DNA of 46,032 nt, from contig SVTA01000004.1 in assembly GCA_015064005.1 (NCBI GenBank), forward strand, positions 1 to 46,032, in the 5' to 3' direction. Positions 1 through 46,032 of the stretch are shown here, piece by piece. A program made the position numbers and the translations under genes. A model generated the notes under the pieces. It was not told the DNA's origin, ran no database searches, and saw nothing but the letters and a program-made list of their open reading frames with translations. The stretch comes from Oscillospiraceae bacterium. GTDB lineage: Bacteria; Bacillota; Clostridia; Oscillospirales; CAG-272. How positions within the stretch are numbered: position 1 is the stretch's first letter; each line of letters opens with the position of its first letter.

Positions 1-214
1 ACACGCCTGCGGCGGCGTGGCCCTTGCTGAGAATAAAGCGGTCGCGCTCGGGCATGTCGGGGTTTTTGGGATCCACCCGCAGGATCTTTTCATAGAGCAC
101 CGCAATGATCTCGGCCATCGAGAGCATGCTGCCCACGTGACCGCTGTGAGCGGCATTGGTCATTCTTACACCGTCAACGCGGATCTGCGTTGCGATTTGC
201 TTGCATTTTTCCAT
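1..214 (-). CDS. Transketolase N-terminal subunit (5' part, runs off the window edge)
   Basis: Reverse-strand translation MEKCKQIATQIRVDGVRMTNAAHSGHVGSMLSMAEIIAVLYEKILRVDPKNPDMPERDRFILSKGHAAAGV; GHVGSMLSMAEI and DRFILSKGHAA are typical of transketolase N-terminal subunits. Confidence 0.9.
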   Translation of the reverse strand, partial: MEKCKQIATQIRVDGVRMTNAAHSGHVGSMLSMAEIIAVLYEKILRVDPKNPDMPERDRFILSKGHAAAGV

Positions 215-348
215 ACTGTTCTCCTTTTCATTCCTAATAGGCGCGGCGTGCCACGCTGTTATCTTCATTCTACTCGGGATCGCGGAGATTATCAATACAA
301 AAATCACCGTAAAAAATACAGAATCGTTCACGATTTTCCGTTTTTGCA

Positions 349-377
349 TTGCATTTACCCCGAAGGTGTGCTATACT
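349..377 (+). promoter_or_regulatory. Putative sigma-70 promoter of the AraC-type gene (TTGCAT-17-TATACT, TGC extended -10)
   Basis: TTGCAT at 349-354, TATACT at 372-377, 17-nt spacer; only 6 nt separate the -10 from the ATG. Confidence 0.5.
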
Positions 378-383
378 GGAGCC

Positions 384-1307
384 ATGAAATACCTACCTTA
401 TAAGCTGCCGACGGCTTTCACGGTGGAGAAGCTGGTCACGGTGCATTATTTTGAGCTATCAAGGCATTTTTCCTATCCACCGGAGACCCACGACTTCTGG
501 GAGCTGCATTACGTGGACAAGGGTACGGCCACCAGCATTTCCGACGGGGAGCGGATCGTGCTGAAGGAGGGAGATATTCTCTTTCACCCGCCCATGACCG
601 AGCATCAGCTGCTGGCCGCGGGTGAGGACCTGCCCAACGTGTGCGTCATTTCCTTCTGTACAAAGCCCCGCGAGCTTGCTTTCATCAGTCGGCAAAGGCT
701 GCATCTTTCCGCCGAGGAGCGCGGGGTGATGAAGCGCCTGTTGCGGGAGGCGGGTGCGCTTTTCGATCTCTCGCAGAGCGATCCCACGGCAAGAGGCCTG
801 ACGCCCCGCGTTCACCCACCCTTCGGCGCGGCGCAGATGGTGCGGCTTTGCATGGAGGAGCTTTTGCTGCTGCTTGGCAGAGATCAGGCAACGCCCCAGC
901 TGGTGCCCGCCCGCATCACCCTGCAGGATCATTATACCGATCCCTTGGTGCGGGATATGGTGTCCTATATGCGGGAGCATATCACGGAAAGCATCAGCAT
1001 CAGCGATCTTTGCCGCCATTTTTCCTATGGCAAGACCCACCTTTGCACCAAGTTTCAGGCGGCTACGGGTAAGAGCATCAACCGTTATTTTATGGAGATG
1101 AAGATCAGTGCCGCCAAGCGCATTATCCGCGAGGAAAACGGCACGAGAGAGCTGTTCTCCCGCATTTCCGATCTGCTGGGCTTCAGCAGTCCCTCCTATT
1201 TTTACGCCACCTTCAAGCGGGTGACCAACATGACCCCCACCCAGTATTTTAAAAGCGTGCATCAGTATGATTTTGAGCGGGACGGCGGCGCGAAGCGCGG
1301 CGAATGA
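384..1307 (+). CDS. AraC family transcriptional regulator with N-terminal cupin-like sensor domain
   Basis: MKYLPYKLPTAFTVEKL... start; C-terminal double HTH (ITESISISDLCRHFSYGKTHLCTKFQAATGKSINRYFMEMKISAAKRII...GFSSPSYFYATFKRVTNMTPTQYF). Confidence 0.9.
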   Translation: MKYLPYKLPTAFTVEKLVTVHYFELSRHFSYPPETHDFWELHYVDKGTATSISDGERIVLKEGDILFHPPMTEHQLLAAGEDLPNVCVISFCTKPRELAFISRQRLHLSAEERGVMKRLLREAGALFDLSQSDPTARGLTPRVHPPFGAAQMVRLCMEELLLLLGRDQATPQLVPARITLQDHYTDPLVRDMVSYMREHITESISISDLCRHFSYGKTHLCTKFQAATGKSINRYFMEMKISAAKRIIREENGTRELFSRISDLLGFSSPSYFYATFKRVTNMTPTQYFKSVHQYDFERDGGAKRGE

Positions 1308-1323
1308 CCCGCGCCCTGCAAGA

Positions 1324-1357
1324 AAACGGGTCCGGAGAAGCTTCTCCGGACCCGTTT
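1324..1357. terminator. Perfect 34-bp palindrome after the AraC gene, probable terminator hairpin (no strong U-tract)
   Basis: AAACGGGTCCGGAGAAG/CTTCTCCGGACCCGTTT. Confidence 0.5.
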
Positions 1358-1423
1358 CTGGCGATTTGGAGGTCGGTGACGCAAAAAAGTTGCAAAAAAC
1401 CCAAAAAAGTTTCAGTTGGCCTC

Positions 1424-1452
1424 TTGACTTTAGCGCTTTAGTGTGCTAAAAT
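1424..1452 (+). promoter_or_regulatory. Promoter of the yerC-his operon with an overlapping inverted repeat
   Basis: TTGACT (1424-1429), 17-nt spacer, TAAAAT (1447-1452); TTTAGC-N10-GCTAAA inverted repeat at 1429-1450 lies across spacer and -10. Confidence 0.7.
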
Positions 1453-1486
1453 CTATGCATATTATTATTTTGACAGAGGAGAAGTT

Positions 1487-1786
1487 ATGTTTGACCTGCA
1501 TCACGAGTCGCTTGACCGCTTGTTTACTTCCATTTTAAAGCTTGAGACCGTTGAGGAATGCTACCGCTTCTTTGAGGACGTCTGCACCATCAAGGAGATG
1601 CGGGAGATCGCCCAGCGCCTGGACGTGGCAATGATGCTTTCTGAAGGGAAAAACTATCAGGAGATCTCGGCGCTGACCGGCGCCAGCACCGCCACCATCA
1701 GCCGCGTGAACAAGTGCCTGCTGTATGGCCCTGGCGGCTATGCCGGTATTATTGAGAAAATGAAGTCAGGGGAGAGCGAAAAATGA
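1487..1786 (+). CDS. yerC: YerC/YecD family TrpR-like DNA-binding protein
   Basis: MFDLHHESLDRLFTSILKLETVEECYRFFEDVCTIKEMREIAQRLDVAMMLSEGKNYQEISALTGASTATISRVNKCLLYGPGGY: typical YerC. Overlaps hisZ by 4 nt (ATGA). Confidence 0.88.
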   Translation: MFDLHHESLDRLFTSILKLETVEECYRFFEDVCTIKEMREIAQRLDVAMMLSEGKNYQEISALTGASTATISRVNKCLLYGPGGYAGIIEKMKSGESEK

Positions 1787-2910
1787 GCTACGACAAAAGC
1801 GTGCTTTACGGCAACGAAAGCGCCGCCTTCCGGCTGCGGGGACTCTACCGCCGCTTTGGCTACACGCAATATAAAATGAATAAATTTGAGGAATACGACC
1901 TTTACGTGCGCAACAAGGACTTCCTCATTTCCGATCACGTGATCACCTTTACCGATACCAACGGCCGTCTGCTGGCACTGAAGCCCGACGTGACCCTTTC
2001 CATCATCAAGAACGGCAAGGACGCACCCGGTGCCGTGCAAAAGGTCTATTATCACGAAAACGTGTATCGCATTTCCGATCGCACCGGCGCCTTTCAGGAG
2101 ATCATGCAGGTGGGGCTGGAGTGCATCGGCAACGTAGACGACTACTGCGTGCTGGAGGTGCTTTCCCTTGCCGCCCGCAGCCTTGCGGCCATTTCCGACC
2201 GTGCGGTGCTGGACGTTTCCCACCTTGGGCTGCTTTCCGCTGTGCTGGATAGCCTTCTGGTGCCGGAAAGCACCCGCGCCGCACTGCTTTCCGCCATTGG
2301 CGAAAAGAATCTCCACGAGCTGACGGCACTTTGCGTCGCAGCGGACGTAACGGCACAGAAGACCGCGCTGCTCCGCGAGCTTTGTACCCTGCAGGGGACC
2401 CCGGACGCAGTCATGCCGCGCTTGGTGGCGCTTTTGAGTGGTACGGTGCCGGTAGAGATGCTGGCCTCCTTCTCCCGCCAGATGACAGCGTTGACGAAGG
2501 CAGGGCTTGGGAATATCGTGCGGGTCGATTTTTCCGTGGTGGGCGATATGGGCTACTATAACGGCATCGTATTCAAGGGCTTTGTAGAGGGCGTGCCCAC
2601 CGGCGTGCTTTCCGGCGGCCAATACGATAAGCTGATGCAAAAAATGGGACGCTCTTCCTCGGCCATTGGCTTTGCCGTGTATCTCGATCTGCTGGAGCGG
2701 CTGTCCGCTGAGCCCCGCAGCTATGACGGTGACGCGCTGGTGCTTTACCGTGCAGAGGACGACCCCGCCGCGCTTGCCGCTGCGCTGGAGTGTCTGACGG
2801 CGGATGGCACCACGGCGCTGGCCGCGCGGGAAATGCCGGCGGGATTGCGGTTCCGGCGGTATTACCGATTGAACGGAGAGGAGGGAACGCTTGATGAAAT
2901 CCATGCTTAA
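1783..2910 (+). CDS. hisZ: ATP phosphoribosyltransferase regulatory subunit HisZ
   Basis: HisRS-like: GNESAAFRLRGLYRRFGYTQYKMNKFEEYDLYVRNKDFLISDHVITFTDTNGRLLALKPDVTLSIIKN; GGQYDKLMQKMGRSSSAIGFAV; located before hisG. Confidence 0.92.
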   Translation: MSYDKSVLYGNESAAFRLRGLYRRFGYTQYKMNKFEEYDLYVRNKDFLISDHVITFTDTNGRLLALKPDVTLSIIKNGKDAPGAVQKVYYHENVYRISDRTGAFQEIMQVGLECIGNVDDYCVLEVLSLAARSLAAISDRAVLDVSHLGLLSAVLDSLLVPESTRAALLSAIGEKNLHELTALCVAADVTAQKTALLRELCTLQGTPDAVMPRLVALLSGTVPVEMLASFSRQMTALTKAGLGNIVRVDFSVVGDMGYYNGIVFKGFVEGVPTGVLSGGQYDKLMQKMGRSSSAIGFAVYLDLLERLSAEPRSYDGDALVLYRAEDDPAALAAALECLTADGTTALAAREMPAGLRFRRYYRLNGEEGTLDEIHA

Positions 2911-3529
2911 CGTGGCGCTGCCCAAGGGGCGGCTTGGTGAAAAGGTCTACGCCATGTTTGAGAAGGCGGGCTTTCCCTGTCCCTCCATTCTGGAAAACAA
3001 CCGCAAGCTGATTTTTGAGAACGAGGAGCTGGGGCTGCGCTTTTTCTGGGCAAAGCCCTCGGACGTGCCGATCTACGTGGAGCGGGGCGTGGCGGATATC
3101 GGCGTGGCCGGCAAGGATATTTTGCTGGAATACGCCCCTGACGTTTACGAGCTGCTGGATCTCGGCATTGGCAAATGCCGCATGGCCGTGGCAGCGCCCG
3201 AAGCGTTCCGCGACGATCCCGCCCGCACCCTGCGGGTGGCCACCAAGTTTTCCCGCATCGCACGGAATTATTACGAGTCCCTGGGGCGGGAAATTGACAT
3301 CATCCACCTGACCGGCAGCATTGAGATCGCGCCCATCATCGGACTTTCCGATGTGATCGTGGATATCGTGGAGACCGGCACCACCCTCCGGGAAAATCAT
3401 CTGGAGGTGCGGGCAGAGGTGATACCCATCAGCGCTCGCCTGATTGCCAACAAGGCAGGGTATAAATTCAAGGGCGAGCTGGTGGACAGGATCACCGCAG
3501 GCATCGCCGCACAGGTGAACGGAGATTAA
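2894..3529 (+). CDS. hisG: ATP phosphoribosyltransferase catalytic subunit HisG (short form)
   Basis: NVALPKGRLGEKVYAMFEKAG...GVADIGVAGKDILLE...GSIEIAPIIGLSDVIVDIVETGTTLRENHL. ATG at 2894 (ORF track starts at TTG 2891). Confidence 0.95.
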   Translation: MKSMLNVALPKGRLGEKVYAMFEKAGFPCPSILENNRKLIFENEELGLRFFWAKPSDVPIYVERGVADIGVAGKDILLEYAPDVYELLDLGIGKCRMAVAAPEAFRDDPARTLRVATKFSRIARNYYESLGREIDIIHLTGSIEIAPIIGLSDVIVDIVETGTTLRENHLEVRAEVIPISARLIANKAGYKFKGELVDRITAGIAAQVNGD

Positions 3530-3577
3530 CGCATACCGTTTGCCGCCTAAATTTGTTTTTGATGCAAGGAGCATAAT

Positions 3578-4858
3578 ATGATCAAGATTATGAAATACGG
3601 CGAGGTGCCAAACGCGGAGATCTTTGCCCGCGTGACGCCCACGGTGGACGTGGAGGGTATTGTCAGCGAGATCATCGCTACCGTCCGTGCCGAGGGCGAC
3701 AAGGCGCTGCTCGCCTATACGGCAAAGTTTGACAAGGCTGCGCTTTCCTCGCTTCTTGTGACAGAGGAGGAAAAAGCAGAGGCACTGGCCGCCGTGGACG
3801 CGGATTTTCTGGCGATCCTGAAAAAAGCCGCTGCCAACATTCGCCGCTTCCATGAAAAGCAGGTGCGGCAGAGCTTTATCCAAACCGAGGAGAACGGCGT
3901 GGTGATGGGTCAGCGCATCACCCCCATTGAGCGAGTGGGACTATACGTTCCCGGCGGCACTGCTGCCTATCCCTCTACCGTGCTGATGGACAGCATCCCC
4001 GCCAAGATCGCAGGGTGCGGCACACTGGTGATGGTAACGCCCCCCGGCCCCGATGGGAGGATCAATCCCGTGATCCTCGCCGCTGCAGAGGTTGCGGGCG
4101 TGGATCTCATCTTCAAGGTAGGCGGCGCGCAGGCCGTGGCAGCCCTTGCCTACGGCACGGAGAGCGTGCCCCGCGTGGATAAGATCGTCGGCCCCGGCAA
4201 TGCCTTTGTGGCCGAGGCCAAAAAGCAGGTTTTCGGCACCGTTTCCATAGATATGATCGCCGGCCCCAGCGAAATTTTAGTGGTGGCCGACGGCACGGCC
4301 AATCCCGCCCACGTGGCGGCCGACCTGCTCTCGCAGGCGGAGCATGACAAGCTGGCCTCGGCGGTGCTGGTCACCGACAGCATGGCGCTTGCCACCGCCG
4401 TCAGCGCGGCGCTGGAGGAGCAGATCGAGCTCCTGCCCCGCAGGGAGATCGCCCGGGCCTCCATCGACAACAACGGCAAGATCATCGTGGCGGACACGCT
4501 GGCTGCCGCCATTGACATAGCCAACGAGCTGGCACCGGAGCATCTGGAGCTTTGCGTGGACAACCCCTTTGATTATCTCGGCAGCATTCGTCACGCCGGC
4601 TCGGTCTTTATGGGGAAGCATTGCCCGGAGGCGCTGGGGGATTATCTCGCCGGCCCCAATCACACCCTGCCCACCGGCGGTACAGCGCGGTTTGCCAGCC
4701 CCCTTTCGGTGGATGATTTCGTGAAGAAGACGCAATACACCTATTTCACTCAGGATGCGTTGCGGCAGGTGGCCGATGACGTTGCCGCCTTTGCCACCAA
4801 GGAAGGGCTGACGGCACATGCCCGCTCTGCCACCATCCGCTTTGAAAAGCAGAATTAA
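3578..4858 (+). CDS. hisD: Histidinol dehydrogenase
   Basis: RVGLYVPGGTAAYPSTVLMDSIPAKIAGC...GPGNAFVAEAKKQVFGTVSIDMIAGPSEI...GPNHTLPTGGTARFASPLSVDDFVKK. Confidence 0.96.
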   Translation: MIKIMKYGEVPNAEIFARVTPTVDVEGIVSEIIATVRAEGDKALLAYTAKFDKAALSSLLVTEEEKAEALAAVDADFLAILKKAAANIRRFHEKQVRQSFIQTEENGVVMGQRITPIERVGLYVPGGTAAYPSTVLMDSIPAKIAGCGTLVMVTPPGPDGRINPVILAAAEVAGVDLIFKVGGAQAVAALAYGTESVPRVDKIVGPGNAFVAEAKKQVFGTVSIDMIAGPSEILVVADGTANPAHVAADLLSQAEHDKLASAVLVTDSMALATAVSAALEEQIELLPRREIARASIDNNGKIIVADTLAAAIDIANELAPEHLELCVDNPFDYLGSIRHAGSVFMGKHCPEALGDYLAGPNHTLPTGGTARFASPLSVDDFVKKTQYTYFTQDALRQVADDVAAFATKEGLTAHARSATIRFEKQN

Positions 4859-4903
4859 CCCCCAAACGGTACGCAAAAACCGTTTTGACAGAATGGAGAT
4901 GCT

Positions 4904-5959
4904 ATGAGCAGATTTTTGAGCGCCCGTCTTTCGGCGTTGACCCCCTATACCCCCGGCGAGCAGCCGCGGGAGAGGAAATATATCAAATTAAATACCAACG
5001 AATCCCCCTTTCCGCCCTCCCCGAAGGCGATCGCAGCGGCGGCTGAGGCGGCAGAGAGCCTGCAGCTGTATTCCGATCCCACCTGCCATGCTCTTGTCGA
5101 GCAGATGGCGGCGCGCTATGGCGTCAGTCCCGACGAGGTGCTGATGACCAATGGTTCCGACGAGGTGCTGAACTTTGCCTTTATGGCCTTTTGCGATGAC
5201 GAGCATCCCGCATTGTTCCCGGATATTACCTACGGCTTTTACAAGGTGTTTGCCGCTCTCAACCGGGTGCCGTACCGGGAGCTGCCCCTGCGGGAGGATT
5301 TCACCGTAGACCTTGCAGATTATAAGAAGGCAGCGGGCACGGTATTCCTTGCCAATCCCAATGCTCCAACGGGTCTTGCGCTTTCCACGGCGGAGATCGA
5401 GGCGCTGCTGCAGGCCAATCCTGACCGCATTGTAGTGGTGGACGAGGCTTACGTGGATTTTGGCGGTGAGAGCTGCATTCCCCTCATTCACAAATACGAG
5501 AATCTGCTGGTCACCGGCACCTTCTCCAAATCCCGCTCCATGGCAGGGGCAAGGCTTGGCTTCGGCATCGCCAACGCGGCCTTGATCCGGGATCTGGATA
5601 CCGTCAAATATTCCACCAATCCCTACAACGTCAACCGTATGACGGCGGCAGCGGGGCTTGGGGTGCTGGCCGATGAGGATTACACGCAGGCCAACTGCAA
5701 GGCCATCATCGAAAACCGTGAAAGTGCCAAAACGGTGCTGAAAACACTGGGCTTTGAGATGACGGATTCCCTTGGCAACTTTCTTTTCATTCGCCATCCC
5801 AAAAGGAGCGGTGAGGAGATCTATCTGGCGCTGCGGGAGCGCGGCATTCTCGTGCGCCACTTCAATCAGGAACGCATCAAGGAGTATAACCGCGTCACCG
5901 TCGGCACCAAGGCCGAAATGGACGCCCTGCTTCTTGCATTAACAGAAATTGTGAGGTAA
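4904..5959 (+). CDS. hisC: Histidinol-phosphate aminotransferase
   Basis: IKLNTNESPFPPSPK...LMTNGSDEVLNFAFMAF...TFSKSRSMAGARLGFGIAN. Confidence 0.95.
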   Translation: MSRFLSARLSALTPYTPGEQPRERKYIKLNTNESPFPPSPKAIAAAAEAAESLQLYSDPTCHALVEQMAARYGVSPDEVLMTNGSDEVLNFAFMAFCDDEHPALFPDITYGFYKVFAALNRVPYRELPLREDFTVDLADYKKAAGTVFLANPNAPTGLALSTAEIEALLQANPDRIVVVDEAYVDFGGESCIPLIHKYENLLVTGTFSKSRSMAGARLGFGIANAALIRDLDTVKYSTNPYNVNRMTAAAGLGVLADEDYTQANCKAIIENRESAKTVLKTLGFEMTDSLGNFLFIRHPKRSGEEIYLALRERGILVRHFNQERIKEYNRVTVGTKAEMDALLLALTEIVR

Positions 5960-6552
5960 TGAATATGAAACCCATTGAACTGCAAAGAAAAACCGCCGAA
6001 ACCGCCATCGAGCTGGTCTTCAACGCCTACGGTCACGGCAACGCCAAGATCGACACCGGCTGCGGATTCCTGGATCACATGCTGACGCTTTTCACCCGTC
6101 ACGGCGGCTTTGATATTTCTCTCCTTTGCACCGGTGACACCCACGTGGATGATCACCACACCACCGAGGACATCGGCATTTGCCTTGGTCGTGCGGTGGC
6201 GGAGGCCGCCGGCGATAAGAAGGGGCTCTGCCGCTATGGCAGCATGCTGCTGCCCATGGATGAGGCGCTGATCCTTTCCGCTGTGGATCTGTCCGGCAGA
6301 GGTCTGTTTGTAGGAGACCTGCAGATCCCCACGGAGAAGGTGGGCAGCTTTGACACCGAGCTGGTGGCGGAGTTCTTTACCGCTTTTGCCCGCGAGGCAC
6401 GTCTGACGCTGCACATCCGTCAGCTTTCCGGCAGCAATTCTCACCACATCATTGAGGGTGCGTTCAAGTCCGTTGCCCACAGTCTCGCCGCCGCCCTTGC
6501 CGAAAACAAGGCGCTGGAGGGTGCGGTGCTTTCCACCAAGGGGGTTCTTTGA
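5959..6552 (+). CDS. hisB: Imidazoleglycerol-phosphate dehydratase
   Basis: TGCGFLDHMLTLFTRHGGFDISLLCTGDTHVDDHHTTEDIGICLGRAV...SGSNSHHIIEGAFKSVAHSL. Confidence 0.96.
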   Translation: MNMKPIELQRKTAETAIELVFNAYGHGNAKIDTGCGFLDHMLTLFTRHGGFDISLLCTGDTHVDDHHTTEDIGICLGRAVAEAAGDKKGLCRYGSMLLPMDEALILSAVDLSGRGLFVGDLQIPTEKVGSFDTELVAEFFTAFAREARLTLHIRQLSGSNSHHIIEGAFKSVAHSLAAALAENKALEGAVLSTKGVL

Positions 6553-7175
6553 TGGTTGCCATCGTGGATTACGGTGTGGGGAATCTGTTTTCTCTGCAAA
6601 GCTCGCTGGCGGCTATCGGTGCGGAGGCGGTGGTCACCGCCGATCCCGCGGTGCTGCGGCGAGCCGATCGAGTGATCTTGCCCGGCGTGGGCGCCTTCGG
6701 CGATGCCGCCCGCAAGCTGCAGGAAAGCGGCCTTGCCGATCTGCTTTTGGCGCTGGCAGGGGAGGGCAAGCCCATCATGGGCATTTGCCTTGGCATGCAG
6801 CTGTTGTTTGACAAAAGCTTTGAATACGGTGAGCACGAGGGACTTGGCCTGATCAAGGGCGAGATCCGCCCTATTGCCGATGTCATCGGCGAGGGACTGA
6901 AAGTGCCTCACATCGGCTGGAACGCGCTCTCCTTCGGTGCACAAAAGCATCCGCTGTTTCGCTACGTGGAGGAGGGAGAATGCGTGTATTTCGTGCATTC
7001 CTTTTACGGTGCCAACTGTGCCCCGGCGGTGATCGCCACTGCCGAATACGGTGCTACCCTCACTGCAGCGGTGGCACAGGGGAACGTGATGGGCTGTCAG
7101 TTCCATCCCGAGAAAAGCGGCAAAACGGGTCTTTCGATCCTGCGCGCCTTCTGTGAGGGGGTGACGGCATGCTGA
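6552..7175 (+). CDS. hisH: Imidazole glycerol phosphate synthase subunit HisH
   Basis: VAIVDYGVGNLFSLQSSL...ILPGVGAFGDAARKL...GICLGMQLLF...CQFHPEKSGKTGLSILRAF. ATG at 6552 overlaps the hisB stop (TGATG). Confidence 0.96.
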   Translation: MVAIVDYGVGNLFSLQSSLAAIGAEAVVTADPAVLRRADRVILPGVGAFGDAARKLQESGLADLLLALAGEGKPIMGICLGMQLLFDKSFEYGEHEGLGLIKGEIRPIADVIGEGLKVPHIGWNALSFGAQKHPLFRYVEEGECVYFVHSFYGANCAPAVIATAEYGATLTAAVAQGNVMGCQFHPEKSGKTGLSILRAFCEGVTAC

Positions 7176-7882
7176 TCTTTCCCGCCATTGATCTTTATGA
7201 GGGCAAGGCCGTCCGACTGTACAAGGGTGATTATCAGAATATGACCGTCTACAGTGAGGATCCCGTTTCCGTGGCAATGGATTTCCGTGCGGCGGGGGCT
7301 TGCTGCGTGCATCTGGTGGATCTGGAGGGCGCCCGCGACGGTACCACCCCAAATCTGGAAATTGTGCATAAAATCGCTACCGTTTCCGGGCTTTTTACGG
7401 AAATCGGCGGCGGAATCCGCAATATGGAAACCGTACGGCGCTATTTTGAAGCGGGTGTTGATCGGGTCATTCTCGGCACTGCCGCCGTTACCGACGAGGC
7501 ATTTCTCCGTGAGGCGGTACAGACCTTCGGCGAGCGCATTGCCGTGGGTGTGGACATCAAGGACGGCAAGGTGGCCATCAAGGGATGGTTGGAAACCGCA
7601 GAGCTGGATGCGCTCACGTTTTGTGAAAAGCTCCAGAGCCTTGGCGTCAAAACCGTCATCAGCACCGATATTTCCCGTGACGGCGCCATGCAGGGCGCCA
7701 ATCATGAGCTGTACCGCACTCTGCAGGAGCGGTTTCGGCTGCAGATCGTAGCCTCCGGCGGCGTTTCCTCCATGGAGGACGTGAAAAGGCTGGCCGCCCG
7801 CGGCCTTTACGGCGCCATCATCGGCAAGGCATACTATACCGGCGCCATCAATCTGAAGGAGGCCATCGAGGTAGCAACATGA
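7169..7882 (+). CDS. hisA: Phosphoribosylformimino-5-aminoimidazole carboxamide ribotide isomerase HisA
   Basis: MLIFPAIDLYEGKAVRLYKGDYQNM...IGGGIRNMETVRRYFEAGVDRVILGTAAV...SGGVSSMEDVKRL...IIGKAYYTG. Confidence 0.95.
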   Translation: MLIFPAIDLYEGKAVRLYKGDYQNMTVYSEDPVSVAMDFRAAGACCVHLVDLEGARDGTTPNLEIVHKIATVSGLFTEIGGGIRNMETVRRYFEAGVDRVILGTAAVTDEAFLREAVQTFGERIAVGVDIKDGKVAIKGWLETAELDALTFCEKLQSLGVKTVISTDISRDGAMQGANHELYRTLQERFRLQIVASGGVSSMEDVKRLAARGLYGAIIGKAYYTGAINLKEAIEVAT

Positions 7883-8640
7883 TTACAAAACGAATTATTC
7901 CATGCCTTGACGTGCGCGCGGGGCGCGTGGTCAAGGGGGTCAATTTTGAAGGACTGACGGATGTTTCCTCCCCCGTGGAGCTGGCTCGCTACTATAGCGA
8001 AAACGGCGCCGATGAGCTGGTGTTTTACGATATCACCGCCTCTGCCGAGGGCAGGGCGCTCTTTACCGATATCCTCCGCGAGGTGGCCTCGACCATCTTT
8101 ATCCCGCTGACGGTGGGAGGTGGCATCAATACGCTGGAGGATTTTGACCGGGTACTGAAATGCGGCGCGGACAAGGTCAGCGTCAATTCCGGCGCCATCC
8201 GCAATCCCGATCTGATCGCCGCCGCTGCCGAGCGCTACGGCAGCCAGTGCGTGGTGATCTCTGCCGACGTCAAGCGCGTGGACGGCGTCTTTCGCGTATT
8301 TGCCAAGGGTGGGCGCGAAAACACCGGCATGGAGGCCATCTCCTGGATTCGGCGGTGCGTGGAAAACGGTGCCGGCGAGGTGGTGCTGAATTCCATTGAT
8401 ACCGACGGCGTGAAGGGGGGCTTTGATCTGGAAATGCTGAGTGCCGTGTGCGATGTGGTGAACGTGCCTGTGATCGCCTCCGGCGGTGCCGGCTGCATTG
8501 AGGATTTTGTCCGTCTTTTCCATACCGTTCCCGGAGTTGATGCCGGACTTGCCGCCTCTATCTTCCATTTTGGAGAGGTAGAGATCCGCGATTTGAAGCG
8601 GGCCATGGCTGCTGCCGGTATTCCTGCCCGCCAAGTGTAA
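7879..8640 (+). CDS. hisF: Imidazole glycerol phosphate synthase subunit HisF
   Basis: [26 protein letters not shown]...LVFYDITAS...[29 protein letters not shown]...[12 protein letters not shown]. Confidence 0.97.
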
Positions 8641-8663
8641 AGCAAAGGAGAAAAAGTGATATT

Positions 8664-9326
8664 ATGATCAAGCCTACTTTTGATATCAACGAGCTGAAAT
8701 TTGATGAAAAGGGTCTGATTCCCGCCATTGTGGTGAACGCCGTCAACAAAAAGGTGCTGACCCTTGCGTACATGAATAAGGAAAGCCTCGGCATCACGCT
8801 GGAGCGTGAGCTCACCTGCTTCTGGAGTCGCTCCCGGCAGGAGCTGTGGCTGAAGGGCGAGCACAGCGGCAATCTGCAGCACGTGGTTTCCATTACGGCA
8901 GATTGCGACAGGGACGCGCTGGTGGTGATGGTGGAGCCTGACGGCCCCGCCTGCCATCTCGGCACCGAAAGCTGCTTTTCCTTCCCCCTTGGTGAGAGCG
9001 AGGAGCGGCACGAGTTCTCCCTGGAAGGGCTGATGAGCCTCATCGAGGGTCGCAAGACCGAGAAAAAGGAGGGCTCCTACACCACCTATCTGTTTGAAAA
9101 GGGACTGGACAAGATCCTCAAAAAGGTGGGCGAGGAATGCACCGAGGTCATCATCGCCGCCAAGGCCGGTGACCGGGCCGAAACCGTTTACGAAATCTCT
9201 GATCTTGTTTATCACCTGATGGTGCTGATGATCGAGGCCGGTATTTCTCTTGAGGATATCCACCGCGAGCTTGCCTCCCGTCACGTGATTGACCACAAGG
9301 TCAAGCAGGAAAAAATGACGAAATAA
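8664..9326 (+). CDS. hisIE: Bifunctional phosphoribosyl-AMP cyclohydrolase / phosphoribosyl-ATP pyrophosphatase (HisIE)
   Basis: HisI part: [44 protein letters not shown]; HisE part: [53 protein letters not shown]. Confidence 0.95.
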
Positions 9327-9329
9327 AAA

Positions 9330-9365
9330 AGAAGGGCTTCCTTTATCAAAGGAAGCCCTTCTTTT
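9330..9365. terminator. Bidirectional intrinsic terminator between the convergent hisIE and ppa genes
   Basis: AAGAAGGGCTTCCTTT-atc-AAAGGAAGCCCTTCTTTTT. Confidence 0.92.
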
Positions 9366-9371
9366 TGCAGC

Positions 9372-9905
9372 TTATTCCTTCACGAATTTCTCGTGATAGG
9401 CCTCAATACATTCGGCAACGATGCGCTCTGCCTCCTCGCGGTCAAACAGGGTCTTGACGGCGGTCTGCTTATTTTCCAGCTGCTTGTAAACCGAGAAAAA
9501 GTGCATGATCTCGTCAAAAATGTGAGGCGGCATTTCATCAATGGAGCGGATGTGGTTGTAGGTGGGATCAGAAAAGGGAATGGCGATAATTTTGTCATCC
9601 ACGTGGCCGTCATCCAGCATACGCATGACGCCGATGGGGTACACGCGCACCAGCGTCAGGGGCTGAATGGGGCGGTTGCAGAGCACCAGCACGTCCAAGG
9701 GGTCGCCGTCATCGGCGTAGGTGCGGGGGATGAAGCCATAATTGGCGGGATAGTGGGTGGAGGTGTACAGCACGCGGTCAAGGCGCAGGAGGCCGGTGTA
9801 TTTGTCCAGCTCATATTTGCATTGGCTGTCCTTGGAGATCTCAATAACGCAGGAAAAATCGTTGGGGGTGATCTGCGCGGGGTCCATATCGTGCCAGATA
9901 TTCAT
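9372..9905 (-). CDS. ppa: Inorganic pyrophosphatase (family I)
   Basis: CVIEISKDSQCKYELDKYTGLLRLDRVLYTSTHYPANYGFIPRTYADDGDPLDVLVL. Confidence 0.96.
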   Translation of the reverse strand: MNIWHDMDPAQITPNDFSCVIEISKDSQCKYELDKYTGLLRLDRVLYTSTHYPANYGFIPRTYADDGDPLDVLVLCNRPIQPLTLVRVYPIGVMRMLDDGHVDDKIIAIPFSDPTYNHIRSIDEMPPHIFDEIMHFFSVYKQLENKQTAVKTLFDREEAERIVAECIEAYHEKFVKE

Positions 9906-9917
9906 AATAAATCCTCC

Positions 9918-11207
9918 TTATTTAATAAATTCAAATTCGAAATCGTAAATGTTGACGGTGTGGCCGTCCACGCAGCCCTTCTCCTCCAGCAGCTTGATGA
10001 CGCCGTGGCGGATCAATGCCCGCTGGAAGTAGGTGAGGGACTCGTAATTATCAAAGTTGGTGCGACCCATCAGGTCGATGAGCCACTTGCCTTCTACAAA
10101 GAAGGTGTTGTTCTCCCGGCGCACGGTGGTTTCCAGCACGGCGGCGGGGTCGATATCCTCCTCGGCCACCTCGCTTTCAAATACCGTAAGCGGGGGCAGA
10201 TCGCGCAGACGCTCGGCGACGGTTTTGACCAGCGTATCGAGATTTTCACCAGTGACGGCGGAAACGTACAGCAGCTCCCAGCCGTTTTCCCTGACAAAGG
10301 CCTCGAAGGCGGGAATATCCACCAGCTCCTCGTCAATGGAGTCACATTTGTTGGCTACGATGATCTGGGGGCGTGTGGCAAGCTGCTCGCTGTAGCGGGC
10401 AAGCTCGTGGTTGATGGTGAGAATGTCTTCCTTGGGATCTCGTCCCTCCGAGGCGGAAATATCCACCACGTGCAGCAGCAGCCGACAGCGCTCCACGTGC
10501 CGCAGGAAGGCGTGACCGAGTCCCGCGCCGTCCGCCGCACCCTCAATGAGACCGGGGATATCGGCGGCAACGAAGCCTGCTTCGCCACCGGTGCGTACCA
10601 CGCCCAGATTGGGGGAAAGGGTGGTGAAGTGGTAGGCGGCGATCTTCGGCCGCGCCGAGCTGATGCGGGAAAGAATGGAGGATTTGCCTACGCTGGGCAT
10701 GCCAATGAGGCCCACGTCGGCCAGCATCTTCAGCTCCAATATCAGCTCCCGCTCCTCACCCTTGGTGCCGTTTTTGGCGAACATAGGCACTTGACGGGTG
10801 GGGGTGGCAAAATGCTTGTTGCCCCAGCCGCCGCGTCCGCCGCGGCAGCAGATAAAGGGCTCGTCATCGGACATATCCTTGATGATCTTGCCCGTTTCCG
10901 CATCGCGGATCAGCGTGCCTGCGGGCACCAGGATCACCACGTCCTCGGCGGTGGCGCCATGGAATTTCTCGCCGCTGCCGTTGCCGCCGTTTTTGGCCAC
11001 GAATTTGCGGTGGTCGCGGAAAAAGAGCAGTGTGGTGGCACCGGGATCGACCTTGAAGACGATGTTGCCGCCGTGGCCGCCGTCACCGCCGGAGGGGCCG
11101 CCCTTGGAAACGTATTTCTCGCGATGGAAGGCCACGGCACCGTCGCCGCCGTCACCGGCCTTCACGTAGATTTTGGTTTTGTCTATGATTCGTTCGGCAT
11201 CACGCAT
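9918..11207 (-). CDS. obg: GTPase Obg
   Basis: DKTKIYVKAGDGGDGAVAFHREKYVSKGGPSGGDGGHGGNIVF, GMPSVGKSSILSRIS, NKCDSIDEE, OCT domain at C-terminus. Confidence 0.96.
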   Translation of the reverse strand: MRDAERIIDKTKIYVKAGDGGDGAVAFHREKYVSKGGPSGGDGGHGGNIVFKVDPGATTLLFFRDHRKFVAKNGGNGSGEKFHGATAEDVVILVPAGTLIRDAETGKIIKDMSDDEPFICCRGGRGGWGNKHFATPTRQVPMFAKNGTKGEERELILELKMLADVGLIGMPSVGKSSILSRISSARPKIAAYHFTTLSPNLGVVRTGGEAGFVAADIPGLIEGAADGAGLGHAFLRHVERCRLLLHVVDISASEGRDPKEDILTINHELARYSEQLATRPQIIVANKCDSIDEELVDIPAFEAFVRENGWELLYVSAVTGENLDTLVKTVAERLRDLPPLTVFESEVAEEDIDPAAVLETTVRRENNTFFVEGKWLIDLMGRTNFDNYESLTYFQRALIRHGVIKLLEEKGCVDGHTVNIYDFEFEFIK

Positions 11208-12537
11208 CGGGTACCTCCTCGCCTTTCTGGCGAATGATCAGCTTAATGGGCGTGCCCCGGAAGCCAAAGGTCTCCCGCAGGCAGTTCTCGATATATCTCT
11301 GATAAGAGAAGTGGAACAGCTCTGCGTTGTTGCAGAAAATGACGAAGGTGGGGGGCGCTACCTTGATCTGGGTCATATAGTAGACCTTCAGGCGGCGACC
11401 CTTGTCGGAGGGGGGCTGCACCTTGGTGGTGGCATCGCCCAGCACGTCATTGAGCATGCCGGTGGACACGCGCATGCGGGATTGATTGTAAACGTAGAGA
11501 ATGTGCTCGAAAATATTGGGGATGCGCTGGCCGGTTTTGGCGGAGACAAAGAGGAGCGGCGCGTACTGCATATACCCCAGCGCCTCGTAGACGCGCTTGG
11601 TGTATTCGTTGACGGTGCTGTTGTCCTTTTCCACCGTGTCCCATTTGTTCACGAGAATGATGCAGGCCTTGCCCGCCTCATGGGCGATGCCGGCAATGCG
11701 CTCGTCCTGCTCGGTGACGCCCTCGGCGGCATCGATCATGATGAGGCACACGTCCGCCCGCTCCACCGCCATGTGGGCGCGGAGCACGCTGTATTTCTCA
11801 ATGGCGTCATTCACCTTGGACTGGCGGCGGATGCCGGCGGTGTCAATGAAGGTAAATTTGCCGTATTCGTTCTCCATTTCGGTATCTACAGCATCGCGGG
11901 TGGTGCCGGCAATGTCGGAAACGATGACGCGCTGACTGCCCACGAAGCGGTTGATGATGGAGGATTTGCCCGCGTTGGGCTTGCCAATGACGGCCACCTT
12001 GATGCTGTCGTCCTCCTCCTCGTCATTCACTTCGCCGGGGAGCAGCTCCAGCACGGCGTCCAGCACGTCGCCGGTGCCGCTGCCGTGAACCGAGGAAACA
12101 GCGATGGGGTCGGTATCCAGCCCCAGCTCGTAGAACTCGTAAAACTCAAAGGGTAGCGCGCCCACACGGTCGCACTTGTTGATGGCAAGCACAATGGGCT
12201 TGCCGCTTTTTTTCAGCATGACGGCCACGTCGCGGTCGGCGGCGGTGACGCCGGTGCGGATGTCGCAAAGGAAGATGATGACGTCGGCGCTCTCGATGGC
12301 CAGCTCTGCCTGGAATTTCATCTGGGAGAGAATGACGTCGTTGGTCTTTGGCTCAATGCCGCCGGTGTCGATGAGGGTCAGCTTTTTGCCGCACCACTCG
12401 CACTCGCCGTAGATGCGGTCACGGGTGACGCCGGGGGTGTCCTCTACAATGGAGCGGCGCTCGCCGATGAGCTTGTTAAAAAACGTGCTTTTGCCCACAT
12501 TGGGGCGGCCCACGATGGCCACAATGGGTTTTGACAT
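11200..12537 (-). CDS. der: Ribosome biogenesis GTPase Der (EngA)
   Basis: Two G domains: MSKPIVAIVGRPNVGKSTFFNKLIGERRSIVEDTPGVTRDRIYG and VAVIGKPNAGKSSIINRFVGSQRVIVSDIAGTTRDAVD. Start set at MSKPIV (12537). Confidence 0.96.
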   Translation of the reverse strand: MSKPIVAIVGRPNVGKSTFFNKLIGERRSIVEDTPGVTRDRIYGECEWCGKKLTLIDTGGIEPKTNDVILSQMKFQAELAIESADVIIFLCDIRTGVTAADRDVAVMLKKSGKPIVLAINKCDRVGALPFEFYEFYELGLDTDPIAVSSVHGSGTGDVLDAVLELLPGEVNDEEEDDSIKVAVIGKPNAGKSSIINRFVGSQRVIVSDIAGTTRDAVDTEMENEYGKFTFIDTAGIRRQSKVNDAIEKYSVLRAHMAVERADVCLIMIDAAEGVTEQDERIAGIAHEAGKACIILVNKWDTVEKDNSTVNEYTKRVYEALGYMQYAPLLFVSAKTGQRIPNIFEHILYVYNQSRMRVSTGMLNDVLGDATTKVQPPSDKGRRLKVYYMTQIKVAPPTFVIFCNNAELFHFSYQRYIENCLRETFGFRGTPIKLIIRQKGEEVPDA

Positions 12538-12559
12538 AGGAAGCACCTCGATTCTGTCG

Positions 12560-13885
12560 TTAGTAGGGGGCGGCCACGCCAAGGAGGGCGGCCAGCAGGG
12601 CAGCGCCGTCGTTTCTGACGGTTTCGATGGGGACGGAAAGATGGGCGGAAAGCTCCTGTGGCGTCATACCGCAAAGGAACAGATCCCGCTCGGCGCGCAG
12701 GGTGTTTTCGGAAATGAGCAGCGTGTCGCCCAGCGCCTTTCCTTGCAGCTGCTCGGCCATATCCTTGCCCGTCAGCAGCCCCGCCACGGTGATCTCCGGG
12801 CCGAAGAAGTTGTTTTCGATTTCAAATACCTGCACGGAAAGCCACGGCACGCGGGCGGTGAGCATTTCGGAAAGCAGGCGGAGTGTGGGCGCCGCTGCCT
12901 TTCCGGTGGCGATCGATACCGTGCGGTGCTGCGGGGGCGGATCGGGCAGATAATCGGTGAGGTAGTCAAGCTCCGCGGCGAATTCCGCCATCAGAGAGCG
13001 AAGCAAGCCCACGCCGTTTTCGATCTGCTCGTAGTCGCCGTAGTAGCTTTCTTCCGGCAGCGGGAGCCCCGCCTTGAGGTAAAACTCGTCCGCGCAGCAA
13101 AAGAGGCGGTTGCCGATTTCCTGCTCCAGACGATCGCCCACGGCGTTCACCTGAGTGATCACGGCGCGGCACTCCTCCGGCGTGAAGGGGGTGAGGGGGT
13201 AAAGCCCCTCGCGGTAGCGGGTCAGCCCCGCCGGCACCACGGAAACGCTGGAGAGGGCAGGGGAGAGCGCGGCGAGATCGGTCATTGTGCGGTCAAGCTC
13301 GGCGCCGTCGTTGACACCGCGGCAAAGCACGATCTGTCCGCAAAGGCGAATGCCTGCCTCCGCCAGTCGGGTGAGATAGGAAAGCACCTCGCCGGCACGG
13401 CGGTTTTTCATCATATCGCACCGCAGCGCGGGGTTGGTAGTATGCACCGATACGTTGACGGGGGAAATGTGCATTTTGATGATGCGGTCGATATCCTTGT
13501 CCCGCAGGTTGGTGAGGGTGATATAATTGCCGTGGAGGAAGGAAAGGCGGGCGTCGTCGTCCTTGAAATAGAGGGTTTCCCGCAGCCCCTTCGGAAGCTG
13601 GTCGATAAAGCAGAAGATGCATTTATTTTGGCAGCGCTGCTTCTTGTCCATCAGCGGGGTCTCAAATTGCAGGCCGATGTCGTCGTATTCCGCCTTGCGG
13701 ATGGTGAGGGAAAGGGGCGCCTCGTCTCTCCGGAGGGTGAGGGTGACGGCCTTTTCGGCCAGATAAAAGCGGTAATCCAGCACGTCCTCAATGTCATTGC
13801 CGTTGATGGCAACCAGCACGTCGCCGGGCAGCACGCCTGCTTTTTCCGCAAGACTCCGGGACTCTACCGCGCAAATTTTGACCAT
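12560..13885 (-). CDS. DUF512 family protein: N-terminal PDZ-like domain, radical SAM-type CxxxCxxC motif
   Basis: MVKICAVESRSLAEKAGVLPGDVLVAINGNDIEDVLDY; RCQNKCIFCFIDQLPKGLRETLYFKDDDARLSFLHGNYITLTNL; DUF512-like C-terminus (YYGDYEQIENGVGLLRSL, GLLTGKDM). Confidence 0.9.
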   Translation of the reverse strand: MVKICAVESRSLAEKAGVLPGDVLVAINGNDIEDVLDYRFYLAEKAVTLTLRRDEAPLSLTIRKAEYDDIGLQFETPLMDKKQRCQNKCIFCFIDQLPKGLRETLYFKDDDARLSFLHGNYITLTNLRDKDIDRIIKMHISPVNVSVHTTNPALRCDMMKNRRAGEVLSYLTRLAEAGIRLCGQIVLCRGVNDGAELDRTMTDLAALSPALSSVSVVPAGLTRYREGLYPLTPFTPEECRAVITQVNAVGDRLEQEIGNRLFCCADEFYLKAGLPLPEESYYGDYEQIENGVGLLRSLMAEFAAELDYLTDYLPDPPPQHRTVSIATGKAAAPTLRLLSEMLTARVPWLSVQVFEIENNFFGPEITVAGLLTGKDMAEQLQGKALGDTLLISENTLRAERDLFLCGMTPQELSAHLSVPIETVRNDGAALLAALLGVAAPY

Positions 13886-13927
13886 ATCCTCGCCTCCTTC
13901 TCGTTGCAAAGTATCCTTAACTAAACT

Positions 13928-13956
13928 ATTATATCACATTTTTACCGATTTGTCAA
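13928..13956 (-). promoter_or_regulatory. Promoter of the DUF512-der-obg-ppa operon
   Basis: On the minus strand TTGACA-17-TATAAT with TGA extended -10. Confidence 0.8.
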
Positions 13957-14119
13957 AGGGCACGGCGGGATTTTTCAAAAGTCCGGTTTTGAGCGGTTTT
14001 CTTTATAAAATGTTAACAAAATGACCACATCCGATTCATTTATATCCCGTATTCTGTGTATAGAATCACCAAAATGAGTAAGATGCCCTATCGTTTCAAT
14101 TTGTTTTAAGGAGGACGCT

Positions 14120-14866
14120 ATGAAAAGAACGTTATCACTTTTACTTGCAATGCTGCTGTGCGCCCTGCTGTTTGTAGGGTGCAAGCCCGCCGTGAAGGTC
14201 GACCTTATCGGCGGCGTGTCGCTCCGGGGCTTCGCGGATTTTCTTGACGCGGAGCATATGGTGCCGGAAATTGCCAGCTATCAATTTTGTGAACGGATGG
14301 GGGCGTATGAATATCCGGAAGAACTCAAAGCCAAGCACGGCGGAACGATTGAGGTTAGCTGCGGTTGCTATGACAATTTCCCCGGTGGCGGAAGCTATGT
14401 AACGAGCATATATTTCAGCTATAGCACCGGCTCCTCGGAGTTGAGAGATGGCAAATGGCGTCACATCAAAAGCTTTGAAGCCCAAGTGGAAATGATAGGG
14501 ATGTCAATGCCGTTTGGCATTACCTTTCAGGATACGATGACAGACGCTTTCAAAAAAATAGGCATCGGGGAAGGTCATTGCGCTGCCATTATTTCCAATT
14601 TCGAGGGGACGGCGGAGGAGACCACGCTTCTTTATCAGCAAGACGGCATATCGTTATCTTTGAGTAGGGAATTGAATTACGACTGGGAAGGCATCGAGGA
14701 GGGTGATAACGCCAAAAGCGTTTTTCATCGACTGGATTATGCGGAGAGTCAATCTGCCAAGCGTTCGGATGGCCAACCGATGGAGGTCGTGCGTACCGTT
14801 AGTCTTTGGTTCCGTGAAGGGCAGCCACTTTATAAGATTAAGGCGCTTGTGTTGGAAGAGCATTGA
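14120..14866 (+). CDS. Hypothetical lipoprotein
   Basis: MKRTLSLLLAMLLCALLFVGCKPAV signal peptide with lipobox (LFVGC); AAGGAGGA ribosome-binding site upstream. Confidence 0.75.
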   Translation: MKRTLSLLLAMLLCALLFVGCKPAVKVDLIGGVSLRGFADFLDAEHMVPEIASYQFCERMGAYEYPEELKAKHGGTIEVSCGCYDNFPGGGSYVTSIYFSYSTGSSELRDGKWRHIKSFEAQVEMIGMSMPFGITFQDTMTDAFKKIGIGEGHCAAIISNFEGTAEETTLLYQQDGISLSLSRELNYDWEGIEEGDNAKSVFHRLDYAESQSAKRSDGQPMEVVRTVSLWFREGQPLYKIKALVLEEH

Positions 14867-14950
14867 GCAAGCCCTTGATGCGGTACGGCAAGTGATTCCT
14901 ATGTATTTTTATCCATTCAAAATCACTTCATGATACAATAATGAAGCAAC

Positions 14951-14980
14951 TGCGCCGGGGGATTTGATTCTCCCGGCGCA
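14951..14980 (+). terminator. Hairpin after the lipoprotein gene, probable terminator
   Basis: TGCGCCGGG...CCCGGCGCA inverted repeat; U-tract weak. Confidence 0.5.
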
Positions 14981-15038
14981 TACATGCAGTTTTTGCTGAT
15001 TTTATGCAAAAAATCGCAAAAAAATCTGCAAAAAAGTA

Positions 15039-15067
15039 TTGACAAGCAAAACCGAGTGTGCTATACT
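15039..15067 (+). promoter_or_regulatory. Promoter of the ilv-leu operon
   Basis: TTGACA (15039-15044), 17-nt spacer, TATACT (15062-15067) with TGC extended -10; preceded by three phased A-tracts. Confidence 0.85.
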
Positions 15068-15097
15068 GTTTACAATCTTTTTTTGAGGTGCGGAAAA

Positions 15098-15235
15098 ATG
15101 GCCTTTGCATGTGCAAATATCATCGCCATTCTAAGCGCTATTCTAATTCTAGACGTACGAGTCGTACGCGAGAATGAGGATAGTGCTGAAAGTTGCGCCT
15201 TGATTTGCAAAGCAAAGGAGTATCCCGCCGCATAA
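15098..15235 (+). CDS. Branched-chain amino acid leader peptide (45 aa) of the ilv-leu operon
   Basis: MAFACANIIAILSAILILDVRVVRENEDSAESCALICKAKEYPAA; 11 of 16 residues in IIAILSAILILDVRVV are Ile/Leu/Val; located between the promoter and an intrinsic terminator upstream of ilvB. Confidence 0.8.
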   Translation: MAFACANIIAILSAILILDVRVVRENEDSAESCALICKAKEYPAA

Positions 15236-15292
15236 GTGTCGTGTATTTTATCATACCACACACGGCCGGGTCAACAGTCTTTCGTCTATGCA

Positions 15293-15335
15293 AGCCTTAC
15301 GGTCTTACTTTCAGACCGTAGGGCTATTATTTTTG
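15293..15335 (+). terminator. Attenuator (intrinsic terminator) of the ilv-leu operon
   Basis: AGCCTTACGGTCT-TACTTTC-AGACCGTAGGGCT (13 bp including one T-G), followed by ATTATTTTTG. Confidence 0.88.
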
Positions 15336-15377
15336 CAATTTTAAAACGTTCATTTCCCTGAAAAGGAGGATATTAAA

Positions 15378-17087
15378 ATGAAGTTAACCGGCGCGCAAAT
15401 TCTGATGGAGTGCCTGCTGGAGCAGGAGGTGGATACCATCTTCGGGTATCCCGGCGGCACCATTCTCAACGTTTACGACGCTCTGTACCGCTACAGCGAC
15501 AAGATCAAGCACGTGCTGACTGCCCATGAGCAGGGCGCTGCCCACGCCGCTGACGGCTACGCCAGAAGCACCGGCAAGGTGGGCGTATGCTTTGCCACCT
15601 CCGGCCCCGGTGCCACCAACCTGACCACCGGCATTGCCACTGCCCATATGGACTCTGCTCCCGTGGTGTTCATTTCCTGCAACGTGCCCCGCGGCCTCAT
15701 TGGAAAGGACTCCTTCCAGGAGGTGGATATTACGGGTATCACCATGCCCATCACCAAATGCAACTACATCGTGGATGATGTGACCAAGCTGGCCGATACC
15801 GTCAGAGCCGCCTTTGCCATCGCCAAAAGCGGCAGACCCGGCCCCGTGTTCATCGATATTCTGAAGGATGCCACCGGTGCCAAGTGCGAGTTTGAGCCGT
15901 TGCCCCGGGATCAGCATTACACCCAAGGCAAGCTTGGCGCTATGATGCGTCGCTCCTCTCAGAATTTCAAGGCGCCCGAGGTCAACGTGAAGGATATCGA
16001 AACGCTGGCCGAGATGATCAAGAAATCCGAAAAGCCCCTGCTCATTTGCGGCGGCGGCGTGGTGCGCGGCAGAGCGCACAAGGAGTTCCTTGAATTTGCC
16101 GAGAAGATCGACTCTCCCGTTGCCATCACGCTGATGGGTGCGGGCGGTATCTGCGGCCGCAACCCCCTTGCTACCGGCATGATCGGCATGCACGGCACCC
16201 AAGCCTCCAATATGGCCTGTGATGCCTGCGACCTGCTGATCTCCGTGGGCTGTCGCTTCTCGGATCGTGTGGCGCTTGCCCCCAAGACCTTTGCAAAGCA
16301 GGCCAAGATTGTACAGATCGATATCGACCGCGCCGAGATCAACAAGAACGTGAAAACAGACCACCACATTGTGGGCGATGCCAAGCGCGTGCTTGCCATG
16401 CTGAACGAGCTGGTGGAGCCCGCCGATCACAGCGAGTGGAAGAAGTACGTCTTCTCCTTCAAGACCGAGACCGAGTACGACGAGGGTGGCGAGACCCTCA
16501 CACCCAAGCAGATCCTCACCTCCATCGCCAAGCTCCTGCCCCAGAATACGGTGGTGGCCACCGACGTGGGTCAGCATCAGATGTGGGCCATTCAGCACTT
16601 CCGCTTTGATTATCCCGGTCAGCTCCTCACCTCCGGCGGCTTCGGTACCATGGGCTTCGGCCTCGGTGCCGCCATCGGTGCCAAGATGGGCAACCCCGAT
16701 AAGGCTGTCATCCACATCACCGGCGACGGCAGCTTCCGCATGAACTGCAACGAGCTTGCCACCGTGCAGGATTATAACGTGCCGATCATCACCTTTGTCT
16801 TTAACAACAACACCCTCGGTATGGTGCGCCAGTGGCAGACCCTCATCTACGACAAGCGCTATTCCGAGACCACCCTCAAGCACCGCGGCCCCGACTTTGT
16901 GGCGCTGGCCAAATCCTACGGCCTCGGCGGCGCCCACGTGTCCAATGTGGCAGAGCTGGAGGCGGCGATCCACGAGGCCATGGCTTGCGGTCACGGCTAC
17001 GTGATCGATTGCGCCATTGATATGGATGAGAAGGTGCGCCCCATGGTAGGCGGTGGCTCTCACATCACCGACTTTATGCTTTCCTGA
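15378..17087 (+). CDS. ilvB: Acetolactate synthase large subunit
   Basis: MKLTGAQILMECLLEQEVDTIFGYPGGTILNVYDALY...HEQGAAHAADGYARSTGKVGVCFATSGPGATNLTTGIATAHMDSAPVV; TPP motif GDGSFRMNCNELATVQDYNVPIITFVFNN. Confidence 0.97.
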   Translation: MKLTGAQILMECLLEQEVDTIFGYPGGTILNVYDALYRYSDKIKHVLTAHEQGAAHAADGYARSTGKVGVCFATSGPGATNLTTGIATAHMDSAPVVFISCNVPRGLIGKDSFQEVDITGITMPITKCNYIVDDVTKLADTVRAAFAIAKSGRPGPVFIDILKDATGAKCEFEPLPRDQHYTQGKLGAMMRRSSQNFKAPEVNVKDIETLAEMIKKSEKPLLICGGGVVRGRAHKEFLEFAEKIDSPVAITLMGAGGICGRNPLATGMIGMHGTQASNMACDACDLLISVGCRFSDRVALAPKTFAKQAKIVQIDIDRAEINKNVKTDHHIVGDAKRVLAMLNELVEPADHSEWKKYVFSFKTETEYDEGGETLTPKQILTSIAKLLPQNTVVATDVGQHQMWAIQHFRFDYPGQLLTSGGFGTMGFGLGAAIGAKMGNPDKAVIHITGDGSFRMNCNELATVQDYNVPIITFVFNNNTLGMVRQWQTLIYDKRYSETTLKHRGPDFVALAKSYGLGGAHVSNVAELEAAIHEAMACGHGYVIDCAIDMDEKVRPMVGGGSHITDFMLS

Positions 17088-17100
17088 AAGGAGATGCAGT

Positions 17101-17652
17101 ATGAACGAACTGAAAAGACAGACCCTGGCGATCCTCGTGGATAACGAGTCGGGCGTGCTTTCCCAGATCTCGCGCCTGTTTTCCCGCAAGGGCTTCAATA
17201 TCGAGTCCCTGGCCGTCGGTGCCACGGAATTTCCCGAAACCTCCCGCATTACCATCGAGGTCATGGCAGATGAGGATCAGGTACGGCTGCTTGCAAACCA
17301 GCTGCGCAAGCTGTTTCCCGTCCATTCCGTGAAGCTCCTCACCCCCGAAACCTCCATTCGCCGCGAGCTGGTGCTCTACAAGGTGCGCACTCCCGACAGT
17401 GCCGTGCGCAACGAGATCATCGGCATTGCCAATATCTTCCGCGCCAGCATCATTGACGTGGCGGTGGGTTCTATTACCCTGTCGGTGATCGGTGCCGAAT
17501 CCAAAACCGATGCAATGGAAAAGCTCCTGCGTGAATACGAAATTCTGGAGCTTGTCAGAACCGGAGTTGTTGCCCTTGAAAGAGGACAAGAAACGATAAA
17601 AGATGAAACAAAAGAAAAAGGAGAATTCGATTATGGCAAAAATGTATTATGA
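17101..17652 (+). CDS. ilvN: Acetolactate synthase small (regulatory) subunit
   Basis: [51 protein letters not shown] domain. Start at ATG 17101. Confidence 0.93.
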
Positions 17653-18652
17653 AAAGGATTGCGACCTGAATAAGCTGACAGGTAAGACCATTGCGATCGT
17701 AGGCTACGGCTCTCAGGGTCACGCCCACGCGCTGAACCTCCGCGATTCCGGCTGTGATGTGATCATCGGCCTCAGAAAGGGCGGCAAGTCCTGGCCCGTT
17801 GCCGAGAAGGACGGCTTTGCTGTTTACACCGTGGCAGAGGCTACCCAGAAGGCGGATATCATCATGATCCTCATCAACGACGAGGCGCAGGGCGATATGT
17901 ACAAGAAGGACATTGCTCCTTACCTGACCGAGGGCAAGGCTCTGGCCTTCGCACACGGCTTCAACATCCGCTATAAGCAGATCGTTCCCCCCGCAGGCGT
18001 GGACGTGTTCATGGCTGCCCCCAAGGGCCCCGGTCACACCGTGCGCTCTCAGTTCGTAGCCGGTAAGGGCGTTCCTTGCCTGGTTGCCGTAGAGCAGAAT
18101 GCTACCGGCAAGGCTTACGACATTGCGCTTGCTTATATTGCAGGTATCGGCGGTGCCCGTGCCGGTATCCTTGAGACCACCATGAACGAGGAGACCGAAA
18201 CCGACCTCTTCGGCGAGCAGGCTGTGCTTTGCGGCGGTGTGGTAGACCTGATGCGTTGCGGCTTCGAGACGCTGGTTGAGGCCGGCTACAAGCCCGAGAA
18301 CGCTTACTTTGAGTGCATCCATGAGATGAAGCTGATCATCGACCTGATCAACAAGGGTGGCGTTGCCGCGATGAACTACTCGATTTCCGATACCGCCGAG
18401 TTCGGTGAGTACGTTTCCGGTCCTCGCGTGCTGCCTTATGAGCAGACCAAGGCCAACATGAAGGCAGTACTCAATGACATTCAGGACGGCACCTTTGCCG
18501 GCAAGTGGATCGCCGAGAACAAGAACGGCCGTTGCTTCTTCAACAGCAAGCGCGAGCAGCTGGCTAAGCACCAGATGGAGATCGTTGGAAAGCAGCTCCG
18601 CGAGCAGATGCTGTGGAAGAACGATACCGACCTCGACAGCGCATCCAAGTAA
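17633..18652 (+). CDS. ilvC: Ketol-acid reductoisomerase
   Basis: [54 protein letters not shown]; overlaps the ilvN 3' end by 20 nt. Confidence 0.96.
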
Positions 18653-18662
18653 GGAGCTGTCG

Positions 18663-18931
18663 TCTTTGGGCGAGACCGAAAAAGCCGATTTGTGAGCAAG
18701 GGTCTGCGGTACATCTTCTCCAAGCTGTGTTCGCGCATGAACTTTTAAGGTAGAAAACCTCACGGTTTTCCTCATTTTCGGCTTTTTCTACCGCCGCTCT
18801 CGGGGCTCGACGTACGTTGGTACGCCTCACGCCCCGAGATCGGCGCTTCTCCCCGCAAATCCGACGAGCTCTCGTTGCTTTACAAATTCTTTTTCGATGG
18901 GGCACATCCCCCGATGTACCTCACCCAAAGA
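18663..18931. repeat. Structured intergenic element with inverted-repeat ends (MITE-like or structured RNA) between ilvC and ilvD
   Basis: TCTTTGGGCGAG (18663-18674) versus CTCACCCAAAGA (18920-18931); further inward matches CGAAAAAG/CTTTTTCG and ATTTGT/ACAAAT; internal hairpins at 18750-18791 and 18793-18844. Confidence 0.6.
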
Positions 18932-18959
18932 AAATTTGCACCCTCACGGAGGTAAGAAT

Positions 18960-20621
18960 ATGTTTTCCGATCAAATCAAAAAGGGCGTAGAGCGCACGCC
19001 CAACAGAAGCCTTCTGTATGCTCTGGGTCTCACCGACGAGGAGCTTTCCCGTCCCATTGTCGGCATCGTTTCCTCACACAACGAGATCGTGCCCGGTCAT
19101 ATGCATCTTGACAAGATCGCCGAGGCGGTCAAGGCAGGGGTGCGCGCCGCGGGCGGTACCCCCATCATGTTTCCTGCCATTGCGGTCTGCGACGGCATTG
19201 CCATGGGACACGTGGGTATGAAGTACTCCCTTGTGACCCGCGACCTGATTGCCGACTCCACCGAGGCGATGGTGATGGCGCATCAGTTTGACGGCCTGGT
19301 GATGATCCCCAACTGCGACAAGAACGTGCCCGGCCTTTTGATGGCAGCGGCACGCCTGAATATTCCCACCATTTTCTGCTCCGGCGGCCCCATGCTGGCA
19401 GGTCGTCTGGAGGACGGTCGTCGCACCTGTCTTTCCCATATGTTTGAGGCCGTGGGCGCCTATCACGCAGGAAAGCTGGACGAGACGGGCGTAGCGGATT
19501 ACACCGAGAACGCCTGCCCCAGCTGCGGCTCCTGCTCGGGCATGTACACCGCCAACTCCATGAATTGCTTAACCGAGGCAATCGGTATGGCACTTGCCGG
19601 CAACGGCACCGTGCCTGCGCCCTATTCTGCTCGTATTCGTCTTGCAAAGCGTGCAGGCATGCAGATCATGGAGCTGATCCACAAGAACATCCGTCCCCGC
19701 GATATCATGACCGAGGCCGCCTTCCACAACGCGGAGACCGTGGATATGGCGCTCGGCTGTTCCACCAATACCATGCTGCACCTGCCGGCGATCGCCCATG
19801 AGGCAGGTGTGGAGATCAGCCTGGATATGTCCAACGCCATCAGCGCCAAGACCCCCAATCTTTGTCATCTTGCCCCTGCCGGTGATACCTTTATGGAGGA
19901 TCTTGACCGTGCGGGCGGCGTGGCGGCAGTCATGAAGGAGCTTTGCAAGCAAAATCTGCTGAACACCTCGGTGATGACCGTGACCGGCAAGACCCTTGCC
20001 GAGAATCTCGCGCAGGTCACCAACCGCGATACAAATATCATTCGTCCCCTTGAGAATCCCTACTCCAAGAGTGGCGGCATTGCCGTTCTGAAGGGCAATC
20101 TTGCCCCCGACGGCTGCGTGGTGAAGCAATCCGCCGTTGCTCCCGAAATGATGCGGCACGAGGGCCCTGCTCGCGTGTTCGATTCCGAGGAGGATGCCAT
20201 CGGTGCCATCTACGCCGGCGAGATCAAGGCAGGCGACGTGGTGGTGATCCGCTACGAGGGACCGAAGGGCGGTCCCGGCATGCGTGAAATGCTGAATCCC
20301 ACCTCCGCCATTTGCGGTATGGGGCTGGGTGAGAGTGTGGCTCTCATCACCGACGGCCGCTTCTCGGGTGCTACCCGCGGCGCCTCCATCGGTCATGTCA
20401 GCCCCGAGGCTGCCGCAGGCGGCAATATCGCGCTGGTAGAAGAAGGCGACATCATTGCCATTGATATTACGGCTTGCAAGATCGAGCTGAAGGTTTCAGA
20501 CGAGGAGCTGGCCGCCCGCCGTGCCGCTTGGGTCTGCCCTGCACCCAAGGTGACCACCGGTTATCTTGCCCGCTACGCCAAGCTGGTTTCCTCCGCCGAT
20601 AAGGGCGCCATTCTCAACTGA
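18960..20621 (+). CDS. ilvD: Dihydroxy-acid dehydratase
   Basis: [91 protein letters not shown]. Confidence 0.97.
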
Positions 20622-20634
20622 CAGGAGCTTTGAC

Positions 20635-22179
20635 ATGAGTGACAGAGTAAAAATATTTGATACCACCCTGCGCGACGGCGAGCAATCGCCCGGATGCAGC
20701 ATGAACCTTTCGGAGAAGATCGAGGTCGCCCGCCAGCTGGAGAAAATGAAGGTGGATGTGATCGAGGCAGGCTTTGCCATCTCCTCTCCCGGTGATTTTG
20801 AGTCGGTCAATACCATTGCCAAAACCGTCAAGGATTGCTCGGTAGCGTCTCTTGCCCGTTCCACCGTCAAGGATATCGATACCGCGTGGGAGGCGGTCAA
20901 GGTAGCCGCCGATCCTCGTATCCATCTGTTTATTGCCACCTCTCCTCTGCATATGGAGTACAAGCTCCGTATGACCCCGGAGCAGGTGCTCTGCAAGACT
21001 GCTGCCATGGTGGCGCACGCCCGTCAATACTGCTCCAATATTGAGTTTTCTGCCGAGGATGCCACCCGTAGTGAGTGGGAGTTCCTTGCCAAGGTGGTGA
21101 ACGTGGCCATTGCCAACGGTGCCACGGTCATCAACCTGCCCGATACGGTGGGCTACACCACCCCCAATGAGATGCGTGAGCTCATCGAGTACATGATGAA
21201 GAACACCGACCACGCGGGCAAGGCCGAGTTCTCGGTGCATTGCCACAACGACCTGGGTATGGCCGTAGCCAACTCTCTGGCGGGCGTTCTGGGCGGCGCA
21301 CGGCAGATTGAATGTACCGTCAACGGTCTCGGCGAGCGTGCCGGTAACACCGCCCTTGAGGAGGTGGTCATGGCTATGCACACCCGTCCCGATCTCTTCG
21401 GCAATCTGCATACCGGCATTGAAACCACCCGTATTTATCGCGCCAGCCGTGCCGTGTACAACATCATCGGTCAAAGCGCGCCTCTCAATAAGCCCATCGT
21501 GGGCAAAAATGCGTTCCTGCATGAGTCGGGCATCCATCAGCACGGCGTTCTTGCCAATAAAAAGACCTACGAGATCCTGACCCCCGAGTCGGTGGGTATC
21601 GTGGCCAACAATCTGGTGTTGGGCAAGCACTCCGGCAAGCATGCCTTTGAAACGCGCCTCGGTGAGCTGGGCTATCACCTTTCCCCCGAGGATCTCGTCA
21701 CCTGCTTTGAGGAGTTCAAGGCACTGTGCGACAAGAAAAAGACCATCAGCGATGAGGATATTGAGGCCATCGTGCTCCACAAGACCACCTTTGAGGGGAT
21801 GTCCGAGGACGAGGGGTATCATTTGGATCGCTTTGTGGTACATACCAGTAACTACACCACCTCCACCAGCACTGTCAGCCTCAAAAAGGGCGATGAGCTG
21901 TTTGAGGAGGTCAGTCTCGGTGACGGTCCCATCGATGCCTCCTTCAAGGCCATCGACAAGATCGTGAACCCCGAGGCGCATACCTTTAAAACCTATACCA
22001 TCAACTCCATTTCGGAGGGTAAGGATACCCTTGGTGACGTTACCGTGCGTCTGGCCGCAGGCGGTCGCACCTTTACGGGCAAGGGGCTTTCCACGGATAT
22101 TATCGAGGCGAGTATACTCGCCTACATCAACGCCATCAACAAGATGCAATTTGCCATGGCAAAGGCAAAGGAGGACTAA
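20635..22179 (+). CDS. leuA: 2-isopropylmalate synthase
   Basis: [51 protein letters not shown]...[20 protein letters not shown]-terminal regulatory domain. Confidence 0.96.
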
Positions 22180-22182
22180 AAG

Positions 22183-23451
22183 ATGGGCATGACCATGACA
22201 CAAAAGATTCTCGCCGCCCACGCGGGGCTTGCCGAGGTAAAGGCGGGGGATCTGATCGAAGCGAAGCTGGATATCGTTCTCGGCAACGATGTTACCACGC
22301 CCGTAGCGGTGGATGTGTTTGACAAGGCGGGCTTCAAAAAGGTGTTTGACAAGGACAAGATCGCCATCGTGCTTGACCACTACACCCCCTGCAAGGATAT
22401 CAAATCCGCAGAGCTTTGCGCAACGGCAAGAAATTTTGCCAAGCGCTTTGACATCACCCACTTCTATGACGTGGGCAACGTGGGCATTGAGCACGCACTC
22501 CTGCCCGAAAAGGGCATTGTGGGCCCCGGCGATATGATCATCGGCGCGGATTCCCACACCTGCACCTACGGTGCGTTGGGTGCCTTTTCCACCGGTGTCG
22601 GTTCCACCGATATGGCCGCCGGCATGGCCACCGGCGAGAACTGGTTTAAGGTTCCCTCCGCCATCAAGGTGACGCTGACGGGCAAATTCCGCCCCCATGT
22701 CAGCGGCAAGGATGTGATCCTGCATCTCATCGGCCTCATTGGCGTTGACGGTGCGCTGTATAAATCCCTCGAATTTGTGGGTGAGGGCGTGGCGGAGCTT
22801 TCCATGGACGACCGTTTTACCATTGCCAACATGGCGATCGAGGCGGGTGCCAAGAACGGCATCTTCCCCGTGGACGACAAGACCCTTGATTACGTAAAGG
22901 GACGCTTTACCCGTGAGATCAAGATTTATGAGGCCGATGCCGACGCGGTTTACGAGCAGGAGGTTGTCATTGACCTGAACACCCTGAAGCCCACGGTTTC
23001 TCTGCCCCATCTGCCCTCCAACACCAAGACGGTGGATGAGGTCAGCGGTCTTGCCATCGATCAGGTGGTGATCGGCTCCTGCACCAACGGACGCATTTCC
23101 GATATGCGGATCGCTGCCGGCATTCTGCGCGGCAGAAAGGTCGCCAAGGGCGTGCGTTGCATCGTCATTCCCGCCACCCAGGAGGTCTATATGCAGTGCG
23201 TGAAGGAGGGGCTTGCCGAAATCTTCATTGAGGCCGGCTGTGCACTTTCCACCCCCACCTGCGGTCCCTGCCTTGGCGGACATATGGGTTGTATGGCCGC
23301 AGGCGAGCGCGCCGTTGCCACCACCAACCGTAATTTCGTAGGTCGTATGGGTCATGTGAAGAGCGAGGTCATTCTCGCCTCTCCCGCCGTTGCAGCCGCT
23401 TCCGCAGTGAAGGGCGCCGTTGCTTGCCCCTGCGAGCTTGAGGAGGTATAA
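22183..23451 (+). CDS. leuC: 3-isopropylmalate dehydratase large subunit
   Basis: [38 protein letters not shown]...[25 protein letters not shown]...[20 protein letters not shown]...[16 protein letters not shown]. Confidence 0.96.
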
Positions 23452-23453
23452 CG

Positions 23454-23954
23454 ATGTATCAAGGAAAAGCATTTCAATACGGCGATAACGTGGATACCGA
23501 CGTGATCATTCCCGCCCGTTATCTGAACGCTCCCTCCGCAGAAGAGCTGGCCAAGCACTGCATGGAGGATATTGACATTAACTTTGTAAAAGAGGTTACG
23601 CCCGGTGACATTATGGTGGGCGGCGAGAACTTCGGCTGCGGCTCCTCCCGCGAGCACGCGCCCATTGCCATCCGCGCCAGCGGCATTTCCTGTGTGATTG
23701 CCGCCAGCTTTGCCCGCATCTTTTACCGCAACGCCATCAACATCGGCTTTCCCATTCTGGAGTGCCCCGAGGCGGCAAAGCGCATCAAGAAGGGCGACAC
23801 CGTTACCGTGGATGCCGAAAGCGGTGTGATTACCAACGTGACCACCGGCGAGGTCTTCCACGCCACACCCTTCCCCGCCTTCATCAACCGTATTATTGAA
23901 AACGGCGGTTTGCTGCCCTATCTCGTGAAAAAGCAGGAGGGTACGCTGAAATGA
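23454..23954 (+). CDS. leuD: 3-isopropylmalate dehydratase small subunit
   Basis: [38 protein letters not shown]...[45 protein letters not shown]. Confidence 0.96.
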
Positions 23955-25024
23955 CCTACAATATTGCGCTGGTAAAGGGAGACGGCATCGGTCCCGAAAT
24001 CGTGGAGAGTGCCGTCCGCGTCCTTGAAAAGGTGGGCGAAAAATACGGTCACACCTTCAACTTTACATCTTATCTTGCCGGTGGCTGCGCCATTGATGCT
24101 TGCGGCAAGCCCCTGCCCGAGGAGACTGTGGAGGGCTGTAAAAACAGTGACAGCGTATTGCTGGGTGCCGTGGGCGGTCCCAAGTGGGACACGCTCCCCG
24201 GCAATATCCGCCCCGAAAAGGCTCTGCTTGGACTGCGTGCTGCCCTTGGTCTTTATACCAATCTGCGCCCCGCCCGCATTTTCCCTGCGCTGAAATCCGC
24301 TTGCGCCCTGCGCCCCGATATCATCGACCGCGGCTTTGATCTGGTGATCGTCCGTGAGTTGACCGGCGGTATCTACTTTGGCGACCGCGGTCGCCGCGAG
24401 GGCAAATACGGCCCCGAGGCTTACGATACCGAGGCCTACAGCGTCATGGAGGTGGAGCGCATCGCCCGCGTCGCCTTTGAGACGGCGCAGAAACGCCGCA
24501 AAAACGTGGTCAGCATCGACAAGGCCAACGTCTTGGAGACCTCTCGCCTCTGGCGTGAGACCGTGCACCGCATTGCCGCTGAGTATCCCGACGTGGAGGT
24601 TTCTGATATGCTGGTGGACAACGCCGCTATGCAGCTCATTCGCGATCCCTCCCGCTTTGACGTGGTGGTGACCTCCAATATGTTCGGTGATATTCTCTCC
24701 GACGAGGCCTCCCAGATCACCGGTTCTATCGGTTTGCTGGCTTCCGCTTCTCTGGGCGCTACCAAATGCGGACTTTACGAGCCCATTCACGGCTCTGCCC
24801 CCGATATTGCGGGGCAAAACAAAGCAAACCCCATTGCCACCATTCTTTCTGCCGCGATGATGCTGCGGTATTCCCTTGACCTGCCCGCTGAGGCAGATGC
24901 CATCGAGAATGCCGTTGCCGGTGTGATTGAGGATGGCTACCGCACGGCGGACATTCTGACCGATCCCGCTATGGAACCGCTCACCTGCACCGCCATGACA
25001 GAAAAGATCATGGAAAGGATTTGA
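23951..25024 (+). CDS. leuB: 3-isopropylmalate dehydrogenase
   Basis: [36 protein letters not shown]...GAVGGPKWD...[14 protein letters not shown]...[29 protein letters not shown]. Confidence 0.96.
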
Positions 25025-25029
25025 AAGAA

Positions 25030-26091
25030 ATGCTGAACGTTAAAGTAACCAAAACCGCAACGCCCAAGGAGAAGCCCCAAGGCCCCCTTGGCTTCGGTAA
25101 GATCTTTACCGATCATATGTTTATGATGAATTACACCGAGGGGATCGGCTGGCACGACCCTCGCGTGGTACCCTTTCAGGATATTTCTCTTTCTCCCGCC
25201 TGCGTGGTGTTCCACTACGGTCAGGAGATGTTTGAGGGCATGAAGGCCTATCGCGGTGAGAACGGCGAGACATACCTTTTCCGACCCTTCAAAAACGCCG
25301 AGCGCGCCAATCGCTCCAACCAGCGTCTTTGCATTCCGGAGCTGCCGGAGGACATCTTTGTTGAGGGCGTAAAGGCCGTGGTTGAGGTGGATAAGGACTG
25401 GATCCCCACCGAGCCCGGCACCTCCCTCTATATCCGCCCCTTTATTATTGCAACCGATGCCTTCCTTGGCGTGGCACCCTCCAAAACCTATCTTTACATG
25501 GTCATTCTTTCTCCCAGTGGCGCGTATTACAGCGAGGGTCTTGCCCCCGTTGGCATCTGGATCGAGGATGACTACGTCCGCGCCGTAAAGGGTGGCATCG
25601 GCTTCACCAAGACCGGCGGCAACTACGTGGCAAGCCTTGCCGCGCAGGTGAAGGCTCACGACGGCGGCTTCTCTCAGGTGCTGTGGCTGGACGGCGTAGA
25701 GCGTCGCTATATCGAAGAGGTGGGTGCCATGAACATCTTCTTTAAGATCGACGGTAAGGTGGTTACCCCTATGCTCAACGGCAGCATTCTGCCCGGCGTC
25801 ACCCGTGATTCCGTGCTGACCCTCCTGAAGTCTTGGGACATTCCCTGCGAGGAGCGCCGCATTTCCGTAGACGAGCTGCTGGAGGCGCAAAAGAACGGCA
25901 AGCTGGAGGAGGTTTTCGGTACGGGTACTGCCGCCGTCATCTCTCCCGTGGGCAAGCTCCGCTATAAGGATGAGGTCATGACCATCGGCGACGGTGGCAT
26001 CGGCCCCGTCAGCCAGAAGCTGTACGATACCATCACCGGCATCCAGACCGGCAAGCTGGCCGATCCCTTCGATTGGCGCGTGGAGGTATAA
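25030..26091 (+). CDS. ilvE: Branched-chain amino acid aminotransferase
   Basis: HMFMMNYTEGIGWHDPRVVPFQDISLSPACVVFHYGQEMFEGMKAYRG...VERRYIEEVGAMNIFF. ATG at 25030 preferred over upstream TTG. Confidence 0.93.
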   Translation: MLNVKVTKTATPKEKPQGPLGFGKIFTDHMFMMNYTEGIGWHDPRVVPFQDISLSPACVVFHYGQEMFEGMKAYRGENGETYLFRPFKNAERANRSNQRLCIPELPEDIFVEGVKAVVEVDKDWIPTEPGTSLYIRPFIIATDAFLGVAPSKTYLYMVILSPSGAYYSEGLAPVGIWIEDDYVRAVKGGIGFTKTGGNYVASLAAQVKAHDGGFSQVLWLDGVERRYIEEVGAMNIFFKIDGKVVTPMLNGSILPGVTRDSVLTLLKSWDIPCEERRISVDELLEAQKNGKLEEVFGTGTAAVISPVGKLRYKDEVMTIGDGGIGPVSQKLYDTITGIQTGKLADPFDWRVEV

Positions 26092-26093
26092 CG

Positions 26094-27290
26094 GTGCTGA
26101 CTCTCGATAAGATCTATCAAGCCGCCTTCACCCTCAAGGACGTGGCCAGAAAAACCGATCTCATCCGCGCCCAGAATATGTGCCCCGACTGCAAGCTCTA
26201 TCTCAAAACCGAGAACCTGCAGGTCACGGGCAGCTTTAAGGTGCGCGGTGCGTATTATAAAATCAGCCAGCTCTCCGATGAGGAGAAATCCAAGGGTATC
26301 ATCGCTTGCAGCGCAGGCAACCACGCGCAGGGTGTGGCACTGGCTGCCAAGAAAATGGGCATCAAGAGCGTGATCTGTATGCCCGACGGTGCCCCCATCA
26401 GCAAGGTGGAGGCCACCAAGGCCTTCGGTGCCGAGGCTTGTCTTGTCCCCGGCGCCTACGACGATGCCTATGCCAAGGCGCTGCAGCTCTGTGATGAGAC
26501 CGGAGCCACCCTCATTCATCCCTTCGACGACGAGGATGTGATTGCGGGACAGGGTACCATTGGTCTTGAAATTCTTGATCAGCTGTCTGACGCAGACGCC
26601 GTAGTGGTTCCCATTGGCGGCGGCGGTCTGATCTCCGGCGTGGCCTACGCCATCAAGCATCTGAATCCAAACATCAAGGTGTACGGCGTGCAGGCTGAGC
26701 GTGCGCCCGCCATGGCCGAGAGCCGTGCGGCAGGTCGCGTGGTGACCCTTGACAGCGTTTCTACCTTTGCCGACGGTATTGCCGTAAAGCACCCCGGTGA
26801 CAACACCTTTGCCATCATCAAGGACTACGTGGACGATATTGTCACCGTCAGCGAGGACGAGATCGCTACGGCGATCCTGACCCTGATGGAAAAGCAAAAG
26901 CTGGTGGCCGAGGGTGCCGGCGCCGTGGGCGTTGCCGCCATTATGTTCGGCAAGCTGCCCGTTGCCGGCAAAAAGGTGGTGGCCGTGGTTTCCGGCGGCA
27001 ACATTGACGTGAATATCCTCTCCCGTGTGGTCACCAGAGGTCTTGTTACCACCGGACGCAACGCCACCTTGCAGATCGCGCTGGAGGATAAGCCCGGTCA
27101 GCTGCTCGGCGTCAGTAGCATCATTTCCCGCTGCGGCGGCAATGTGGTCAGTGTACATCACGAGCGTTCCGATGCCAATATGGCGGTGGCGAGCTGCTTC
27201 CTCAAAATCGGTATGGAAACCCGTGATTTCAAGCAGATCGAGGAGATCCGCAAGGCGCTCACCGACGCCGGCTTCAAGATCGTTTCTTAA
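26094..27290 (+). CDS. ilvA: Threonine ammonia-lyase (biosynthetic) with C-terminal ACT-like domain
   Basis: KTENLQVTGSFKVRGAYYKISQLSDEEKSKGIIACSAGNHAQGVALAAKKMGIKSVICMP; GGGGLISGVA. GTG at 26094 after GGAGGT. Confidence 0.92.
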   Translation: MLTLDKIYQAAFTLKDVARKTDLIRAQNMCPDCKLYLKTENLQVTGSFKVRGAYYKISQLSDEEKSKGIIACSAGNHAQGVALAAKKMGIKSVICMPDGAPISKVEATKAFGAEACLVPGAYDDAYAKALQLCDETGATLIHPFDDEDVIAGQGTIGLEILDQLSDADAVVVPIGGGGLISGVAYAIKHLNPNIKVYGVQAERAPAMAESRAAGRVVTLDSVSTFADGIAVKHPGDNTFAIIKDYVDDIVTVSEDEIATAILTLMEKQKLVAEGAGAVGVAAIMFGKLPVAGKKVVAVVSGGNIDVNILSRVVTRGLVTTGRNATLQIALEDKPGQLLGVSSIISRCGGNVVSVHHERSDANMAVASCFLKIGMETRDFKQIEEIRKALTDAGFKIVS

Positions 27291-27306
27291 GCCCGAAAGG
27301 AGAACT

Positions 27307-27684
27307 ATGATGATCAAGCAAATTGCAACCGATAAGGCCCCCGCCGCTATCGGCCCCTATTCTCAGGGTCTCGATCTCGGCAATATGGTATTCGTTTCCG
27401 GTCAGATTCCCGTGAATCCCGAAACCGGCGCCATTCCCGAGGATGTGGAGGCGCAGGCCGTGCAGTCTCTCACCAATCTGAAAAACGTGCTGGCCGCCGC
27501 CGGTCTCGGTATGGAAAACGTGGTCAAGACCGTGGTGTTCCTCTCCGACCTTGCGGATTTTGCCGTGGTAAACAAGATCTACGAGAGCTTCTTCAAGGCG
27601 CCGTTCCCCGCCCGGAGCTGTGTGCAGGTTGCGGCTATTCCCAAGGGCTGCAAGCTGGAGATCGAGTGTATCGCCGTCAGATAA
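27307..27684 (+). CDS. ridA: RidA family enamine/imine deaminase
   Basis: ATDKAPAAIGPYSQGLDLGNMVFVSGQIPVNPETGAIP...NVVKTVVFLSDLADFAVVNKIYESFF...PARSCVQVAAIPKGCKLEIECIAVR. Confidence 0.93.
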   Translation: MMIKQIATDKAPAAIGPYSQGLDLGNMVFVSGQIPVNPETGAIPEDVEAQAVQSLTNLKNVLAAAGLGMENVVKTVVFLSDLADFAVVNKIYESFFKAPFPARSCVQVAAIPKGCKLEIECIAVR

Positions 27685-27693
27685 CAAAACATA

Positions 27694-27732
27694 AAAAAGA
27701 GCAGGATTTACACAAATCCTGCTCTTTTTTTA
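27694..27732 (+). terminator. Intrinsic terminator of the ilv-leu operon
   Basis: AAAAAGAGCAGGATTT-acac-AAATCCTGCTCTTTTTTT. Confidence 0.92.
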
Positions 27733-27813
27733 CCCCGAACGGGCGTTTTTGGAAATATAATTTACAAATTTGGAAATATTGATTTATGAATTTGGAACAA
27801 TTTGCGATTGTTA

Positions 27814-29247
27814 TCAGGAGTACGTGATGTTATCCACCGTAACCTCATAGTAATACACATATGCGCTACCGCCCCGATAGATCCAGATGGAGGCCATATA
27901 AGAGTAGGATACCAGCTTGCCGTCCTTTATCTCCACGTCCAGCATGGAGGAGGTGCGGCGCACGCGGTTCACGCCGGAGCCAACGGCCTCCAGCCGATCG
28001 GCAAAGGAGTTGATGTCCACGGATTTGAATTTGAAGCGGCTGGCGCGGTTGACCTCCTCGGAGGTGGTCAGATTGCAATGGTTGAAGAAGGTGGTGTCAA
28101 ACCAGGCGTAGACCTTATCCCGCGCCGCGGCGCTGGAAATTGCCTTGGCGGGATTGGGCGAGTCCTTCTCCTCCACGGTCAGCTTGCCGCCTTCGTACTT
28201 GTAGCCCATTTTGGCGCCGTCCCGATCCACGATGCTGCCCTCAAAGGCGTAGTCGCCTTCGCTTTCCAGCTGGCGGATCTCGTAATCGTAGCTTTCCTGC
28301 AGCACCTTTTTACCGCTTTCGGTATCGGGTTTGAGGTAATATTTTTCGGATTTATCAAAGGAAATACCGTTGGAGCATTCCACCTCGCGGAAGATGGCTG
28401 CGGCCTCCTCGGCAAGACGCAGATCCTTGACCTCCTTGTATGCGGAAAAGTCCGGCGCTGCGGCGGTGGTGCTGTTGATGTCCTCATAGCGGGCGGTGTA
28501 GGTCAGCTTGGAAACGATTTCGTTGACGGTGCGCGCAAAGGTGGTGTCAAAGGACATCTCCACAGGCACAAAGTCTTCGGTGACGCGATAGGTGAAGGTG
28601 GCGTTCTGAACGGTATCGGCAAAATTCGCGCGGGAGGTGCCGAAGTAAATCGCCAGGCGGTCAAGACCGGAGGAGGAGAAATCTGTCATCGTGACGGTCC
28701 ACTCGCCGAGGTCGTTCTTCTCACAGGTCACGGTGTCGGCAGTCTCCTGCAGAATGCGGAACAGCAGCCCATAGCCTTGCCCCGCGAGATGCGTGCGGTA
28801 TTCTGCCGTGGTGAGGAGAGAGAAGATCGATACGGTTTCGCCGTTGGCGGCGATCTGGTTGCTGTACATCTTGCCGTCGGCAAAGCCGTTTTCCTGCACA
28901 GTGGTGGTCGACCCCAGGAAGGAGTTGGCATAGGTGTGGGTGGTGGCGGTCCTGCGCTGATAGGTCAGGGCGCCGGTGCTGCTGAGGCCTGCGGCCGTTG
29001 TTTCCTCAGCAACGCTTTGCTGCCAGCGGCGGCCGTCGCTTTTGCCGTGGATGGTTGTTTCGGTCAGCAGCCGGTAGGAGTCTACGAACTCGTGGCTATT
29101 GATATCCATGGAAAAAATGTGCGCTGCCTTGTCCTCCGGAGAACGGAAGGAGAAAAAAAGATTCTTGATCGCGCAGGAGGAAAGGGTGGGGAGCATCAGC
29201 GCCAGCAAAAGGACAGCAACGGTGATTTTTGTAAAAAAAGGCTTCAT
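27814..29247 (-). CDS. Hypothetical lipoprotein (about 477 aa)
   Basis: MKPFFTKITVAVLLLALMLPTLSSCAIKNL signal peptide with lipobox; start at ATG 29247. Confidence 0.72.
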   Translation of the reverse strand: MKPFFTKITVAVLLLALMLPTLSSCAIKNLFFSFRSPEDKAAHIFSMDINSHEFVDSYRLLTETTIHGKSDGRRWQQSVAEETTAAGLSSTGALTYQRRTATTHTYANSFLGSTTTVQENGFADGKMYSNQIAANGETVSIFSLLTTAEYRTHLAGQGYGLLFRILQETADTVTCEKNDLGEWTVTMTDFSSSGLDRLAIYFGTSRANFADTVQNATFTYRVTEDFVPVEMSFDTTFARTVNEIVSKLTYTARYEDINSTTAAAPDFSAYKEVKDLRLAEEAAAIFREVECSNGISFDKSEKYYLKPDTESGKKVLQESYDYEIRQLESEGDYAFEGSIVDRDGAKMGYKYEGGKLTVEEKDSPNPAKAISSAAARDKVYAWFDTTFFNHCNLTTSEEVNRASRFKFKSVDINSFADRLEAVGSGVNRVRRTSSMLDVEIKDGKLVSYSYMASIWIYRGGSAYVYYYEVTVDNITYS

Positions 29248-29293
29248 ACGGACCTCCCGAGGGGCATGTTGTGGATTATATCCAATTTTTAGT

Positions 29294-30658
29294 TTAGCAT
29301 ACCCCTTTGGAATAGTCAAGTTTCTTCGCCGCGTGTTTTAAAAAAATTAACAAATACAGATAGCGAAGCAGAGTAAGAGCGCCGGAAACGAGCAAAAGCG
29401 TGACGGCGTCGATTTGCGTGTAGAGGAAGATCTCCACGCCGAGGGCCACGGCAGAAAGCAGCCCCGCCACGGCAAGATGCCCCCTCCCGGTAAGGTCGCG
29501 GCGCACGGGCCCCACGATCAGTAGCAGGAAGCCCGCAAGGAAAACGAGATACGTGAGGCCCTGAAGCCAAAGGTTGATCTCGCCAAACAGAAGCGCCAGA
29601 TCATGCTCGAAGGCAAGGCGGGGGAGGTAGATCATCTGAAGGGCCGAAAGCAGAAAATCCAGAGTACCGCCCAGCACCTCGGCGCCGAGGATCAGCAGGT
29701 AGCCCACGCGAGCGGGGCGATCTCTGCCGCTTTCCCGATATTCATGGTAGAAATAAATCAAGAAAAGCACGAACCAAAAGCCGGCGGCAAGAGGGAGCCA
29801 CGCAAAGTAATTGAGTGCGATCAGCTGATCTGTCATCGTAGCGCCGCTATTTGCCAGTAATGCCTCCGCCGTCGTATAAGCGGCACGCAGCAGGATCACC
29901 AGCAGGAGCGCTATAAAGGTTGCCCCGGAAAGCACGTGCCTTTTCAGGTACGAGAGCCGCTCCAATGCCGAGAAGATGGCGTAGGTGGCGGCCGTCATCA
30001 GCAGGATCAGGCTCCAGAGCAGCAGGCAGAGGAGAAGAATCCTTGGCGTGCGGGAGGAATGGAGCAGCACCTCGCCCAGCGCCGCACCACAGAATGAAAG
30101 GCCGAGGCAGCCAAGCAAAAGAAGGGCAAGGCGCCCGATGCTTTTCAGCACCGCACGGCCGTAGTGAGGGGTCTCTTGGGCGGCGTAGTTGAAATAAATA
30201 TCCCGTTCCTTAAAGGCGAAGGCCAGATACGCGGCCAGCAGCAGAAAGAGATTCAGGGCTACCTGTGCGGTATCGATGGCAGCATAGTTGATATTGGTAG
30301 TCACGCAAAGCGACAGTGGATACAGCAGGGCAAAGGCACCGAGGGTACCGTACAGCATATAGCGTCCGGCCCGACTCCAAAAGGCGGCGCGGGTCGCTGC
30401 CGTACGTTCATCCTGCTGTGTACCACGCCCGCAGAGCGCTCCTGCGACAAGACAAGCGATGCCGAGGAGGAGGACGGTGGCTTCAAAATATACGGGCAGA
30501 TAATAGTGGGATTTGGGGAAGGCGCGGGTGCCCTCTATGTTGAGAAATACGTTCACCCATCGCAGCGCACCGCACAGTAGCGCCCAGAGAGTGGCCAACA
30601 GAATGCCGTTGCGGGCGATTCTGCCCCGTTCAAATTCAATGCGTTCATCGTAAAACAT
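29294..30658 (-). CDS. Polytopic integral membrane protein of unknown function, coupled to the XRE regulator
   Basis: MFYDERIEFERGRIARNGILLATLWALLCGALRW...; many hydrophobic segments; start overlaps the stop of the upstream HTH gene (TAATG). Confidence 0.8.
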   Translation of the reverse strand: MFYDERIEFERGRIARNGILLATLWALLCGALRWVNVFLNIEGTRAFPKSHYYLPVYFEATVLLLGIACLVAGALCGRGTQQDERTAATRAAFWSRAGRYMLYGTLGAFALLYPLSLCVTTNINYAAIDTAQVALNLFLLLAAYLAFAFKERDIYFNYAAQETPHYGRAVLKSIGRLALLLLGCLGLSFCGAALGEVLLHSSRTPRILLLCLLLWSLILLMTAATYAIFSALERLSYLKRHVLSGATFIALLLVILLRAAYTTAEALLANSGATMTDQLIALNYFAWLPLAAGFWFVLFLIYFYHEYRESGRDRPARVGYLLILGAEVLGGTLDFLLSALQMIYLPRLAFEHDLALLFGEINLWLQGLTYLVFLAGFLLLIVGPVRRDLTGRGHLAVAGLLSAVALGVEIFLYTQIDAVTLLLVSGALTLLRYLYLLIFLKHAAKKLDYSKGVC

Positions 30659-30855
30659 TATGACACCTCCCAGAAAAGATCGTTCAGCGTTAGCCCCAGC
30701 GCCCGACAAATGCGGATGCAGAGCTCGATGGTGGGATTGTAGCCGCCGTTTTCGATCATATTGATGGTCTGCCGCGAGACCCCGATCTGCCGTGCCAGCT
30801 CTCCCTGTGATAGATGCAGCTTTGTGCGCGCGTCACGCATGCGGTTATTTTCCAT
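30658..30855 (-). CDS. Small XRE-family HTH transcriptional regulator
   Basis: MENNRMRDARTKLHLSQGELARQIGVSRQTINMIENGGYNPTIELCIRICRALGLTLNDLFWEVS. Confidence 0.92.
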   Translation of the reverse strand: MENNRMRDARTKLHLSQGELARQIGVSRQTINMIENGGYNPTIELCIRICRALGLTLNDLFWEVS

Positions 30856-30864
30856 ATGGCCCCC

Positions 30865-30925
30865 TGTCAATTATATTTGACATAATTATAGCATGTTTCT
30901 TTTGAGATGTCAAGTATATTTGACA
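30865..30925 (-). promoter_or_regulatory. Promoter of the XRE/membrane protein operon flanked by two 18-bp palindromic operators
   Basis: Minus strand TTGACA (30913-30908)-17-TATAAT (30890-30885); palindromes TGTCAATTATATTTGACA (30865-30882) and TGTCAAGTATATTTGACA (30908-30925). Confidence 0.85.
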
Positions 30926-31022
30926 AATTTTTGGATTTTTTTCAAGCGGCGAGTGCCAAAGCGGCGCAGGGTATAAAAAAATGTTTTTTTTGTATGGATT
31001 TGTGTTTCGTGGAGGGGAGGGC

Positions 31023-31051
31023 TTGACACCGGATTTATTTTTTATTAAAAT
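31023..31051 (+). promoter_or_regulatory. Promoter of the ceramidase-like / DUF4838 operon
   Basis: TTGACA (31023-31028), 17-nt spacer, TAAAAT (31046-31051). Confidence 0.65.
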
Positions 31052-31124
31052 GTAGGAAGAGGATTGTTGCTATGTGCCCGGAGGGGTGTGACGGACAATC
31101 TCACTTGAAAAAAGGAGAAAACGA

Positions 31125-32492
31125 ATGCTGAAGGCAGGATTTATGGAGGTAGACTATACCCCCGACGAGGGCTGGATGCCCGGACAGATCGAAAGACATT
31201 ACGCCAAGGGCGCGCGCACGCCGATCATGGCGCACGCGGCGGCGATTGAAAGCAGTACGGGCAATGCCGTGCTGATCTCGCTGGATATTTTGTTCGTTTC
31301 GCAGAATTTTACGGATGGCTTGCGCCGTCGGGTATCGGAACGGATCGGTATTTCCGGAGAGCATATTTTCATTGCCGCTACCCATACCCACACGGGCTGC
31401 GGCACGGACGTGGATTGCTGGGGCACTCCCGCTGACGCGGAAATGGCTGCCAAGGTGCAGGATGCCGCCTTTGAGGCTGCCGTCACCGCATGGGAGCGTC
31501 GCTCCGCTTGCAGAATGGGTGTCGGCACAGGCTTTGACGCGCGCTTTAACTTCTGCCGCGACTGGTTCACCACCGACGGCACCATCAAATTCAACCCCAG
31601 CATGAAGAATCCCGAAAAGCTGGTGCGCCCCTATGCGGCGGTGGATCATACCGTCAACGTGATCCGCTTCGATAACGAGGCGGGCGAACCCCTTTGCTTT
31701 GTGGTCAATTACGCCAACCATCTGGATACCAACAATCGCCGCGATGCCTTTTCCGCCGATTATGCGGGCTTTATGCGCCTGGCGCTGCGCCGTGAATATG
31801 GCGACGTTGCGGTGCTGTTCCTCAACGGCTGCTGCGGCAACGTGAACCATTACGATTTTGCTACCGGCAGCCACCTCACCGGCCATTGCAGAGAGGGCGT
31901 GCTTCCTGCGGAGGAGATCGGTAACGGCCTTGCCGAAACGGTAGAGGGCATCACCCCCGCCATTCTCACCGAGGCAAAGGACGTGCATATCCAGAGCCGC
32001 ATCAGGCCCTATATGACCTCTCGCCGCCTTGCCACGGAAAAGAACAAGGCTTGGGCCAAGGAGTGGCAGGCTACCCGCGAGGCACGCCTTGCCGCAGGTG
32101 AAAAGCAGGATCTGCGCCGGGATATCCTGGCCGAGCTCTATCTCTGCGATGAATCGAAGCTTGAAAAGACCGTAGATCTGGACATCCAGGTGATGCAGCT
32201 CGGGCCCATTGTGCTGGTGGGTCTGCCCGGCGAGGTCTATTCCGACGTAGGATTGAAGATCAAGGCGCTTTCGCCCTTCCCCAACACCGTGGTGGCAGAG
32301 CTGGTGGGCGGCCATAAGGGCTATATCACCCCTGAGATCATTCAGCGCTCCGGCTGCTATGAGGGCACCTACAGCAACATTGCCTTTGCGGGCCCCGAGA
32401 CCCCCGATATGCTGGTGGAGGGCGCCGTGCAGATGCTGAAGTCCCTGTATGAGGTGGACAACCACACTGTGATCGGTGATTTTGCGTTCTGA
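31125..32492 (+). CDS. Neutral/alkaline ceramidase-fold protein (paralog 1), no signal peptide
   Basis: AATHTHTGCG, VNYANHLDT, LPGEVYSDVG, GGHKGYITPEIIQRSGCYEGTYSNIAFAGPET correspond to ceramidase zinc-ligand blocks. Confidence 0.82.
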   Translation: MLKAGFMEVDYTPDEGWMPGQIERHYAKGARTPIMAHAAAIESSTGNAVLISLDILFVSQNFTDGLRRRVSERIGISGEHIFIAATHTHTGCGTDVDCWGTPADAEMAAKVQDAAFEAAVTAWERRSACRMGVGTGFDARFNFCRDWFTTDGTIKFNPSMKNPEKLVRPYAAVDHTVNVIRFDNEAGEPLCFVVNYANHLDTNNRRDAFSADYAGFMRLALRREYGDVAVLFLNGCCGNVNHYDFATGSHLTGHCREGVLPAEEIGNGLAETVEGITPAILTEAKDVHIQSRIRPYMTSRRLATEKNKAWAKEWQATREARLAAGEKQDLRRDILAELYLCDESKLEKTVDLDIQVMQLGPIVLVGLPGEVYSDVGLKIKALSPFPNTVVAELVGGHKGYITPEIIQRSGCYEGTYSNIAFAGPETPDMLVEGAVQMLKSLYEVDNHTVIGDFAF

Positions 32493-32541
32493 CCGAAAAT
32501 TCCAAAAAATATTTAAAAATTCCAAAAAGGAGTGTTTGCTG

Positions 32542-33852
32542 ATGAAAGCAGGATTTGCACAGGTCGATTTCACCCCTCCCTACGGCTATATGCCCGGAGA
32601 ATTTGACGGCTATTACGCCTTTAGCGCACATTTGCCCCTTTGCGCCAATGCCGGCGCCTTTGGCGAGGGCGAGGACACCGTGATCCTCATTTCCGCCGAC
32701 TACATGCAGTTTCCCACCCATTATGCCGATACCATCCGTAAAATGACCTCTGAAGCTACCGGCGTGCCGGTAGACCATATCACCCTGGCCGCCACCCACA
32801 CGCATATGAGCTGCTCCTCCCCCGATAATTGCTGGAAATGCCCCGGCGAGCCCGAGATCGCTGCCGTGGTGGCCAAGCGCATCGCACAATCCGCCGTGGA
32901 GGCTCTTGCTAACCGCAGGGAGGCTACCCTTTCCGCCGGTATCACCGAGGAGCGGCGCTTCAGCTTCTGCCGCGACTGGGTGCTGAAGGACGGCACTGTC
33001 AAGTGCAACCCCGGCTACACCCGTGACGACCTCGATCACACCTGTGCCACTCCCGATTATCGCGTCAATGTGATGAAGGTGGAGCGCGAGGGCAAGCTTT
33101 CCGCCATCATGGTGAACTACGCCAACCACCCCGACACGCACTGGGGCAAGGATCGCATGAAGTTCAGCCCCGAGTGGCCCGGCTTTATGCGCAAGGCTCT
33201 GCAGGAAAGGTACGGCGAGGACGTGAAGGTGCTGTTCTTCAACGGTGCCTGCGGTGACGTCAACGACCGCGATTTCGGTTTCAAGACCGATATCAACGGC
33301 GGCCACCGCGATCCCTCCGCCAATCCCCCCGAGGTCATCGGCAACGGCCTTGCCGATACGGTTTCCAAGCTGCTGGATACCCTGCCTGCCGGCACGGCCG
33401 AGGGCGAGGTCAAGGCCTTTGCCCGCGGTATCACCGTCAACCGCCGTCAGATTTCCGACAGAGAACGCAAGTGGGCGGAGGATACGCTGAAGCGAGCAGA
33501 AAACGAGTACTTGAAGAGCTGGGAGTACGGTACGGCAAAGGCCTTTATGGAGCGTAGCCAGAACGTGCCCGAAACCGAGGAGTTTGTGGTGCAGGTGGTC
33601 AAGGTCGGCCCCTGGGTTATCGCCGCTATGCCCGGCGAGATCTACACCGAGCTGGGACTTTTGGTCAAGGAGGGCTCTCCCTTTGAGCATACCGTGATTT
33701 CCGAGTTGACCAACGGCTCTCACGGCTACGTCATTCCCGATCGCGTCCGCGAAAACGGCTCCTATGAGGGTCGCTTCAGCTCCGGCACCACTGGCTTCGG
33801 TGCTTGCGATGCCATTGTCAAGGGTACGCTGGAGATGCTGAAGGAGCTGTAA
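32542..33852 (+). CDS. Neutral/alkaline ceramidase-fold protein (paralog 2), no signal peptide
   Basis: AATHTHMSCS, VNYANHPDTHWG, MPGEIYTELG, GSHGYVIPDRVRENGSYEGRFSSGTTGFG; homologous to paralog 1 along its length. Start at ATG 32542. Confidence 0.82.
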   Translation: MKAGFAQVDFTPPYGYMPGEFDGYYAFSAHLPLCANAGAFGEGEDTVILISADYMQFPTHYADTIRKMTSEATGVPVDHITLAATHTHMSCSSPDNCWKCPGEPEIAAVVAKRIAQSAVEALANRREATLSAGITEERRFSFCRDWVLKDGTVKCNPGYTRDDLDHTCATPDYRVNVMKVEREGKLSAIMVNYANHPDTHWGKDRMKFSPEWPGFMRKALQERYGEDVKVLFFNGACGDVNDRDFGFKTDINGGHRDPSANPPEVIGNGLADTVSKLLDTLPAGTAEGEVKAFARGITVNRRQISDRERKWAEDTLKRAENEYLKSWEYGTAKAFMERSQNVPETEEFVVQVVKVGPWVIAAMPGEIYTELGLLVKEGSPFEHTVISELTNGSHGYVIPDRVRENGSYEGRFSSGTTGFGACDAIVKGTLEMLKEL

Positions 33853-33882
33853 TACATACTGTAAAAAGCAAAGGAGAAAAAT

Positions 33883-35826
33883 ATGTTTCGTATATACAAG
33901 GTGATTTCCCATCCCACTGTGGATTTTGCGGCCGAGGAGCTGCGCAAGTATCTCTGGATGATGATGCCCGAATGCGGCGGCATTTCCGTAGAGTACAAGC
34001 CCGATGCCACCGACGGCTTCCGCCTCGGTCTGATGTCTGATTTCGGTCTGGATACCTCCGAGGCCGAGGATCTGTTCCTTGACGATATTCTGCACATCGA
34101 TACCGATGAGCAGGGCGGCATCATCGCCGGCAGTAACCACCGTTCGGTGTTGCTTTCGGTCTATCGCTTTTTCCGCGAGAACGGCTGTCGCTGGCTGTTC
34201 CCCGGTGTTGACGGCGAGCTGATCCCCTTGAAGGATATCGTACCCGTTAAGTATCACAAGATGGCGGATTGCCGCTATCGCGGTCAGTGCAACGAGGGCG
34301 CGGAGTATCAGCCCAACATGATGGAGGTCATCGACTTCCAGCCCAAGATCGGCATGAACGTGTTTATGATCGAGTTCGATAACCCCAAGGTTTATTACGA
34401 TTATTATTACAACGCGCAGCATAACACCGCCAACCGTGATCCCGAGCCCGTTACCGCCGACACCGTCAAGCAGTGGAAGCGTCAGTGCGAGGCAGAGCTG
34501 GCCAAGCGCAGTCTGCAGTTCCACGATATGGGTCACGGCTGGACGGCAGAGCCCTTTGGCATTTCCTCTACCAACGGCTGGGTGAAGGAGTTTGACAACC
34601 CCGTGCCCGAGGAGTCCCGCGAGCTTTTGGCGTTGGTCAACGGCAAGCGTGAGCTCCATGAGGGAGTGGCGCTGAACACTCAGTTCTGTATGTCCAGCCC
34701 CAAGGCGCGCACCATTGTGGCGAAGTATATTGCCAATTACGCTGAAACCCATCAAAATGCGGATTACATTCACGTGTGGCTGGCAGATGCCACCCGCAAC
34801 CATTGCGAATGCGACGAGTGCCGCAAGAAGATTCCCTCCGATTGGTACGTGATGCTCCTCAACGAGATCGACGAGTGTCTCACCGAAAAGGGACTTGCCA
34901 CCCGCATCGTGTTTATCTGCTACACCGATACCACCTGGGCACCCACGGTAGAGAAGCTGCATAACACCAAGCGCTTCTCCTTCATGCTGGCGGCCATTAC
35001 CCGTGTTTACACCATTCCCGTGCCCATGCTGGTAGAGGAAAGACCTCTGCCCCCCTATCAGCTCAATAAGCCCGAGACCTTCCCCCTGACGGTGGAGGAA
35101 TACATTCGTCACGCCAAGGCTTGGCGTGCGGCCGGCGAGTGCCCCTCTATGGTGTACGAGTATCATTTCTGGCTGCATCAGTACCGTGACCCCGGCGTAC
35201 TCACCTTTGCCAAGATGATCTACGACGACATTCGTGGCTACCGCGCCAACGGCTTTGATGGCCTTATTGAAGATGGCAGCCAGCGCAGCTACTTCCCCAA
35301 CGGATTTCTGTTCTACGTATATGCCGAGACGCTCTTTGACACCAACGTGAGCTTTGAGGCATTGGTGAAGGATTATTTTGAGAGCGCTTACGGCGAAATT
35401 GCCGACGACGTGCGGAATTATCTCACCGAAATCTCCGATGCCTTCAGCATGGAGTACATCATGAGCAACGACCGCGAGCGCAAGGGCTACTTTAACCCCA
35501 AGCGCGCCAAGCAGCTGCGTGGGGTGAAGGATATCATTGCCAAGTACCAGCCCCTGTTTGCCGAGCATCGCGTCAGCTCCTACCGCGCTCGCACGGTGGC
35601 CATGCGCCTGCTGAAGTATCACATGGAATTCTGCGCCGGCCTTGCTGAGGCCTGGGTGCTGAAGGCCATGGGGGCAGACCCTGAGGCGGTTGCCCGCTTC
35701 TATCAGCTGCAGGATAGCTTCGGTCGTCTGGAATATGAGATCGGCACGTACTTTGACCAGAGAATGTGCTTCTCCTCCCTGAAGCGCCTCATTGATTCCC
35801 CCAAGACCTTCTACGAGGCAGACTGA
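33883..35826 (+). CDS. DUF4838 domain-containing protein (putative glycoside hydrolase-like)
   Basis: AAEELRKYLWMMMPECGG...GSNHRSVLLSVYRFFRENGCRWLFPGVDGELIP...HVWLADATRNHCECDECRK...: alpha-glucuronidase-N-like start and the CxCxxC block of DUF4838 proteins. Confidence 0.78.
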   Translation: MFRIYKVISHPTVDFAAEELRKYLWMMMPECGGISVEYKPDATDGFRLGLMSDFGLDTSEAEDLFLDDILHIDTDEQGGIIAGSNHRSVLLSVYRFFRENGCRWLFPGVDGELIPLKDIVPVKYHKMADCRYRGQCNEGAEYQPNMMEVIDFQPKIGMNVFMIEFDNPKVYYDYYYNAQHNTANRDPEPVTADTVKQWKRQCEAELAKRSLQFHDMGHGWTAEPFGISSTNGWVKEFDNPVPEESRELLALVNGKRELHEGVALNTQFCMSSPKARTIVAKYIANYAETHQNADYIHVWLADATRNHCECDECRKKIPSDWYVMLLNEIDECLTEKGLATRIVFICYTDTTWAPTVEKLHNTKRFSFMLAAITRVYTIPVPMLVEERPLPPYQLNKPETFPLTVEEYIRHAKAWRAAGECPSMVYEYHFWLHQYRDPGVLTFAKMIYDDIRGYRANGFDGLIEDGSQRSYFPNGFLFYVYAETLFDTNVSFEALVKDYFESAYGEIADDVRNYLTEISDAFSMEYIMSNDRERKGYFNPKRAKQLRGVKDIIAKYQPLFAEHRVSSYRARTVAMRLLKYHMEFCAGLAEAWVLKAMGADPEAVARFYQLQDSFGRLEYEIGTYFDQRMCFSSLKRLIDSPKTFYEAD

Positions 35827-35842
35827 TCATTTCACTTAAAGT

Positions 35843-35878
35843 CAAAACGCCCGACAGATTTTTCTGTCGGGCGTTTTG
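35843..35878. terminator. Intrinsic terminator after the DUF4838 gene
   Basis: CAAAACGCCCGACAGA-tttt-TCTGTCGGGCGTTTTG. Confidence 0.85.
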
Positions 35879-35908
35879 CTGTTTTTCTCGCCCCGTTCAG
35901 GGGCTTTT

Positions 35909-37243
35909 CTATTTTTTTCGTTTTTTGTCGCCGCCTTGGCGCTCGATCTCGGTCACGGTGGTGGCGTGCTTGTGCTCGATGGGACGCCACTCCACGTGGC
36001 TGAACAGCGCCGCAAGAGAAATGGGAATATAGGTCATCATAAAGATGGGAAAGGAGAAAAGATACCCCACGGCGCGCCATTTTTTGCAATGAATGCTGCG
36101 CCATTCCGTGACCAGCGTTATGGTTCCCACCACCAACAGCAGTGCATAGGCAAAGGTAAAAAAGGAAGCAACACACCCGAAAAGGGGGGCTGAAAACCAC
36201 CCGTAGAGGATAAAATGCGCTACGAAAAGCCCGGTAAGGGTGATCAGCTGAATGAGGGAAAGCAAAAAGGCGGGGAGGATGCTGAGCAAAAGATCAATGC
36301 AGGGCCACCGCAGGCGCAGCGCGCCCTGCAGAAGCCTGCCGCCGTAGTGATAGCAGACCTGAAAAAATCCCTTGGCCCAGCGCTTTCGCTGCCAGTAGGA
36401 TTGTCGGAAGGTTTCGGGCTGCTCATCGAAAAGCTCAGCCGCGTGACAGTAGCCCACACGCTCTCCTTGCAGCACGCTGTCCACGGTAAATTCGATGTCC
36501 TCTGTCAGCAGGAAATGTGCCCAACCGCCGTTTTTTTCAATGATCTCCGCATCCACCAGAAACCCCGTGCCGGAAATGGCGGCACTTGCCCCCAGCAGCG
36601 CGCGGGGGTTGTTGAGGTGACGGGATTCCCGCAAAAACCACAGCCCGTAGCCGGCGCTGATCCAGTTGGCACCGTAGTTTTTGGAGTTGCGGTAGCAGGT
36701 GAGGATGCGCTCACCCGCAGCGCTTGCCTTATCCATTTCCGCAATGAACTGTGGGCGCAGGAGGTTATCCGCGTCAAAAAAAAGGTAGGCATCATAGGCA
36801 CGAAAGCCTTCGGTCCGCTCAATGTAGGAGAGCAGGAACTGCAGGGCATGCCCCTTGCCCCGAGGGCCGTCGCCTTCTCGCTCCAGTACCGTGGCGCCAT
36901 GCTGCCGTGCCACGGCGGCAGTGCTGTCGGTACAGTGATCCGCCACCACAAAGACCCGAAGGTGCTTGCTTGGGTAGGTTTGAGCGGCAAGACTCTTCAA
37001 CAGCTCCGGCAGCACTGCTTCCTCGTTGCGGGCGGCGATCAGCACTGCGTAGCGCCGAGTCTGGCCGGTAGGCGGGTAGGTGCGGGGACGCTTGATGAGC
37101 GATACAAAAATATACACGAACTGATAGGCGTACAGCACGGCCAATAAAATCCCCACGCCGAGGCTGAAGCCAAAGCCGAAGCGCTCCACCGCGGTGAGCT
37201 TATGGCCGTGGAGCAAAAAATCCCTTAAAAGATCAAAAAACAC
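35909..37243 (-). CDS. Membrane-associated glycosyltransferase family 2
   Basis: YAVLIAARNEEAVLPELLKSLAAQTYPSKHLRVFVVADHCTDSTAAVARQHGATVLER...YLFFDADNLL...QSYWQRKRWAKGFFQVC. GTG at 37243 after GGAGGAG. Confidence 0.9.
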   Translation of the reverse strand: MFFDLLRDFLLHGHKLTAVERFGFGFSLGVGILLAVLYAYQFVYIFVSLIKRPRTYPPTGQTRRYAVLIAARNEEAVLPELLKSLAAQTYPSKHLRVFVVADHCTDSTAAVARQHGATVLEREGDGPRGKGHALQFLLSYIERTEGFRAYDAYLFFDADNLLRPQFIAEMDKASAAGERILTCYRNSKNYGANWISAGYGLWFLRESRHLNNPRALLGASAAISGTGFLVDAEIIEKNGGWAHFLLTEDIEFTVDSVLQGERVGYCHAAELFDEQPETFRQSYWQRKRWAKGFFQVCYHYGGRLLQGALRLRWPCIDLLLSILPAFLLSLIQLITLTGLFVAHFILYGWFSAPLFGCVASFFTFAYALLLVVGTITLVTEWRSIHCKKWRAVGYLFSFPIFMMTYIPISLAALFSHVEWRPIEHKHATTVTEIERQGGDKKRKK

Positions 37244-38087
37244 GTTTTTCTCCTCCGTTTTCAGGAACTTGGGCAGCACGCCTGCCACCCACAAGACGGG
37301 TGACGAGCAGCACCAGCAAAAAGGGGCCAAGGGCCTGGATCACCCACATCAAAAGGGTGAACAGCGGGCGGGGCAGCCGATACAAAAGCGAGATGGGTGT
37401 GCCGGGGAAATCCCTCGAGAGAAACATCAGATTGGCGATCTCTGTGCCGGTGACAAGATCGTAAATGCGATTGAAGAGCAGTGCCGCCGCGGCGGTGAGG
37501 GAAATGGGGAGCGCCGCAAGGGCAAGATCCTCCCGCCGGATGCGGTAAAGCCCGTTCAGATGCAGGGAAAGTCCCATATATACCATTGCCCCGTGGAGGA
37601 GAAAGCTGTAGAGCGAGAGAAAATGCCACGCGGGGTAGTGAGGCAGAGAGGTGGCAGGAATCAGCAGAAACACGATGCCTCCCACAAGGCCGCCGGTGGC
37701 GAGAAAAATATCGCCGCAAAGACGGAGCCTTCCCCGGCCCGCGCCACTGAAGAGCCCTGCCGCCAGCGTAATGCTGCAAAAATACAGCGGCACGAATTCG
37801 TTGGGGTTGCGGGTGCCGACACGCAAGAGAGCAAACAGAATTTTTCCCGTTTCCAGCAACAGCAGCAGTACGGTCAGCATCAGAAATACGCGGCGAAGCC
37901 GCTGCTCCCCGAAATGCCGGGTGAGTCGAAGTCCCAGCACCAGCGAAAGAACAGTTAAAAGCAGCAGCAAGCCGTGGGCGGCGGTGAAAAGCCCCGCCGG
38001 GGGCAGGGTATTGGGTAAAGCAAAAAACAAGGCACGTTCCCCCTTTGGTTGATGTAGAGGCGCGCAAAACACCGCCGGGATATGCAC
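37233..38087 (-). CDS. YwaF / TIGR02206-type integral membrane protein (start uncertain; TTG at 38030 is an alternative)
   Basis: NEFVPLYFCSITLAAGLFSG...GGLVGGIVFLLIPATSLPHYPAWHFLSLYSFLLHGAMVYMGL; polytopic. Confidence 0.65.
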   Translation of the reverse strand: MHIPAVFCAPLHQPKGERALFFALPNTLPPAGLFTAAHGLLLLLTVLSLVLGLRLTRHFGEQRLRRVFLMLTVLLLLLETGKILFALLRVGTRNPNEFVPLYFCSITLAAGLFSGAGRGRLRLCGDIFLATGGLVGGIVFLLIPATSLPHYPAWHFLSLYSFLLHGAMVYMGLSLHLNGLYRIRREDLALAALPISLTAAAALLFNRIYDLVTGTEIANLMFLSRDFPGTPISLLYRLPRPLFTLLMWVIQALGPFLLVLLVTRLVGGRRAAQVPENGGEKRVF

Positions 38088-38143
38088 TCCGTGCCACGGT
38101 GGTGGCGGAGATCCTCGGCGGTGTCGGTATGTGTGATGTTTTG

Positions 38144-39352
38144 TTATTCCTTTGCGGTAAAAAAGAGCAGCAGAAGGGCGGCAAGCCAGCGCAGCGTGCC
38201 GGCAATGACGGCGGCTACGGCAAAGCCGCGGACGTCATAAAGCAGCGTGGCGGGAATGCCAAGTCCCACGAAGCAAAGGGCGAAAAGCCCATTGACGTAG
38301 ATCTGGTGGCGCTTTTTGCCAAAGCGCGCCAGTAGGGCGGTGAGGACAGTGGTGGTGAAGTACAGCACCTCCGCAAGGCTACCGTATAGCAGGTAAGGCA
38401 GGACGGCGTCAAGCTCTGCGGGATAAAGCCACCGCAGCATCACGTATCCGCCAAGGGTGGCCGCCCCCGTGCCAAGCAGGATCGCGGCAAGGCTGCCGGG
38501 AAGAATCCACCGCAGCGCCCGTCGGCGCAGCCCGCCCTCATAGCGGGCAAGATGACCCAGCAGCACACCGGAGAGCGGTGTGGAGAGCAGCGACATGGTC
38601 TTGCCCACCAGCGTGGAAAGATAATACACGGTAACGGCAGCGGAGCCCACCAGCAGCTTCAGCAGCAGGCGATCGGCGTTGAGGATGAGATTGGCCACAC
38701 CCTCGGAGAGGCAGAGGATCAGCAGTGCTCGCAGAGTGCTTTTTTCAAGGGGAACGGCGTTTTTTTCGCTACCCCGCAAGCCTCCCTCGGTCAGGTATGC
38801 GAAGGCTACACCCGCAGCCTCGCCCGTGAGGATGGCCAGGGGCCAAAGACCGGTCCCGCAAAAGAGTAGTGCACCCAGCACGTATCCCGTGCCAATGATA
38901 AGGTAATACAGGAAATAGCGCCGATAGGAGAGGGTGATTTTGTAGATCACATCCGCGTAGTAGCGGAAGGCCATGGCCACGAACACCAAATAGTAGGTGA
39001 AGGCGGTGAGGGGATCCATTGCTACGCCTCCAAAGCGCCATATCAGCAGGCAAAGCGGTATACCCAGCAGCGCCACTGTCAGCAAAAAGCGATTGTAGGC
39101 GCCACCCGCACCCTCCCGCTCCTCACGGGGTGCGGTGATGCGGGAAAGATTGGCCGCCGTGCCGACGGAGACCGTGGCAATATTGACAAAGGCCATCAGA
39201 TACTGCAGCTCACCGTAGCGCACCTCGCCCATGATGCGAGCCAGCAGCGGATAGAGCAGCAGCTGTGCTGCCGCCTGCATCAGGACAAGGCCGCCAATGC
39301 TGTAGGCCGAATCCCGCAGCTTTTCCCGGCGCGCCTTGAGGCTGACACTCAC
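38144..39352 (-). CDS. Polysaccharide flippase (Wzx/MOP-superfamily-like)
   Basis: KARREKLRDSAYSIGGLVLMQAAAQLLLYPLLARIMGEVRYGELQYLMAFVNIATVSVGTAANLSR; GTG start at 39352 overlaps the upstream stop (GTGA). Confidence 0.8.
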   Translation of the reverse strand: MSVSLKARREKLRDSAYSIGGLVLMQAAAQLLLYPLLARIMGEVRYGELQYLMAFVNIATVSVGTAANLSRITAPREEREGAGGAYNRFLLTVALLGIPLCLLIWRFGGVAMDPLTAFTYYLVFVAMAFRYYADVIYKITLSYRRYFLYYLIIGTGYVLGALLFCGTGLWPLAILTGEAAGVAFAYLTEGGLRGSEKNAVPLEKSTLRALLILCLSEGVANLILNADRLLLKLLVGSAAVTVYYLSTLVGKTMSLLSTPLSGVLLGHLARYEGGLRRRALRWILPGSLAAILLGTGAATLGGYVMLRWLYPAELDAVLPYLLYGSLAEVLYFTTTVLTALLARFGKKRHQIYVNGLFALCFVGLGIPATLLYDVRGFAVAAVIAGTLRWLAALLLLFFTAKE

Positions 39353-40515
39353 GAAAGTGCCTCCTCCACGGCCTTGACCGCTGAGGCGAGCGTTTCCTCG
39401 GTGATGCCGAGGGGCAGGGGGATCACCAGCGTGTCGGCGAGGATACGCCGGGTAACGGGCAGATCGCCTATCGGGCGGCAGCAGCCACGCGCTGCAAGGG
39501 AGGCCAGCTGCTCCGCGTCCTCGGCAGCAAGCAGAGCACGGAAGGGAACGCCCCGTTGACGAAGCGCTTCCATCAAAGCGCCGGTATCTACGTCCTCCCC
39601 GCAGGTAAGAGGCAGCGCCCACGGTGCGGGATGCGCCTCGGGCAGCGCCTCAGGCAGCGTAAGAAAACCAACTGAAGAGCGCAGTGCCTGTATCAGCCAC
39701 GCGGCTGCGTGTCGGTGCCCTTCGGCGTCGGTCAGCGTTTTGAGGCGAGTGACGTCGGTGGCCGCCTGTTCAGCATCGGGAGAAAGATCGGCGTCGCCGG
39801 CCAGAATCTCCCGCGCGATGGCGGAAAGGGTGTCGTCGCGAGTGTAAAGGGCACCGCAGCCTTGCCCGTCGGGCGATAGGGAAGCCGTGCTGCCGATGCC
39901 GATATCGCCCACGGTGCCGACAGCGTATCGGGTGCCGTCAAAATCATAGGCGGCGCCCATCGCCTCACGGCTGTCCTCGATGAGCCAAAGCTCGTAATCG
40001 TTGCAGAAATTCCGCACCGTTTTCAGGTTAAACGGATAACCGAGGGTGTGAGAGAGCATCACGGCCCGGGTGTTGGGAGAGAGTGCCCGCTCCAGTTCGC
40101 GAACATCAATATTGTATTGGGGCAGCATCACGTCTGCCAGCACGGGGGTAACGCCCAGCGCTGTCAGCTCGCAGATGGCGTTGGCGTGCAGCCCCACGGT
40201 GATCACCTCGTCGCCTCGGCGCAGCGACCGTTCTCCCAAAATGGGAGCCGATAGCGTGCGCAGCGCCAGAAGCCCGGCGGCACGGCCGCCTCCCGTGGCA
40301 CACACATGGGGGATATTCAGCTGCCGTGACAGCGACGACTCCAGCTTCTCGACGGCCTCTGCCGCGGAGGGGGCCGCTGCGGTGTTGGTTGAGGCAGGCA
40401 CGGAAAAATTCATACCGTTCAGGCACTTTTTGGCCTGCTCCTGTGCCCGACTATAGGCGTTTTTCAGCAAAATCGAGGCGTTACTCACCTCAGCTGCGGT
40501 TTTGTTGCAATACAT
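39349..40515 (-). CDS. DegT/DnrJ/EryC1/StrS superfamily protein, RfbH-like, catalytic residues apparently missing
   Basis: ATGGGRAAGLLALRTLSAPILGERSLRRGDEVITVGLHANAICELTALGVTPVLADVMLPQYNIDVRELERALSPNTRAVMLSHTLGYPFNL; start ATG 40515 after GGAGG. Confidence 0.85.
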   Translation of the reverse strand: MYCNKTAAEVSNASILLKNAYSRAQEQAKKCLNGMNFSVPASTNTAAAPSAAEAVEKLESSLSRQLNIPHVCATGGGRAAGLLALRTLSAPILGERSLRRGDEVITVGLHANAICELTALGVTPVLADVMLPQYNIDVRELERALSPNTRAVMLSHTLGYPFNLKTVRNFCNDYELWLIEDSREAMGAAYDFDGTRYAVGTVGDIGIGSTASLSPDGQGCGALYTRDDTLSAIAREILAGDADLSPDAEQAATDVTRLKTLTDAEGHRHAAAWLIQALRSSVGFLTLPEALPEAHPAPWALPLTCGEDVDTGALMEALRQRGVPFRALLAAEDAEQLASLAARGCCRPIGDLPVTRRILADTLVIPLPLGITEETLASAVKAVEEALS

Positions 40516-40669
40516 GATTCCTCCACGTAGCACCGAGCCTACACAGCATATTTTCCCTCTTTTTTGCGGTTCCATACGCGGCGTGGCCGGCTTCCAAATT
40601 CTGTCAAGATTATAGCACATCCGCCGTCAAAAAGCAAGGCCTCCGCAGCATTTTGAGTCTGAGCGGTTC

Positions 40670-40698
40670 TTGACAATTCCGTGGGGTTATGGTATAAT
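40670..40698 (+). promoter_or_regulatory. Promoter of the aldehyde dehydrogenase gene
   Basis: TTGACA (40670-40675), 17-nt spacer, TATAAT (40693-40698), TGG extended -10. Confidence 0.85.
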
Positions 40699-40742
40699 CC
40701 TTGCAAATCATAGCGACGGCAACGAACTGCGGGAGGAAAACG

Positions 40743-42125
40743 ATGAAAAGTCAGGAGATACGGCAGCTGCTGGAAGAGCAGCGCACCTATTATAGAACCG
40801 GTGCCACGCTGCCCGTCAGCTTTCGGGTGGCGCAGCTGAAAAAGCTGTACGCGGCCATTGAAAAATATCAGGACGAAATCGGTGACGCCCTTCGGGCTGA
40901 CCTTGGCAAAAGCCGCTTTGAGGGCTTTATGTGCGAGAGCGGTCTCGCGCTGACCGAGATCTCATATATGATTCGTCACGTGAAAAAATTTGCCCGAAAA
41001 AAGCGGGTGACAACACCTTTTGCCCAGTTTCCTGCCCGCAGCTATCAGCAGCCCGTGCCTCGCGGAAACGTGCTGATCATGAGCCCGTGGAACTATCCGT
41101 TTCTTTTGTCGATCGAGCCGCTGACCGACGCTATTGCGGCGGGCAATACCGCCATTGTCAAGCCCAGCGCCTACGCGCCTGCCACCTCCCGGATCGTGGA
41201 GAGGATCATCGGCGAGTGCTTTGACCCCGCCTACGTGACGGTGGTCACGGGTGGACGCGCAGAGAACGCGGCATTGCTGGAGCAGAAATTCGATCTCGTA
41301 TTTTTCACGGGGAGTCAAGCGGTAGGCAAGGAGGTGCTGCGGCGCACCGCGGAGCATCTGACCCCTGCGGTTCTGGAGCTTGGAGGCAAGAGCCCTTGCA
41401 TCGTGGATGCCAGTGCCAATATCCAATTAGCCGCCAAACGGGTCGTGTTTGGCAAGTTCCTCAACTGCGGACAGACCTGCGTGGCACCCGATTACGTTCT
41501 CTGCGAGGCCTCGGTAAAGGCGGCCTTTGTGGCGGCCGTGAGGGAGGAGATCAGAAGGCAGTACGGCGAGACGCCGCTGGCCAATGCGGATTACGGCCGG
41601 ATCGTGAACGAAAAGCATTTTGATCGCCTTTGCGGTCTCATTGATCCCAAAAAGGTAGTGATCGGCGGCGAGGTCGATGCCGATACCTGCAGGATCGCGC
41701 CTACGGTGATGGATCACGTGAGCTTTGAGGATGCGGTGATGGGGGAGGAGATCTTCGGCCCCATCCTGCCCGTGTTGACCTTTGAGGATTTTGATGCGGT
41801 GGTGGAGGAGCTGAAGGGCAAGGATAAGCCTCTCGCGCTCTATCTGTTTACCAGCAACAAAAAGCATATCAGGCGTGTCACCACCGAGCTTTCCTACGGC
41901 GGCGGCTGCATCAATGACGTGATCATTCATCTGGCCACCAGCGCCATGGGCTTTGGCGGCGTTGGCGAAAGCGGCATGGGAAGCTATCACGGCAAGGCAG
42001 GCTTTGACGCCTTTACCCATTACAAATCCATCGTGGATAAAAAAACCTGGCTGGATCTACCTATGCGCTATCAGCCCTATACCAGCAAGCTTTACGAAAG
42101 GCTGCTGCACCTTTTCCTGCGGTAA
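40743..42125 (+). CDS. Aldehyde dehydrogenase family protein
   Basis: VPRGNVLIMSPWNYPFLLSIEPLTDAIAAGNTAIVKPSAYAP...FFTGSQAVGKEVL...LELGGKSPCIVD...GKFLNCGQTCVAPDYVL...EEIFGPILPV. Confidence 0.95.
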   Translation: MKSQEIRQLLEEQRTYYRTGATLPVSFRVAQLKKLYAAIEKYQDEIGDALRADLGKSRFEGFMCESGLALTEISYMIRHVKKFARKKRVTTPFAQFPARSYQQPVPRGNVLIMSPWNYPFLLSIEPLTDAIAAGNTAIVKPSAYAPATSRIVERIIGECFDPAYVTVVTGGRAENAALLEQKFDLVFFTGSQAVGKEVLRRTAEHLTPAVLELGGKSPCIVDASANIQLAAKRVVFGKFLNCGQTCVAPDYVLCEASVKAAFVAAVREEIRRQYGETPLANADYGRIVNEKHFDRLCGLIDPKKVVIGGEVDADTCRIAPTVMDHVSFEDAVMGEEIFGPILPVLTFEDFDAVVEELKGKDKPLALYLFTSNKKHIRRVTTELSYGGGCINDVIIHLATSAMGFGGVGESGMGSYHGKAGFDAFTHYKSIVDKKTWLDLPMRYQPYTSKLYERLLHLFLR

Positions 42126-42142
42126 CGGGATGGAAGGAGGGC

Positions 42143-42844
42143 ATGATGCGCTACTGTGTGTCCGATATACATGGTGAATATGAGCTGTTTTTGCGCCTGC
42201 TCGATCAAATCGGCTATTCCGACTCGGATGAGCTGCTGATCTGTGGGGATATCCTGGATAAGGGAGAGGATTCTGTGCAGCTGGCAAGACTGGTGCTTTC
42301 TATGCCCCGCGCGCGCTGCATTATGGGCAATCACGAATACGCCTTTGTGAGGCGGTATCGCGCGCTGATGCAGACCTCGCCTCGGGATTTCGATGCGGTG
42401 CTGGCACAGCTGCAGGGCTATTTTCCCAAGGATGGGCATATGCTGGATTGGGATACGGTGGATCGCCTCGACGAGCTGCCGTATTACATCGAGGAGGAGT
42501 CGTTTCTGTGTGTGCACGCAGGATTGCCGCTGGACGGTGACGGCGTTCCGCTGCCGCTTGCAGAGGCCACACCGGAGCAGCTGGTGAACGATCGGCGCTT
42601 TAAAAATCCGGAGACCGTGTACCGTGGCGAGAAATGCGTGCTGTTCGGTCACACACCTACCCGCTATATCTGCGGCAGTGATGAGATTCTGGGCTACAAA
42701 AAAAGCCCCGATGCGGCCGGGGATCGGATCGAGGACTACGGACGGATCCACCTTGACACCGGCACGTGGCTGAACGGCGTTTTGGGATGCTTTTGTATGG
42801 ATACCTGCCGCGCCACCTACGTGCGCCGGCAAAACGGAGGCTGA
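42143..42844 (+). CDS. Metallophosphoesterase (Ser/Thr protein phosphatase type)
   Basis: YCVSDIHGEYELFLRLLDQIG, LICGDILDKGEDS, IMGNHEY, CVHAGLPLDG, LFGHTPT. Confidence 0.9.
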   Translation: MMRYCVSDIHGEYELFLRLLDQIGYSDSDELLICGDILDKGEDSVQLARLVLSMPRARCIMGNHEYAFVRRYRALMQTSPRDFDAVLAQLQGYFPKDGHMLDWDTVDRLDELPYYIEEESFLCVHAGLPLDGDGVPLPLAEATPEQLVNDRRFKNPETVYRGEKCVLFGHTPTRYICGSDEILGYKKSPDAAGDRIEDYGRIHLDTGTWLNGVLGCFCMDTCRATYVRRQNGG

Positions 42845-42848
42845 GGGT

Positions 42849-43628
42849 ATGAAATATTACGTTGTTGCCGATCCTCACGGGTTTTACACGCCCCTTGCGA
42901 GGGCGCTGGAGGCGGCTGGATTTTTTGCGGAAAAGGAGCCGAACAGACTGATCGTGTGCGGTGATATGCTGGATCGCGGCGGTGAGGCGCGGCAGACGGA
43001 GAGCTTTTTGAGAGGGCTGCTTCGCGAGGGACGGCTGATCCTCATTCGCGGCAATCACGAGGATCTGATGGAGGCGATGATCACGGATATCGCCTCCTGT
43101 CGCCCCGTGGGCGAGATCCATGAAATGAACGGCACCTGGGATACCGCCGTGCAGCTCAGCGATCTCCCGCGCGAGATAGCGGCGCGTTATCCGCTGGAGG
43201 TGGCGGGCAGAGTCAGGGACTCCGCCTTTTGGCGGGAACTGCTGCCTGCGTGCGTGGATTATTTTGAAACCGAGCGGTACGTGTTCGTCCACGGTTGGCT
43301 GCCGTGCTATCGGGAGCCTCCGACGGAGCTGCCGGAGGGCGTGCTGCATTGCCGCCCCGATTGGCGGGAGGCCACGGCGCGGGAATGGAAGCAGGCAAGG
43401 TGGTTCAACGGTATGGAATGTGCCTGTGTTTCGGGCTACGGTCTGGAGGATAAAACCACCGTGTGCGGTCACTGGCACACCTCCTACGGCCACGCCAAAA
43501 TCCAGCGCCGGGGTAGTGAATACGGCTCCGATGCGGATTTTTCCCCGTTTTATGGCAAGGGCATCATCGCTCTTGATGCCTGCACTGCTCATAGTGGCTT
43601 TGTCAACTGTATCGTGCTGGAGGACTGA
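42849..43628 (+). CDS. Metallophosphoesterase (second, tandem)
   Basis: YYVVADPHGFYTPLARALEAAG, LIVCGDMLDRGGEA, LIRGNHEDLM, FVHGWLP, VCGHWHTSYGH. Confidence 0.9.
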   Translation: MKYYVVADPHGFYTPLARALEAAGFFAEKEPNRLIVCGDMLDRGGEARQTESFLRGLLREGRLILIRGNHEDLMEAMITDIASCRPVGEIHEMNGTWDTAVQLSDLPREIAARYPLEVAGRVRDSAFWRELLPACVDYFETERYVFVHGWLPCYREPPTELPEGVLHCRPDWREATAREWKQARWFNGMECACVSGYGLEDKTTVCGHWHTSYGHAKIQRRGSEYGSDADFSPFYGKGIIALDACTAHSGFVNCIVLED

Positions 43629-43717
43629 GGCGCAGGAGATTTTGAGAGAACGTATTGGCAAGCCTGTACGGTGCCGATCATGTTAACGACTTTTCTCGTT
43701 GAAAATTTATTGTGAAG

Positions 43718-43749
43718 AAAAAGGGCTGACCCTTCGGTCAGCCCTTTTT
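43718..43749. terminator. Intrinsic terminator between convergent genes
   Basis: AAAAAGGGCTGACC-cttc-GGTCAGCCCTTTTT. Confidence 0.92.
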
Positions 43750-43762
43750 GTGTTGAGCGGGT

Positions 43763-44800
43763 TCACGCCTGCTTGCCCTTCAGCTCGTGGAGGAAATAGG
43801 CGCGGGTCCAAGCGAGATCGCCGTGGGCGTCACGCACCTCCAGACGTACCCAGGGTGCCCAGCGGGGATATTCGTGGGCCTCGTTCTGCTCGATAAATCC
43901 GTTGAGGTCGAAGCTTGCCTCGCAGAGCAGCTGCTCTCCCTCCGCGTGGCGCTTGCGGTGGAACCGATAATTAGAGATCAACGCGATGGAATACGCCTCG
44001 GAGGTGGAGATATGCAGCACCCCGTCCTCCATATACAGTTCCTTGATCTCGGGGCCTGTAGAGGCGTAAAAGTCACCCCGTTCCAGGGCTTTTATTACGG
44101 TGGCGTAATCCAGCCGCTCGGCCTTGACCATGTTCCAGCCGCCAAAGGCATCCCCGCGGCTGTGAATGTCATCCGCTGCCACGGGCATCACGTTTTCGCC
44201 GGAGCGAAGCAGATCCACCATGGGCTGCGGGGTATCGTGCTGGCCGCCGCGATAACAGCCGGTGTTATAAAGCTCCACGCCCCACAATCCCTTCAGTCCC
44301 ATATAATCGGTATAATCGAGACTGGACCACACCGGGTGATTGAGGCAAACAAGGAACCCCGCTTCGGTGGCCCGCTTGATGGCATCATTTACGCCCGCGA
44401 TGGAGTAGTGATTCTTATAGGGATGGTCGATCATTTCCTGAGTGGCGTAGACCTTGGCGTGGGCAGGCCAGATGTTGTTGGCGCTGAGCGTGGGGCAATG
44501 GGCGATATCCGGCGATTTGGCGTAAAAATTGATGTGGTAGGTCTTGTTGTAGCAATAACCGCCCGGCCACTTGTCGCTGGTAATGGTCTCCACGCCGTTG
44601 ATGGCCACGAAATTCTCGTCCGTCAGGTCATTGTGTGACATCATCACCTCGTGATCGGTATACGCCACGATGGAATAGCCCTTTTCCATGTAAAGCTGCT
44701 TGATCTCCTCGGGGGTGAACTTGCCGTCCGAAATGGTGGTGTGGGTGTGCATATTTGCCTTGTAAAACTGTCCCTGATCGGGCAAAAGATAGTGCTTCAT
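43763..44800 (-). CDS. PHP domain-containing phosphoesterase-like protein
   Basis: KANMHTHTTISDGKFTPEEIKQLYMEKGYSIVAYTDHEVMM...VCLNHPVWSS...PVAADDIHS; start ATG 44800 after GGAAGG. Confidence 0.88.
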   Translation of the reverse strand: MKHYLLPDQGQFYKANMHTHTTISDGKFTPEEIKQLYMEKGYSIVAYTDHEVMMSHNDLTDENFVAINGVETITSDKWPGGYCYNKTYHINFYAKSPDIAHCPTLSANNIWPAHAKVYATQEMIDHPYKNHYSIAGVNDAIKRATEAGFLVCLNHPVWSSLDYTDYMGLKGLWGVELYNTGCYRGGQHDTPQPMVDLLRSGENVMPVAADDIHSRGDAFGGWNMVKAERLDYATVIKALERGDFYASTGPEIKELYMEDGVLHISTSEAYSIALISNYRFHRKRHAEGEQLLCEASFDLNGFIEQNEAHEYPRWAPWVRLEVRDAHGDLAWTRAYFLHELKGKQA

Positions 44801-44888
44801 ATCGTGCCTTCCTTTCTTCATTTGATTGTATGATATCGTTTATCCAAAACAACGCTGGGTGTAGGAGTGAAGGTTTCGGGGAAGTAGC

Positions 44889-46032
44889 TCAAGCCTTACT
44901 CTCTGCAAGCTTGCGCACAAATTCTGTGATCTCGTTGCCGATGCGCGTTAATTCCTCCAGAAACTCCCTCGAGGTCATGCGGGAGATGCCCTCGTGAACC
45001 GCGGAAAATTGCAGGAGCTTGTCATCCGTCACCGTGCGGATGCTGTAATCGGGCCCCAGCTCGTGCATCATCCGCTCGATGTACGCGTCGGCGGTCTGAT
45101 CGCCCTTGGTGTACACAACGCGGTAGCCGTCACGCGTTAGCTCCGAGCCGGCGCCGTCCTTGACAAGATATGCGTCAAACACCAGCACCAGTTCGGTCTT
45201 GGTATAGGCCACGTAGCTGCTGAGCAGATCCATCAGCTCCTCCCTCGCCTTTTCGAGGCTGAATTGGGCGGTTCCCATCAAGTGCTCGTCCGCGTAGATG
45301 AGATTGTAGCCGTCTACGATCACCATGCTTCTCTCCGTGCGCGCCGGCCTGTGCCTTGTGGGCTTTTCCTTCTGATCTCCGGCAATGAGCTTTGGCTCGC
45401 TGTATTGCTTGCGCTTGATGGGGCCGAATAGGCGGAGCATGATCGCCTCCAGCTCTTCGTCACTCATATGGTATTTGCGACCGAGGGTGGCAGCCTTTGG
45501 CAGAATGGCCTCGCCGGCGGAGGCGTCCTTGACGCCTGCCTCCAGATGCTTATATTGATCCACCTCGCTCCAATGCACGGTAAAGCCCGCGCCGTGGGCG
45601 CAGAAAACCGAATGGGGAGGATTGTCAAGATCCGCCTCGGGGTCATATCCCACGCGGGCAACCACAGCCTCCTGATCGTGGCAGGGCTCGTACCCGTCAG
45701 ATGTGCAGAACAGCCTGCCCTCGCCTCGGGTGTATGCAATGACCTCTTTGGTGTAATCAAACAGCGTAGCCACCGGTGCCCTGCCGCGGATGACGGTGCG
45801 CTCGGTGTTCGAGCTTTCCGGCTCGAAATCCGCAAAGCGCGCCTGCAGATCGGACATGGCTCTGCCGACAGCGGCGGTCGGGATCTCCAGCCTGAATTTG
45901 TAGTATGGCTCCAGCAGCGTGCAGCCCGCCTTCATCAGTCCGTGTCTGACCGCGCGGTAGGTGGCCTCTCTGAAATCTCCGCCCTCGGTGTGCTTCTGGT
46001 GCGCCTTGCCCGCCACCAGCGTGATCTTCGTA
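44889..46032 (-). CDS. C-terminal part of a TetM/EF-G-like translational GTPase fused to a YacP/Rae1-type NYN domain (5' end outside window)
   Basis: Frame is open to the window edge (...TKITLVAGKAHQKHTEGGDFREATYRAVRHGLMKAGCTLLEPYYKFRLEIP: EF-G/TetM domain IV-V), followed by SMVIVDGYNLIYADE...LVLVFDAYLVK...YTKGDQTADAYIERM...VTDDKLLQF: YacP NYN domain. Confidence 0.85.
   Translation of the reverse strand, partial: TKITLVAGKAHQKHTEGGDFREATYRAVRHGLMKAGCTLLEPYYKFRLEIPTAAVGRAMSDLQARFADFEPESSNTERTVIRGRAPVATLFDYTKEVIAYTRGEGRLFCTSDGYEPCHDQEAVVARVGYDPEADLDNPPHSVFCAHGAGFTVHWSEVDQYKHLEAGVKDASAGEAILPKAATLGRKYHMSDEELEAIMLRLFGPIKRKQYSEPKLIAGDQKEKPTRHRPARTERSMVIVDGYNLIYADEHLMGTAQFSLEKAREELMDLLSSYVAYTKTELVLVFDAYLVKDGAGSELTRDGYRVVYTKGDQTADAYIERMMHELGPDYSIRTVTDDKLLQFSAVHEGISRMTSREFLEELTRIGNEITEFVRKLAESKA

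Follow-up and report, generated by a model that had tools for sequence, protein, structure and literature searches.

Ceramidase-fold proteins and DUF4838 proteins are, by gene content and linkage, paired in a conserved manner in ruminant-gut Clostridia, and the window (the whole stretch of 46,032 nucleotides that was analysed, from a gut bacterium) carries such a pairing as three plus-strand genes in tight tandem, with a promoter close to consensus in front and a strong terminator behind. The gene set probably serves cytosolic glycan catabolism in a general sense; ranked below this, and more tentatively, the two ceramidase-fold proteins (CER-a and CER-b) may most plausibly be Zn amidohydrolases acting on an amide-bearing sugar, with the DUF4838 protein as their glycosidase partner. 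The folds of both partners are known, and their combination and inferred role are new: no paper on a CER–DUF4838 pairing, or on a ceramidase with sugar-gene clusters, was found in the literature searched, with most subscription journals outside it.

Operon organization and selection

The operon comprises the following features:

31023..31051, + strand: predicted sigma-70 promoter, TTGACA-N17-TAAAAT (11/12 consensus matches; from consensus only)
31125..32492, + strand: CER-a, 455 aa, predicted Zn amidohydrolase of the neutral-ceramidase fold (from profile, AF2 model and residue alignment)
32542..33852, + strand: CER-b, 436 aa, a paralogue that shares the seven predicted active-site residues of CER-a (from homology, alignment and tree)
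33883..35826, + strand: DUF4838 protein, 647 aa, predicted glycoside-hydrolase TIM-barrel fold (from PF16126 and AF2 model)
35843..35878, + strand: intrinsic terminator, a 16-bp stem ahead of a T-rich tail (from sequence)

The first-pass annotation had described a promoter, two ceramidase-like genes and a DUF4838 gene in tight co-orientation, ending at a strong terminator, and this layout holds as stated, with only the CER-b start adjusted, to the ATG at 32542 (a longer GTG ORF would begin at 32476). Gaps of 49 bp (CER-a/CER-b) and 30 bp (CER-b/DUF4838) separate the genes, an AGGAG-type ribosome site can be read directly at each of the three starts, and the three genes are presumably co-transcribed. 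Promoter consensus alone is weak evidence here, because the region held 4 promoter-like matches where 3.3 were expected. Hydropathy, the only measure used, confirmed the earlier observation that CER-a, CER-b and the DUF4838 protein have no signal peptide.

All three genes are under strong purifying selection: dN/dS relative to the closest relative (a sister genome) was 0.10 for CER-a, 0.028 for CER-b and 0.015 for DUF4838, and these low values mark them as real, constrained genes. CER-a, at 93% identity to the sister species, is more divergent than CER-b (98%) and DUF4838 (99%). An antisense ORF (32338-35622, 1094 aa) was rejected as a gene and read as a codon-usage shadow, and a search against Rfam returned no RNA element in the window.

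Ceramidase-fold proteins

CER-a scored 30.6 bits against PF04734, just below the Pfam cut-off of 32.1, and CER-b alone had no Pfam match; profiles and models were needed because phmmer searches of the single sequences against the PDB returned no match. A 20-sequence CER profile matched the neutral ceramidases of human (4wgk, E = 4e-22) and Pseudomonas (2zws, E = 2e-14), and AlphaFold modelling, proposed as a check in the first-pass annotation, gave CER-a a neutral-ceramidase fold (AF2 pLDDT 92.7; Foldseek match to the same two entries, E = 5e-27 for 2zws, prob 1.0). Both CERs are thus predicted to have the PF04734-type neutral-ceramidase catalytic fold, at 36-37% identity to each other and 13-17% identity to true ceramidases.

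The Zn ligands of human ASAH2 we take to be H194, H303, E540 and Y579. A HMMER alignment (register: chain number + 98) placed CER-a H87, H89, R145, H199, E370, Y400 and Y412 at ASAH2 H194, H196, R257, H303, E540, Y579 and Y591, respectively, giving a predicted Zn set (H87/H199/E370/Y400) and a predicted catalytic set (H89/R145/Y412). All seven residues are invariant in 30 of 30 CERs, including the zinc ligands, on whose presence the earlier reading had been made to depend. In ASAH2, H196, R257, Y579 and Y591 are catalytic and Ser354 positions Arg257 (PMC6952831). This Ser, part of the amidase motif NxGDVSPN, is absent from the CERs, its position being occupied by Asn in 28 of the 30 (N241 in CER-a) and by Gly and by Val in the two remaining sequences; the register at this site was taken by motif because the profile alignment stops short of it.

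The CERs therefore share with neutral/alkaline ceramidases (PF04734; human ASAH2 4wgk, Pseudomonas 2zws) the predicted catalytic fold, Zn ligands and catalytic His/Arg/Tyr, but they differ in having Asn for Ser, no match to the C-terminal Ig-like domain (in either CER-a or CER-b), no secretion signal, shorter chains (436-455 aa versus 646-688 chain residues in the ASAH2 and Pseudomonas structures) and amino-sugar gene contexts. Because the amidase-motif Ser, the secretion signal and the C-terminal domain match are all missing, CER-a and CER-b fall outside the neutral ceramidases as strictly defined. The Ser-to-Asn change beside the catalytic Arg, together with the low identity to true ceramidases and the GH38 alpha-mannosidase and GH20 genes near some CERs, would fit a CER that has drifted to another hydrolysis (of an ester, a lactone or a glycosyl-amide such as GlcNAc-Asn) while still serving glycan catabolism, but all amidase metal and catalytic residues are kept in every relative examined, and we regard such a drift as unlikely.

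Two unusual CER arrangements were also observed. A 1166-aa ORF in a rumen Lachnospiraceae MAG (L131, 2-3499) has a CER domain behind a repetitive N-terminal region, which suggests that extracellular CER versions may exist. On contig C16 of genome G013, about 11 CER-like genes form a one-strand tandem array (L037, 6830-18780, and L038, 3-5438); two large genes of family F21, FtsK-like by eye, lie upstream of it.

DUF4838 protein

The DUF4838 protein matched PF16126 with 63.5 bits (Pfam cut-off 26.6), and its AF2 model (pLDDT 93.2) had Foldseek matches to GH115 and GH67 alpha-glucuronidases, GH20 hexosaminidases and GH84 (E ~1e-9 to 1e-11, TM 0.4-0.6), predicting a glycoside-hydrolase TIM barrel of GH115/GH67/GH20-like type. 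In profile comparison, the match to GH67 was weak (whole-sequence E = 5e-5, no single stretch significant), and hhalign against four GH20 neighbours aligned YIHVWLAD302 with GH20 YIHIGGDE (probability 31%, E = 5e-4), an alignment that is suggestive, not secure. In this low-probability alignment, D302 falls on the GH20 catalytic Glu and the GH20 polarising Asp is replaced by Ala, Gly or Ser, such that the GH20 Asp-Glu catalytic pair is absent, reading Ala/Gly/Ser-Asp in 41 of 41 DUF4838 sequences; D302 itself is invariant (41/41). The predicted fold is thus shared with GH20 beta-N-acetylhexosaminidases and GH67/GH115 alpha-glucuronidases, and the aligned D302 and an invariant H218 near the GH20 Gly-His motif are shared with GH20, whereas low identity, the replaced polarising Asp and an invariant Cys motif of its own (C308-x-C310-x-x-C313) distinguish DUF4838 from these families.

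A DUF4838-named protein has been called GH163 (PMC9870897), a link to that family by label only. The GH163 enzyme that has been characterised works at the cell surface, on N-glycans (PMC10154615), in contrast to the DUF4838 protein of the window with its lack of a signal peptide. No DUF4838 relatives were found in viral contigs, and there is thus no sign of phage carriage. At four loci (L088, L113, L096 and L109), four or five DUF4838 genes stand in tandem.

Linkage of CER and DUF4838 genes

Three contigs of the genome that contains the window (C43, C75 and C20) carry CER and DUF4838 genes together. Among 77 named DUF4838 loci, mostly from ruminant-gut Clostridia and Oscillospiraceae MAGs, a CER gene was present in 23, and in 19 of the 77 it lay within two same-strand genes of DUF4838 (usually <40 bp away or overlapping), with several CER–DUF4838 sets per genome; the linkage in relatives that the first-pass annotation had treated as critical was thus recovered as CER–DUF4838 adjacency. 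Divergence of the two partners was correlated (Mantel r = 0.83 for 22 pairs and 0.74 for 17 non-redundant pairs, P = 1e-4), de-duplicated pairs being used because several loci are the same records as the searched genomes. Among relatives, counting strong matches only, CER occurred in 12 of 13 DUF4838 genomes versus 3 of 46 others (P = 5e-9), and class-wide in 16 of 21 versus 42 of 270 (P = 9e-9), both tests ignoring kinship. Chance adjacency was rejected on the linkage counts, the Mantel correlation and genome co-occurrence.

On a CER tree of 129 rows, the DUF4838-linked state requires 9 changes, and the association appears on this tree to have arisen more than once. CER-a and CER-b fall on separate sub-branches of one starred 19-row clade, 16 rows of which are DUF4838-linked. 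Adjacency is largely confined to the window's genus and near relatives: most DUF4838 loci have no adjacent CER, and a DUF4838 gene was found in 0 of 60 CER loci sampled class-wide.

Gene contexts and proposed function

Genes near DUF4838 encode AraC, Gfo/Idh/MocA, GH2, GH4, fucose isomerase (FucI), glucuronate isomerase (UxaC) with altronate enzymes, GH78, GH29, GH95, GH20, GH3 and a glucuronyl-esterase-like protein, and because these glycoside hydrolase sets are mixed (fucose, rhamnose, uronate and hexosamine), no single glycan stands out; GH20 also occurs beside CER. CER-type proteins themselves were found in 58 of the 291 Clostridia genomes sampled (about a fifth). In the class-wide sample of 60 CER loci, fetched regardless of DUF4838, the genes within three same-strand genes of CER included DegT (23 loci), ROK (13), Gfo (10), NagA-like (8) and NagB-like (5), the NagA-like and NagB-like proteins scoring below their NCBIfam cut-offs, and 39 loci had one or more of DegT, Gfo, NagA-like and NagB-like. 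Genomes carry 2-10 DegT genes (eight genomes), and the binomial probability of DegT near CER was <1e-20, with loci taken as independent and about 2300 genes assumed; close relatives among the loci make the counts less than fully independent. One lineage has a fixed cluster, ROK-CER-M8-M9-DegT-PIG-L deacetylase-NagB-like-NagA-like-Gfo (L193, L199, L207 and L209; L197 has the same cluster without a called PIG-L), in which M8 and M9 (~150 aa each) had no Pfam match.

DegT and Gfo/Idh/MocA are a common pair in amino-sugar biosynthesis, and their occurrence with CER could mean that an amino-sugar glycan of the cell surface is being made or remodelled, with CER deacylating a sugar intermediate alongside DegT/Gfo-type enzymes; a GT2 glycosyltransferase, membrane proteins and a DegT aminotransferase also follow in the window on the opposite strand. 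However, these downstream surface genes lie in a separate transcription unit and were found beside CER–DUF4838 in no relative except the sister species, NagA-like, NagB-like and ROK genes typically belong to catabolism, and DUF4838 and the many glycoside hydrolase neighbours indicate degradation, which leaves a biosynthetic role improbable.

The same contexts bear on sphingolipid catabolism, in which a glycosphingolipid or plant glycosyl inositol phosphoceramide would lose its sugars to DUF4838 before CER hydrolysed the ceramide. The ceramidase fold and complete catalytic set of CER would serve such a route, and the alpha-glucuronidase structural neighbours of DUF4838 would suit glucuronic-acid-bearing lipid chemistry, but we consider it unlikely given the Ser354-to-Asn change in 28 of 30 CERs, the missing C-terminal domain match and secretion signal, a score of 12.6 bits with the NCBIfam neutral ceramidase profile, whose cut-off is 1200, the amino-sugar genes of the class-wide CER contexts and the absence of recognised lipid-metabolism genes nearby. 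On the earlier suggestion that the organism looks sphingolipid-free, a serine-palmitoyltransferase proxy (TIGR01825) scored 416 bits against a cut-off of 535, but the same family search matched in 13 of 14 control genomes and so does not discriminate.

The amide-sugar reading draws instead on the intact amidase centre, the apparent cytosolic location, the missing C-terminal domain and amidase-motif Ser, and the amino-sugar and glycan neighbours. The operon would then encode the cytosolic catabolism of a glycan fragment that is imported and carries an amide, N-acylated amino sugars or related N-acyl glycoconjugates being the likeliest substrates. CER-a and CER-b, as Zn-dependent amidohydrolases using the neutral-ceramidase catalytic centre described above, would cut a secondary amide (for example, the N-acyl group of an amino sugar, perhaps as N-deacylases) and probably differ in substrate, and DUF4838, as a GH20/GH67/GH115-like TIM-barrel glycoside hydrolase with D302 as the probable acid, would cleave the glycosidic bond. 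We infer the enzymatic activities, the substrate and the order of steps; genes for a transporter, a kinase, NagA or NagB are absent from the operon itself, and substrate transfer to the window's clade is an extrapolation because the DegT/NagA contexts occur mainly in other CER clades. The earlier proposal that the hydrolases act on an N-acyl or glycan compound brought into the cell emerges as the likeliest role from these contexts, and its interpretation as a whole is kept for the operon-like unit, the ceramidase-fold pair and DUF4838 and refined by the amino-sugar/glycan context and the glycoside-hydrolase fold of DUF4838.

A broader proposition, with perhaps a modest chance of being right, is that uncultured gut Clostridia have recruited the ceramidase fold on a wide scale for the cytosolic N-deacylation of amino sugars, giving a new enzyme class, with some branches coupled to DegT/Gfo/NagA/NagB/PIG-L pathways and another to a DUF4838 glycosidase in which the GH20 polarising Asp is missing because the enzyme works once the N-acyl group is gone. 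If the amide-sugar reading is correct, the annotation of CER-type ceramidase-fold proteins would change, cytosolic DUF4838 proteins would gain a possible first function, and the pairing would point to a carbohydrate resource of ruminant-gut bacteria rich in CER and DUF4838 copies.

Adjacent genes and regulatory elements

Proteins of family N14 (~500 aa, lipoprotein-like; L081, L066, L089 and L101), encoded beside CER and DUF4838 genes, had no Pfam or NCBIfam match and are a candidate binding protein family. In the window, a minus-strand unit lies upstream of the operon:

30913-30885, - strand: promoter with perfect consensus
30658-30857, - strand: small HTH regulator, 3' of this promoter
29294-30658, - strand: membrane protein, behind the same promoter with the HTH regulator

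Two copies of the palindrome GTCAAnTATATTTGAC (30866-30881 and 30909-30924; 0.04 matches expected by chance) flank this promoter, and the arrangement resembles an XRE-type regulator unit under its own control, running divergently from the CER operon.
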